From an uncultured Lachnospiraceae bacterium (GTDB taxonomy: Bacteria; Bacillota; Clostridia; Lachnospirales; Lachnospiraceae), in contig CADAHQ010000011.1 of the NCBI GenBank assembly GCA_902787715.1, positions 1 to 41,355 of the forward strand: 41,355 bases of DNA, in the 5' to 3' direction. Positions 1-41,355 of the stretch are shown here, piece by piece. The first letter of the stretch is position 1, and each line of letters begins with the position of its first letter. Under the pieces are notes generated by a model that ran no database searches, had not been told where the DNA came from, and saw nothing but the letters and a program-made list of their open reading frames with translations. The translations under genes and the position numbers were made by a program.

Positions 1-123
1 ATACACTTCCGTCCCGAGGAGGTCGGCGAGCCGCAGATGTGCGTGAGCATGCGGTTTCAGGTGCAGCTGCCGCATAAACGCATCAAAAAAGTGCTGTCCA
101 TGCTGGTGGAAGACATTCCGTAG
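1..123 (+). pseudogene. Upstream part of an ABC-class P-loop ATPase gene, ended by in-frame TAG
   Basis: The first 40 codons of frame 1 read as coding sequence (for example CVSMRFQVQLPHKRIKK and MLVEDIP) and then meet TAG at 121-123. The same frame continues without a shift into the ATPase coding region that follows, so this looks like the N-terminal half of one gene split by a nonsense codon, possibly CAG to TAG. The true start lies left of the window. A sequencing error is an alternative. TAG ends other clear genes here (13338-13340, 18341-18343), so it is not being read as sense throughout the genome. Confidence 0.5.
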
Positions 124-132
124 GCAGCCCTC

Positions 133-1419
133 ATGTTTGTGCGGGGATTCGATTGCGAGCGTGCGAAGGAAGTGATTCTTTTGGCCCGCAAGCAAAGGGA
201 GCTGCGGGAGTGGCTTAGGACCAGTGAGTACTGCGCATTTGTCGCAAACGGAAGTATCCTGCCCAGAGATTCAAAGACGAACGGACCGCTTGCGGGCGCA
301 ATCCCGTTCACCGCTCCGAAGGAGGACACCGTCTCGGCCTGCGGTATCGAAGGCTTAGGCATCCGAAAGGGTGTCACGGTCATCACCGGCGGCGGTTATT
401 CCGGCAAATCGACGGTGATCGACACCGTCTCGGCCGGCATCTACGACCACGCTTTGGGCGACGGACGAGAGCTGTGCATCACGGACGAGACCGCGATGAC
501 AATCTCGGCGGAGGACGGCCGGTGCGTGAAAAGCCTGGACATTTCCCCGTTTATCGCGTGGCTTCCTTGCGGAAGCACGAAGAATTTTACGACGGAACAC
601 GCCTCAGGCTCCACGTCCCAGGCAGCCAACATTCTGGAGTCTGTTGACTGCGGCGCGAAACTTCTGCTGATCGATGAAGACAAAAGCGCCACCAACTTTA
701 TGATTCGGGACAGTCTGATGAAGGATTTGATACGCAGGGAACCGATCACGCCCTTTACGGAACGCGTGAACGAGCTGTTCAGAACGTGCGGTGTCTCGAC
801 GATCCTGGTTATCGGCGGAAGCGGCGAATACCTGGGAATCGCGGACAACGTCCTTCTCATGGATGAGTACCGGATGTACAACGTCACGGCACAGGCCAGG
901 GCTCTGGGCCAAATGCATGTGCAAAGCCGGGTGCATCCCGAAGGGGAGACTTTCCAAGCGTCAGCGAACAACGCAAATGACGCGACGAAAATGCCTGTTC
1001 CGGCAGTCAAGCCCGTTCCGGCACAAGCCTGGCACCAGAACCGCGTCCTTCTCGCAGATGGCTTCACGCCCTACCCGAAGCAATTCGGGCCGCAGAAGCT
1101 CGAGGTTCCCGACGTCGGCTTCATCTTAATCGGCGATGAGAAAATCGACACCAATCTGTTGCATGACATCGCATGCCAGGAGCAGCGCACCGCCATAGGG
1201 TTTATGCTGCGGCTTTTGGAGGCGCGACAGAAGGAAGCCGCGGTGGATCTCACCGCATCCGTGCGACAGTTGTACGAAGAAATCGCGGCAAATGGCCTTG
1301 ACATCGTCTACTCGGGAACTTTTCCGGGGTGCGAGCGGTTTCTGGCCTGCCCGCGGGAGAGCGACCTGTACGCCGTGATCAACCGCATGCGGAGGGTCCG
1401 CTACCAAAGCCCGCAGTAA
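133..1419 (+). CDS. P-loop ATPase of the ABC class (COG3044-like), C-terminal portion
   Basis: The 428-residue reading frame carries a glycine-rich Walker A loop GGGYSGKST at 388-414, a later acidic LLLIDEDKSATNFMIRD stretch typical of the predicted ABC-class ATPase family, and a TILVIGGSGEYLGIADNVLLMDE segment. Members of this family are cytoplasmic proteins of about 560 residues with unclear biological role. Here the frame is cut at the left by an in-frame TAG at 121-123, and the ATG at 133 has no convincing ribosome binding site at the proper distance, so this may be a nonfunctional remnant or a gene with one base error. The downstream neighbour is convergent, with a shared hairpin between them. 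Family assignment is fairly confident; function is unknown. Confidence 0.7.
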   Translation: MFVRGFDCERAKEVILLARKQRELREWLRTSEYCAFVANGSILPRDSKTNGPLAGAIPFTAPKEDTVSACGIEGLGIRKGVTVITGGGYSGKSTVIDTVSAGIYDHALGDGRELCITDETAMTISAEDGRCVKSLDISPFIAWLPCGSTKNFTTEHASGSTSQAANILESVDCGAKLLLIDEDKSATNFMIRDSLMKDLIRREPITPFTERVNELFRTCGVSTILVIGGSGEYLGIADNVLLMDEYRMYNVTAQARALGQMHVQSRVHPEGETFQASANNANDATKMPVPAVKPVPAQAWHQNRVLLADGFTPYPKQFGPQKLEVPDVGFILIGDEKIDTNLLHDIACQEQRTAIGFMLRLLEARQKEAAVDLTASVRQLYEEIAANGLDIVYSGTFPGCERFLACPRESDLYAVINRMRRVRYQSPQ

Positions 1420-1482
1420 AGGGAACCGTTAAAACCAGTCATAAGACTTGATTGCAAAGTTCAATTTCCGTCGGAAATAAAG

Positions 1483-1517
1483 ATGCCTGGGAAGCATGTA
1501 AGGTGCTTTCCCGGCAT
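1483..1517. terminator. Bidirectional terminator between convergent genes
   Basis: An imperfect 14-bp stem (ATGCCTGGGAAGCA paired with TGCTTTCCCGGCAT) lies between the convergent ATPase gene and the galactosidase gene. T-rich sequence follows on both strands. The rest of the 155-base gap shows only a repeated ACGGTTGTA. Confidence 0.5.
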
Positions 1518-1574
1518 TTCATTAACGGTTGTATGCGGAATAATGGTAAACGTTACGGTTGTAAACAGAACGAC

Positions 1575-4500
1575 TTACACCTCTCCTGCCGCAATCCGCA
1601 CACACTCGTAAGCGCCGTTGTAGTCGCCGTTTCGCTTCATGTCATTGATGCGGCGGCACATGTGAATGAACAGCTCCTTGTCCGCGAGCAGGCAGTCAAT
1701 CATATCGTTGGCCGACTCTTCGGTTGCACACTCAAACGTCCCGTCTCCGGCCTCCTGCGAACAGATGGCGCCGTAGACCTCGTGGCCGCCGATGTGCTTC
1801 ATGAACATCTTCGGAATCGGGTAATAGGCGAGCTCGCTCGGTTTTGTAATCAGGACGTCACACTCGGGCATCAGCAGATTGGTGGCGTAGACCGCCTTGA
1901 AGATGTCCGGATCACAGATGATTGTGACGCCGTCGGCATCTCTGTCGCGAAGCCCCTTCACGTACTCCGTAAGTCCATCGTAATCATCGGCAAATGCATG
2001 CACGGTAACATCGGTCAGCATCTTCTCAATCTTCTCGTAAACACCGGCGTGGTCGCCCGCGTTGATGAACACCGCTGCCTTTCCCTTCCTTACGTACGGA
2101 AGAAGATGCAAAAGCATGGCTTTGAACTGGTCAAAGCCCGCGCCGGCGCCTCCGACCGTCATCAGGAAACGCATCGGCGCTCCCTCCTCGGCTCTTTTGA
2201 TGCGCAGCGCGTTGTCCTCCTCGAGATTGACCAAAAGCTCATGGTCCACATACCGTCCGACCATCCGAAGCGCACTCTCGGGAATCCCCTGAAGGTGTTT
2301 CTTGGAGAAGCCGTGCATCATCTTATAACCGAGGTAGGCAAACGGCGTCTGCACGGTGTGCACCGCACCTTCGGACAGATGCAGGGCCATCGGCCAGTTG
2401 TCCGGAATCGCATTGACGACATGCGTCATCCCCGCATGCACCGCTGCCTGACTCGGCCAGACATGGGTTGCGATGTAGGGAACATCCTGCGGAAGCGGGG
2501 TCAAAAGCGGCGCCAAGAGCTCTGCATTTTTCTGGTCCTTGGCATTGTATGTAATCTTCCGGAAGCCCTCCTTGTTGAGCGGTTCCCAGACAAAACGGTT
2601 AAACAGTTTAGATTTTTGAGAGATTCGGGAAGCCAGGGAATACATGTTGTTCTGCTCGCGAATCATCTTGGAACCGGTGGCGTCAAAGCCCGCGAGGTCG
2701 AGCCAGTACGGCGTATACCCAAGCGAACGGGCAGCGGAAGCCATGGCGATACTGATCCGGTAGTGACCGAAGCCCATGCGGATATTGCCGACGACCAGCG
2801 CCTTTTCGGAGAGCTCCGCGGGCGTCTCTGAAAGCACAAGCTTCTTCACACCGATGCCGCTGAGCGCCGGAACCTCCTCCACGCCGTAGCAGTACTTCGT
2901 CTCCGAGTCGTCGCCGTATTTGTCCAGATATTTCTGTTTCTGCTTCTCCGCCTTTGCGATTGTCCCCCGGTCGATCCGGTTTCCGAAGATCACGCTTGTC
3001 TTGTCTCTTTGCGCCTCCTCATCCGTAGGCTTCGTTTTCTCGATGAGAGTGCCCTTCTCGTAATCGTAGCCGAAGAAGCGCTTGACGCCGTCCAGTTCGA
3101 ATGCAACAACGGCGAACCGGCCTTTGTTTCGGAAGCCGAACCGCCTTGCCCTGCGGAAGATTGCAAGCGCATCCTCGAGGACCGCCTTCTTCTCCTCATC
3201 ATACTCGCTGATCTTATCGGATGTCATCAAAAGAGAGCCGAACAGCGCATTCACCTTCGTGAGCGCCTTACGTCTGGCCGGCGACATCTGCATATTGTCA
3301 TCGCGCAACAGGAAGACATCGGGATCATTGAGGAAAACGTGACCGTTTAAGCAGCTGCGGAACAGCGTATTGCGAATCGTCACCTTCGTGGAAACCCTCT
3401 CCGGATGCATCGCCTTCATGTAAAATGCGTCGTCGAAGGACAGGGACACGTCCGGGCCGATCCGACAGTAATCAAATCTCTCAAAGCCGTTGGAGAGCGT
3501 CGCACCGCATCCGAGAATCAAGCGGTCGGCAAGCTCCTCCCGCAGGATTCCATAGGCAAATTCCGCCGTTTCACTCCGCGTCTTCCCCAAAAGCGGGCAC
3601 AGATTGACCGCGTAGAGGAAATCCAGTTTGAAGAAATCAAACCCAAGCTCTTTGTAAAAGCGAAGAACCCTGCGGACATACTCCACAGCCTCTTGGTTGT
3701 TCAGATCAAGCGGCATAAACCCGCTCCAGTTGGATCCGGCGTAAATCGGATTGCCGCCGGAATCCTTCGCAAGCCAGTCCGGATGCTCCGAAGCAAGCTT
3801 CGATTTCGTCTCCGCGACGAACGGCGAGAGCCAGATTCCCGCAAGCATGTTCTTTTCGTGGATTCGGTTGACGATGCCGCCGAGGCCGTTTGGGAATTTG
3901 CCGGAATCGATGTCAGTCCAGTCGCCGACATACGTCTCGAAGCCATCGTCAATCTGGAACAGCTCAAACCGCTCATCCGCGGCGTCCAGCGCCTCCGAAA
4001 TCACCTTCTCGTTGATGTTTTGATAGTGATTGTACCAGGACGTGTAACCGAACAGCTTCCGGTCGGTCCGCGGCGTAAAGCGCTCGAAGTAAGCCTTCCC
4101 GTCACGCCACGAAACGTAATCGAACACGACGAAACTCTCACCGGCACGCAGCACACGCCCGTCGATATCGCTCTGTAAAAGAATTCTGCCGCTACTCTCC
4201 TCAAACCAGATCAACAGGTAGGCGTTCCGATAATTCAGGTTGCCGAAGAAAATCGGCTTCTCCCCGGTCACGTACGCAAAATCAAACCCGACCGGCGTCT
4301 TTCTTCGATTCTTCCAAAACGCCTGGGAGCCGTATGCCGGAAAATGATACCGCTCCGTGAGTGCCTTCGGCAGTTTGCTCAGGTCATTGAGGGTCTCCCC
4401 GAGGGCAAATTCCCTTGTCTCGGTCCAGGACTGGTAACCATTCGCCATGATTTTGCAATCCGGGGCATATTCGTACTGCAGCAATATTTCGGCATTGCAA

Positions 4501-4634
4501 AGGACCACATCCTTAAGCGCTGTCACCGTGACGGTGCGCTGCCCTGCGGTCTTGACGGTTTCCACCCGGATGTTCCCGTCGCCGGAGGATACGGTGAACT
4601 TCCGGCCTTCCGAAAGATACGTAAACTTAACCAT
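1575..4634 (-). CDS. GH36 alpha-galactosidase fused to a GT-B glycosyltransferase-like domain
   Basis: The 1019-residue protein has two parts. Residues about 1-530 form a GH36 (clan GH-D) glycosidase: N-terminal beta domain with NGYQSW near 65-70, barrel motifs FQIDDGFE (226-233) and GIWLSPFVAE (266-275), the nucleophile region FFKLDFLYA with Asp338, and the acid/base region RIGPDVS with Asp395. Residues about 610-1019 resemble MurG/MGDG-synthase-like GT-B enzymes: a glycine-rich N-lobe start VVGNIRMGFGHYR (614-626), a second-lobe start FLMTVGGAGAGFDQF (823-837), and a donor-site-like CDVLITKPSELAYYPIP (925-941). No signal peptide is seen, so it should act in the cytoplasm on sugar brought in by the adjacent permease. 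The start is set by AAGGAGGAGCGG before ATG and an 8-bp overlap with the permease gene. Hydrolysis of alpha-galactosides is family knowledge; transferase activity of the second half is inference. Confidence 0.85.
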   Translation of the reverse strand: MVKFTYLSEGRKFTVSSGDGNIRVETVKTAGQRTVTVTALKDVVLCNAEILLQYEYAPDCKIMANGYQSWTETREFALGETLNDLSKLPKALTERYHFPAYGSQAFWKNRRKTPVGFDFAYVTGEKPIFFGNLNYRNAYLLIWFEESSGRILLQSDIDGRVLRAGESFVVFDYVSWRDGKAYFERFTPRTDRKLFGYTSWYNHYQNINEKVISEALDAADERFELFQIDDGFETYVGDWTDIDSGKFPNGLGGIVNRIHEKNMLAGIWLSPFVAETKSKLASEHPDWLAKDSGGNPIYAGSNWSGFMPLDLNNQEAVEYVRRVLRFYKELGFDFFKLDFLYAVNLCPLLGKTRSETAEFAYGILREELADRLILGCGATLSNGFERFDYCRIGPDVSLSFDDAFYMKAMHPERVSTKVTIRNTLFRSCLNGHVFLNDPDVFLLRDDNMQMSPARRKALTKVNALFGSLLMTSDKISEYDEEKKAVLEDALAIFRRARRFGFRNKGRFAVVAFELDGVKRFFGYDYEKGTLIEKTKPTDEEAQRDKTSVIFGNRIDRGTIAKAEKQKQKYLDKYGDDSETKYCYGVEEVPALSGIGVKKLVLSETPAELSEKALVVGNIRMGFGHYRISIAMASAARSLGYTPYWLDLAGFDATGSKMIREQNNMYSLASRISQKSKLFNRFVWEPLNKEGFRKITYNAKDQKNAELLAPLLTPLPQDVPYIATHVWPSQAAVHAGMTHVVNAIPDNWPMALHLSEGAVHTVQTPFAYLGYKMMHGFSKKHLQGIPESALRMVGRYVDHELLVNLEEDNALRIKRAEEGAPMRFLMTVGGAGAGFDQFKAMLLHLLPYVRKGKAAVFINAGDHAGVYEKIEKMLTDVTVHAFADDYDGLTEYVKGLRDRDADGVTIICDPDIFKAVYATNLLMPECDVLITKPSELAYYPIPKMFMKHIGGHEVYGAICSQEAGDGTFECATEESANDMIDCLLADKELFIHMCRRINDMKRNGDYNGAYECVRIAAGEV

Positions 4635-6054
4635 TCCGCTCCTCCTTCTCCTGTGCCGTCACCTCAGGCTCCGCCGGTTTCTCAATCACTTCCATGACGC
4701 GCTTCTCATCGTAGAAGAAAATGACAATCATGGCGATGATACATAACACCATGGCAATCACAAGGCTTAAGCGGTAGCCGGTGCCGTTGTTCCGGATTAC
4801 CTCCGCGCCGGCGTCGTCCGTACCGGTGTACTGTCCGATTACCGCAAGCGACGTGAAGACGATCATGGCGATGGACTGCCCGAGCTTGAACGCGAAGGTC
4901 CGCGCCGCATAGAACATGGCGTCACGGTTTTCCCCGGTCAGCACACAGTCGCTCTCTGCGATGTCGGCTACAATCGCCTGCGGAATCACGCCGAGGATAG
5001 AAAGCGGCACGCCCACCAAGACGCAGATGATAAAGCCGTATGCGAGATTCGGGATGAAGCTCACCTTGCCCGCAAAGGACGATACGAAGAATGCAAAGCC
5101 GAACAGTGCAAAACCGACCGTGAGAAGTTTCTTCTTACCGAATCTGCGGGACAGAACGTTGACGATCGGATAGCAGACAAAGGTGACAAAGGTCATGAAG
5201 ATGAAGAGAACCATGTAGTTGTTCAAAGCGAGCAGGTTCTCCACATAGAAGATAAATCCCGTATTGAAAATCGTGATTCCGATCCAGTAGATGATATCCG
5301 AGAGAACAAACACCCGGAAATGCTTGTTTTTAAAGGTTTTCGACAGAGACCGGAATGCATTTTCCTTCACCGGGGGCGTGTTGTCATACTCCTTCTCCTT
5401 GATGACAAATGCCGGAAGAAGCATGCATACAAGCGCGATGAGCGCCAGAATCACGAGCACCAGCCGCGCGCAGAAATAGTACTCCCAGCCGGTCGCATTC
5501 CGAAGCGCCTCCCAAACCATTTTCCCCGAGAACGCGATGCCGGTACCGACGATATACGTGAGGGAAATGTATGTGGAAATATCCATTCTGTCCTTCTGGC
5601 TGCGACCGAGCACCGGAATCAGCGCATTGTACGGAGTGCAGTACGCAGTCATGAAGATGTAGAACAGCACCATGGTCACGGCGAGCCAGACGATGTTGAC
5701 CGGCGACTCCCCGCGCACCGGGCAGCAGAAAATCAGCACCGTCAGCGCGGCAAACGGAACCGCCGCGACGCGCATAAACGGAATCCGCTTGCCGTTCTTG
5801 CTGTCGCAATTGTCCGACATTCCGGCGATCCACGGGTCGGTCACGGCGTCAACAATCCGGCCGCACGCCGTAATCAATCCGATTACCGTGAGTCCGATGA
5901 AGGTCGCGCTGGTCACGAAGGTGATGACTCCGTTGTCCGTCGAATCCGGCAGATAGAAGTTCACCAGCAGGTTGGAGACAATGCCGGCAAGGATTGACCA
6001 TCCCAGCTGTCCGACTGCAAAAACCCATTTAATCTTACCTGATACCTGTTTCAT
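4627..6054 (-). CDS. MFS transporter of the GPH (glycoside-pentoside-hexuronide) family
   Basis: The 475-residue polytopic membrane protein begins MKQVSGKIKWVFAVGQLGWS and shows about twelve hydrophobic segments. The DAVTDPWIAGMSDN stretch and the following GKRIPFMR are the diagnostic GPH (MelB-like) loop between segments 2 and 3. GPH permeases are cation-coupled sugar symporters, so a galactoside is the likely substrate given the GH36 gene downstream. The last 8 bases overlap that gene's start, pointing to translational coupling. GAGGAGGGC precedes the ATG. The exact substrate cannot be read from the sequence. Confidence 0.9.
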   Translation of the reverse strand: MKQVSGKIKWVFAVGQLGWSILAGIVSNLLVNFYLPDSTDNGVITFVTSATFIGLTVIGLITACGRIVDAVTDPWIAGMSDNCDSKNGKRIPFMRVAAVPFAALTVLIFCCPVRGESPVNIVWLAVTMVLFYIFMTAYCTPYNALIPVLGRSQKDRMDISTYISLTYIVGTGIAFSGKMVWEALRNATGWEYYFCARLVLVILALIALVCMLLPAFVIKEKEYDNTPPVKENAFRSLSKTFKNKHFRVFVLSDIIYWIGITIFNTGFIFYVENLLALNNYMVLFIFMTFVTFVCYPIVNVLSRRFGKKKLLTVGFALFGFAFFVSSFAGKVSFIPNLAYGFIICVLVGVPLSILGVIPQAIVADIAESDCVLTGENRDAMFYAARTFAFKLGQSIAMIVFTSLAVIGQYTGTDDAGAEVIRNNGTGYRLSLVIAMVLCIIAMIVIFFYDEKRVMEVIEKPAEPEVTAQEKEERNG

Positions 6055-6101
6055 AAAAGCCCTCCTCTTCAGTGTTACACGCTGAGCATCTTATTATGAA
6101 A

Positions 6102-6130
6102 ATGATATCATAGGCAACTGCCGGATTCAA
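6102..6130 (-). promoter_or_regulatory. Promoter of the GPH permease/GH36 operon
   Basis: Minus-strand TTGAAT (6125-6130) and TATCAT (6102-6107) are separated by 17 bases, about 50 bases before the permease ATG. A perfect palindrome GAATTCGAATTC lies at 6149-6160, about 60 bases upstream of the expected transcript start, and could be an activator site. Confidence 0.5.
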
Positions 6131-6148
6131 CAAGGTTACCCTGTCCCA

Positions 6149-6160
6149 GAATTCGAATTC
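6149..6160. promoter_or_regulatory. 12-bp palindrome upstream of the sugar operon promoter
   Basis: GAATTCGAATTC is fully self-complementary and sits upstream of the -35 element of the permease promoter. It is a candidate regulator binding site; no sugar-operon regulator gene is present beside it. Confidence 0.3.
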
Positions 6161-6193
6161 CCCTTAAAGCATGTATTTATGACGGAAAAGCAG

Positions 6194-6465
6194 TCATATT
6201 TGCACGGCGTCTGTTAATGCATCCATCGATGTTCGGAGTATGTCTGCGAGCTCCATAAAGAGCGGCATTTCCGTCCCTGGCTCCACTCTTTCTCCCTCGG
6301 AACACGCGTCCAGCGCGATGCCCGGCTTTTCGGCCGGATGCTTCTGAAAAAGTCCGACAACTTTCCGAAAAATGCGGCAGTCTTTCGCCGGATTGCGCTC
6401 CATGCGTCTCGTCCGATTTCCACCTGTTTCAGTTCAGTCTCTCTGATGATTACACTCTGTGTCAT
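6194..6465 (-). pseudogene. Small hypothetical gene, probably a frameshifted HTH-regulator remnant
   Basis: A good ribosome binding site (GAGGGAGGCAATT) precedes ATG at 6465, opening an 83-codon frame that ends at 6214. Its first ~48 residues look protein-like (MTQSVIIRETELKQVEIG, later AAFFGKLSDFFRSIRPK). The last part instead looks meaningful in the next frame, which ends at 6194 with EMPLFMELADILRTSMDAL, resembling the closing helices of XRE-type helix-turn-helix domains. I infer a small gene broken by a frameshift, but an 83-residue orphan protein (6214-6465) is possible. A hairpin (6480-6496, GCAGCC/GGCTGC) lies just before the ribosome binding site. I see no clear gene in the ~150 bases upstream. 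Confidence 0.3.
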
Positions 6466-6613
6466 AATTGCCTCCCTCTGCAGCCCTGCCGGCTGCGCTT
6501 TCTTTCTGCAATCATGATACCGCATGTCTTGCGTAGAGGGAACGCACTGTTTGTATAATTGGTTGAGGCATATTTCGACGTTTCGTGAAATTACCAACCG
6601 CATCGCAAAAAAC

Positions 6614-6643
6614 AACTCCCGATTCAACTTTCAATCGGGAGTT
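6614..6643 (-). terminator. Terminator of the zinc-ribbon membrane protein gene
   Basis: A perfect 11-bp stem AACTCCCGATT / AATCGGGAGTT is followed on the minus strand by GTTTTTTG. The gene's stop codon (6631-6633) falls inside the structure. Confidence 0.8.
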
Positions 6644-7317
6644 CTACTGATAATTGCTTTTTGTTTATTTCTCCACTTTGGGTCGAGGTCGCATTCCAGC
6701 ACATAGTCATTGCCTTCACCCACAATGCTTACCTTGCTTCCCACCGGGAACGTGTCCTCGTTCACACAATCGGAGACCCGCATGCGGATGCAGGTTTCCG
6801 CGCCGCCGATCTCGGCAAGCACCGTCAACGTGCGCATGCAAACACCTTCTTCCGCCACGCAAACGTCCTTCGGCGCCCGGATTTCAAAGCGGAGCACGAC
6901 AGCCTCTATGGACTGGCTGTAGGATAGCTTTAGGCAATAGTACTCTTCCGAATATCTGTATAAAACAAAGAACAAAAAAGCAAAGAGAATAATAACTGTC
7001 GCACAGATTTCCGCCTCGTTCTGCCGGAAGATAAACGGAAAAACCCACAATGCTATCGCCATTCCCGCAACAAACACAATGACCGCAATAAGAAGATTCC
7101 GATTGCTTTTCTTTCCGAGTACCGGAAGCGGCTCCAGCGTCGAGATGATATCCACGGGCCGGTTCGCATCGGCAAGGTAGCTGACATCCTCCACCACCTG
7201 CTCGTCGATGGCGAGAGTGCTTCCGCAGTAACCGCAGAATCTCATGTCCCCCGTCCGCGGCGCGCCGCAGTTCGGGCATTCCTCGCGATACTTTACAATT
7301 TTTGTAATCCTTTCCAT
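6631..7317 (-). CDS. Zinc-ribbon membrane protein of unknown function
   Basis: The 228-residue protein starts MERITKIVKYREE, set by GGAGAGGTGT before ATG at 7317. Near the N-terminus CPNCGAP and, about 16 residues on, CGYCGS form a four-cysteine zinc ribbon. Two strongly hydrophobic segments follow (NLLIAVIVFVAGMAIALWVF and ICATVIILFAFLFFVLY), then a soluble domain of about 100 residues of beta-rich appearance ending near the C-terminus. Such zinc-ribbon plus two-helix proteins are common in Firmicutes and mostly uncharacterised. The gene is a single transcription unit with its own promoter, a leader hairpin and a terminator. I do not recognise a specific function. Confidence 0.75.
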   Translation of the reverse strand: MERITKIVKYREECPNCGAPRTGDMRFCGYCGSTLAIDEQVVEDVSYLADANRPVDIISTLEPLPVLGKKSNRNLLIAVIVFVAGMAIALWVFPFIFRQNEAEICATVIILFAFLFFVLYRYSEEYYCLKLSYSQSIEAVVLRFEIRAPKDVCVAEEGVCMRTLTVLAEIGGAETCIRMRVSDCVNEDTFPVGSKVSIVGEGNDYVLECDLDPKWRNKQKAIISRTPD

Positions 7318-7345
7318 ACACCTCTCCGTAAATTCAACCCTACAG

Positions 7346-7378
7346 AAAAAGCACGGCGGCTTTTGCAAGTCACCGTGC
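7346..7378 (-). terminator. Attenuator-like hairpin in the leader of the zinc-ribbon gene
   Basis: On the minus strand GCACGGTG pairs with CGCCGTGC (one G-U pair) around a 12-base loop and is followed by TTTTT. It lies a few bases after the predicted transcript start (about 7385) and before the start codon at 7317, so it would terminate or attenuate transcription of the gene itself. It is too far from the 24-codon gene upstream to be obviously its terminator, though that remains possible. Confidence 0.55.
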
Positions 7379-7391
7379 CCCCTTGGGATGT

Positions 7392-7420
7392 ATGGTAAAT
7401 CATTTTTACGCTCTTGTCAA
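7392..7420 (-). promoter_or_regulatory. Sigma-A-type promoter of the zinc-ribbon gene
   Basis: Minus-strand TTGACA (7415-7420), a 17-base spacer and TACCAT (7392-7397) form a near-consensus promoter. Confidence 0.7.
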
Positions 7421-7526
7421 TATCCAACGCTTGTATTTTACGTAGTTTTTACAATTTCCCATACCCCCGATTTGTTCGCGCACAAGAACCTCGAGCACCG
7501 GGAGTTGCCGCACGCCCGCGCCGCAT

Positions 7527-7601
7527 CTAAATGATCAGCGCCGGCAGAAGCAGCAGCAACATCACAATCCATGCAACTAATCCTCTCAGTATCTTTCCCA
7601 T
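7527..7601 (-). CDS. 24-residue hydrophobic membrane peptide
   Basis: A short frame encodes MGKILRGLVAW followed by IVMLLLLLPALII and a TAG stop. The basic N-terminus plus a 15-20 residue hydrophobic stretch is the build of a single-span membrane peptide. GAGGAAAGGAAAACCG just before ATG is a good ribosome binding site, and a possible promoter (TTTACA, 17 bases, TAGATT on the minus strand) lies about 50-75 bases upstream. It could be a small stress peptide, a leader, or a type I toxin-like peptide; nothing here decides between these. A chance frame is possible, but the ribosome binding site and composition argue for a real gene. Confidence 0.45.
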   Translation of the reverse strand: MGKILRGLVAWIVMLLLLLPALII

Positions 7602-7873
7602 CGGTTTTCCTTTCCTCTTTTCGATGCGTGTTTTCTCTTTACAATCTCAATCTATCATATCCCTGCTCCGGTGTAAAGAGCCTGCGGCAAATGCATCCCC
7701 GCCCCTTCTGTTTCTCTCAATTATTTGCTGAATTTGTCGCCATATTTGACGGCACGCTTGTCATATTTGCACTTTTGCGTGTTTCCAGCCTCGACGTGGA
7801 GCCCCTAGGACCCGCCCTCTCTCCGCCCGGGAGACAACGAACCGCCGCTCAGATCTTCCAACCGAATTCCCCC
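7602..7873. other. Intergenic region between divergent genes
   Basis: About 270 bases with no convincing coding frame. It carries the putative promoter of the 24-codon gene on the minus strand (7640-7672 area) and leads into the BlaI-type promoter on the plus strand. CATATTTG occurs twice (near 7740 and 7763). I see no further structure I can support. Confidence 0.4.
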
Positions 7874-7902
7874 TTGACTTTTCAATCCGAACGTGCTACT
7901 TT
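7874..7902 (+). promoter_or_regulatory. Promoter of the BlaI/M56 operon
   Basis: TTGACT (7874-7879), 17 bases, TACTTT (7897-7902). An imperfect inverted repeat (CTTTTCAA near 7878 and TTGAAAGG near 7908) straddles the -10 region. Confidence 0.65.
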
Positions 7903-7913
7903 TAAGGTTGAAA

Positions 7914-7931
7914 GGTTTACATCGATAAACC
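7914..7931. promoter_or_regulatory. Candidate BlaI-type operator
   Basis: GGTTTA and TAAACC form a perfect 6-bp dyad with a 6-base centre, a few bases after the expected transcript start and ahead of the repressor's own gene. This is where BlaI/MecI/CopY-family repressors usually autoregulate. The assignment is inference. Confidence 0.5.
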
Positions 7932-7958
7932 ATTAAGGCCGAATGGAGGAAAACTGCC

Positions 7959-8324
7959 ATGTTGGACATTGAACTCGGCGCCGTCCAGGAGCGTTTCGCC
8001 GATCTTGTGTGGGAAAATGAGCCCGTGCCTTCGGGTGACCTTGTAAAGATTTGCGAGAAGGAGCTGAACTGGAAGAAGCCTACCACATATACCGTTCTCC
8101 GCAAGCTCTGTGAAAAGGGGCTTCTGCAGAACGTCGACGGCATTGTTACGTCGCAAATCTCGCGGGAGGAATTCTATTCCGCGAAGAGCGAACAGATTGT
8201 GGACGACTCGTACCGCGGGTCGTTGCCTGCATTTGTCGCTGCCTTCGTTTCCAAGAAGGGCCTTACGGCCGATGAAGCGGAGGAGATTCAGCGCATGATC
8301 GACGCCTACCGGAAGGAGGTTTGA
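7959..8324 (+). CDS. BlaI/MecI/CopY-family transcriptional repressor
   Basis: The 121-residue protein matches the family's size and order: an N-terminal winged helix with DLVWENEPVPSGDL and WKKPTTYTVLRKLCEKGLL (the recognition helix and wing), then a C-terminal dimerisation helix with EFYSAKSEQ and ADEAEEIQRMIDAYRKE. These repressors bind dyads near promoters and are inactivated when the partner M56 membrane protease is triggered. ATGGAGGAAAACTGCC precedes ATG. Its stop is one base before the M56 gene's start, so the two are co-expressed. No beta-lactamase or transpeptidase gene is adjacent, so the regulated target is unknown. Confidence 0.92.
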   Translation: MLDIELGAVQERFADLVWENEPVPSGDLVKICEKELNWKKPTTYTVLRKLCEKGLLQNVDGIVTSQISREEFYSAKSEQIVDDSYRGSLPAFVAAFVSKKGLTADEAEEIQRMIDAYRKEV

Positions 8325-8325
8325 C

Positions 8326-10701
8326 ATGAACACGCTGTTCTTACGATTGCTCAATGCGGGAATCACCGCCGGCTGGCTGATTCTCGCCGTTATTGTCGCG
8401 CGGCTTCTTTTAAAGAAAGCGCCGCGCAGGGCCGTCTGCGCCCTTTGGGCCATTGTGGCGCTGCGGCTTTTGCTTCCCATTGACATCCAAAGCCCCTTGA
8501 GCGTGCTTCCCGCCTCCACGGCGCTGTCCGTTCGGGAAGAAGTCACCGCGCCGACCGATTCATCCCCTTCCGACGTTTCCCTGCCCTCTTCGCAGAAGCC
8601 CTGGCAGGACAGCGCTCCGCTTTCTTCCGGGGATACGATTGCCTCGGTAAGCACCCCCGCGGGGGATACCGCGTCCCGTGAAAATGTTTCCGACGGTTAT
8701 CCGGAAACAACATATAGCAAGACAAATACGGAAGACAACGCCTCCCACGCACCCGCGGACGATGTTCCCGCGGCCGCAACGGAAAGCTCTCCCTCATTGG
8801 CGAACGGCAATGCAAACGCAGGTAACGCTGCAGACGCCGCCGGCGGAGCAGGTGCATTTGCCTTTTCCTCCGCAACCGTCCGGTCCCTTACGTTCCTCTG
8901 GATCGCGGGTATGTTTGTATTTGCAGGGCTTGCGCTCTTCAGTTTCACAAAGCTTCGCGGCATGACCGCCGCCTCCGTCCGGATTGCGGACCGTGGCTCC
9001 GAAGACGCAGACGGGGCCAAAGCAGGACGCATCTTTGCCTGCGATGAGATCTCGTCCCCGTTTATTCTTGGAATCCTCCGCCCGGGAATCTTTGTTCCCT
9101 CCGGGCTCCGCGGGCAGGAATATGACTATGTCATCGCCCATGAAAAAGCCCATCTTGCAAGACATGACCACTGGTGGAAGCCCCTGGCCTACCTGCTGCT
9201 TGCGCTGTACTGGTTCCAGCCGCTTTGCTGGATTGCCTTCTGGCTGTTCTGCAAGGATGTGGAGATGGCCTGCGACGAGCAGGTCGTTCACAACATGGGG
9301 CGCGCGGAAATCGCCGAATACTCCCAGACACTTCTCAACTTAAGCAACCCTCACCGCACCGTTGCTGTCTGCCCCCTTGCCTTCGGAATGGTGAGCGTGA
9401 AGCAGCGTATCCGGAACGTACTTTCCTACAAAAAGGCACCTTTCTGGATTATCGTGATGGTGCTTCTCACGGGAATCACGGTGGCCATCCTCTTCGGCAC
9501 CGGGCCGCGGAAGGCTGCTTCCCCCGACGTCACCGCAACGCCGACCTCCGGCGAAGCTCCGCAGGGTGAGGCGGCAACCGATTCTTCCAACAGCATCCAA
9601 AACCCCGGAAAGGCGGTGGACGCAATGTGCCCTGAATTTACCGCGAAAGTTACGCAGATTAATGCGGATTCCGTCCTGGTTTATGCCGGGTCCGTTCCGC
9701 AGCTGGAGCGCTACTACCTGATTGAGATTCCGAAGAGCGCCCTTCCTTCTTCGCCGGAAGTCCGGATCGGAGATCGTCTCGACGTTCGCTTCAACGGCAT
9801 AATCATCGAAGGCATGCCCGCGCACCTGCAGCAGATTAACTCGGTTCGCGTCCGGCTTGAGCCATCGACCACCTCGGTTACCCTTGAGGAGCTCCGGGAA
9901 TACTACCCTGAGGTGTTCCGACTCGGCCGCTCGGACGGCGTCACCATCGCCGTATGGCAGCTGGGTGCCGGCAGTTACTACTGCACGTTCTTCTCGGGCA
10001 CGACAATAAGTGCCGCGGAGATGTCGCAGGAAATCCTCTCCCGGCCGCAACTTCGCGTGGATACTGCCAAAATGATTCTGGAGTCTTTCCATCTTCCCGA
10101 TGACAAGATTCGCATCGAGCCGGTGTATGCGCTCCACTCCAGTTATGCATACACCATCGACGATGCATACCGCGCGGGGGTTCGGGCGATGTTCGTCGGC
10201 TCGGGCGACATCCGCTCGGGAGTCGCCTATACAAAGCGAATCACGAGCCACAGCAAGGAAGATTTCCTCAGCCAGGCTGTCGATTACGAGCTTTACGAAA
10301 GCAGCCAAATGGACAGCTGGCGACGCATTCTCCCGGTCTTCTGCCTGGATTCTGACGAGGCCGTGAGCAGTTTTGCGCTTACGGACAGCCCCGCGACGCG
10401 GAACATAAACGGCAAATCCTTCCCTTCCTTCCGCCGCGCTGTCTCCGACCGCCGCTTTACGGGCTCGTTCTATGACGATTCCGTGCTTCTCGCGGTGATG
10501 ATTCCCATGGGCATGGAGTACCGTGTAAAACTTGACAGCATCCTTTACGATAACAATACGCTTTGTCTGAACCTCAAGCGGACCGACACCTCCCTGGTGC
10601 CGTCCGACAGCGCCTACACCTGGTTTATGCTTGTGGCCGTGCCGCGCAGCTACGTGGAAGGCCGCACGGAAATCTACGCCGACCTGTTGCCGGACGGCTG
10701 A
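8326..10701 (+). CDS. M56-family (BlaR1-like) sensor metalloprotease with novel outer domain
   Basis: The 791-residue membrane protein starts one base after the BlaI-type gene. Segments near 10-30 and 38-52 are hydrophobic. A low-complexity Ser/Thr/Ala-rich stretch spans about 70-180, then a membrane segment (188-205). The M56 zinc protease core follows with HEKAH at 272-276 and the third-ligand region DVEMACDE near Glu313, then membrane segment PFWIIVMVLLTGITVAILF (372-390). The last ~400 residues are probably extracellular and do not show the SxxK/KTG motifs of a penicillin-binding sensor, unlike true BlaR1 (usually ~600 residues). I infer a signal-triggered protease that inactivates the neighbouring repressor in response to an unknown ligand. 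Confidence 0.88.
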   Translation: MNTLFLRLLNAGITAGWLILAVIVARLLLKKAPRRAVCALWAIVALRLLLPIDIQSPLSVLPASTALSVREEVTAPTDSSPSDVSLPSSQKPWQDSAPLSSGDTIASVSTPAGDTASRENVSDGYPETTYSKTNTEDNASHAPADDVPAAATESSPSLANGNANAGNAADAAGGAGAFAFSSATVRSLTFLWIAGMFVFAGLALFSFTKLRGMTAASVRIADRGSEDADGAKAGRIFACDEISSPFILGILRPGIFVPSGLRGQEYDYVIAHEKAHLARHDHWWKPLAYLLLALYWFQPLCWIAFWLFCKDVEMACDEQVVHNMGRAEIAEYSQTLLNLSNPHRTVAVCPLAFGMVSVKQRIRNVLSYKKAPFWIIVMVLLTGITVAILFGTGPRKAASPDVTATPTSGEAPQGEAATDSSNSIQNPGKAVDAMCPEFTAKVTQINADSVLVYAGSVPQLERYYLIEIPKSALPSSPEVRIGDRLDVRFNGIIIEGMPAHLQQINSVRVRLEPSTTSVTLEELREYYPEVFRLGRSDGVTIAVWQLGAGSYYCTFFSGTTISAAEMSQEILSRPQLRVDTAKMILESFHLPDDKIRIEPVYALHSSYAYTIDDAYRAGVRAMFVGSGDIRSGVAYTKRITSHSKEDFLSQAVDYELYESSQMDSWRRILPVFCLDSDEAVSSFALTDSPATRNINGKSFPSFRRAVSDRRFTGSFYDDSVLLAVMIPMGMEYRVKLDSILYDNNTLCLNLKRTDTSLVPSDSAYTWFMLVAVPRSYVEGRTEIYADLLPDG

Positions 10702-10755
10702 CAAACCCGGTGCAGGATTGCCGCCGTACCCCGGCTTCGGACGGCTGACTTATCC

Positions 10756-10784
10756 TTGCAACTTCCGCTCCGATATGGTATACT
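10756..10784 (+). promoter_or_regulatory. Promoter of the F420-ligase-family gene
   Basis: TTGCAA (10756-10761), 17 bases, TATACT (10779-10784). A hairpin in the leader (10801-10826, GCGGC/GCCGC extended by TTTTC/GAAAA with one bulge) precedes the ribosome binding site AAAGGAG. No T-tract follows it, so it is not a terminator. Confidence 0.75.
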
Positions 10785-10860
10785 CTTCTGTGGCTTTTTG
10801 GCGGCATTTTCCGTTTGAAAAGCCGCAATATAAAGAAACCAATCAAAGGAGTCCACACAC

Positions 10861-12060
10861 ATGGAACGTAGAGTCGGAACTGTATCCAGAGGCATCCGTT
10901 GCGGCATCATCCGCGAGGGAGACAACCTTGTCGACATCGCTGTTGACAGCGTGCTCGGCGCGGCAGAGAGCGAAGGCTTTGCACTTCGCGACCGCGACGT
11001 CATTGCTCTGACGGAGTCCATCGTCGCAAGAGCCCAGGGCAACTATGTAAGCGTTGACGACATCGCAGCAGACGTAAAGAGCAAGCTCGGCGGCGGCACC
11101 GTCGGTGTCATCTTCCCGATCCTCTCGAGAAACCGCTTCGCCATCGTGCTTCGCGGTATCGCGAAGGGTTGCAAGAAGGTCGTCCTCATGCTCAGCTACC
11201 CCAGCGACGAGGTGGGCAATGCGCTGGTAACCCTCGACCAGATCGACGAGTCCGGCGTCAACCCCTACTCGGATGTGTTGGACCTTGCTAAATATCGCGA
11301 ATTGTTCGGCTACCGCAAGCATGAATTTACCGGCGTTGATTACGTGGAGTATTACTCCGACCTGATCAAGAATTGCGGCGCCGAGGTTGAGGTTGTATTT
11401 GCCAACCAGCCGAAGACGATTCTTAACTACACCGACTGCGTCATCAACTGCGACATTCACACCAGAGAGCGCACGAAGCGCATTCTCCTGGCAGCCGGCG
11501 CCAAGGCTGTGTGCAGCCTGGCCGACTTGATGACCGCTCCGGTGAACGGAAGCGGCTTCAATGCCCGCTACGGACTGCTCGGCTCCAACAAGTCCACGGA
11601 GGACAAGGTGAAGCTCTTCCCGCAGGCCGAGGGCGCGCAGAAGCTCGTTGAGGCCATCCAGACGGCCATCCTCGAGAAGACCGGCAAGCACGTGGAGGTT
11701 ATGGTTTACGGCGACGGCGCATTCAAGGATCCCCAGGGCAAAATCTGGGAGCTGGCCGACCCGGTGGTAAGCCCGGCATTTACCAAGGGCCTAATCGGCA
11801 CTCCGAACGAGCTGAAGTTAAAGTATCTCGCGGACAATGATTTCGCAAACCTCTCGGGCTCGGAACTCCGCGATGCCATCTCCGCAAGCATCAAGGCGAA
11901 GGAAGGCAGCCTCGTCGGCAACATGGCTTCCCAGGGCACGACGCCCCGCCAGCTGACGGACCTCATCGGCTCCCTTTGCGACCTCACGTCCGGCTCGGGC
12001 GACAAGGGCACGCCCATCATCCTGATTCAGGGCTATTTCGACAACTACACTTCGATGTAA
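10861..12060 (+). CDS. Coenzyme F420:L-glutamate ligase (CofE) family protein
   Basis: The 399-residue protein begins MERRVGTVSRGIRCGIIREG, with RDRDVIALTESIVARAQGN (residues ~43-61), a sequence characteristic of the gamma-glutamyl ligase family. Later SLADLMTAPVNGSGFNARYG and VYGDGAFKDPQGKIWELADP are also conserved. In archaea and actinobacteria the enzyme adds glutamate to coenzyme F420. At 399 residues it is longer than the ~250-residue archaeal enzyme and resembles the stand-alone clostridial branch, where F420 is not expected, so the substrate is probably different. No other F420 gene is nearby. It has its own promoter, and a terminator separates it from the M48 gene. Confidence 0.82.
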   Translation: MERRVGTVSRGIRCGIIREGDNLVDIAVDSVLGAAESEGFALRDRDVIALTESIVARAQGNYVSVDDIAADVKSKLGGGTVGVIFPILSRNRFAIVLRGIAKGCKKVVLMLSYPSDEVGNALVTLDQIDESGVNPYSDVLDLAKYRELFGYRKHEFTGVDYVEYYSDLIKNCGAEVEVVFANQPKTILNYTDCVINCDIHTRERTKRILLAAGAKAVCSLADLMTAPVNGSGFNARYGLLGSNKSTEDKVKLFPQAEGAQKLVEAIQTAILEKTGKHVEVMVYGDGAFKDPQGKIWELADPVVSPAFTKGLIGTPNELKLKYLADNDFANLSGSELRDAISASIKAKEGSLVGNMASQGTTPRQLTDLIGSLCDLTSGSGDKGTPIILIQGYFDNYTSM

Positions 12061-12070
12061 ATAAAAAAAC

Positions 12071-12100
12071 GGCCGACAGTCCCGCGATTGTCGGCCTTTC
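12071..12100 (+). terminator. Terminator after the F420-ligase-family gene
   Basis: Perfect 8-bp stem GGCCGACA / TGTCGGCC with a 10-base loop, followed by a short TTTC. The M48 gene starts 21 bases on, so read-through expression is plausible. Confidence 0.65.
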
Positions 12101-12116
12101 CTGTTAGGAGGCTCCC

Positions 12117-13340
12117 ATGAATTACAAACTGACTGTGCTCATTCTGATCGGCGTTGTTTTTGTCTACAAGCTTCTGCTCACGCTTCTTAGGCTCCGTTCG
12201 ACGCACAACGCAATCCCTGCAAACGTAGCGGACATCTACGACGCGGAGACCTACAAAAAATGGTGTGCGTACCGCACCGACAAATGCCGCCTCGCCATCT
12301 TCGAATCCCTCGTCTGCCTCGCTGTGGACATGGTTTTGATTGCCACCGATGCGTATGCTGCATTTGCCGGGCTGTTCCCGAAGACTGTGTTCTGGCAGCT
12401 CTTCGCAGTGCTTCTTCTCTCTTCGCTCACCGTCATCGCGACGCTTCCGTTCACGTACTATGACACCATGAAGATCGAGGAGCGCTACGGCTTTAACCGC
12501 ACTAAGCACGGCACATTCTTTGCAGACCAGGTGAAGGAGTTTCTCATCTCCTTAGGCATCCTTACACTGATTACGTGGATTCTCTCGCTTCTGTATCGGT
12601 GGATCGGGGACTGGATGATTGTGGCATTTGCCGCGGTTTTGTGCCTGTTGATTTTCGGAATCACATTCCTCTATCCTTTGTTAAGCCGAGCGTTTAACAA
12701 GTTCACGCCCCTTGAGGAGGGTGAGCTTCGGGACAAGCTCACGGCGCTTCTTACGAAGCACGGCTACCACGTGCGCGCCATCGAGGTGATGGATGGCTCC
12801 CGCCGCTCCACCAAGGCCAACGCCTACTTCGCCGGCTTCGGCAAATCCAAATCCATCGTCCTCTACGATACCCTCATCGACAAGCTTTCGCCCGATGAGA
12901 TCTGCGCCGTCTTCGCCCACGAGCTCGGGCACGGCGTGCACAAGGACACCCTGAAGGGTCAGCTCATCTCCATCCTGCAGATGGGGCTTCTCTCGGTTCT
13001 CGCATGGCTTACAATCCGCACCACCTCCCTGTATCCGCAGTTCGGTTTCGACGAAGTCAACTACGGTTTCGCAGTACTGTTGATCCTCTCGGTGGAATTT
13101 GCCCTGATTGCGCCGCTGTACGGCATTGCGGCCAATGCCCTCTCGCGCCGCCACGAATACCGCGCCGACAATTTCGCCGTGAAGGAAGGCTACGGCGAGT
13201 CCCTCATCACCGGCCTCAAGAAACTCGTGCAGACCGACTTCGGCGACGTCGCTCCGTCGCCTGTGCTGATTCTTCTTGAGTACAGCCATCCGTCCCTCTC
13301 TCAGCGCATCGACGCGATTGAAGCGGAGATGAGCAAATAG
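12117..13340 (+). CDS. M48-family (Ste24/HtpX-like) membrane zinc metalloprotease
   Basis: The 407-residue protein has several N-terminal membrane segments (about 3-25, 60-85, 90-112, 140-190). The catalytic motif FAHELGHGVHKD has HELGH at 268-272, and the third zinc ligand is in SRRHEYRADNFA. The closing EYSHPSLSQRIDAIE matches the Ste24/CAAX-protease group. Such enzymes cleave membrane or prenylated substrates and take part in membrane protein quality control. TAGGAGG precedes ATG. The gene ends in TAG. The specific substrate is not known. Confidence 0.9.
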   Translation: MNYKLTVLILIGVVFVYKLLLTLLRLRSTHNAIPANVADIYDAETYKKWCAYRTDKCRLAIFESLVCLAVDMVLIATDAYAAFAGLFPKTVFWQLFAVLLLSSLTVIATLPFTYYDTMKIEERYGFNRTKHGTFFADQVKEFLISLGILTLITWILSLLYRWIGDWMIVAFAAVLCLLIFGITFLYPLLSRAFNKFTPLEEGELRDKLTALLTKHGYHVRAIEVMDGSRRSTKANAYFAGFGKSKSIVLYDTLIDKLSPDEICAVFAHELGHGVHKDTLKGQLISILQMGLLSVLAWLTIRTTSLYPQFGFDEVNYGFAVLLILSVEFALIAPLYGIAANALSRRHEYRADNFAVKEGYGESLITGLKKLVQTDFGDVAPSPVLILLEYSHPSLSQRIDAIEAEMSK

Positions 13341-13366
13341 TTTTCGTTGATTCAAACGATGCAAAA

Positions 13367-13415
13367 CGGGACGGCCTCTGATATGCTACCACTCTGAGGT
13401 CGTCCCGCATTTTTT
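13367..13415 (+). terminator. Strong terminator after the M48 gene, shared with the convergent K+ cluster
   Basis: A 12-bp stem (CGGGACGGCCTC / GAGGTCGTCCCG, one G-U pair) is followed by six T on the plus strand. On the minus strand four T follow, so it may also stop the potassium cluster transcript. Confidence 0.85.
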
Positions 13416-13451
13416 GGGTTCTTCTTCAATTCGGATTCTTCGTTTCCGCCG

Positions 13452-14099
13452 TCAGATCCGGAAGCACTTCTGTATCGCCTTCTGGTCTCCCAGCACAAGA
13501 AGCGTCATGTCCTCTACGAGCTCCGTATCGGGAGTGATGACCATGGTCATCCTGCCATCCCGCTTGATGCCCAGGATGCTGATGCTGTATTTCTTACGGA
13601 TATCAATATTTCCAATCGTTCGGCCGACCCAGCTCTCCGGCACCGTGACTTCATAGATGGCGTGACTTTGGTCGATGCGGATATAGTCACGGATGTGGTC
13701 GGACGCGTAGCGAATGGCCGCCCACTCCGCAACCTGTTTCTCAGGGTTGATAACATCATCGGCGCCGTTTCGGAGCAAAAACTTTGCCTGCACTTCGCGG
13801 TCCGCGCGGGAGACGACGTATTTGGCGCCGAGCTCCTTGAGAAGCGACGTAGTCTCCAGAGAGCTCTGAAAATCCCCGCCGATGGCGACGATGCACAGAT
13901 CGTAATTGTTGACGCCCAGGGAGCTTAAGAACGCCTCGTTGGTGCTGTCGCCGATCTGCGCGTCCGTGACAAAGGGGAGAATGCTGTTCACCCGGGGCTC
14001 GTTCTTGTCCACCGCCATAATCTGATGACCGAGCTCATTTAGCTTCCGCGCCATCATAAAACCGAAATTGTTCACACCGATCAAAAGAACTGATTTCAT
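13452..14099 (-). CDS. ktrA: KtrA-like RCK regulatory subunit of a potassium uptake system
   Basis: The 215-residue protein has an N-terminal RCK_N Rossmann fold (MKSVLLIGVNNFGFMMARKL) and a C-terminal RCK_C domain from about residue 140 (AIYEVTVPESWVGRTIGNID). One RCK_N plus one RCK_C is the KtrA arrangement. It forms a cytoplasmic nucleotide-sensing ring that gates the KtrB-type membrane subunit. The glycine-rich turn reads GVNNFG rather than the usual GxGxFG, so nucleotide binding may be altered. It starts 15 bases after the KtrB-like gene with an AGGAGG site. It is the last gene of the cluster. Confidence 0.85.
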   Translation of the reverse strand: MKSVLLIGVNNFGFMMARKLNELGHQIMAVDKNEPRVNSILPFVTDAQIGDSTNEAFLSSLGVNNYDLCIVAIGGDFQSSLETTSLLKELGAKYVVSRADREVQAKFLLRNGADDVINPEKQVAEWAAIRYASDHIRDYIRIDQSHAIYEVTVPESWVGRTIGNIDIRKKYSISILGIKRDGRMTMVITPDTELVEDMTLLVLGDQKAIQKCFRI

Positions 14100-14114
14100 T
14101 TCTTTTCCTCCTCA

Positions 14115-15449
14115 TCATCCCACTGTAATCTTCTCTTCAGGACTCTTGGAAACTTCCATGGCGCGACCGGAAACTGCAGCGTAAATGAGCGTCAGCCCGC
14201 CGACACGCCCCAAGAACATCAACACGATAATAATCCCGCGGGACAGCGCACCGAGCGCCGGTGTAAGCCCCAGCGAAAGGCCTACCGTGGCCACCGCGGA
14301 CGCAGTCTCAAAGAGGCATCGCTCAAGAGAAATCCCATCGACAACGCTGATGATACATGCGCCCACCAGTGCGAGTGTCAGATACAACACAAGAATCGTG
14401 GAAGCGCTTTTCACGGTTCCGTCGTCGATTCGGCGCCCGAACATCTCCGCGTGCTTGCGGCGCCGGAATACCGTCGTTGCGTTGGCAAACAATACCGCGA
14501 GTGTTGTAGTTTTCATACCGCCAGCCGTGGATCCGGGCGATCCTCCGACGAGCATCAAAAAGACAATCATCATGCGCCCGACGCCGGAAAGTGCCGCAAG
14601 GTCCGAGGTGTTAAAACCTGCTGTACGGGGCGTCACCGCCTGGAACAGGGAGAGACACAGCCGGTCCTTCATCGGCTCTGCGGCATACTCTCCGAAGAAC
14701 AGCCATGCAAACGGCAATACAATCAAAACAAGGGACGTCACAATCGCGACCTTGCTCTGCATGCGGTAGCGCTTAAAATGGTGCCTGTGAGTGCGAATGT
14801 CGCTCCAGGTCAGAAAGCCGATGCCGCCGATGACAATCAAAAGGCAAATCGGAATCACCAACGCGGGATTCCCCGCGTATCCGGTCAATGACGAATACTG
14901 CCCGGTCCGGCTTCCCATGAGGTCGAAGCCCGCATTGCAGAACGCCGAAATCGAATGGAAGAACGACATCGGAACGCCGGCCCAGCCAAACTCGGAGCAG
15001 AAGAACGGGAGCATCGAAAGAGCTCCGAGCAACTCAAACAAGAAGATTGCCTTGATGGCAAAGCTCACCAGATGCACGACCCCGCCCAGCTGCGGCGCCG
15101 AGATACTGTCCTGCAGGGTGCTCCGCTGCACAAGTGAAAGCTTCTTGCCGGAAAGCGCGGCGATAAACAATGCAATGGCAATGACGCCGATACCGCCGAT
15201 CTGAATCAAAATGATAATCAAAGTCTGGCCGAATGCCGACCAGTAGGTGGCGGTGTCCTGCACGACAAGTCCCGTCACGCACACTGCGGATGTCGCCGTA
15301 AACAGCGTATCCCCGAACGACGTCCACTCCCGCGCCGCCGAGGCAATCGGCAGAGTCAGCAAAAGAGCGCCGATGAGAATCACTCCGGCAAATCCCAAAA
15401 TAATAATTTGAAACGAAGACAGTCTTCTCCGAATCTTGTGAACGGCCAT
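14115..15449 (-). CDS. ktrB: KtrB-like (TrkH superfamily) potassium uptake membrane subunit
   Basis: The 444-residue membrane protein is of KtrB length. GVGRMMIVFLMLVGGSPGSTAGGMK contains the pore-loop signature of the TrkH/KtrB/HKT superfamily, and QTLIIILIQIGGIGVIAIAL is the conserved early transmembrane signature. The start at 15449 is chosen because GGGGGAG stands just upstream; an in-frame ATG at 15482 would add 11 charged residues. It pairs with the KtrA-like gene 15 bases downstream. A 103-base gap separates it from the channel gene, and I see no clear promoter there. Confidence 0.88.
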   Translation of the reverse strand: MAVHKIRRRLSSFQIIILGFAGVILIGALLLTLPIASAAREWTSFGDTLFTATSAVCVTGLVVQDTATYWSAFGQTLIIILIQIGGIGVIAIALFIAALSGKKLSLVQRSTLQDSISAPQLGGVVHLVSFAIKAIFLFELLGALSMLPFFCSEFGWAGVPMSFFHSISAFCNAGFDLMGSRTGQYSSLTGYAGNPALVIPICLLIVIGGIGFLTWSDIRTHRHHFKRYRMQSKVAIVTSLVLIVLPFAWLFFGEYAAEPMKDRLCLSLFQAVTPRTAGFNTSDLAALSGVGRMMIVFLMLVGGSPGSTAGGMKTTTLAVLFANATTVFRRRKHAEMFGRRIDDGTVKSASTILVLYLTLALVGACIISVVDGISLERCLFETASAVATVGLSLGLTPALGALSRGIIIVLMFLGRVGGLTLIYAAVSGRAMEVSKSPEEKITVG

Positions 15450-15552
15450 ACTCCGCTCCCCCTGTTTTCCTTCTTTTCGCACTTCACGGCGTCCTCAACA
15501 CGTTTTACCGCATCCGCACCGCGCTTCACTAACCCTCTTTGCGGCCTGCAGG

Positions 15553-16773
15553 TTACTTTTTCGCCTTCCTCCGAAGCGGCGCATCCTGCCTGCTCTTGCC
15601 GGTGTTCGCTCCCTTGCGGTACAAAAGAACCACATCGCCCTTTCGAATCTCGCTTCCGCCCGAGGGAATCAGCATCTTTCCCTTCCGCTCGATGGAAACA
15701 ATCAATTCCCGGCGGCTGATATCCAGATTGCGAATCTCCTCTCCGACCCACGGATGCTCCTCGCCGACGAACACTTCCCGAAGGTTCATATCGCTTCTGT
15801 CCGCAAAATGCTGCCCCGCAAGAACCAGCACATCATCCTCGCAAATCTCCGTATCACCGCTTGGCACAATCTGCTCCTCGCCGCGGAGAATCACCACCAA
15901 AAGAAGCTGGGGCGGCAGAACAATCGAGGAAAGCTTCTTTCCGCACCAGGAGTGCCCGTGGGAGACGGTCGAAGTGATGAACCGCACATCGCGCTCCTCG
16001 CCGATTGTGGATGCCGTCTTGATGCGGGTGTATTTTTCGACGAAACCCGCGGAAATAATACCCGTAGGCACCGCCACCAGACCGACACCCAGACACGCTA
16101 TGATGATGGCCAGAATCCGCCCTGCGGTAGTGACCGGATAGATGTCGCCGTAGCCCACCGTCAGAATCGCGGAGGTCGACCACCAGATGCCGGAAAAAGC
16201 ATTGTCAAAGCCCGACCCGTGCCCGTGCTCCAAGCTGTACATCGCCAGAGACGACGCTACCATGAGCATCACCAAAAGGCAGATGGAGGAAAACAGCTGG
16301 TTCTTCTTCTCGTACAAGATGTCGGTGATGACATTGAACGCATCGTACTGCGAATTGATCTTAAAGAGGCGGAAGATGCGGAACACCCGCAGGATCCGGA
16401 ACGCCACAATACCGCCCGGGAACACAATCGGAAGGTAATACGGGAAGAACGTCAAAAGGTCGATGAGCCCGTAGAAAGAAATCACGAACGCAAGCTTGGC
16501 GCCCCAGAAGGATTTGTCGGGATAGAGAAACTCCGCGGTCCACAGGCGGAGGATATACTCGATGGTGAAAATGATGATGGTGATCAGCTCGATGGCATCG
16601 AAGATACCGCGGAACCTCTCCAGCTCATCGAAGGTGTCCGCAAATGTGACAAAAAGGTTGAGAAGGATGACCGCCACGATGAAGATATCAAACGACCGGC
16701 TCAGCGTATCCCTGCGGTCGCCGATGGAAATGACATGAAAAATCTGCTTTTTTGCCTGTTTCATGGTCTTCAT
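15553..16773 (-). CDS. Voltage-gated-type potassium channel with two RCK_C domains
   Basis: The 406-residue protein has six membrane segments with an S4-like arginine array (FRILRVFRIFRLF, residues ~125-137) and the K+ selectivity filter TVGYGD (205-210). After S6 come two TrkA_C (RCK_C)-like units, one near SHGHSWCGKKLSSIVLPPQ and one near GEEHPWVGEEIRNLDI, each ending in a SGG/SGD-type loop. An RCK_N domain is absent, so gating would rest on the RCK_C pair. AGGAG lies eight bases before ATG. The position between two complete K+ uptake systems suggests a role in K+ balance. Ion selectivity is well supported; voltage dependence is inferred. Confidence 0.88.
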   Translation of the reverse strand: MKTMKQAKKQIFHVISIGDRRDTLSRSFDIFIVAVILLNLFVTFADTFDELERFRGIFDAIELITIIIFTIEYILRLWTAEFLYPDKSFWGAKLAFVISFYGLIDLLTFFPYYLPIVFPGGIVAFRILRVFRIFRLFKINSQYDAFNVITDILYEKKNQLFSSICLLVMLMVASSLAMYSLEHGHGSGFDNAFSGIWWSTSAILTVGYGDIYPVTTAGRILAIIIACLGVGLVAVPTGIISAGFVEKYTRIKTASTIGEERDVRFITSTVSHGHSWCGKKLSSIVLPPQLLLVVILRGEEQIVPSGDTEICEDDVLVLAGQHFADRSDMNLREVFVGEEHPWVGEEIRNLDISRRELIVSIERKGKMLIPSGGSEIRKGDVVLLYRKGANTGKSRQDAPLRRKAKK

Positions 16774-16837
16774 TGGGAATCTCCTTTCTCCTGATTTACA
16801 AAAAAGTATTCGCAATCCTCCGCAACACCGGGCCTGT

Positions 16838-18322
16838 TTACTGCAGATTTTTCTTCTTAAGGCGCCTTCCGAGACGGCTGCTTGAGGCTGCTTCCTTCCA
16901 GATGGTCGGGTGGAACAGCATCAAAAGCGGGAACAGCTCAAGGCGGCCGGCAATCATGTCAAAGATGAGGACGCATTTGCTGAACACCGAAAAATGCCCG
17001 AAGTTCGTCGTCGGTCCGACCTTGTCGAGGCCCGGTCCCACGTTGTTGATGGTCGCCGCCACAGCCGACAAATTGGTCTCCATGCCGTAGCCGTTAAAGG
17101 AAATCAGCAATACCGATCCTGCGAACAGAATCAGAAACGTGATGAAATACACGTTGATGGAGCGAACTACCTCATGCTCCACCGGCTTGCCCTCGTACTG
17201 AATCTTTTTGATGCTCTTCGGATGCAGATACGCGGTCAGCTCCTTCTTCATGGTCTTTATTGCGATGCCCACACGGGAAACCTTGAGGCCGCCCGCGGTA
17301 CTGCCCGCGCAGGCGCCGATGAACATCAAAAGCACCAGCATCGCGCGCGCCGCCTGGGGCCAGGCGTCGAAGTTCGCCGTGGAGAAGCCCGTCGTGGATA
17401 TGATGGAACTCACCTGGAACGCCGCGTGTCTCGCGCCGTCCGCCACGCCGTACTGCGGGTAGATGCAGCAGAACACGAAGACGATTCCCGCGAGCACCAC
17501 CAAAAGGTAGTTGCGCACTTCCTCCATGCCAAACGCCTTGCGGAACTGGCGGAACACAAGGAAGTAGTACATGTTGAAATTAATGCCGAACAAAATCATA
17601 AACACCGTCGCAACCCACTGAAGGTACGGTGAGTAGGACGCAAAGCTGTCGTTCCGCACACCGAAGCCGCCGGTGCCCGCGGTGGCCATGGAATGGTTCA
17701 CCGCCTCAAACAAAGACATGCCGCCGCAGAGCAGGAAGATGAGCTCGAGGGCTGTCAAACCGATGTAAATCAGGTACAAAATGCGCGCCGTATGGCGGAC
17801 CTTGGGGACCAATTTGCCGACGGAAGGCCCCGGGCTCTCCGCGCGCATGATATTCATATTCGAACCGCCGCTCAGGGGAATGATGGCTAAGAGGAACACA
17901 AGGATTCCCATGCCGCCAATCCAGTGGGTCATGCTTCGCCACAGCTGCGTCGCATGGGCGATGCCCTCCACATCGGACAGAATCGTCGCTCCGGTCGTGG
18001 TAAATCCCGATGCCGCCTCAAACATCGCATCGATGAACGATGGAATCTGGTGGCTTATATACATCGGCAGCCCGCCGAAGAAGGAGAGGACCAGCCACGA
18101 AAGGGCCGTGGAAACGCAACCTTCCTTCAAGTAAAACACGTGGTCCTCCGGGGCGCGTCGCGTCATCAGCCACCCGACGAGCATGCAGAAAACGGCTACG
18201 CAGAGATAGTACCAGCCTGCATTTTCCCGATACCAGAGCGCGGCGGCGCAGGGACCGAGGAGAAGAATTCCCTCAATCTTCAAAACCGATCCCACAATAA
18301 AGCCGATCATTGCATTGTTCAT
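16838..18322 (-). CDS. trkH: TrkH family potassium uptake membrane subunit
   Basis: The 494-residue polytopic protein has TrkH length. It shows the signature LWRSMTHWIGGMGILVF near residues 125-145 and the pore loop GACAGSTAGGLK later on. TrkH conducts K+ through a pore gated by the TrkA ring. The trkA gene lies 18 bases upstream on the same strand, so the two form a complete Trk system. This is a second system distinct from the KtrAB-like pair downstream. A GGGGGAA site stands about 12 bases before ATG, slightly long. Confidence 0.92.
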   Translation of the reverse strand: MNNAMIGFIVGSVLKIEGILLLGPCAAALWYRENAGWYYLCVAVFCMLVGWLMTRRAPEDHVFYLKEGCVSTALSWLVLSFFGGLPMYISHQIPSFIDAMFEAASGFTTTGATILSDVEGIAHATQLWRSMTHWIGGMGILVFLLAIIPLSGGSNMNIMRAESPGPSVGKLVPKVRHTARILYLIYIGLTALELIFLLCGGMSLFEAVNHSMATAGTGGFGVRNDSFASYSPYLQWVATVFMILFGINFNMYYFLVFRQFRKAFGMEEVRNYLLVVLAGIVFVFCCIYPQYGVADGARHAAFQVSSIISTTGFSTANFDAWPQAARAMLVLLMFIGACAGSTAGGLKVSRVGIAIKTMKKELTAYLHPKSIKKIQYEGKPVEHEVVRSINVYFITFLILFAGSVLLISFNGYGMETNLSAVAATINNVGPGLDKVGPTTNFGHFSVFSKCVLIFDMIAGRLELFPLLMLFHPTIWKEAASSSRLGRRLKKKNLQ

Positions 18323-18340
18323 GCGTCTTTCGTTCCCCCG

Positions 18341-19729
18341 CTAGTTCAGGATATCCGTAAGCTTTTGAAGCCCGGTATGCTTCGTTACAATCATCACCGT
18401 GTCGCCGACCTCGATCGTGTCCGAACCGCCGGGGATGATGATGTGCCCGTTGCGGTTTATGAAGGCAATCAGCAGCTCTTTCTTCATCTGCTGCCGCATC
18501 TCCATAAGCGGTCTTCCGGTGACCTCCGACGACTCGTCGACCACAAACTCGATGGCCTCGACGCGGTGGTCGAACAGATGGTACAGCGTCTCAATGCTGT
18601 TGTTTCTCGACTCGCTTCTTGCGCGCACATACGCGACAATGGCCTCCGCCGTGATATAGCGCGGATAGATCACGCTGCCCAGCTCCAGGCTGTTGACCAC
18701 GCTCTTAAAATTCATCCGGTTGATCTTTGTAATCACCTTCGCGTCGGAAATCTTCTTCGCGTACAATGTGAGGATGATATTAACCTCATCGATTCCGGTG
18801 AGGGGCACAAAGGAGTCCGCCCGCTCGATGCCCTCCTCCTTGAGGAGCGCTTCGTCGGTGCCGTCGCCGTTGATGATGACGGCCTTCGGCAGAAGAACAC
18901 TGAGTTCCTCGCAGCGATTGCGGTTCTGCTCGATAATCTTCACGGCAATGCCCGCGTGCAGAAGCTCCTGGGCAAGATAATACGACGCCTTGCTTCCGCC
19001 GACGATCAACGTGTCGCGCACGCGTCTTGACTTGAATCCGAAGGTATCCATAAACACGCGGATGTTGCGTCTTGGCGCCGCGAACGAAAGTGTGTCCCCG
19101 CTCTCCAAGCAGAACGAACCGGACGGGATGAACACCTCGCCCTTGCGCTCAACCGCGCATACCAGGGCGCTCACAGGAAGTTTCTTTGCCATCTCTGCTA
19201 TGGTCATTCCCGCGAGACCGTTCCCCTCGGGAATTGCAAGCTTAATCATCTCCGCCTGCCCGTGGGCAAAGGACATAACCTCGAGGGCCGTCGGCATCGC
19301 AAGAATGCGCGCCGCCTCCTTCGCGGTCTCCATCTCGGGATTGATTACGAGTGCCAGTCCGAGCTGTTCCTGAAGATACTGCACTTCCTTGCTGTAGTCC
19401 GGCATACGCACACGCGCGATGGCGGCGCACCGGCCGACGCGCTTGGCGACGGTGCAGCACAGAAGATTCAATTCGTCCGCTTCGGTCACGGCAATCATCA
19501 GGTCCGCCTGCTCGATTCCGGCCTCCATAAGAACACTGTAGCTCGCGCCGTTGCCGATAATCCCCATGACATCGTAGTTGTCCGTGATTGCCTGAATCTT
19601 CCGGGCGACAATATCGATGATTGTGATGTCATGTCCCTCGTGGGCAAGCTGTTCTACAAGAGTAGAACCTACATTTCCCGCGCCGACAATGATTATCTTC
19701 AAGCCCTGTTTGTCTTTTTTCGAACTCAC
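18341..19729 (-). CDS. trkA: TrkA, double-RCK regulatory subunit of Trk potassium uptake
   Basis: The 462-residue cytoplasmic protein has two RCK_N/RCK_C pairs. The first Rossmann fold keeps its motif (IIVGAGNVGSTLVEQLAHEGHDITIID). The second is degenerate (TLIVGGSKASYYLAQELL), as is common in TrkA. The start is GTG at 19729, overlapping the gltS stop by four bases (GTGA), with GGAAGGAG upstream. The coding region ends with TAG. Coupling to gltS suggests joint control of potassium and glutamate uptake. Confidence 0.92.
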   Translation of the reverse strand: MSSKKDKQGLKIIIVGAGNVGSTLVEQLAHEGHDITIIDIVARKIQAITDNYDVMGIIGNGASYSVLMEAGIEQADLMIAVTEADELNLLCCTVAKRVGRCAAIARVRMPDYSKEVQYLQEQLGLALVINPEMETAKEAARILAMPTALEVMSFAHGQAEMIKLAIPEGNGLAGMTIAEMAKKLPVSALVCAVERKGEVFIPSGSFCLESGDTLSFAAPRRNIRVFMDTFGFKSRRVRDTLIVGGSKASYYLAQELLHAGIAVKIIEQNRNRCEELSVLLPKAVIINGDGTDEALLKEEGIERADSFVPLTGIDEVNIILTLYAKKISDAKVITKINRMNFKSVVNSLELGSVIYPRYITAEAIVAYVRARSESRNNSIETLYHLFDHRVEAIEFVVDESSEVTGRPLMEMRQQMKKELLIAFINRNGHIIIPGGSDTIEVGDTVMIVTKHTGLQKLTDILN

Positions 19730-21141
19730 GACTTCTCCTTCCGAGGTTTCCGTACTATGAAGAATACCAGAATCAAATAATATACCAAAATCAATCCGAA
19801 GGTCAAAAACGTCATGAAGACGGACTTCGGAGCCATTCCTACAAACACCAGCAAAACAACGCCGAGCAGGATGGCAAAACTGCTTCCCGTAATCAGGTTG
19901 TTGGCCGCCGGCGTCTTCAACTGCGGGTCAATCTCCCGAAGCAGCAACACGCCCGAGCTGATGGTTCCGGTCATCATACCGTACATCGAGAGCATGCCCT
20001 CGTAATAATAACCTTCGTAAACGCGCTTGCAAACGAAGCGCAGATGAATCAGTGTTACAATCGCGCCCGACACCGCCATGAGCACGAACGGAACCCACAG
20101 CCCCGACAGCTCCTCCAGCTCGATGGAGCCGATACCGGCGACGATCATCGCGTCAAATGCCAGCCCCGAGATGCGGCTCAAAAGGTAATTGTCCTGTGCC
20201 TTGTAAGGCTGCTCCTTTCCCTTCATCCGCTTCGCAACCAGCGCCCGCACGCCGATGGCCAGCGCGGAGCCAACCATGAAGTTGAAGCCCCACAAGAGGC
20301 TGTTGACGGTATTGGCCAACCCTTCCGAAATCTCGGAAAATGCAGTCGTCAAAGCAAGCGTAATCACATACGTGAGAAGATACACTCCGATGACGATTGC
20401 CATCTGCAGCGACAGGCGGTCCAACGATTCCGACATGGAGTGCTCGGAGGCAATATTCGGATCGTCCACCGTGACAGAGCCCGCCACCGACTCGTAATTC
20501 TCACGGCTGATTTTTCCCTTGCGCGCGAGATAATTCAAATATATGACACCCACCACGCAGGCGGAGATATAGCCCGCCGCGGCAATGGCAAGTCCGAAGG
20601 AATGCCCGCCGGCAAATCCCATCTTCTCAAAAGTGCTTCCGAAGTTATTCGCCTGTCCGGGCCCCTGCCCGTAGCCCATGGGAAGCAGCAGTCCGCTGGC
20701 CTTGAACAGGTCGGGCATGAAGGTGTACGAAAGCCCCACGGAAATCACCAGACCCACCAGACCCTGAATCATGTAGGAGCTCACGATGATGGCGCCGCTC
20801 TTCGGCCCCGTCAGACGGTCCGTCTGATATTTCGCGGCATCCGCCGGCTTTCGAAGTGACATCGCGATAAATCCAACCGCAATTCCATGGTACGTAAGCA
20901 CCTGCAGGAATCGGTTCAATCCCTGATAAGCATCACTCTCGGGGTGGAACAATCCGACTTCCACGCCAATCAGCTTCACTGCTAAAAGCAGAAATCCACC
21001 GAGTACGGCCGTCGGCAGAAGGCTCTTGTGGAAGAACTTCGTTCTGCGGAGACGGCTTGCGCCGAGAATCATCACAGCCATGATGCCAATGATGATAATG
21101 GAGTTCCAGGTTTCCCGGGTTGCGTAGTCAATGAGTGTCAT
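19726..21141 (-). CDS. gltS: GltS-type sodium:glutamate symporter (ESS family)
   Basis: The 471-residue membrane protein shows the ESS-family GYGQGPGQANNFGSTFE motif (pore-forming loop) and about ten to twelve hydrophobic segments. The family imports glutamate with sodium. Its start overlaps the acyltransferase stop by 14 bases (ATGACACTCATTGA), and its stop overlaps trkA, so all three genes are translationally coupled. Glutamate is the usual counter-ion to K+ during osmotic adjustment, which gives the arrangement sense. The specificity for glutamate over related anions is inferred from the family. Confidence 0.85.
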   Translation of the reverse strand: MTLIDYATRETWNSIIIIGIMAVMILGASRLRRTKFFHKSLLPTAVLGGFLLLAVKLIGVEVGLFHPESDAYQGLNRFLQVLTYHGIAVGFIAMSLRKPADAAKYQTDRLTGPKSGAIIVSSYMIQGLVGLVISVGLSYTFMPDLFKASGLLLPMGYGQGPGQANNFGSTFEKMGFAGGHSFGLAIAAAGYISACVVGVIYLNYLARKGKISRENYESVAGSVTVDDPNIASEHSMSESLDRLSLQMAIVIGVYLLTYVITLALTTAFSEISEGLANTVNSLLWGFNFMVGSALAIGVRALVAKRMKGKEQPYKAQDNYLLSRISGLAFDAMIVAGIGSIELEELSGLWVPFVLMAVSGAIVTLIHLRFVCKRVYEGYYYEGMLSMYGMMTGTISSGVLLLREIDPQLKTPAANNLITGSSFAILLGVVLLVFVGMAPKSVFMTFLTFGLILVYYLILVFFIVRKPRKEKS

Positions 21142-22504
21142 TGGCGGGGTCCTCGCTTTCTCTCAGAAGGTCGTAGTATTTCAAAGCATTAAATCTCTCG
21201 TCACCGCGGATATCATACTGCTTTCCACTCTCATGGCAATACGCCGTGATAAAGTTGCGGGAGTACACCGCAAGATCGCGGAGCTCCTCCGTCTGACTTC
21301 CCCCTGAAATCTCCGAAACCGTTTCCCCCGTGGTTTCGGCTGCCACCTCTTCCGCGGCAGTGTTTTGCGCGGCGCCGGCCGTCGTTCCCTCTGCGGCCCC
21401 GTCGTCCGTCGCCAGGCGGACGCCGTTTTTGTACGCTATGATTGTGCCTGCGCGCACACTCACAATCTTATGGTCTGCCCCGATCTCCCGCACGGTCACG
21501 GGGTCGGAGAACAATTCTTCATCTTCGCCTGCCTCGCAAATCATCCCGCGAAGCGCCGCCCGCTGTCTCGCAACCCAATCCCGCAGGTTCGTGACGGTCT
21601 TGTCGCTGTCTGCGTTGCCCGGTTTTGCGGTCCCGCCGGTAACGGTCAACTCGCCGAAGGCATCGTACACTGCGGTTAGGTTGCATTTGCCGCAGCGAAG
21701 GGTGTCCCGGTCGCTGTGAAGCGTTCCGAAGGCTCCGCACCCGGTGCAGTAGCAGAGCGTGCTCTCAAGCCCGTAGGCGTATTTCTTTTTCTTCCCCTTG
21801 TAGGCGATTCGCTCGCGCGCCTGCGCCTCGTAGGCGTCCTCGTGAAGGTCCGCCGCGATGGCCTTGCTGATGTCCGCTTCCGACATCGCCGCGAGCTCTT
21901 CCTTCGTGTAGACATGCACGAGCCTGCCGTACATGCGGCCCTTTCGGACGTTGGTGGAGAACCGCGGCTGCGTGAGGAATCCGCCCTCGAAGCGGAACGT
22001 CACCACCGGCACGCCGGCTGCCTTCGCCATCTTGCCCGTGGCCTCCGCAATCGGCCCGGTCACTCCGTCAAAGGACCGATTGCCCTCCGCGAAAAGCGCC
22101 ACGCTGCTTCCGCTTCGAAGGGTCTTCAGAATCGAGAAGACCGACTTCGCGCCGTCTTTGCCCTTACGGTGAATGATGGGATGGAAATATCTTGTCAAAA
22201 ACCACGTCCCGAAGCCCTTGCGCATAATGTGCTCGCTGGCCACAAAGAACAGCTGCTTCTTCGTCGCAAGCCCCACAAACATCGGATCGAACTCCGTATT
22301 GTGGTTCGCCAGCAGCAGGTACGGGCCTTCAATCTTGCTCAGATCGTCGTAGCGGTAGCCGAATTTGCGGCGCAGAAAGGGCTTCAAAACGAATCGAAAG
22401 AAGGCAAAGGCCCGACGATATCTGCGCATCTCCCTGCGCGCCGCCCGCTCTTGCTTCTTTCGCTGTTTCTCTCGTTCTTTTGCCTTCCGTTCCGACTGCT
22501 CCAT
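21128..22504 (-). CDS. PlsC-like 1-acylglycerol-phosphate acyltransferase with C-terminal zinc ribbon
   Basis: The 458-residue protein begins with a highly basic/acidic coiled stretch (1-33). The acyltransferase core follows with block I NHNTEFD (68-74) and block III FAEGNRSFDG. At about 250-275 a four-cysteine ribbon (CYCTGCG, then CGKC) appears, and the protein ends in an Ala/Thr/Glu-rich region and a closing unit. PlsC enzymes make phosphatidic acid and are usually ~200-250 residues, so the C-terminal half is an extra module of unknown role. The strand-mate gltS begins inside its last codons. GGAG lies before ATG. Confidence 0.85.
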   Translation of the reverse strand: MEQSERKAKEREKQRKKQERAARREMRRYRRAFAFFRFVLKPFLRRKFGYRYDDLSKIEGPYLLLANHNTEFDPMFVGLATKKQLFFVASEHIMRKGFGTWFLTRYFHPIIHRKGKDGAKSVFSILKTLRSGSSVALFAEGNRSFDGVTGPIAEATGKMAKAAGVPVVTFRFEGGFLTQPRFSTNVRKGRMYGRLVHVYTKEELAAMSEADISKAIAADLHEDAYEAQARERIAYKGKKKKYAYGLESTLCYCTGCGAFGTLHSDRDTLRCGKCNLTAVYDAFGELTVTGGTAKPGNADSDKTVTNLRDWVARQRAALRGMICEAGEDEELFSDPVTVREIGADHKIVSVRAGTIIAYKNGVRLATDDGAAEGTTAGAAQNTAAEEVAAETTGETVSEISGGSQTEELRDLAVYSRNFITAYCHESGKQYDIRGDERFNALKYYDLLRESEDPANDTH

Positions 22505-22541
22505 CGCGTGTCTCCGTCCGGGTTTTCTTTATAAAAGCTCT

Positions 22542-22570
22542 ACCCTACATCATACTTCAAAAGCTGTCAA
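22542..22570 (-). promoter_or_regulatory. Promoter ahead of the acyltransferase/K+/glutamate cluster
   Basis: Minus-strand TTGACA (22565-22570), 17 bases, TAGGGT (22542-22547). With overlaps or short gaps down to the KtrA-like gene it may drive much of the 9-kb cluster. Confidence 0.5.
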
Positions 22571-22585
22571 AAGTAAAGATTTTTC

Positions 22586-23194
22586 CTACTTCGCGCGGTC
22601 CAGGGCAATCCATTCGTCGAGGGTCAGCGGTCGGTAGTCGGAGCGCATGCAGAAACAGTTGATCATCTGGCAGGGAATATGCGTCGGCACTTCCTCCCCG
22701 CGCACGATTCTCGTGCTCTCCCGCGTCTCACGAACAAACCGCTGAATCAGCTCCTCATCATAGGTGTTGTGCACATGGCCGTAGAGCATATAAGTCTTCG
22801 GCGCGCCCTCCGCGTTCACGCGGTACTGCCCGTTATAGCACATCACCGGATAGTGGCACAACACGACCTTGCGGCCGTTGTCGCTCATCTCCTTGTAGGC
22901 GTGAATCCACCCGAAAAGCGAGGTATCAAACCTTGAGCTCTGCGCAAAACGGTCATGATTCCCTGCCACAAGAAACTTCTTGCCTGCAAGGCGCTTAAGA
23001 ATCTCCGCCGTCTGCTCCGGCGTCCCCACGGAGAAGTCTCCGAGAATCACCACCTCGTCCTTCTTCTTGACGCGCTCGTTCCACCTTGCAATCATATACT
23101 CATTCATGCTTTCGGCATCCGCAAACCCGCGCCTGTCCATGGCCGTATTCAGATTGTTATGAAAAAAGTGTTGGTCCGCTATATAAAATCGCAT
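22586..23194 (-). CDS. Calcineurin-like metallophosphoesterase
   Basis: The 202-residue protein has the family's metal-binding motifs in order: ADQHFFH near the N-terminus, VILGDFSVG, LVAGNHDRF, then CHYPVMCY and YGHVHNTY. These build the two-metal phosphoesterase site. Small members of this type act on nucleotides or phosphoproteins; the substrate cannot be told. ACGGAGGGAGAGAAG precedes ATG. It is codirectional with the acyltransferase but probably separately promoted. Confidence 0.9.
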   Translation of the reverse strand: MRFYIADQHFFHNNLNTAMDRRGFADAESMNEYMIARWNERVKKKDEVVILGDFSVGTPEQTAEILKRLAGKKFLVAGNHDRFAQSSRFDTSLFGWIHAYKEMSDNGRKVVLCHYPVMCYNGQYRVNAEGAPKTYMLYGHVHNTYDEELIQRFVRETRESTRIVRGEEVPTHIPCQMINCFCMRSDYRPLTLDEWIALDRAK

Positions 23195-23268
23195 CTTCTC
23201 TCCCTCCGTTGTGCGGGGCTTGGCTTCGCTTCACAAGTAATCTTTCCCGCGCTGCAATGCCCGTTTCC

Positions 23269-23297
23269 ATTTTACCAAGCCTGTCTTTCGGTGGCAA
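23269..23297 (-). promoter_or_regulatory. Promoter of the metallophosphoesterase gene
   Basis: Minus-strand TTGCCA (23292-23297), 17 bases, TAAAAT (23269-23274), about 75 bases before the ATG. Confidence 0.65.
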
Positions 23298-23352
23298 GTC
23301 TTGTTTGGGCGGGTTTTGGGGGAGTTCAGGGCAAAAAGCAAGAAAAGGCCGG

Positions 23353-23377
23353 CCGGCGCGTGGTTTTCACGCGCCGG
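23353..23377 (-). terminator. GC-rich hairpin with T-rich tail (terminator of the ABC operon)
   Basis: Perfect 10-bp stem CCGGCGCGTG / CACGCGCCGG with a 5-base loop. On the minus strand it is followed by CCGGCCTTTTCTTGC and another T-run. It is the second of two similar hairpins after the permease gene. Confidence 0.65.
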
Positions 23378-23393
23378 ACGGCTCTAGCTTCCG

Positions 23394-23428
23394 CGCCTGG
23401 GCGCGCGAAACTAACGCGCGCCCAGGCG
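23394..23428. repeat. Very GC-rich 14-bp perfect hairpin, first unit of a tandem pair
   Basis: CGCCTGGGCGCGCG and its exact reverse complement enclose a 7-base loop. On the minus strand TAGAGCCG precedes both this hairpin and the neighbouring one at 23353-23377, so they appear as two copies of one element with the same lead-in and different stems. No T-tract follows this one. Confidence 0.6.
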
Positions 23429-23438
23429 GCTCTAATCT

Positions 23439-23480
23439 TCACAAATCTACACAAACCTACATCAAACCACACAACTCCAC
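23439..23480. repeat. Imperfect 10-bp tandem repeats
   Basis: Four consecutive decamers on the plus strand read CACAAATCTA, CACAAACCTA, CATCAAACCA, CACAACTCCA. The array lies between the permease stop (23483) and the GC-rich hairpins and is free of guanine on the plus strand. Confidence 0.5.
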
Positions 23481-23482
23481 TC

Positions 23483-24655
23483 TCACCCCTCCGCGGCGGC
23501 GGCGCGGTGCGGCAACACGCTCGTATAGCGGGAGCGGCGCACGAGGAGCGTTAAGAAGACAAACACGGCGATGAAGCCGGCCTGGATGCAGAGGCAAAGG
23601 GCTGCTTCCGAGGATGTGTAAGGAATCTCTCCGTTCAGCATGCGGATCAGGCGGATGTACCAGTAGGCGGGAAGGAAGCGGGCGGCAGCTAAAACGCCGC
23701 TGCCGAGAAGCTCCTGGCCGACAAACACACCGCAAAGGAAGCACATGCCGAGGGACGTAACCTGCGTTAAGATGTTGACGATGGTTCCGCTCGGCGAGAA
23801 CTCCGAGGCGAACAGCGCAAGCACCGATGCAAAGAGAGCAAAGAGAAGGCTGTTCAAAACCACAAGCCACAACCGGCCGGAGTACAGAGCACCGTTCATC
23901 GCCACCCCGAGGATGACAAACACAAGCCAGATCAGGCCCACAAACAACGCGCTTGCAGAGAAGACCTGCATCGTGTAGGACGAGGGGCGGATGCCCGAGC
24001 AGTCCGTGCGGAAGCGCACGTCTTTTTTGTTCATGGCCGTCAGCGCCGGGCAAAGGGTGTTCATAATCACGCACATCAGAATGTACGGAAGGTAACGGAA
24101 GAAAATGAGCAGACCCTCGTTGTCCTTCTCCTCTTCCACCCGGGAAGCGATGGTGACTTCCACTTCCTTCGAGAGCGCCTCGTCCGTAGCCTTAGCCGCG
24201 GCGGCGGAGTCCAGGCCGAGGGCGCGGTAGGCGGTGAAGGTGGTGACGAATTTGTCGAGGAGCATCTTGAGATTCTCCATGGAGTAGCTCTCATGGATGT
24301 AGTAGGTCGAGAGGAGGCCGTCGGTCTCGCCCGCCGAGAGGCGCGCGCCGAAGCCTTCGGGAATCGTCAGCGCAAAATCGACTCTCGCATAATACATGGC
24401 GTCCGTGAGGTCGTCCTCGTTGTCAAAGGGCGCTACAATCTTGTTGCCGCGGCTGATGAATTCCGCGAGAGTGCGGCTCTCCACGGAGTCGTCAAGATCG
24501 TTGATAACCACCGCCATGGCGGCCTTTTCCCACACTGTCTGGCTCGTGTCGCTGGTCGTCATGATGATGCCCACCAGGGCAAACAGGACGATGTAGATGA
24601 TTGCCGAGCCGAATTTGCTGCGAAGCACCCGCAGAAATGCTTTAAATACTTGCAT
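23483..24655 (-). CDS. ABC-2 type transporter permease (second permease)
   Basis: The 390-residue protein has an N-terminal membrane segment (about 16-34), then a long outer loop (VVINDLDDSVES onward to about 190), and a C-terminal block of five membrane segments ending before a short basic tail. This is the architecture of ABC-2 exporter permeases such as YhgE/LnrM-type efflux subunits. The start at 24655 has GAGGAGGAAGT upstream and overlaps the first permease by 14 bases (ATGCAAGTATTTAA). A longer frame upstream adds 23 residues without a membrane signal. It is the last gene of the ABC operon. Confidence 0.85.
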   Translation of the reverse strand: MQVFKAFLRVLRSKFGSAIIYIVLFALVGIIMTTSDTSQTVWEKAAMAVVINDLDDSVESRTLAEFISRGNKIVAPFDNEDDLTDAMYYARVDFALTIPEGFGARLSAGETDGLLSTYYIHESYSMENLKMLLDKFVTTFTAYRALGLDSAAAAKATDEALSKEVEVTIASRVEEEKDNEGLLIFFRYLPYILMCVIMNTLCPALTAMNKKDVRFRTDCSGIRPSSYTMQVFSASALFVGLIWLVFVILGVAMNGALYSGRLWLVVLNSLLFALFASVLALFASEFSPSGTIVNILTQVTSLGMCFLCGVFVGQELLGSGVLAAARFLPAYWYIRLIRMLNGEIPYTSSEAALCLCIQAGFIAVFVFLTLLVRRSRYTSVLPHRAAAAEG

Positions 24656-25772
24656 ACTTCTTCCTCCTCGCGAACAGCACGCCGATTGCGGTAAATGCGA
24701 CGATGTAGATAAGCATTCCGACAATCTTTGTGATAAATCTACGATAATCGCTGTACATATTCAGGCAGTAGAAGCTGTCCGACATGATTGCCACGGGATT
24801 CACCCGGTTAACCCAGGGCATATGCTCTGCAAGAATGCCCTTCATATTCCCCATCATCAAGCCGCTCAAAAAACACAGAACCATGGAAACCGACATGGAA
24901 ATGGCTTCCTTCACCTCGTATTTCATGCGTCCGATTGACCCTACGAAAAATCCCATCGTCACCCCGAGAAATCCGCTCAGTATCGCGGAGAGGTACAACA
25001 GAAGCAAGCTTCCGCCGAAGTTCACGCCGAGGACAAACCGCAGGAAGGTCACGCAGAGGACCATACTGCAGGTCTGGGAAATGCCGCTTCCCAAGATTCC
25101 GGTTACGAGGTGAATGCTCTTGGGCGTCGCCGAGCAGTTCCGGCGGGCGCCGAGAGTCGACTGGTTCGCCTGGGCGTCGGTTGCCACGTGCAGGCCCGTC
25201 ATGCAGCCGCAGATGGCGACCATGGCAATCAGGTTGTAAAAATACTGCACATACACGTCGGGATTGCTGGCTTCGGATGTGGTTTTGCGGCAGACATCAA
25301 CCTCAGCGGAAAGAGCCTTAATAACCTCCGAAACTGCAGAGGGATCCTTCGCAAGCGTGTCGCGGATAACCGTCTCATACACGCTGCAGCGGGCTACAAT
25401 CTCCTGAAGAATCGTCTGCTGCATGCCCTTGCCCGCCACGCTCAGCTCCACCGTGTCGCCGACGTAGAGGATACCGTCCACGTCGCCGTCGAAAAGAAGC
25501 TTCTTCGCTTCCTCGTCGTCAGTCACCGTCGCGGACAATGCAGGCTCCTCGCCCTCGGTCATCGCGGTAAGCATCCCCGCGAAGACTGCATTTTCCTTCG
25601 TCTCCACAACGGCCACCGGAATCGTGTGGAACGTCTCGGCGGTTTCGTAGATTGAGCCGAAGGCCACCTTGAAGAGGGTTCCCAGGATAATCGGGAACAG
25701 CATCAGCCACAGGATGAAATCCTTCGCCCGCATGACTGTTTTGATTTCGTATTTCAAGTTGTGCCAAAACAT
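24642..25772 (-). CDS. ABC-2 type transporter permease (first permease)
   Basis: The 376-residue protein has the same build as its downstream neighbour: one membrane segment (about 18-36), an extracellular domain of about 150 residues, then five or six membrane segments. It starts MFWHNLKYEIKTVMRAKDF, set by AAGGAGTGATAGC, and its start lies within five bases of the ATPase stop. Together with the neighbour it would form a heterodimeric efflux channel. The transported molecule is not identifiable from sequence. Confidence 0.85.
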   Translation of the reverse strand: MFWHNLKYEIKTVMRAKDFILWLMLFPIILGTLFKVAFGSIYETAETFHTIPVAVVETKENAVFAGMLTAMTEGEEPALSATVTDDEEAKKLLFDGDVDGILYVGDTVELSVAGKGMQQTILQEIVARCSVYETVIRDTLAKDPSAVSEVIKALSAEVDVCRKTTSEASNPDVYVQYFYNLIAMVAICGCMTGLHVATDAQANQSTLGARRNCSATPKSIHLVTGILGSGISQTCSMVLCVTFLRFVLGVNFGGSLLLLYLSAILSGFLGVTMGFFVGSIGRMKYEVKEAISMSVSMVLCFLSGLMMGNMKGILAEHMPWVNRVNPVAIMSDSFYCLNMYSDYRRFITKIVGMLIYIVAFTAIGVLFARRKKYASI

Positions 25773-25776
25773 GCTA

Positions 25777-26727
25777 TCACTCCTTCGCGTCACGCAGCGC
25801 GGTGCCGGTAATCTCCAAAAAGACATCGTTCAAGGTCGGAAGTTCCGAATACACGCGGCCGAATCCGAGCTCCGCCTCCTGCAAAACACCGAGGATGCGG
25901 ATTAAGTTGTGGCGGCCGCCCGAGCAGCGCACCGTCAGCTTCTCGCCGTCGTACTCGGTCTCGTACACATGCGGCAGGTGCGAAATCTTCTCCTTCGTCT
26001 CCTCCGGAAGCTCCAGAATCTCGATGGACACGGTCTCGCTGTTGCGAATCATGCCCTTGAGCTCGTCCTTCGTGCCCTCGGCAATCTTACGGCCCTTGTC
26101 CATGATGGCGATGCGGGTGCAGATCTGCTCGACCTCCTCCATGTAGTGCGAGGTGTAGATGACCGTCGCACCCTGGCGGTTCAGCTCCTGAATACCCTCC
26201 AGAATCTTGTTCCGGCTCTGGGGGTCAACCGCCACCGTGGGCTCGTCGAGGATAATCAGCTTCGGCTTGTGGGCGATGCCGCAGGCGATGTTTAAGCGCC
26301 GCAGCAGACCTCCCGAAAGCTTTCCCGGCCGGAAATTCACAAAATCCTCCAGCCCGACGAACCGGATCGCCTCCTCCACCAAAGCCTTGCGCTTTGCCTT
26401 GTCCGTGACATACAAACCGCAGAAATAATCAATGTTCTCGCGCACCGTAAGCTCATCGAGCACGGCCACATTCTGCATGATGACGCCGATCTCTCTCTTT
26501 AAATCGTAGCTCGTGGGCGTCATCTCCTGCCCGAACACTTCAATGTCTCCCTTGTCAAAGGTAAGCAGCGACAGAAGACAGTTGATTGTCGTTGTCTTGC
26601 CCGAACCGTTGGGTCCCAGCAGGCCGAAGATTTCCCCCTCTTTAATCTCCAGCGAAAAATGGTCGAGCGCCACAAGCTCGCCGTACCGCTTCACCAGGTT
26701 GTCGATTTTCACTACTGTAGGTTTCAT
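25777..26727 (-). CDS. ABC transporter ATP-binding protein
   Basis: The 316-residue cytoplasmic ATPase has Walker A GPNGSGKTT near residues 38-46, signature LSGGLLRRLNIACG, Walker B KLIILDEPTVAVDP and the switch region YTSHYMEEVEQIC. The last ~90 residues are the C-terminal extension common in ABC-2 drug and lipid exporters. It is the first gene of the three-gene exporter operon. The LSGGLLRR form, with L where Q is common, is an ordinary variant in this group. Confidence 0.93.
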   Translation of the reverse strand: MKPTVVKIDNLVKRYGELVALDHFSLEIKEGEIFGLLGPNGSGKTTTINCLLSLLTFDKGDIEVFGQEMTPTSYDLKREIGVIMQNVAVLDELTVRENIDYFCGLYVTDKAKRKALVEEAIRFVGLEDFVNFRPGKLSGGLLRRLNIACGIAHKPKLIILDEPTVAVDPQSRNKILEGIQELNRQGATVIYTSHYMEEVEQICTRIAIMDKGRKIAEGTKDELKGMIRNSETVSIEILELPEETKEKISHLPHVYETEYDGEKLTVRCSGGRHNLIRILGVLQEAELGFGRVYSELPTLNDVFLEITGTALRDAKE

Positions 26728-26775
26728 CGTTATCCTCGCTTTCTTCGTCGGAATTTTCCGTAAGCTTCTGACATA

Positions 26776-26804
26776 AGAATAGCGCAGGAAAACTCCTGCG
26801 CCAA
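26776..26804 (-). promoter_or_regulatory. Promoter of the ABC exporter operon with a dyad in its spacer
   Basis: Minus-strand TTGGCG (26799-26804), 17 bases, TATTCT (26776-26781). The spacer contains most of a perfect 8-bp dyad (GCGCAGGA / TCCTGCGC, 26782-26801, 4-base centre). The 3' flank is not T-rich, so it does not look like a terminator of the gene upstream; an operator is more likely. Confidence 0.55.
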
Positions 26805-26828
26805 GTGTGTTGCGTCATCATTTCCATG

Positions 26829-26840
26829 TGACAAATGTCA
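26829..26840. promoter_or_regulatory. TGACA/TGTCA dyad upstream of the ABC exporter promoter
   Basis: TGACAAATGTCA has 5-bp arms and a 2-base centre. Its midpoint lies about 66 bases upstream of the expected transcript start, a usual activator position. The response regulator encoded at 29080-29703 is the obvious candidate to bind it, by inference. Confidence 0.4.
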
Positions 26841-26876
26841 TAAAACCGCCGGCAAATGCTCCCGCATAGCCGAATC

Positions 26877-27743
26877 TCAGACGTTGGTCCGAAGGTTGAG
26901 AATCATGGTGATAAACATCTTGATGTCGTCAATCTCCCCCTGCACCTTCGCCATCTCTTTGTCGAGGTCCAACTTGCCGACCTCGATTTCGGCGTCGAAG
27001 ACATTTTTGCCGGGCTCGTTAAATGCAAGCACCACGGTGTTGCCGAACACCTTCATTGCGATGCTTTCGTATTTGCCGGCTAAGACCTGCAGGCGCTCCA
27101 TAAACGGAGGCGTAATCAGGTAAAATGCATCCGTCTGCACGTGGGAGTACACATCGAAGGCATTGTTGAACGCAATGGACTCCAGCTCCACCTTGGTGTC
27201 CTTCGCTTCGCTTTTGCTCATTGCCCGGTACTTAAACTTTTTGCTGAACGCCGACACGCAGGTAACCAGTTTGTTCGGGAAGCTGAACGCAAGCATGCGG
27301 CCCTCGAAAAAGGTCTGGGAATAATTGCTGTCGCTGGATTTGTCCACATCGATGGCTTTCACCTCGGCAACCTCAAAATACACGCCCCGGTATGTCGCGC
27401 GGATAAAATCCTCGGAATGGTACCAGTTTCCCATCTGAAAAATCTGATAATTCTTCACATTTTCCTCGGGAAAGCCGTTGTCCGGCTCGTAGACGACATT
27501 GTCAAAATTGTTTGCGAGAGGCTCCCGCACGAAGGCATCCTTGTACAGACCCTTCATCTCCTTCCGAAGCTTCTGGACGCGCCAGCACCCGAAGAGAAGA
27601 ATGGCAATTCCCACCGGCGGAATCACCAGAAAGATTGCGCCGACGGCGAGAAAGATTATGGTTTTGCCCACCGCATTTCGCTTCTCCTGCAGTTTGGTAA
27701 TCGCTTCATTGGACGTTCTGACTTCCGTGTTCACCCCGTTCAT
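26877..27743 (-). CDS. DUF3137-like membrane protein
   Basis: The 288-residue protein has a short N-terminal cytoplasmic stretch, two close membrane segments (about residues 26-52), then a soluble domain of ~200 residues. ENVKNYQIFQMGNWYHSEDFIRATYRGVYFEVAEV and the later GRMLAFSFPNKL fit the DUF3137 family of unknown function. GGAGATACGAT precedes ATG. It is single-gene, divergent from the histidine kinase and lies upstream of the ABC operon on the same strand. Its role with either is not shown by the sequence. Confidence 0.75.
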   Translation of the reverse strand: MNGVNTEVRTSNEAITKLQEKRNAVGKTIIFLAVGAIFLVIPPVGIAILLFGCWRVQKLRKEMKGLYKDAFVREPLANNFDNVVYEPDNGFPEENVKNYQIFQMGNWYHSEDFIRATYRGVYFEVAEVKAIDVDKSSDSNYSQTFFEGRMLAFSFPNKLVTCVSAFSKKFKYRAMSKSEAKDTKVELESIAFNNAFDVYSHVQTDAFYLITPPFMERLQVLAGKYESIAMKVFGNTVVLAFNEPGKNVFDAEIEVGKLDLDKEMAKVQGEIDDIKMFITMILNLRTNV

Positions 27744-27846
27744 ATCGTATCTCCTTCTCCGATTTCATCGGATTTCTACCCCGCATTTTCGCGTTTTCCG
27801 GACATCTCCGGCATTTTCCGCCCGTCATGCCAGCCGCGTTTAGGAA

Positions 27847-27876
27847 ATTATACCATAGATCGGCGCATGCTGTCAC
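27847..27876 (-). promoter_or_regulatory. Promoter of the DUF3137-like gene
   Basis: Minus-strand GTGACA (27871-27876), 18 bases, TATAAT (27847-27852). Confidence 0.55.
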
Positions 27877-27877
27877 C

Positions 27878-27896
27878 CGAAACATTCGATGTTTCG
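27878..27896. promoter_or_regulatory. Perfect 19-bp palindrome between divergent promoters
   Basis: CGAAACATTCGATGTTTCG has 8-bp arms around TCG. It begins one base from the DUF3137 gene's -35 and ends three bases before the kinase gene's -35, so one bound factor could control both directions. Confidence 0.55.
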
Positions 27897-27899
27897 CAC

Positions 27900-27927
27900 T
27901 TGTTTTTCGCGGCCGATGGTTTATAAT
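27900..27927 (+). promoter_or_regulatory. Promoter of the DesK-like kinase/regulator operon
   Basis: TTGTTT (27900-27905), 16 bases, TATAAT (27922-27927). Confidence 0.6.
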
Positions 27928-27955
27928 CAAAGTAGATTACCTAAGGAGCTCCCGC

Positions 27956-29038
27956 ATGAACCGATTGCTCGAAAAATGCGCCGTCTTTCTTCTCTGCCTG
28001 CCCGGCTTTCTCATGGCGGGCTCTTTTGCGGTGCCCGTGCTGTCGCTTCTCGGGGCTTTGTGCGTGTCGGCAGTCGTGCAGCTTTTGCCGGGAAAGAAGA
28101 CCGCCTGGATTCTTCTGTTTGCGGCATCGGCCGTCTGCGGCGTTGTGCCGGTTCTTCTGTGCGCGCTCCCGCTGTTCTTCTACGATGCGCTTTATGAAGA
28201 CAAATGGTGGCTCGTGCTGCCGGCCGTGGCCGTCGTTGCCGACGCCGGTTCCCTCTCCACCTCCCAGATTCTCTGCGTTCTCGCGGGAATGGCCGCGACT
28301 CTCATCTGGTACCTGCGGGTAAACGGACTCGCGCAGTCCGTAAGCCGCCTCACAACGCTGCACGACGATATCACGGAGAAAAACCTGCAGCTTGCGGAGC
28401 AGAACCGCCGGCTCTTCGAAGCCCAGGACAATGAGATTCACGTGGCGACCCTCACCGAGCGAAACCGCATTGCAAGAGAGATTCACGACAACGTCGGTCA
28501 CATGCTGACGCGCTCCATCCTGCAGACCGGAGCGCTGCAGATTATCAATAAAGACGAGAAGCTGAAGGAGCCTCTGGCGGAATTAAAGAGCACCCTCGAC
28601 GGCGCCATGACAAGCATCCGTGCAAGCGTTCACGACCTGCATGACGACTCCGTGGACCTTAAGCGTGTCCTCGAGGAAATGCTGGTTTCCGGGGCTGCTC
28701 CCCGCTTTGAAACAAAACTGGAATACGACGCCGGCGAATACATTCCCGGCGAGATTAAGCTCTGCATCGCGGGCATCGTGAAGGAGGGAATCTCCAACGC
28801 GGTGAAGCACTCCAACGGCGACCGCATCGAGGTCATCTTCCGGGAGCACCCTGCATTTTACCAGCTGCTTCTCACGGACAACGGCAATGCCGCCGGCAAG
28901 TCAGCCGAGCGTTCGGACTCCCGCGGCATCGGCCTTCGCAACATGGAGGACCGGGCCGGCAGCGTGGGCGGACGCATCACCTTCACCCGGTCCGAGCAGG
29001 GCTTCCGCATCTTTTTGACCATACCGAAAACCGCGTAA
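27956..29038 (+). CDS. DesK-like sensor histidine kinase (HisKA_3)
   Basis: The 360-residue kinase starts MNRLLEKCAV, set by TAAGGAGCTCCCGC. Hydrophobic segments cover residues about 7-120 with almost no outer loop, then a coiled linker (125-170), the HisKA_3 phospho-acceptor REIHDNVGHMLTRS with His177, and an ATPase domain with the N box KEGISNAVKHS and G box SRGIGLRNMEDR. Kinases lacking a large outer domain next to ABC-2 exporters usually sense membrane damage. The partner regulator follows after 41 bases. Linkage to the divergent exporter is inferred from position. Confidence 0.92.
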   Translation: MNRLLEKCAVFLLCLPGFLMAGSFAVPVLSLLGALCVSAVVQLLPGKKTAWILLFAASAVCGVVPVLLCALPLFFYDALYEDKWWLVLPAVAVVADAGSLSTSQILCVLAGMAATLIWYLRVNGLAQSVSRLTTLHDDITEKNLQLAEQNRRLFEAQDNEIHVATLTERNRIAREIHDNVGHMLTRSILQTGALQIINKDEKLKEPLAELKSTLDGAMTSIRASVHDLHDDSVDLKRVLEEMLVSGAAPRFETKLEYDAGEYIPGEIKLCIAGIVKEGISNAVKHSNGDRIEVIFREHPAFYQLLLTDNGNAAGKSAERSDSRGIGLRNMEDRAGSVGGRITFTRSEQGFRIFLTIPKTA

Positions 29039-29079
29039 TCGGTCTCCGGCCCATTATATGATACAAAGGGGATTTGGCT

Positions 29080-29703
29080 ATGAACATCGTAGTGATTGAC
29101 GACGACCGCCTGGTGGCGATGTCCTTAAAAACCATTCTGGAAGCCTCCGACATCAGTGTGCTTGCCACAGGCCACAGCGGCGCGGACGCCATTGCTCTCT
29201 ATGAGGAGTACCGCCCCGACGTGATTCTCATGGACATCCGCATGGAGGGCATGACCGGCATCGAGGCCGGCAAGCAGATTCTCGCAGACCACCCCGAGGC
29301 GAAGATTCTGTATCTCACCACATTTTCCGACGACGAATACATCATAAACGCCCTAAACATGGGCGCGAAGGGCTATATCTTAAAGCAGGATTTTGAGGGC
29401 ATCGCCCCGGCACTTGCGGCCGTGATGCGCGGTCAGACCGTCTTCGGCGAGAAGATTATCGGCAAGCTTCCGGAGCTTATGAAAACGCCGGAGACCTTCG
29501 ACTATGAGGCCCACGGCATCACCGACAAGGAGCGCGAGATTCTTACGCTTGTGGCGGCCGGACGCTCCAACAAAGAGATTGCCTCGGAGCTTTTCCTAAG
29601 CGAGGGCACGGTCCGCAACTACTTAAGCTCACTCCTTGACAAGCTGGGCCTGCGCGACCGCACGCAGCTTGCGGTATACTACTACACGGAAATCAAGCGT
29701 TGA
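29080..29703 (+). CDS. NarL/FixJ-type response regulator
   Basis: The 207-residue protein has a receiver domain with acidic pocket IDDDR (6-10) and phospho-acceptor Asp52 in VILMDIRMEG, then a LuxR-type helix-turn-helix from about 145 (ITDKEREILTLVAAGRSNKEI and SEGTVRNYLSSL). The ATG at 29080 is chosen with AAAGGGG seven bases upstream; an in-frame TTG two codons earlier is less likely. It partners with the kinase just upstream and probably regulates the ABC exporter. Confidence 0.93.
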   Translation: MNIVVIDDDRLVAMSLKTILEASDISVLATGHSGADAIALYEEYRPDVILMDIRMEGMTGIEAGKQILADHPEAKILYLTTFSDDEYIINALNMGAKGYILKQDFEGIAPALAAVMRGQTVFGEKIIGKLPELMKTPETFDYEAHGITDKEREILTLVAAGRSNKEIASELFLSEGTVRNYLSSLLDKLGLRDRTQLAVYYYTEIKR

Positions 29704-29737
29704 AGAAAGGACAGAGGTTTTACCCTCTGTCCTTTCT
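29704..29737. terminator. Terminator between two convergent two-component systems
   Basis: Perfect 14-bp stem AGAAAGGACAGAGG / CCTCTGTCCTTTCT with a 6-base loop begins one base after the regulator's stop codon. No long T-tract follows on either strand, though the stem's own 3' side is T-rich. Confidence 0.7.
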
Positions 29738-29747
29738 GTCATCACCG

Positions 29748-31712
29748 TCATTTTTCCCGCTTCTTTTTAGGTTTCTTTGCTTTCGCCGAGCGGTTCTGGG
29801 CAAATACCACGGCGTTCAGAATGCCGACAGCCAGCCACCCCACCATACAAAACAGCAGCGGAAGCTGCCCTCTCGTCAGATACATGGATCCCCAGATGAC
29901 CGCACAGACGATATTTAAAGCCGTTGTAATCAGGCTGATAAACGCATATTTGCGGGCTTTCTCGATATCGCCGGCCTTCGCAAAATCGAACCAGAACAGT
30001 AAGCCGTCGCCCTCATTTTCCGCGCCGTAGGAAGCGCCGTGGCGATCAAGAATCCCCGCGCTGATGGCGAGGCCCATTCCGCCGGTCTCCGAATCGGCCT
30101 TCTTCTTTTCGGTCTCAAACATCGGCGTCCAGATTTCCGCAAGCTCCGCCTCCGAGAGAGGCGCGGTCTTGTTCCATACAGAGAACTTCTCATTCTCGGT
30201 CTTCACAACAATCGTGCTACCCGGCTCTCCGTAGCGGACGGCGTTGGCGATGAGATTGTCAATCACCATCCCGATAAGCGCCGGATCGCAGTTCGGCCGC
30301 TCATAGGTCTTCACAGAGAAGTCAACTGTCATCCCCTTCTGTGCAATCAAATCGCTGTAGGAGGCAAGCGAATCCTCCGCCAGCTTGTTCCAGTCGGTCC
30401 TCTCCGGCCGGAGTGTCACGGACTCGTCCATGACACGGGTGTAGGTAAGCATCTGCTCAAGCTTTGCATTCATGGAGTCGCTCTCGCGCAAAAGAACCCC
30501 CAGATAATGCTCCTGCTTCTCGGGCTTCGCTCCGGTCGCCAGGTATTCCGCGGTGTTTCGAACAACTGCCACCGGCGTCTTCAGCTCGTGAGCCATGGCG
30601 TTGATGAACGTATCGCGCAGCTTCTTCAGTTCCCTGCGTCTGCGGTCGACGCCCCACCAAACCTGCATTGCCATGATGGCAAACCCCTGGATGCACAATG
30701 CGAATGCAAGGATTTTCCGGCACGCCTTGCGCCCGATGATGGTTCCCACATCAATCAGCACATAGTAGGCAACCGAAGCTTCGTCTTTGCTTCCGTAAGA
30801 AATCTCTCCGTACCGGTCTTGGTATATTTCATTGATACGCATATGCCAGTTGGCATTCTCAGAAAAATAATCGTCGGAGCCGAATTCCCACGTCTTTGTG
30901 ATATAACTTCCATCCTCCGGCGGAAAATACTCCCCAAAAGCCATTCCGACAACTTCTTCGTTCATCTCCGACCGCTGCAGGAAATAAAACATGCTTCCCT
31001 CCGAATCGGTGTTCCTCGCAGCGCGAACGACATCGTCCTCCCGGTACTCCTTCGACTTCAATTCATATACGCTCTCGCCCTGGGAAATGCGAAGCATCGT
31101 AGGAATAAAGTGCCCCTCCGACGTCTCATGCCCACGCATTTCATCGATAGAAAACGTTTCAAAGCCCATCGGCTCCAGAAACGCGATCAGTTCGTCCTTG
31201 TCAAAATATTTCGTCAGATCCCACGTGGTCTTCGCGGTTTTTTCCAGCACCTCGGAATCATACCGGTCATCCGAAGCGATGCCTTCCGGATAATCGGAAA
31301 CCGTAAGGAGGCATATCGTTCCGTACACAAAGAGACCATCCCCCTTAATCGGAAAATCCGGATCGCGAACAATGACGTCGTAGTACTTGTTATAGTACTC
31401 ATTGTCAAAATAATCACAATAGCATGCGACGCTGAGGCAATCCTCAAAGTCCTTGTCATACTGCCAAAACGGTTCTCCCAGAAACAATTCCTGGATTAAA
31501 AAGGTGAACCGCAGCAGTTGATCCGCGCTTTCTTTCCGTTGGCCCTTCGCCTCCGACGCCGCAAAGTCCATCCGGCTCTCAACCTCCAGCTTGACGCTTT
31601 TCTTTGTGTCGTTGTAGATGACCTGCGCGACGATTGCAATCACAATCAGTGTGACGATTTCAGTCAGCAGAAACCACCGGATTCTCTTCCAAACACTTCT
31701 TTTCTTTCTCAT
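29748..31712 (-). CDS. Sensor histidine kinase with two membrane segments after its ATPase domain
   Basis: The 654-residue kinase starts MRKKRSVWKRIRW, with AAGGTGGGG six bases upstream of ATG. It has a membrane segment (13-32), a long outer domain (33-330), a second membrane segment (333-353), phospho-acceptor FINAMAHELKTP with His375, N box NLIANAVRYGEPG (487-499) and G box ETGGMGLAISAGI (542-554). After the ATPase domain come two further strong membrane segments (about 589-609 and 617-638) and a basic tail, which is rare. The sensed ligand is unknown and the outer domain is not one I recognise. The partner regulator is 84 bases upstream. Confidence 0.9.
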   Translation of the reverse strand: MRKKRSVWKRIRWFLLTEIVTLIVIAIVAQVIYNDTKKSVKLEVESRMDFAASEAKGQRKESADQLLRFTFLIQELFLGEPFWQYDKDFEDCLSVACYCDYFDNEYYNKYYDVIVRDPDFPIKGDGLFVYGTICLLTVSDYPEGIASDDRYDSEVLEKTAKTTWDLTKYFDKDELIAFLEPMGFETFSIDEMRGHETSEGHFIPTMLRISQGESVYELKSKEYREDDVVRAARNTDSEGSMFYFLQRSEMNEEVVGMAFGEYFPPEDGSYITKTWEFGSDDYFSENANWHMRINEIYQDRYGEISYGSKDEASVAYYVLIDVGTIIGRKACRKILAFALCIQGFAIMAMQVWWGVDRRRRELKKLRDTFINAMAHELKTPVAVVRNTAEYLATGAKPEKQEHYLGVLLRESDSMNAKLEQMLTYTRVMDESVTLRPERTDWNKLAEDSLASYSDLIAQKGMTVDFSVKTYERPNCDPALIGMVIDNLIANAVRYGEPGSTIVVKTENEKFSVWNKTAPLSEAELAEIWTPMFETEKKKADSETGGMGLAISAGILDRHGASYGAENEGDGLLFWFDFAKAGDIEKARKYAFISLITTALNIVCAVIWGSMYLTRGQLPLLFCMVGWLAVGILNAVVFAQNRSAKAKKPKKKREK

Positions 31713-31796
31713 ACACATCCCCACCTTCGCTGCGTTTTCGGCCGAATTCTTTCCGAAACGGCCGGTTATCGTCCGACTTCCCCACGGGAAAGCCGG

Positions 31797-32465
31797 TTAC
31801 GGAACAAAGCGATACCCTTCCTTGATCACGGTCTCAATGTGGCTGCCATAGCGGCCGAGAGCCTTGCGAAGCTTCTTGATGTGCGTATCCACCACGCGGT
31901 CGCTTCCCTCGTACTCAAGCCCCCAGATGCGGTCCAAGATCTGCTCGCGGGTAAGCACTCTTCCGCGGTTTGCGATGAAGTACCGCAGTAACCGCAGATC
32001 AAGAGCCTGCAGCTCCACCGGTGCGCCGTCAACCAGCACTGCATTTTTCGCAAAATCCACGCTCAGCCCGTCCGCGGTAAACACCTCCGCCGCCATGGCA
32101 CGGCCGGCTGCACGCTCCAGGATGGCGCGGCATTTGGCGACTAAGACAGGCAGCGAGAAGGGCTTTACAATGTACTCATCCGCGCCCAGGGAGTAGCCGA
32201 GGAGCTGATCCTCCTCCTGCACCCGCGCCGTCAGGAAAAGAATCGGCACGTCCTCCTTCGCGCGAATGCGCCGGCACACCTCAAAGCCGTTCATCCGCGG
32301 CATCATCACGTCCAAAAGCACCAGCCGGTAGTCGTTCCCGCAAAATGCCTCCCAGGCCTGCATACCGTCCGCCACCGCGTCCACCGTAAAACCGTTGTCC
32401 GTGAGGTAGTCGGTCATGACCTCCCGCAGATTTTCATTGTCTTCCGCAAGCAAAATCCGACACAT
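31797..32465 (-). CDS. OmpR/PhoB-type response regulator
   Basis: The 222-residue protein has a receiver domain (AEDNE, phospho-acceptor Asp52 in RLVLLDVMMP, Lys in YIVKPFSL) and a winged-helix output domain (LTREQILDRIWG, DRVVDTHIKKLRKALG). The start at 32465 has AAGGAG upstream. It is the first gene of the kinase pair. Target genes are not known; the 11-bp-periodic repeat array at 37732-37780 would be a suitable type of site. Confidence 0.93.
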   Translation of the reverse strand: MCRILLAEDNENLREVMTDYLTDNGFTVDAVADGMQAWEAFCGNDYRLVLLDVMMPRMNGFEVCRRIRAKEDVPILFLTARVQEEDQLLGYSLGADEYIVKPFSLPVLVAKCRAILERAAGRAMAAEVFTADGLSVDFAKNAVLVDGAPVELQALDLRLLRYFIANRGRVLTREQILDRIWGLEYEGSDRVVDTHIKKLRKALGRYGSHIETVIKEGYRFVP

Positions 32466-32544
32466 CGTCGTTCTCCTTCGGGTTCGTTTTGTTCCTTTGC
32501 AGCACCAACATACCACGGGGATGTGTACTCCGTATGTCAGCCGC

Positions 32545-32616
32545 AAAAAAAATAAAAAAGGGGCCGGTCCGTTGTTGTCACCCCCGACCGGGGTGACAAA
32601 CCGGGACTGCCCCTTT
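32545..32616 (-). terminator. Double-stem terminator of the polyamine operon
   Basis: An outer stem (AAAGGGGC / GCCCCTTT, continued by CCGGTCC pairing) encloses an inner perfect 10-bp stem (TTGTCACCCC / GGGGTGACAA). The minus strand then runs into TTTTTTATTTTTTTT. Confidence 0.88.
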
Positions 32617-32624
32617 ACGTCATC

Positions 32625-33674
32625 TTACTGTGTCGCAACAACCTTGATCCACAGCTCGTTGAGCTTCTTGCGGATCACTTCGTTGTCGTGGAAAATCTCA
32701 TCCTTTTCCTGGATGTGCGGCAGATATGCCTCGTTGTCGCCGAACTCACCGTCCTCGGCGGAGAGCTCTGCAAGCACCGTCTTGTTGGGCGAAGCGTAGC
32801 CAACCGTCGTGGAGCCGTCCAGGCACTGGTCATAGTTGAGCATGAAGTTGATGAACTTGTTGGCGAGGGAAGGATTTTCCGCATTCTTCGGAATAACCAT
32901 GGAATCATACCATACGTTGGTTCCGCAGGAAGGCGTGAAGTAGCCCATGTTCGGGGTCTCGCTCAGGATGTCGGTAGCGTCACCGGAGTACACGATGGCA
33001 AGATCCTTGCGGCCGGCCTTCATGTTGTCAATAACCTCGTCGGTCACGTAGATGGGCTGGGTCGCCTTGTTCATCTCGATGAGCCAGTTGTAGGCTTCCA
33101 TAATCTCGTCCTCGTTCTCCGTGTTGCAGGAGTAGCCGAGCTGCTTGAGGGCGATCATGAAACCGTCGCGTGCCGAGTCATACATGTACACGCGGCCCTT
33201 GTACTTGGGATCCTTGAAGATGCCGAAGCCCTCAGCCTCGAGGTCTGCATAATCAACGTTGTCCTTGTTGTAAACGATGCCGACGGTGCCCCAGAAGTAG
33301 GGAATCGAGTAATCGTTGTTCGGGTCGAAGGAAAGGTTCTTCACTTCGTCCGCCAGATTGCCGATGTTGGTGATGGCATCCTTGTCAAGCTTCTGCAGAT
33401 AGTCTTCCTTCATGAGACGCTCAATGGTGTAGTCGGAAGGAATCAGCACGTCGTATTTGTCGCCGGCCTGAAGCTTCGTGTACATCGCCTCGTTGGAGTC
33501 GAAGTTCTCCACGATTACTTCGCAGTTAAATTCCTTCTCAAAATCGGAGATGACGTCCTCGCCGAGATACTCTCCGGGCAGGAACAGTTTCAGTTTCTCC
33601 TTCTTCTTGCCGCAGCCGGTGAGAGCCAGCACGCACACTGCAAGAAGCATCATTGTTACAAGCGCTTTCTTCAT
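32625..33674 (-). CDS. potD: PotD, spermidine/putrescine ABC transporter substrate-binding lipoprotein
   Basis: The 349-residue protein begins MKKALVTMMLLAVCVLALTGC, a lipoprotein signal with the lipidated Cys21. The mature part matches polyamine-binding PotD/PotF: YDVLIPSDYTIERLM, YFWGTVGIVYNK and MVIPKNAENPSLANKFINF. It captures polyamine outside the membrane and delivers it to PotBC. GGAGGTAAGAAAAAG precedes ATG. It is the last gene of the operon, 115 bases after potC; a short CGGGC/GCCCG stem in that gap may stabilise the potD transcript. Confidence 0.93.
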   Translation of the reverse strand: MKKALVTMMLLAVCVLALTGCGKKKEKLKLFLPGEYLGEDVISDFEKEFNCEVIVENFDSNEAMYTKLQAGDKYDVLIPSDYTIERLMKEDYLQKLDKDAITNIGNLADEVKNLSFDPNNDYSIPYFWGTVGIVYNKDNVDYADLEAEGFGIFKDPKYKGRVYMYDSARDGFMIALKQLGYSCNTENEDEIMEAYNWLIEMNKATQPIYVTDEVIDNMKAGRKDLAIVYSGDATDILSETPNMGYFTPSCGTNVWYDSMVIPKNAENPSLANKFINFMLNYDQCLDGSTTVGYASPNKTVLAELSAEDGEFGDNEAYLPHIQEKDEIFHDNEVIRKKLNELWIKVVATQ

Positions 33675-33789
33675 TCTTTTTCTTACCTCCGTTACTATGA
33701 ACAACGGGCTTTGCCCGGTTCTTACATAAAACTCAACCCTGCCGCAGAAATCTCTCTGCCGATGCAGAAATCCGCGGCGTTTACGCAGT

Positions 33790-34608
33790 TCACTCCGCCA
33801 TCTCGCGAAGGCGCTTCTCCTCGCGCTCGCGTCTGCGGGCGCCGATTGCGGAGACGATATTGTACACGATTAAGCCCATGGTAATCAGGCCGATTACCAC
33901 CGTCGAGAGTGCGTTGATGGAAGGATTGGTTCTCTTGCGCATCGTGTACACGACGATGGAAATGTTGTTCACGCCGTTGCCGGTCGCAAAGTAGGAAATG
34001 ACGAAATCGTCAAAGGACATCGTAAAGGCAATCAGGGCACCCGAGATGATACCGGGCATAACCTGCGGGATGATGACCTGCACAAGGGCCCGGATGGGCG
34101 TTGCGCCGAGGTCCATAGCTGCCTCCGCAAGGTTCGGGTCGAGGGAGCGAAGCTTCGGCATGATGCTCAGAATCACGTACGGAATACAGAACATGATGTG
34201 TGCTAACAGAAGCGTCACAAAGCCCTTCTCGATATGCAGTGCGCTGAAGAACATCAAAAGTCCGATGGCCGTCACGATATCGGGGTTCATCATCGGAAGC
34301 TCGTTGACCTGCTCGACGCAGCTTTTGAGAATCCGGTTCGACTTTGAAAGGCCGATGGCCGTCAGCGTGCCGACAATGGTGGACACCACGGTCGCGATAA
34401 CGGCAATCACCACCGTGTAGATGATACCGTTGATCATCGTGCGGTCACTCGCCATCTTCGAAAACCAGCGGGTGGAAAAGCCCGCGAATTTCGTTAAGGA
34501 TTTGCTGTCGTTAAACGAGAAAATTACGGTGTAAACAATCGGCGCGTAGAGGAAGATTACCAAAAGAATCATCAAAATCGTGCCGAAGATGCGTTTCTTC
34601 TGTTTCAT
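33790..34608 (-). CDS. potC: PotC, spermidine/putrescine ABC transporter permease
   Basis: The 272-residue protein has six membrane segments and the coupling-loop motif EAAMDLGATPIRALVQVIIPQVMPGI typical of this permease type. It heterodimerises with PotB. Its ATG overlaps the potB stop as ATGA. Confidence 0.93.
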   Translation of the reverse strand: MKQKKRIFGTILMILLVIFLYAPIVYTVIFSFNDSKSLTKFAGFSTRWFSKMASDRTMINGIIYTVVIAVIATVVSTIVGTLTAIGLSKSNRILKSCVEQVNELPMMNPDIVTAIGLLMFFSALHIEKGFVTLLLAHIMFCIPYVILSIMPKLRSLDPNLAEAAMDLGATPIRALVQVIIPQVMPGIISGALIAFTMSFDDFVISYFATGNGVNNISIVVYTMRKRTNPSINALSTVVIGLITMGLIVYNIVSAIGARRREREEKRLREMAE

Positions 34609-35441
34609 GCCCGCGCCTCCCCCTTCTCCGTCACATCCACCTTCTTGGTGAGATACATGGAGAGAATGATGATAACCGCCATAATCATGGAGATGGCACT
34701 ACCGAAGTTCCAGTCGCCCGAGGACAGGAAATACTGCTCGATCACGTTACCGACCAGCATGTACTGACCGCCGCCGAGCATGTTGGGAATGCAGAAGCTC
34801 GACACCGCAGGCAGGAACACGAGGGTGATACCGCTGATGATACCCGGCAGGGACAGCGGAAGCGTCACCCGCAGGAAGCTCTGGAACTTGTTGGCGCCGA
34901 GGTCGCTGGCCGCCTCCAGAAGACTTCCGTCCATCTTTGTAAGCGAGGTGTAAATCTGCAGAATCATGAACGGCAGGAAGTTGTAAACCATGCCGAGGAT
35001 GACGGCAAATTCCGTATACATCATCTTGTACGGCCCGAGTCCGATCCAGCCGAGGACGGTGTTGATGATACCGTCGTCCTGCAGGATACCGATCCAGGCG
35101 TAGGTGCGCACTAAGAGGTTAATCCACGTCGGGAACGTGATAATAAGAACCCAGTGCATCTTAAAGGTCTCGCTGCTCTTGGCGATGTAATACGCCGGAA
35201 AATACCCGAGCAGCAGACACGCAATCGTGGTAATCGCCGCAACCTTCAACGACCGCAGAAGCACCTTGAGGAACAACCGGTCACTGAAGAAGCGCGCAAA
35301 ATTCTCCAAAGTGAATTTGGTGGTAACGACATCGTTTCCCTTCGTCGTGAACGCATACAAAACGATCAAAAGCATCGGCGCCACAATCAGAATGAGCGCC
35401 CAGACGATATAGGGATATGTCATTCTTCGAAACTGTTTCAT
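34605..35441 (-). CDS. potB: PotB, spermidine/putrescine ABC transporter permease
   Basis: The 278-residue protein has six membrane segments and the coupling-loop sequence EAASDLGANKFQSFLRVTLPLSLPGI. AAGGGG precedes ATG. It begins 16 bases after the potA stop. Confidence 0.93.
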   Translation of the reverse strand: MKQFRRMTYPYIVWALILIVAPMLLIVLYAFTTKGNDVVTTKFTLENFARFFSDRLFLKVLLRSLKVAAITTIACLLLGYFPAYYIAKSSETFKMHWVLIITFPTWINLLVRTYAWIGILQDDGIINTVLGWIGLGPYKMMYTEFAVILGMVYNFLPFMILQIYTSLTKMDGSLLEAASDLGANKFQSFLRVTLPLSLPGIISGITLVFLPAVSSFCIPNMLGGGQYMLVGNVIEQYFLSSGDWNFGSAISMIMAVIIILSMYLTKKVDVTEKGEARA

Positions 35442-35457
35442 AGTATCCCCTTCCGTC

Positions 35458-37065
35458 TCAGCCGATCTGCGACTTCTCCATAATATGAAGATCCTCAGGA
35501 TCGAAGGTCAGACCCACAACCGCGCCGACCTCGGTCTCCTTGGTGGTATCCACACGATACTCGTAACCGCGCGTCTTGAAGGTTACGGGGTACGTTCCGG
35601 GAGCAACCGCCGCCGGGTCGAAATCGTACTCGACATCGACGATCTCCACGGGGTTTCCGTCCTCCAGCTCAAAGGCCTGTGCATTGGCCCAGATCTTGAG
35701 GTCGGTCTCGAGAGCCACGCTCTCCGCGATTTCGTCCGCCTTCTTGAAGAAGTTCACGGCGTAGATTTCCTCTCCGTGCTCCTCCGCAACGAAGCGGTTC
35801 GGCGCCTGAACAATCATGTCCGCCGTAACGCTGGTTCCCGCTGCGGTGTGGAACGTCACCGGATAGCGTCCGTTCTCCCGGCTCAGCTCGTAGTCGAGCT
35901 TCGTGATGGAGATACGCTCATCACTCTCGGGATCCCACGCCTGGGCGTCGGCACGGTCGATGATGAAGGCGTCCGCAGACTCCGGATGTTCCATCATCTC
36001 CTCGATATCATCCGCATCGAGATAGAAGTCGTTGGCACTCATCATCTCGCCGGCGTCTTTGTTAATCACAGGCTTGTCCTCGGACACAACCATCTCCACG
36101 GTGATGCTGGTACCGGCCTTGGTCTCGACTACGGTCTCGTAATGAACGCCCTTGAAAAGCGTGGAGCGCACGATTCCGCGGAGTTTTCCGGACCGCACCG
36201 GAACGATGTCCAGGTCCTCGGGGCGGATGACCACATCCACCTTCTCATTTTTGGCAAATCCGGCGTCCACACATTCAAACTGCCGGTCTTCAAACATAAC
36301 CTTGTGGTCCTCAAGCATCACACCGTCGACGATGTTGCTCTCGCCGATGAAGTTTGCAACATAGCGGTTGACGGGCTCGTTGTAAATGTCCGTGGGCGAA
36401 CCGATCTGCTGGATGTTGCCGTCCTTCATGATGACGATCTTGTCGGACATGGTCAGGGCCTCTTCCTGATCGTGAGTGACGAAGATGAAGGTGATGCCGA
36501 CCTCCTTCTGAATCTTCTTCAACTCGCGCTGCATGCCCTTGCGAAGCTTCGCGTCCAGAGCGCCGAGAGGCTCGTCGAGAAGAAGCACCTTGGGCTCATT
36601 GACAAGGGCGCGGGCAATGGCGACACGCTGCTGCTGACCGCCGGACATCTCGTGAACGGCGCGCTTGCTGAAGTCCTCGAGGCCCACGAGCTTAAGCATA
36701 CGCATGACCTTCTGATAAATGATATCCTTCGGCTCCTTCTTGATCTTGAGGCCGAAAGCAACGTTGTCAAACACATTCATGTGCGGGAACAGCGCGTACT
36801 TCTGGAACACGGTGTTGAGGTCCCGCTTGTAGGGCGGCAGGTTCGAAATCTCCTCGCCGTCGAAGATGACCTCGCCCTCATCGGGCTGCAGAAAACCGCC
36901 GAGGATACGGAGAAGCGTCGTCTTACCGCATCCGGAAGGTCCTAAGAGCGTCACGAACTCGTTCTCGTAAATGTCGAGATTGATGCCCTTCAAAACCAGC
37001 TGTCCGTCGAATTTCTTTACGATGTTCTTAAACTGAATCAATTTCTTCTGCTGTTGTTCACTCAT
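35458..37065 (-). CDS. potA: PotA-like polyamine transporter ATPase with tandem Ig-like insertion
   Basis: The 535-residue protein is far longer than usual PotA (about 350-370). Residues 1-315 are a standard ATPase: Walker [10 protein letters not shown] (42-50), signature [15 protein letters not shown] (140-154), Walker [13 protein letters not shown] (160-171), switch THDQEEA, then the start of the TOBE domain ([19 protein letters not shown]). At about 316-498 two tandem ~92-residue repeats appear (each opening AGTS[IV]T and closing G[RT]YPVTF[HK]T). The TOBE domain then resumes at [11 protein letters not shown]. The repeats look like Ig-like domains of Gram-positive surface proteins, yet this subunit is cytoplasmic. 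GGAGG precedes ATG. It follows the regulator by 15 bases. Confidence 0.92.
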
Positions 37066-37080
37066 GGGAATGTCCTCCGT

Positions 37081-37614
37081 TTAGAAAATCGGCGGTGTGG
37101 AAATCCACAGCACTTTCGCCGTCTTATTGCCTTTGTTGCTGATGCAGTGGTCTTCCTTCCCTTTTACATAGAAGGTTTCGCCCCTGCGGACGGCATTTTG
37201 CTTGCCGCCGTACTCAAGGATTACTGTCCCGTCCAGCACGTAGCCGAACTCCTCGCCGTTGTGCGGGTGAACGGTAAACGAGCTGCTCTTCGCGGGAATC
37301 TCCAGTAAAATCGGCTCCATCTCATTCTTCTGCGTGTTCGGAACAATCCAGTGGATTGCGTAATCCTCCCGCTCATCGACGAAGAAATCGCCCTTGCGGA
37401 ACACAATCTGCTCCTGCTGCTCCTCCCCGAAAAATTCACCCAGCGAACTTCCTAACGCCTCCAGTATGTCGGTGAGTGTCGCGATGGAAGGCGATGTCAG
37501 ATTGCGCTCCACCTGCGAGAGGAAGCCCTTCGTAAGCTCACTCCGCGACGCCAGCTCCTCGAGTGTTAAGCTCTGCCGGATTCGCATTTGCTTTAACCGA
37601 TGTCCGATGTCCAT
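37081..37614 (-). CDS. XRE-cupin (PuuR-like) transcriptional regulator
   Basis: The 177-residue protein has an N-terminal helix-turn-helix (LKQMRIRQSLTLEELASRS, then TKGFLSQVERNLTSPSIATL) and a C-terminal cupin (HPHNGEEFGYVLDGTVILEY, then GETFYVKGKEDHCISN). This two-domain type controls polyamine genes (PuuR-like). It is the first gene of the operon and probably senses polyamine. The start at 37614 has GGGGG ten bases upstream. Binding to its own leader repeats is inferred. Confidence 0.92.
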   Translation of the reverse strand: MDIGHRLKQMRIRQSLTLEELASRSELTKGFLSQVERNLTSPSIATLTDILEALGSSLGEFFGEEQQEQIVFRKGDFFVDEREDYAIHWIVPNTQKNEMEPILLEIPAKSSSFTVHPHNGEEFGYVLDGTVILEYGGKQNAVRRGETFYVKGKEDHCISNKGNKTAKVLWISTPPIF

Positions 37615-37637
37615 TTCATGCCCCCGGTGGTTTGATA

Positions 37638-37667
37638 TACTAAACAAAAAGATTATTTTTACTAAAC
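37638..37667. promoter_or_regulatory. Direct-repeat operator in the polyamine operon leader
   Basis: TACTAAAC occurs at 37638-37645 and again at 37660-37667, 22 bases apart (two helical turns), between the promoter and the regulator start codon. This is a likely autoregulatory site. Confidence 0.5.
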
Positions 37668-37686
37668 TTTTCCGCAGACTGTTACC

Positions 37687-37714
37687 ATTATACATGGTTT
37701 GCCTGCAAATGCAA
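37687..37714 (-). promoter_or_regulatory. Promoter of the polyamine operon
   Basis: Minus-strand TTGCAT (37709-37714), 16 bases, TATAAT (37687-37692). Confidence 0.65.
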
Positions 37715-37731
37715 CAATTATTTTACGTGAT

Positions 37732-37780
37732 TGTAACAAAACCGTAAGGATTTACGGCAAATCGTAAGGAATTCGTAACC
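37732..37780 (+). promoter_or_regulatory. 11-bp-periodic direct repeat array upstream of the lipoprotein gene
   Basis: GTAA-containing units (TGTAA or CGTAA) start at 37732, 37743, 37763 and 37774, spacings 11, 20 and 11. One inverted copy TTACG is at 37752, making CCGTAA/TTACGG a dyad at 37742-37757. The array ends about 20 bases before TATAAT (37801-37806), where a -35 element would be and where none is recognisable. This is typical of an OmpR-type activator site. Confidence 0.55.
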
Positions 37781-37800
37781 AACGACGTTTTTTTTTGTGC

Positions 37801-37806
37801 TATAAT
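37801..37806 (+). promoter_or_regulatory. -10 element of the lipoprotein operon
   Basis: TATAAT stands 48 bases before ATG at 37854. No acceptable -35 hexamer precedes it, so activation through the repeat array is inferred. Confidence 0.5.
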
Positions 37807-37853
37807 GGGCTCAATCCATTTCGGAAACAAATTTCATTTTGGGGGAAATACAC

Positions 37854-39473
37854 ATGAAACGGTTTTTATTACTTCTGGTAACACTGGTCTTTGCGGTTGC
37901 ATTTGCCGCCTGCAAGGACAAAACAAACAACACGACACAGCCGACGCCCACCGGCGCCGCATCCACACCGACCGACGCGGTCACGCCCACCGACACGGTT
38001 ACGCCGACGCCCACCGAAGCGCCGACGAAAATCGTCGTAAGCGACCTGGTTAAGGAATACGCGATTCCGAAGATTGAATCTTCCATCGGTGAGACCGTTA
38101 CCCACCTTCGTCAGACGATGTGGCGTAAATCGGAGGAGACGAAGGAATTTGACGCAGTTATTAAGGAGACGGACGCTGCGTTTTTCCATGCTCCGGAAAG
38201 CTTCCAGGGAGAAACCTACGGCTGCGAGAATTGCGGCTGCGAAGTCCGGGACTATGACGACGAGTTGAACGTGCGTAAGATTCGGTATCTCACCGCCGAC
38301 CTGCAAGTTATTCTGAAGACCATCTACCGCACGCCCTATGGTATCTGTACCGTAACCGGCGACGACAAGGTGTACACCGCACACTGCGAAGTCCTCTCGC
38401 CGGAAACCGGCCGGGTGACGCTGTACCTCGACAACGACCGGGCCACCTTCTATGATTATGACGCTGCAGGCCGCCTCACGGGCGAGCGGGTGTATGTTGT
38501 GGACACCCTGGTAAAGCAGACAGTATTCACCTACGACGCAAACGGCAACGTGGTTTCACAGCAGATTTTCGAGCCCGCGTCCTACTGCTATCCAACGGCC
38601 ATCCGGGAGTACGCTTTCTCCTATGAGAAGGATGCCTCCGGCCGCCTGGGAACCTGGTCCGTAACGTACCGGGAAGATGACATGGAGCAGGGTTACAAAT
38701 ACAACCTTCACTACTATAAGGACGGCACCGTTGCCCTTTCCACGGCAAATGCAGACACCCAGGGCGAATACGAAGCATACATATTTATCCCGGGCAAAGA
38801 GCTCTCCGAAAAGCTTCTTTCGGCATCGAGTCTCGGTTCTCCCTTCGGCACCGAGAAGGAGCCGGCGCCTGCGCTGGATTTCTACTTCACGAAATGTTTG
38901 ATGGAGTATTTTCCGAAGATTGGCACGAATTCCGAGCTGACCGACGAGTGCGACCTGGCAGAAGTAAAATACACCTATTCCGCACTGTACAACACCATTC
39001 CCGAAGGCTGCACGCGATTCCTCTGCAAGACATCGATGACTGCGGATGAACTTAACGTCGAAGAGCTTTCGCCCGGGCAGCTGATCAGCGGTGATATCGT
39101 CGGACAGATTGCCGACAACCGGCTGACCAACTATTCCTGCTACGGCAACATCTTCACTTTCGAATATGACAACCTGGGAAGACTGACCCGCTTTGAGGCG
39201 CTGTCCTCGTATTCCGCGGAAATCACGCTGGCTTATTATGAAGACGGTGATAACCTCCAAATCCGGCGAACCCATGAAGTAAACGGAGCGCAAACTCCCG
39301 CCAGCTCTAAGCCCGGTTACAGTAAAGTTACTTACACACTGAAAAAACATCAAGGGAGAATATCATCTAGCTTTAATGGTGTCCTCGCCGGCCGTTACGA
39401 CGAAAGCATCGGCGACCATATCACGCTGGAATTCGGTATTCAGTGCTCATGGCTTGATTCCGAAAAGAAATAA
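37854..39473 (+). CDS. Surface lipoprotein with Pro/Thr linker and YD-repeat-like domain
   Basis: The 539-residue protein begins MKRFLLLLVTLVFAVAFAAC, a lipoprotein signal with Cys20. A Pro/Thr-rich linker (about 28-57) leads to a soluble domain. Segments such as NGNVVSQQIF, AGRLTGERVYV and NLGRLTRFEA resemble YD/RHS-like strands. SYEKDASGRLGTWSVT, LHYYKDGTVALS and AYIFIPGKELSEKLL match corresponding parts of the next gene's product, so the two are paralogs. GGGGGAAATACAC precedes ATG. Function is unknown; an envelope location is well supported. Confidence 0.8.
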   Translation: MKRFLLLLVTLVFAVAFAACKDKTNNTTQPTPTGAASTPTDAVTPTDTVTPTPTEAPTKIVVSDLVKEYAIPKIESSIGETVTHLRQTMWRKSEETKEFDAVIKETDAAFFHAPESFQGETYGCENCGCEVRDYDDELNVRKIRYLTADLQVILKTIYRTPYGICTVTGDDKVYTAHCEVLSPETGRVTLYLDNDRATFYDYDAAGRLTGERVYVVDTLVKQTVFTYDANGNVVSQQIFEPASYCYPTAIREYAFSYEKDASGRLGTWSVTYREDDMEQGYKYNLHYYKDGTVALSTANADTQGEYEAYIFIPGKELSEKLLSASSLGSPFGTEKEPAPALDFYFTKCLMEYFPKIGTNSELTDECDLAEVKYTYSALYNTIPEGCTRFLCKTSMTADELNVEELSPGQLISGDIVGQIADNRLTNYSCYGNIFTFEYDNLGRLTRFEALSSYSAEITLAYYEDGDNLQIRRTHEVNGAQTPASSKPGYSKVTYTLKKHQGRISSSFNGVLAGRYDESIGDHITLEFGIQCSWLDSEKK

Positions 39474-39510
39474 AAAAACAAAAGGAAAGAAAAAACACAC
39501 GGAGGCTCTC

Positions 39511-41139
39511 ATGGACGAGGCAAAGACCGGGAAGAAATCCCTGAAGAAAAGACTGATTATCATCGGAATCATCGTTGTTTTTCTGATTCTGCTGATTCCG
39601 TTCCCGTTCCGCTACAAGGACGGCGGAAGCGTGGAATACAAGGCCATCCTGTACTCCTACAAGCGGTACAACGCCATTATGTCGCCGACCTACCGCGACG
39701 GCATGGCGTACGAAACCACGCTGCGGGGCTCCACCCTCTCCATCCTCGGAATCTCTGTCTACGACGGTACCTTTACAGATGTCGCGGAAGAAGGACGTCC
39801 CATCAAACAGAGTGAATTCGATTCCGGTCGCGTGACACCGACCCCGACTCTGACTCCCGCTGCAACCGCCACGCCCACGTCCACGCCGAGCCCCACGCCT
39901 TCCCCGGAACCGACAAGCACGCCGATTCCCACAAGCACTCCGGTCCCGGATGTTCCCGCACCGCAGGAGGACTCCTACGCCTACCGCGGGCAGTACGACT
40001 ACAGCAGGCCACAGGAGCGTTATTCGCAAATTCCGAGCCTCGAACAGTTTACCTACAACCACAAGGTTCAATATTTCGATTCAAACTCGGAGTTGATCCG
40101 GGAACGCTATCTCCTTGATGATAAGGAAATAATGTTCATCGATTATGTCGACTCGCATTATTACACCGAGAAAATCCAGGGCTCGGAGGAGCATTATACC
40201 GAATGCTACCGGCCCTATGCAGAAGACCCGAAACCTCTCGAAGAATACACTCTGGACGAACATGACAATGCAATCGGGATCAAGGGGAATTCTTCGAAGT
40301 CCATATCCTACCACAAGGGTGACGACGGTCGATTGGACGAATGGACTCTGACGGAGAACGGCATTTCACAGACCTTTGGCGTCAGATACTACTCTGACGG
40401 TGTCGTTATGTTCTACCCGAAGGAACTGACCGAACGCTCCGACGACCCCTATGACACCGTCCAAGCGGTAGTCTTTCTCCCCGGCGAAACCTTCCGGGCC
40501 GAACTTCTCGGAACGCAGGGTCTGAACCTGATGGATGTTGCATGGGTTGAATATCTTGATTATGTAACGCCTCCGGTCACCTACGGCTTTTATTCCTTCT
40601 TCTTTGAAAGCAATACATCATCTTCGGAGGACGGCTCGAAATCGCCGACCGACAAGCTGCTGTATCTCGGCCAGGTTAACAAGGCGGATTTGCTGCAGGA
40701 CAAATGGGTTTACCCGGAGGACGGGCATCTCGACAACAACCATACCGAATACCGCTATGACGGCGACAAACTGATTTATTACTGGTACGGTGACGGCGGC
40801 GGACATTCCAGCGAAAGCTATAAATACGACAAAAACGGCCGCGTAATCGAAAGCGTTTTTGACGGCGACATGGGCCGTTCCAACACCTGCCGCTATACCT
40901 ACAACGATGCCGGCAAGATAGTTTCCTCCACGAAAGAATACGAATGGTATCACGGAGAAGGTTACGTGAAGGGCTCCGTAACCTACAAGTATTCCTACGA
41001 CGGAAACGGCAACGGCATTCTCACCGGCGGAAAATGCGAAGGCAAAGAGACAAAATCCTACAGCTACGACGACAGACCGGATGAGGTTACGACCTACACT
41101 TACCGCCTGGCACCCTACAAGGGAAACGGGACGGATTGA
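39511..41139 (+). CDS. Membrane-anchored paralog with Pro/Thr linker and YD-repeat-like domain
   Basis: The 542-residue protein starts MDEAKTGKKSLKKR, then one membrane segment (LIIIGIIVVFLILLIPF) and an outer region containing a Thr/Pro-rich linker (about 109-150, rich in TPT and TSTP). The C-terminal part shows YD-like strands (EYRYDGDKLIYYWYG, SYKYDKNGRVIESVF, RYTYNDAGKIVSS). SYHKGDDGRLDEWTLT and VRYYSDGVV align with the gene before it. It is anchored by a transmembrane helix rather than by lipid. CGGAGGCTCTC precedes ATG; the gap to the previous gene is 37 bases, so they are probably co-transcribed. Function is unknown. Confidence 0.8.
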   Translation: MDEAKTGKKSLKKRLIIIGIIVVFLILLIPFPFRYKDGGSVEYKAILYSYKRYNAIMSPTYRDGMAYETTLRGSTLSILGISVYDGTFTDVAEEGRPIKQSEFDSGRVTPTPTLTPAATATPTSTPSPTPSPEPTSTPIPTSTPVPDVPAPQEDSYAYRGQYDYSRPQERYSQIPSLEQFTYNHKVQYFDSNSELIRERYLLDDKEIMFIDYVDSHYYTEKIQGSEEHYTECYRPYAEDPKPLEEYTLDEHDNAIGIKGNSSKSISYHKGDDGRLDEWTLTENGISQTFGVRYYSDGVVMFYPKELTERSDDPYDTVQAVVFLPGETFRAELLGTQGLNLMDVAWVEYLDYVTPPVTYGFYSFFFESNTSSSEDGSKSPTDKLLYLGQVNKADLLQDKWVYPEDGHLDNNHTEYRYDGDKLIYYWYGDGGGHSSESYKYDKNGRVIESVFDGDMGRSNTCRYTYNDAGKIVSSTKEYEWYHGEGYVKGSVTYKYSYDGNGNGILTGGKCEGKETKSYSYDDRPDEVTTYTYRLAPYKGNGTD

Positions 41140-41162
41140 TAACTGAAGAACAATAACACAAA

Positions 41163-41207
41163 CCGGCAGGACGCCTGCGTGGATCTCCACGACTGATGTC
41201 CTGCCGG
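41163..41207. terminator. Terminator after the surface-protein operon
   Basis: A perfect 10-bp outer stem CCGGCAGGAC / GTCCTGCCGG encloses a smaller CGTGGA/TCCACG hairpin. T-rich sequence (ATTCTCTTTGTTTT) follows on the plus strand, and TTTGTGTTATTG on the minus strand, so it can serve the convergent SHOCT gene too. Confidence 0.8.
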
Positions 41208-41237
41208 ATTCTCTTTGTTTTAGTTTAGTCCGCGAAT

Positions 41238-41355
41238 CTAGATTCTCGCCAGCAGTTCGGACTTCTTTGCGTCGAAGTCCTCCTGGGTGATGGCGCCCTT
41301 GTCGCGGAGTGCCGCGAGGCGCTCGATGGTTGCAAATACCTCGTCCATGGTCATG
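41238..41355 (-). CDS. SHOCT-domain protein, C-terminal end (partial)
   Basis: The minus strand reads MTMDEVFATIERLAALR, then DKGAITQEDFDAKKSELLARI and a TAG stop. This is the SHOCT (short C-terminal) domain, a two-helix unit found at the end of many bacterial membrane and regulatory proteins. The gene runs off the right edge; the ATG codons at 41354 and 41348 are in frame but need not be the start. The function of the whole protein cannot be told. Confidence 0.75.
   Translation of the reverse strand, partial: MTMDEVFATIERLAALRDKGAITQEDFDAKKSELLARI

Follow-up and report, generated by a model that had tools for sequence, protein, structure and literature searches.

Polyamine transport genes of the ABC type lie in the window analysed here, the whole stretch of 41,355 nucleotides from one contig of an uncultured Lachnospiraceae bacterium. 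The gene order is potR-potA-potB-potC-potD, and a response regulator and a histidine kinase are encoded next to the operon (Table 1). The potA product is the unusual member of this set. With 389.8 bits it passes the TIGR01187 cut-off (355.6 bits) and with 558.9 bits that of NF043075 (550 bits), and it misses the PotA model NF006987 at 440.6 against 482 bits.

Table 1. Features of the pot locus, in window coordinates; residue numbers refer to the window PotA.
Feature	Position	Strand	Basis or remark
XRE-cupin regulator (PuuR-like, potR)	37081..37695	-	directly upstream of potA
potA with insert, 535 aa, ATG start	35458..37065	-	open reading frame and NCBIfam scores
ABC ATPase core, residues 8-243	36337..37044	-	Pfam and 61-sequence alignment
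Regulatory domain and TOBE up to the insert, residues 244-316, last strand HYETVVET	36118..36336	-	TOBE_2 match; predicted strand 309-316
Inserted repeat 1, residues 317-408	35842..36117	-	hhalign, AlphaFold2, profile search
Inserted repeat 2, residues 409-498, with helix E448-S449...T454-D455-L456-K457-x-W459	35572..35841	-	hhalign, AlphaFold2, unit comparison
Resumed TOBE, residues 499-532	35470..35571	-	weak match to TOBE_2 57-75 (E 0.12)
potB, permease	34605..35441	-	
potC, permease	33790..34608	-	
potD, polyamine-binding lipoprotein	32625..33704	-	several pocket positions kept, some not
Response regulator	31797..32546	-	next to the operon, after potD
Histidine kinase	29748..31724	-	next to the operon

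A first-pass annotation, made from the DNA letters alone, had described an intact ATPase core and a tandem pair of repeats inside an otherwise intact PotA and TOBE domain, and both descriptions hold. Pfam ABC_tran covers residues 25-167, and in an alignment of 61 sequences the key catalytic residues of the Walker A, Q-loop, LSGGQ, Walker B and H-loop motifs vary little or not at all. The TOBE_2 domain (PF08402) reaches 37.4 bits against a gathering score of 21 and is split by the insert: model positions 1-51 correspond to residues 278-328, and positions 57-75 correspond weakly to the C-terminal end of the protein (E 0.12, with the end scanned separately). This resumed end is the part that ordinary PotA matches in profile scans. 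Ordinary PotA of the fetched loci has 345-381 residues and a short turn at the insertion site. The exceptions to this length among fetched loci without the insert are L151 (472 aa) and L045-L048 (477-480 aa). The latter four (L045, L046, L047 and L048, from genomes G030, G011, G015 and G029) represent another unusual shape within the same family: by eye, their C-terminal extension resembles a second regulatory/TOBE domain, and a Pfam scan of L045, L046 and L048 called the first TOBE and no second.

The insert of the window PotA comprises about 182 residues (317-498) and lies between two strands of a TOBE beta-hairpin; of the earlier estimate of residues 316-498, the end was right and the start is corrected to 317. 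Its length is 174-182 residues across 114 rows of long PotA. This set excludes proteins of 500 aa or less, the duplicates L011 and L018, L046 and L047 (which have the other architecture) and the frameshifted L131; L073 and L100 have identical core columns within it, and because some genes were reached twice (e.g., L002/L078 and L007/L079), 114 counts rows and not species. The first-pass annotation had called for the two repeats to be aligned and their structure predicted, and both analyses agree with its reading. Profiles built from the 114 rows (hhalign kept 72 for unit 1) align repeat 1 with repeat 2 over 85 columns with a probability of 99.6, an E-value of 5.7e-25 and 34% identity, so that the repeats are homologous. 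AlphaFold2 folds both units confidently, with a mean pLDDT of 87.5 for the whole PotA and of 89.2 (pTM 0.77) for residues 325-509 alone; the full model has a pTM of 0.63, so that the position of the units relative to the core is tentative.

In these models each unit has several strands with two helices in its middle, and predicted strands succeed each other in putative pairs (309-316/320-328, 399-407/412-419 and 490-498/501-507). Read in this way, the insert would amount to exactly two repeat periods, with the cut falling in the turn that separates the last two strands, and the TOBE strands at both of its ends may replace repeat strands. On this anatomy, a donor repeat would have been cut in the turn before its last strand and exactly two periods inserted. 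The TOBE strand YETVVET would pair with GTSITV, and the last repeat strand YPVTFKT with the TOBE strand YEYRVDTT; such pairing would leave the hairpin register intact.

Where the repeats come from is indicated by their relatives. Among the open reading frames searched, a profile of the unit finds 41 domains at E < 0.01, of which three look like chance (in L187, on the plus strand of L237 and on the minus strand of L234), and L188 repeats L180. The best domains match over most of the unit, with E-values of 1.4e-17 (L234), 1.1e-15 (L235), 4.5e-12 (L238) and 5.3e-12 (L233). The relatives were drawn from genomes of the order of Eggerthia catenaformis and of a phylum sample, and they are either long LPXTG proteins with many copies or small signal-peptide proteins with one unit and a C-terminal transmembrane segment, the signal peptides and transmembrane segments being mostly judged by eye. 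Most belong to Erysipelotrichales (L233, L234-L237 and L238-L242), and L180 comes from another sampled genome. The Pfam LPXTG anchor scores above its cut-off in L233 and just below it in L238, and the anchor of L180 was recognised by eye. In the six surface relatives scanned, no family at its cut-off covers the repeats, save a marginal MG4 in L240 (24.8 against 24.7, with no single stretch passing). These matches to LPXTG and signal-peptide/transmembrane proteins confirm the earlier suggestion that the units are kin to repeats of Gram-positive surface proteins. They also bear on the idea that the repeats arose by internal duplication of the TOBE hairpin, with nothing imported from outside. The flanking TOBE strands do resemble, by eye, the last two strands of the repeat, but within each unit those two are separated by additional strands and two helices, and the unit matches surface repeats over most of its length; we reject such a self-duplication as very improbable. 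The small one-unit proteins with a putative signal peptide and a C-terminal transmembrane segment are those of L234, L235, L236, L241, L242 and L237; some Erysipelotrichales genomes encode more than one of them, and that of L237 adjoins, by eye, a histidine-kinase-like open reading frame.

The label "Ig-like", given to the units at the outset, is in part borne out. No Pfam or NCBIfam model in the copies searched covers the unit; the window units match none of the Pfam Ig families even at E 10, and single units do not reach the Pfam gathering score of bacterial Ig-like families (Big_1, Big_3 and others). Big_3 appears at E 0.036 in 1 of 36 PotA units, and Big_1 (E 0.0009) and Invasin_D3 (E 0.0005) appear once each among 24 mixed units. 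DRTGG and Ribophorin_II_2nd also gave matches, which in the scan of the window units lie below cut-off. Among PDB profiles, the best match is 2kpn, the NMR structure of a Big_3 (PF07523) Ig-like domain, at a non-significant E of 0.09, and two designed Ig domains match weakly (E 0.4 and 0.84). Foldseek searches of the insert against PDB and viral models give no match at E < 0.001; the best E is 0.028, and SlpX S-layer, ZmpB Int, Big_3 and Rib domains are mixed with unrelated matches, with 2kpn at rank 7 (probability 0.66, E 0.07, likewise non-significant). The PotA unit differs from Big_3 in its two helices between strands. The beta-rich models and 2kpn as best PDB profile match speak for an Ig-like nature, and the lack of a significant structural or PDB match and of any Pfam Ig family at E 10 speaks against it; we regard it as probable, not proven.

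The insert recurs well beyond the window. It is present whole in 88 of 392 sampled genomes of the window's order (95 genomes matched, five of them with the ordinary TOBE end alone and two, G317 and G352, partially), and these 88 belong to family codes f11 and f17, which account for 80, and to the window's own f1 (8). A phylum sample has it in 3 of 398 genomes, the window's own included, and in the order of Eggerthia at least 76 of 118 sampled genomes carry it, at 77 places, among the matches listed. Among the best 80 of 154 relatives, 55 of the 79 loci kept have the insert; these 79 include L080 and L115, cut by contig ends, and the frameshifted L131. Named carriers in this set include Anaerotignum lactatifermentans, Tyzzerella sp. 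An114, Faecalicatena contorta, Oscillibacter sp. MSJ-31, Merdibacter massiliensis, Eggerthia catenaformis, Faecalicoccus pleomorphus and Anaerorhabdus furcosa. The distribution is patchy in Lachnospiraceae and extends to Anaerotignaceae, Oscillospiraceae and Erysipelotrichales. The first-pass annotation had left room for a standard PotA feature of the order that was already described. The insert is not standard, being carried for example by 12 of the 22 genomes of the window's genus, and the open-access literature, searched by titles and beginnings of abstracts, gave no description of such an insert in PotA. Among the matches listed, contig ends and L131 apart, no PotA has one or three units. 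Genomes G847 and G327 have two potA copies each. In the window's own genome and 60 relatives, the unit occurs in PotA only, save a marginal match in G038 (E 0.005), and no donor was seen there. In the Holdemania filiformis record L131 (5001-5677), potA is frameshifted inside the insert, with units 1 and 2 in different frames, which may be a sequencing error.

The operon around the insert is conserved as well. When the flanks of long-form loci were searched for homologues of seven window genes, potB and potC matches were found in 55 of 55 loci and a potD match in 51 of 55. In the long-form operons of L096, L106 and L110, potC and potD apparently form one fused open reading frame. To judge the substrate, we followed the residues with which E. 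coli PotD contacts spermidine through 49 long-form PotD proteins (48 of the 51 loci with a potD match, plus the window). Kept positions are E36 (48), Y37 (49), S83 (49), Y85 (49), E171 (as D, 49), W255 (43), D257 (48) and Y293 (47), and changed ones are W34 (W in 29, P in 15), D168 (S in 48) and W229 (Y in 49); the counterparts of D168 and W229 also differ in most of 22 short-form PotD proteins. This pattern speaks for a polyamine-type substrate of the long-form transporter without proving it, and the substrate is not certain because the counterparts of W34, D168 and W229 are changed.

Comparisons of the window with other genomes of its genus gave a dN/dS of 0.050-0.175 for unit 1 (from 9 of 10 pairs) and of 0.025-0.106 for unit 2 (from 8 of 10). 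The other 3 of the 20 unit comparisons have no defined dS, and in many pairs dS approaches saturation. Judged by these substitution ratios, the insert is under purifying selection. Mean conservation falls from 0.88 in the ATPase core to 0.75 in the regulatory domain, and it is 0.69 in each of the units and 0.70 in the TOBE end; the units are conserved about as well as the TOBE end, which means that the insert evolves in the manner of the regulatory domain's last part. An assembly chimaera of a surface-protein gene and potA might be suspected in a draft genome of 54 contigs, but the same insert stands in an open frame in many genomes, including those of the isolates Anaerotignum lactatifermentans DSM 14214, Eggerthia catenaformis and Faecalicoccus pleomorphus. 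This recurrence, together with the conserved operon and purifying selection, refutes an assembly artefact.

The phylogeny of the transporter is consistent with one acquisition. In a tree of the PotA core without the insert columns, which took 64 long forms from the 114 rows along with 33 short ones, the two forms lie on either side of one branch (SH-aLRT 99), corresponding to one change of insert state in 97 rows, and a PotB tree of 78 rows gives the same split, 56 against 22 (SH-aLRT 98); these supports are quick-search SH-aLRT values, with long-branch warnings among the short forms. Erysipelotrichaceae and Lachnospiraceae occur together in a supported group of 28 long forms, and this suggests horizontal transfer of long-form PotA between families. 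By best tblastn segment, identity to the window in long-form loci is 53-92% for PotB, 53-94% for PotC and 43-83% for PotD, compared with 34-49%, 30-47% and 32-41% in short-form loci. PotB is just 37-44% identical to the window's in eight genomes that belong to the same genus and have another PotA. Since PotB, PotC and PotD diverge according to the form of PotA, the insert marks a distinct transporter lineage and not a lone gene change. A single insertion would have occurred in the ancestor of the long-form lineage and spread later, partly between families, and we consider this account of the origin and identity of the insert very probable. In addition, two genomes of the genus that have the short PotA encode, divergently upstream of potR, a response regulator with 82-83% identity to that of the window. 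Operons may have been exchanged beside a kept two-component system, which we take as a lead only because the response-regulator arrangement differs.

What the insert does is approached through its surface. Its net charge has a median of -23 in the 114 rows (range -29 to -13). The charge per residue is -0.105 and -0.120 in the PotA units against -0.069 in surface units (31 units, 11 loci), and the acidity is partly common to the latter. Compared with the 31 surface units, near-invariant PotA-specific positions are D350 (100%) and D353 (99%) and, in unit 2, E448 (96%), S449 (99%), T454 (94%), D455 (97%), K457 (90%) and W459 (100%). We propose, as the least certain part of our reading, that the acidic units extend the regulatory domain in the cytosol and would set the transport rate by reading the internal level of polyamine or another cation. 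Polyamine bound to the predicted acidic/Trp surface of unit 2 would hold the regulatory domains in a state of slowed ATP hydrolysis, giving feedback. The ATPase of E. coli PotA has been reported to be feedback-inhibited by spermidine through the C-terminal domain, and our search of the literature on PotA regulation did not find this inhibition. That the insert is a regulatory module of some kind has slightly better than even chances. The best explanation overall, a capture of repeats that became a regulatory extension for polyamine feedback, falls somewhat short of even, and polyamine as the ligand of the units is clearly less likely than not.

The acidity and the conserved residues also fit a protein-docking or a dimer interface. 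As a docking platform, the units would receive a cytosolic protein that acts in trans to inhibit the transporter or to recruit it, in the way that EIIA-Glc acts on MalK, with the ES..L.TDLK.W helix of unit 2 as the contact. In agreement with this, a single helix in one of the units carries PotA-specific residues that hardly vary, and the unit has relatives in surface proteins, among which protein binding is common, but no partner is known, and we think docking unlikely. A passive role, in which the units sense nothing and lend stability to the PotA homodimer or to its association with the diverged PotB and PotC, would suit the inheritance of the whole operon with a distinct PotB and PotC and the near-constant length of the insert. 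However, the charged PotA-specific residues are strongly conserved, and in solved transporters of the PotABC type the regulatory domains are far from the permease; we therefore put this role, too, at about one chance in four. In our judgement, regulation is the likeliest role and polyamine feedback its leading form, with docking and dimer support as close rivals.

Known systems share parts of this design. The window PotA resembles E. coli PotA (PDB 8y5f and 8zx1) in its NBD and regulatory domain (Foldseek 50-51% identity over 316-318 columns, E 1e-40 to 9e-38); E. coli PotA of PotABC has 378 aa and no insert. Passages of the cryo-EM study of E. coli PotABC name the regulatory domain and give it no role (PMC11414716). 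Solved importer ATPase chains listed have about 340-410 aa compared with 535 aa in the window PotA, and are therefore too short for such an insert. MalK and other importer ATPases have in common with the window PotA the core and the OB/TOBE fold of the C-terminal regulatory domain, through which MalK is regulated. The surface repeats of LPXTG and signal-peptide/transmembrane proteins contain a unit homologous to those of PotA but are judged extracellular from their signal peptide or anchor, occur in many tandem copies or one, and are not fused to an ATPase. Wzt of O-antigen exporters likewise bears a beta-sandwich domain on a cytosolic ABC ATPase, but there the domain is C-terminal and glycan-binding and the transporter is an exporter; the Wzt C-terminal domain PF14524 was not found in the window units up to E 10 and appeared in 1 of 36 units at E 0.025.

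New here is the way in which the regulatory domain of an importer ATPase has been enlarged, with a domain that we have not seen reported in such a place; a literature search on surface-type domains in cytosolic proteins found nothing on point. Ig-like repeats of surface proteins are usually seen as building blocks for the cell exterior. One repeat family is found both in surface proteins and fixed within a cytosolic motor ATPase, with which it is inherited across several families, and this makes a testable case of domain capture across the membrane. In its fullest form, in which a surface-adhesin-type Ig-like pair was captured and became an intracellular polyamine sensor of a separately evolving, horizontally traded transporter class of gut and rumen Bacillota, the proposal is an unlikely one. 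The insert would serve as a marker for a distinct class of polyamine importers in gut bacteria, and removal of this natural insert would reveal what the TOBE hairpin of importer ATPases controls. The repeat family itself has no model in the Pfam and NCBIfam copies searched.

Elsewhere in the window, two large, neighbouring open reading frames (37839-39473 and 39376-41139, both plus strand) have proline/threonine-rich linkers and, by eye, YD/RHS-like repeats, and Pfam RHS_repeat matches the former and not the latter. A 1019-aa protein encoded at 1575-4634 (minus strand) has Melibiase-type and DUF6937/DUF6938 domains.
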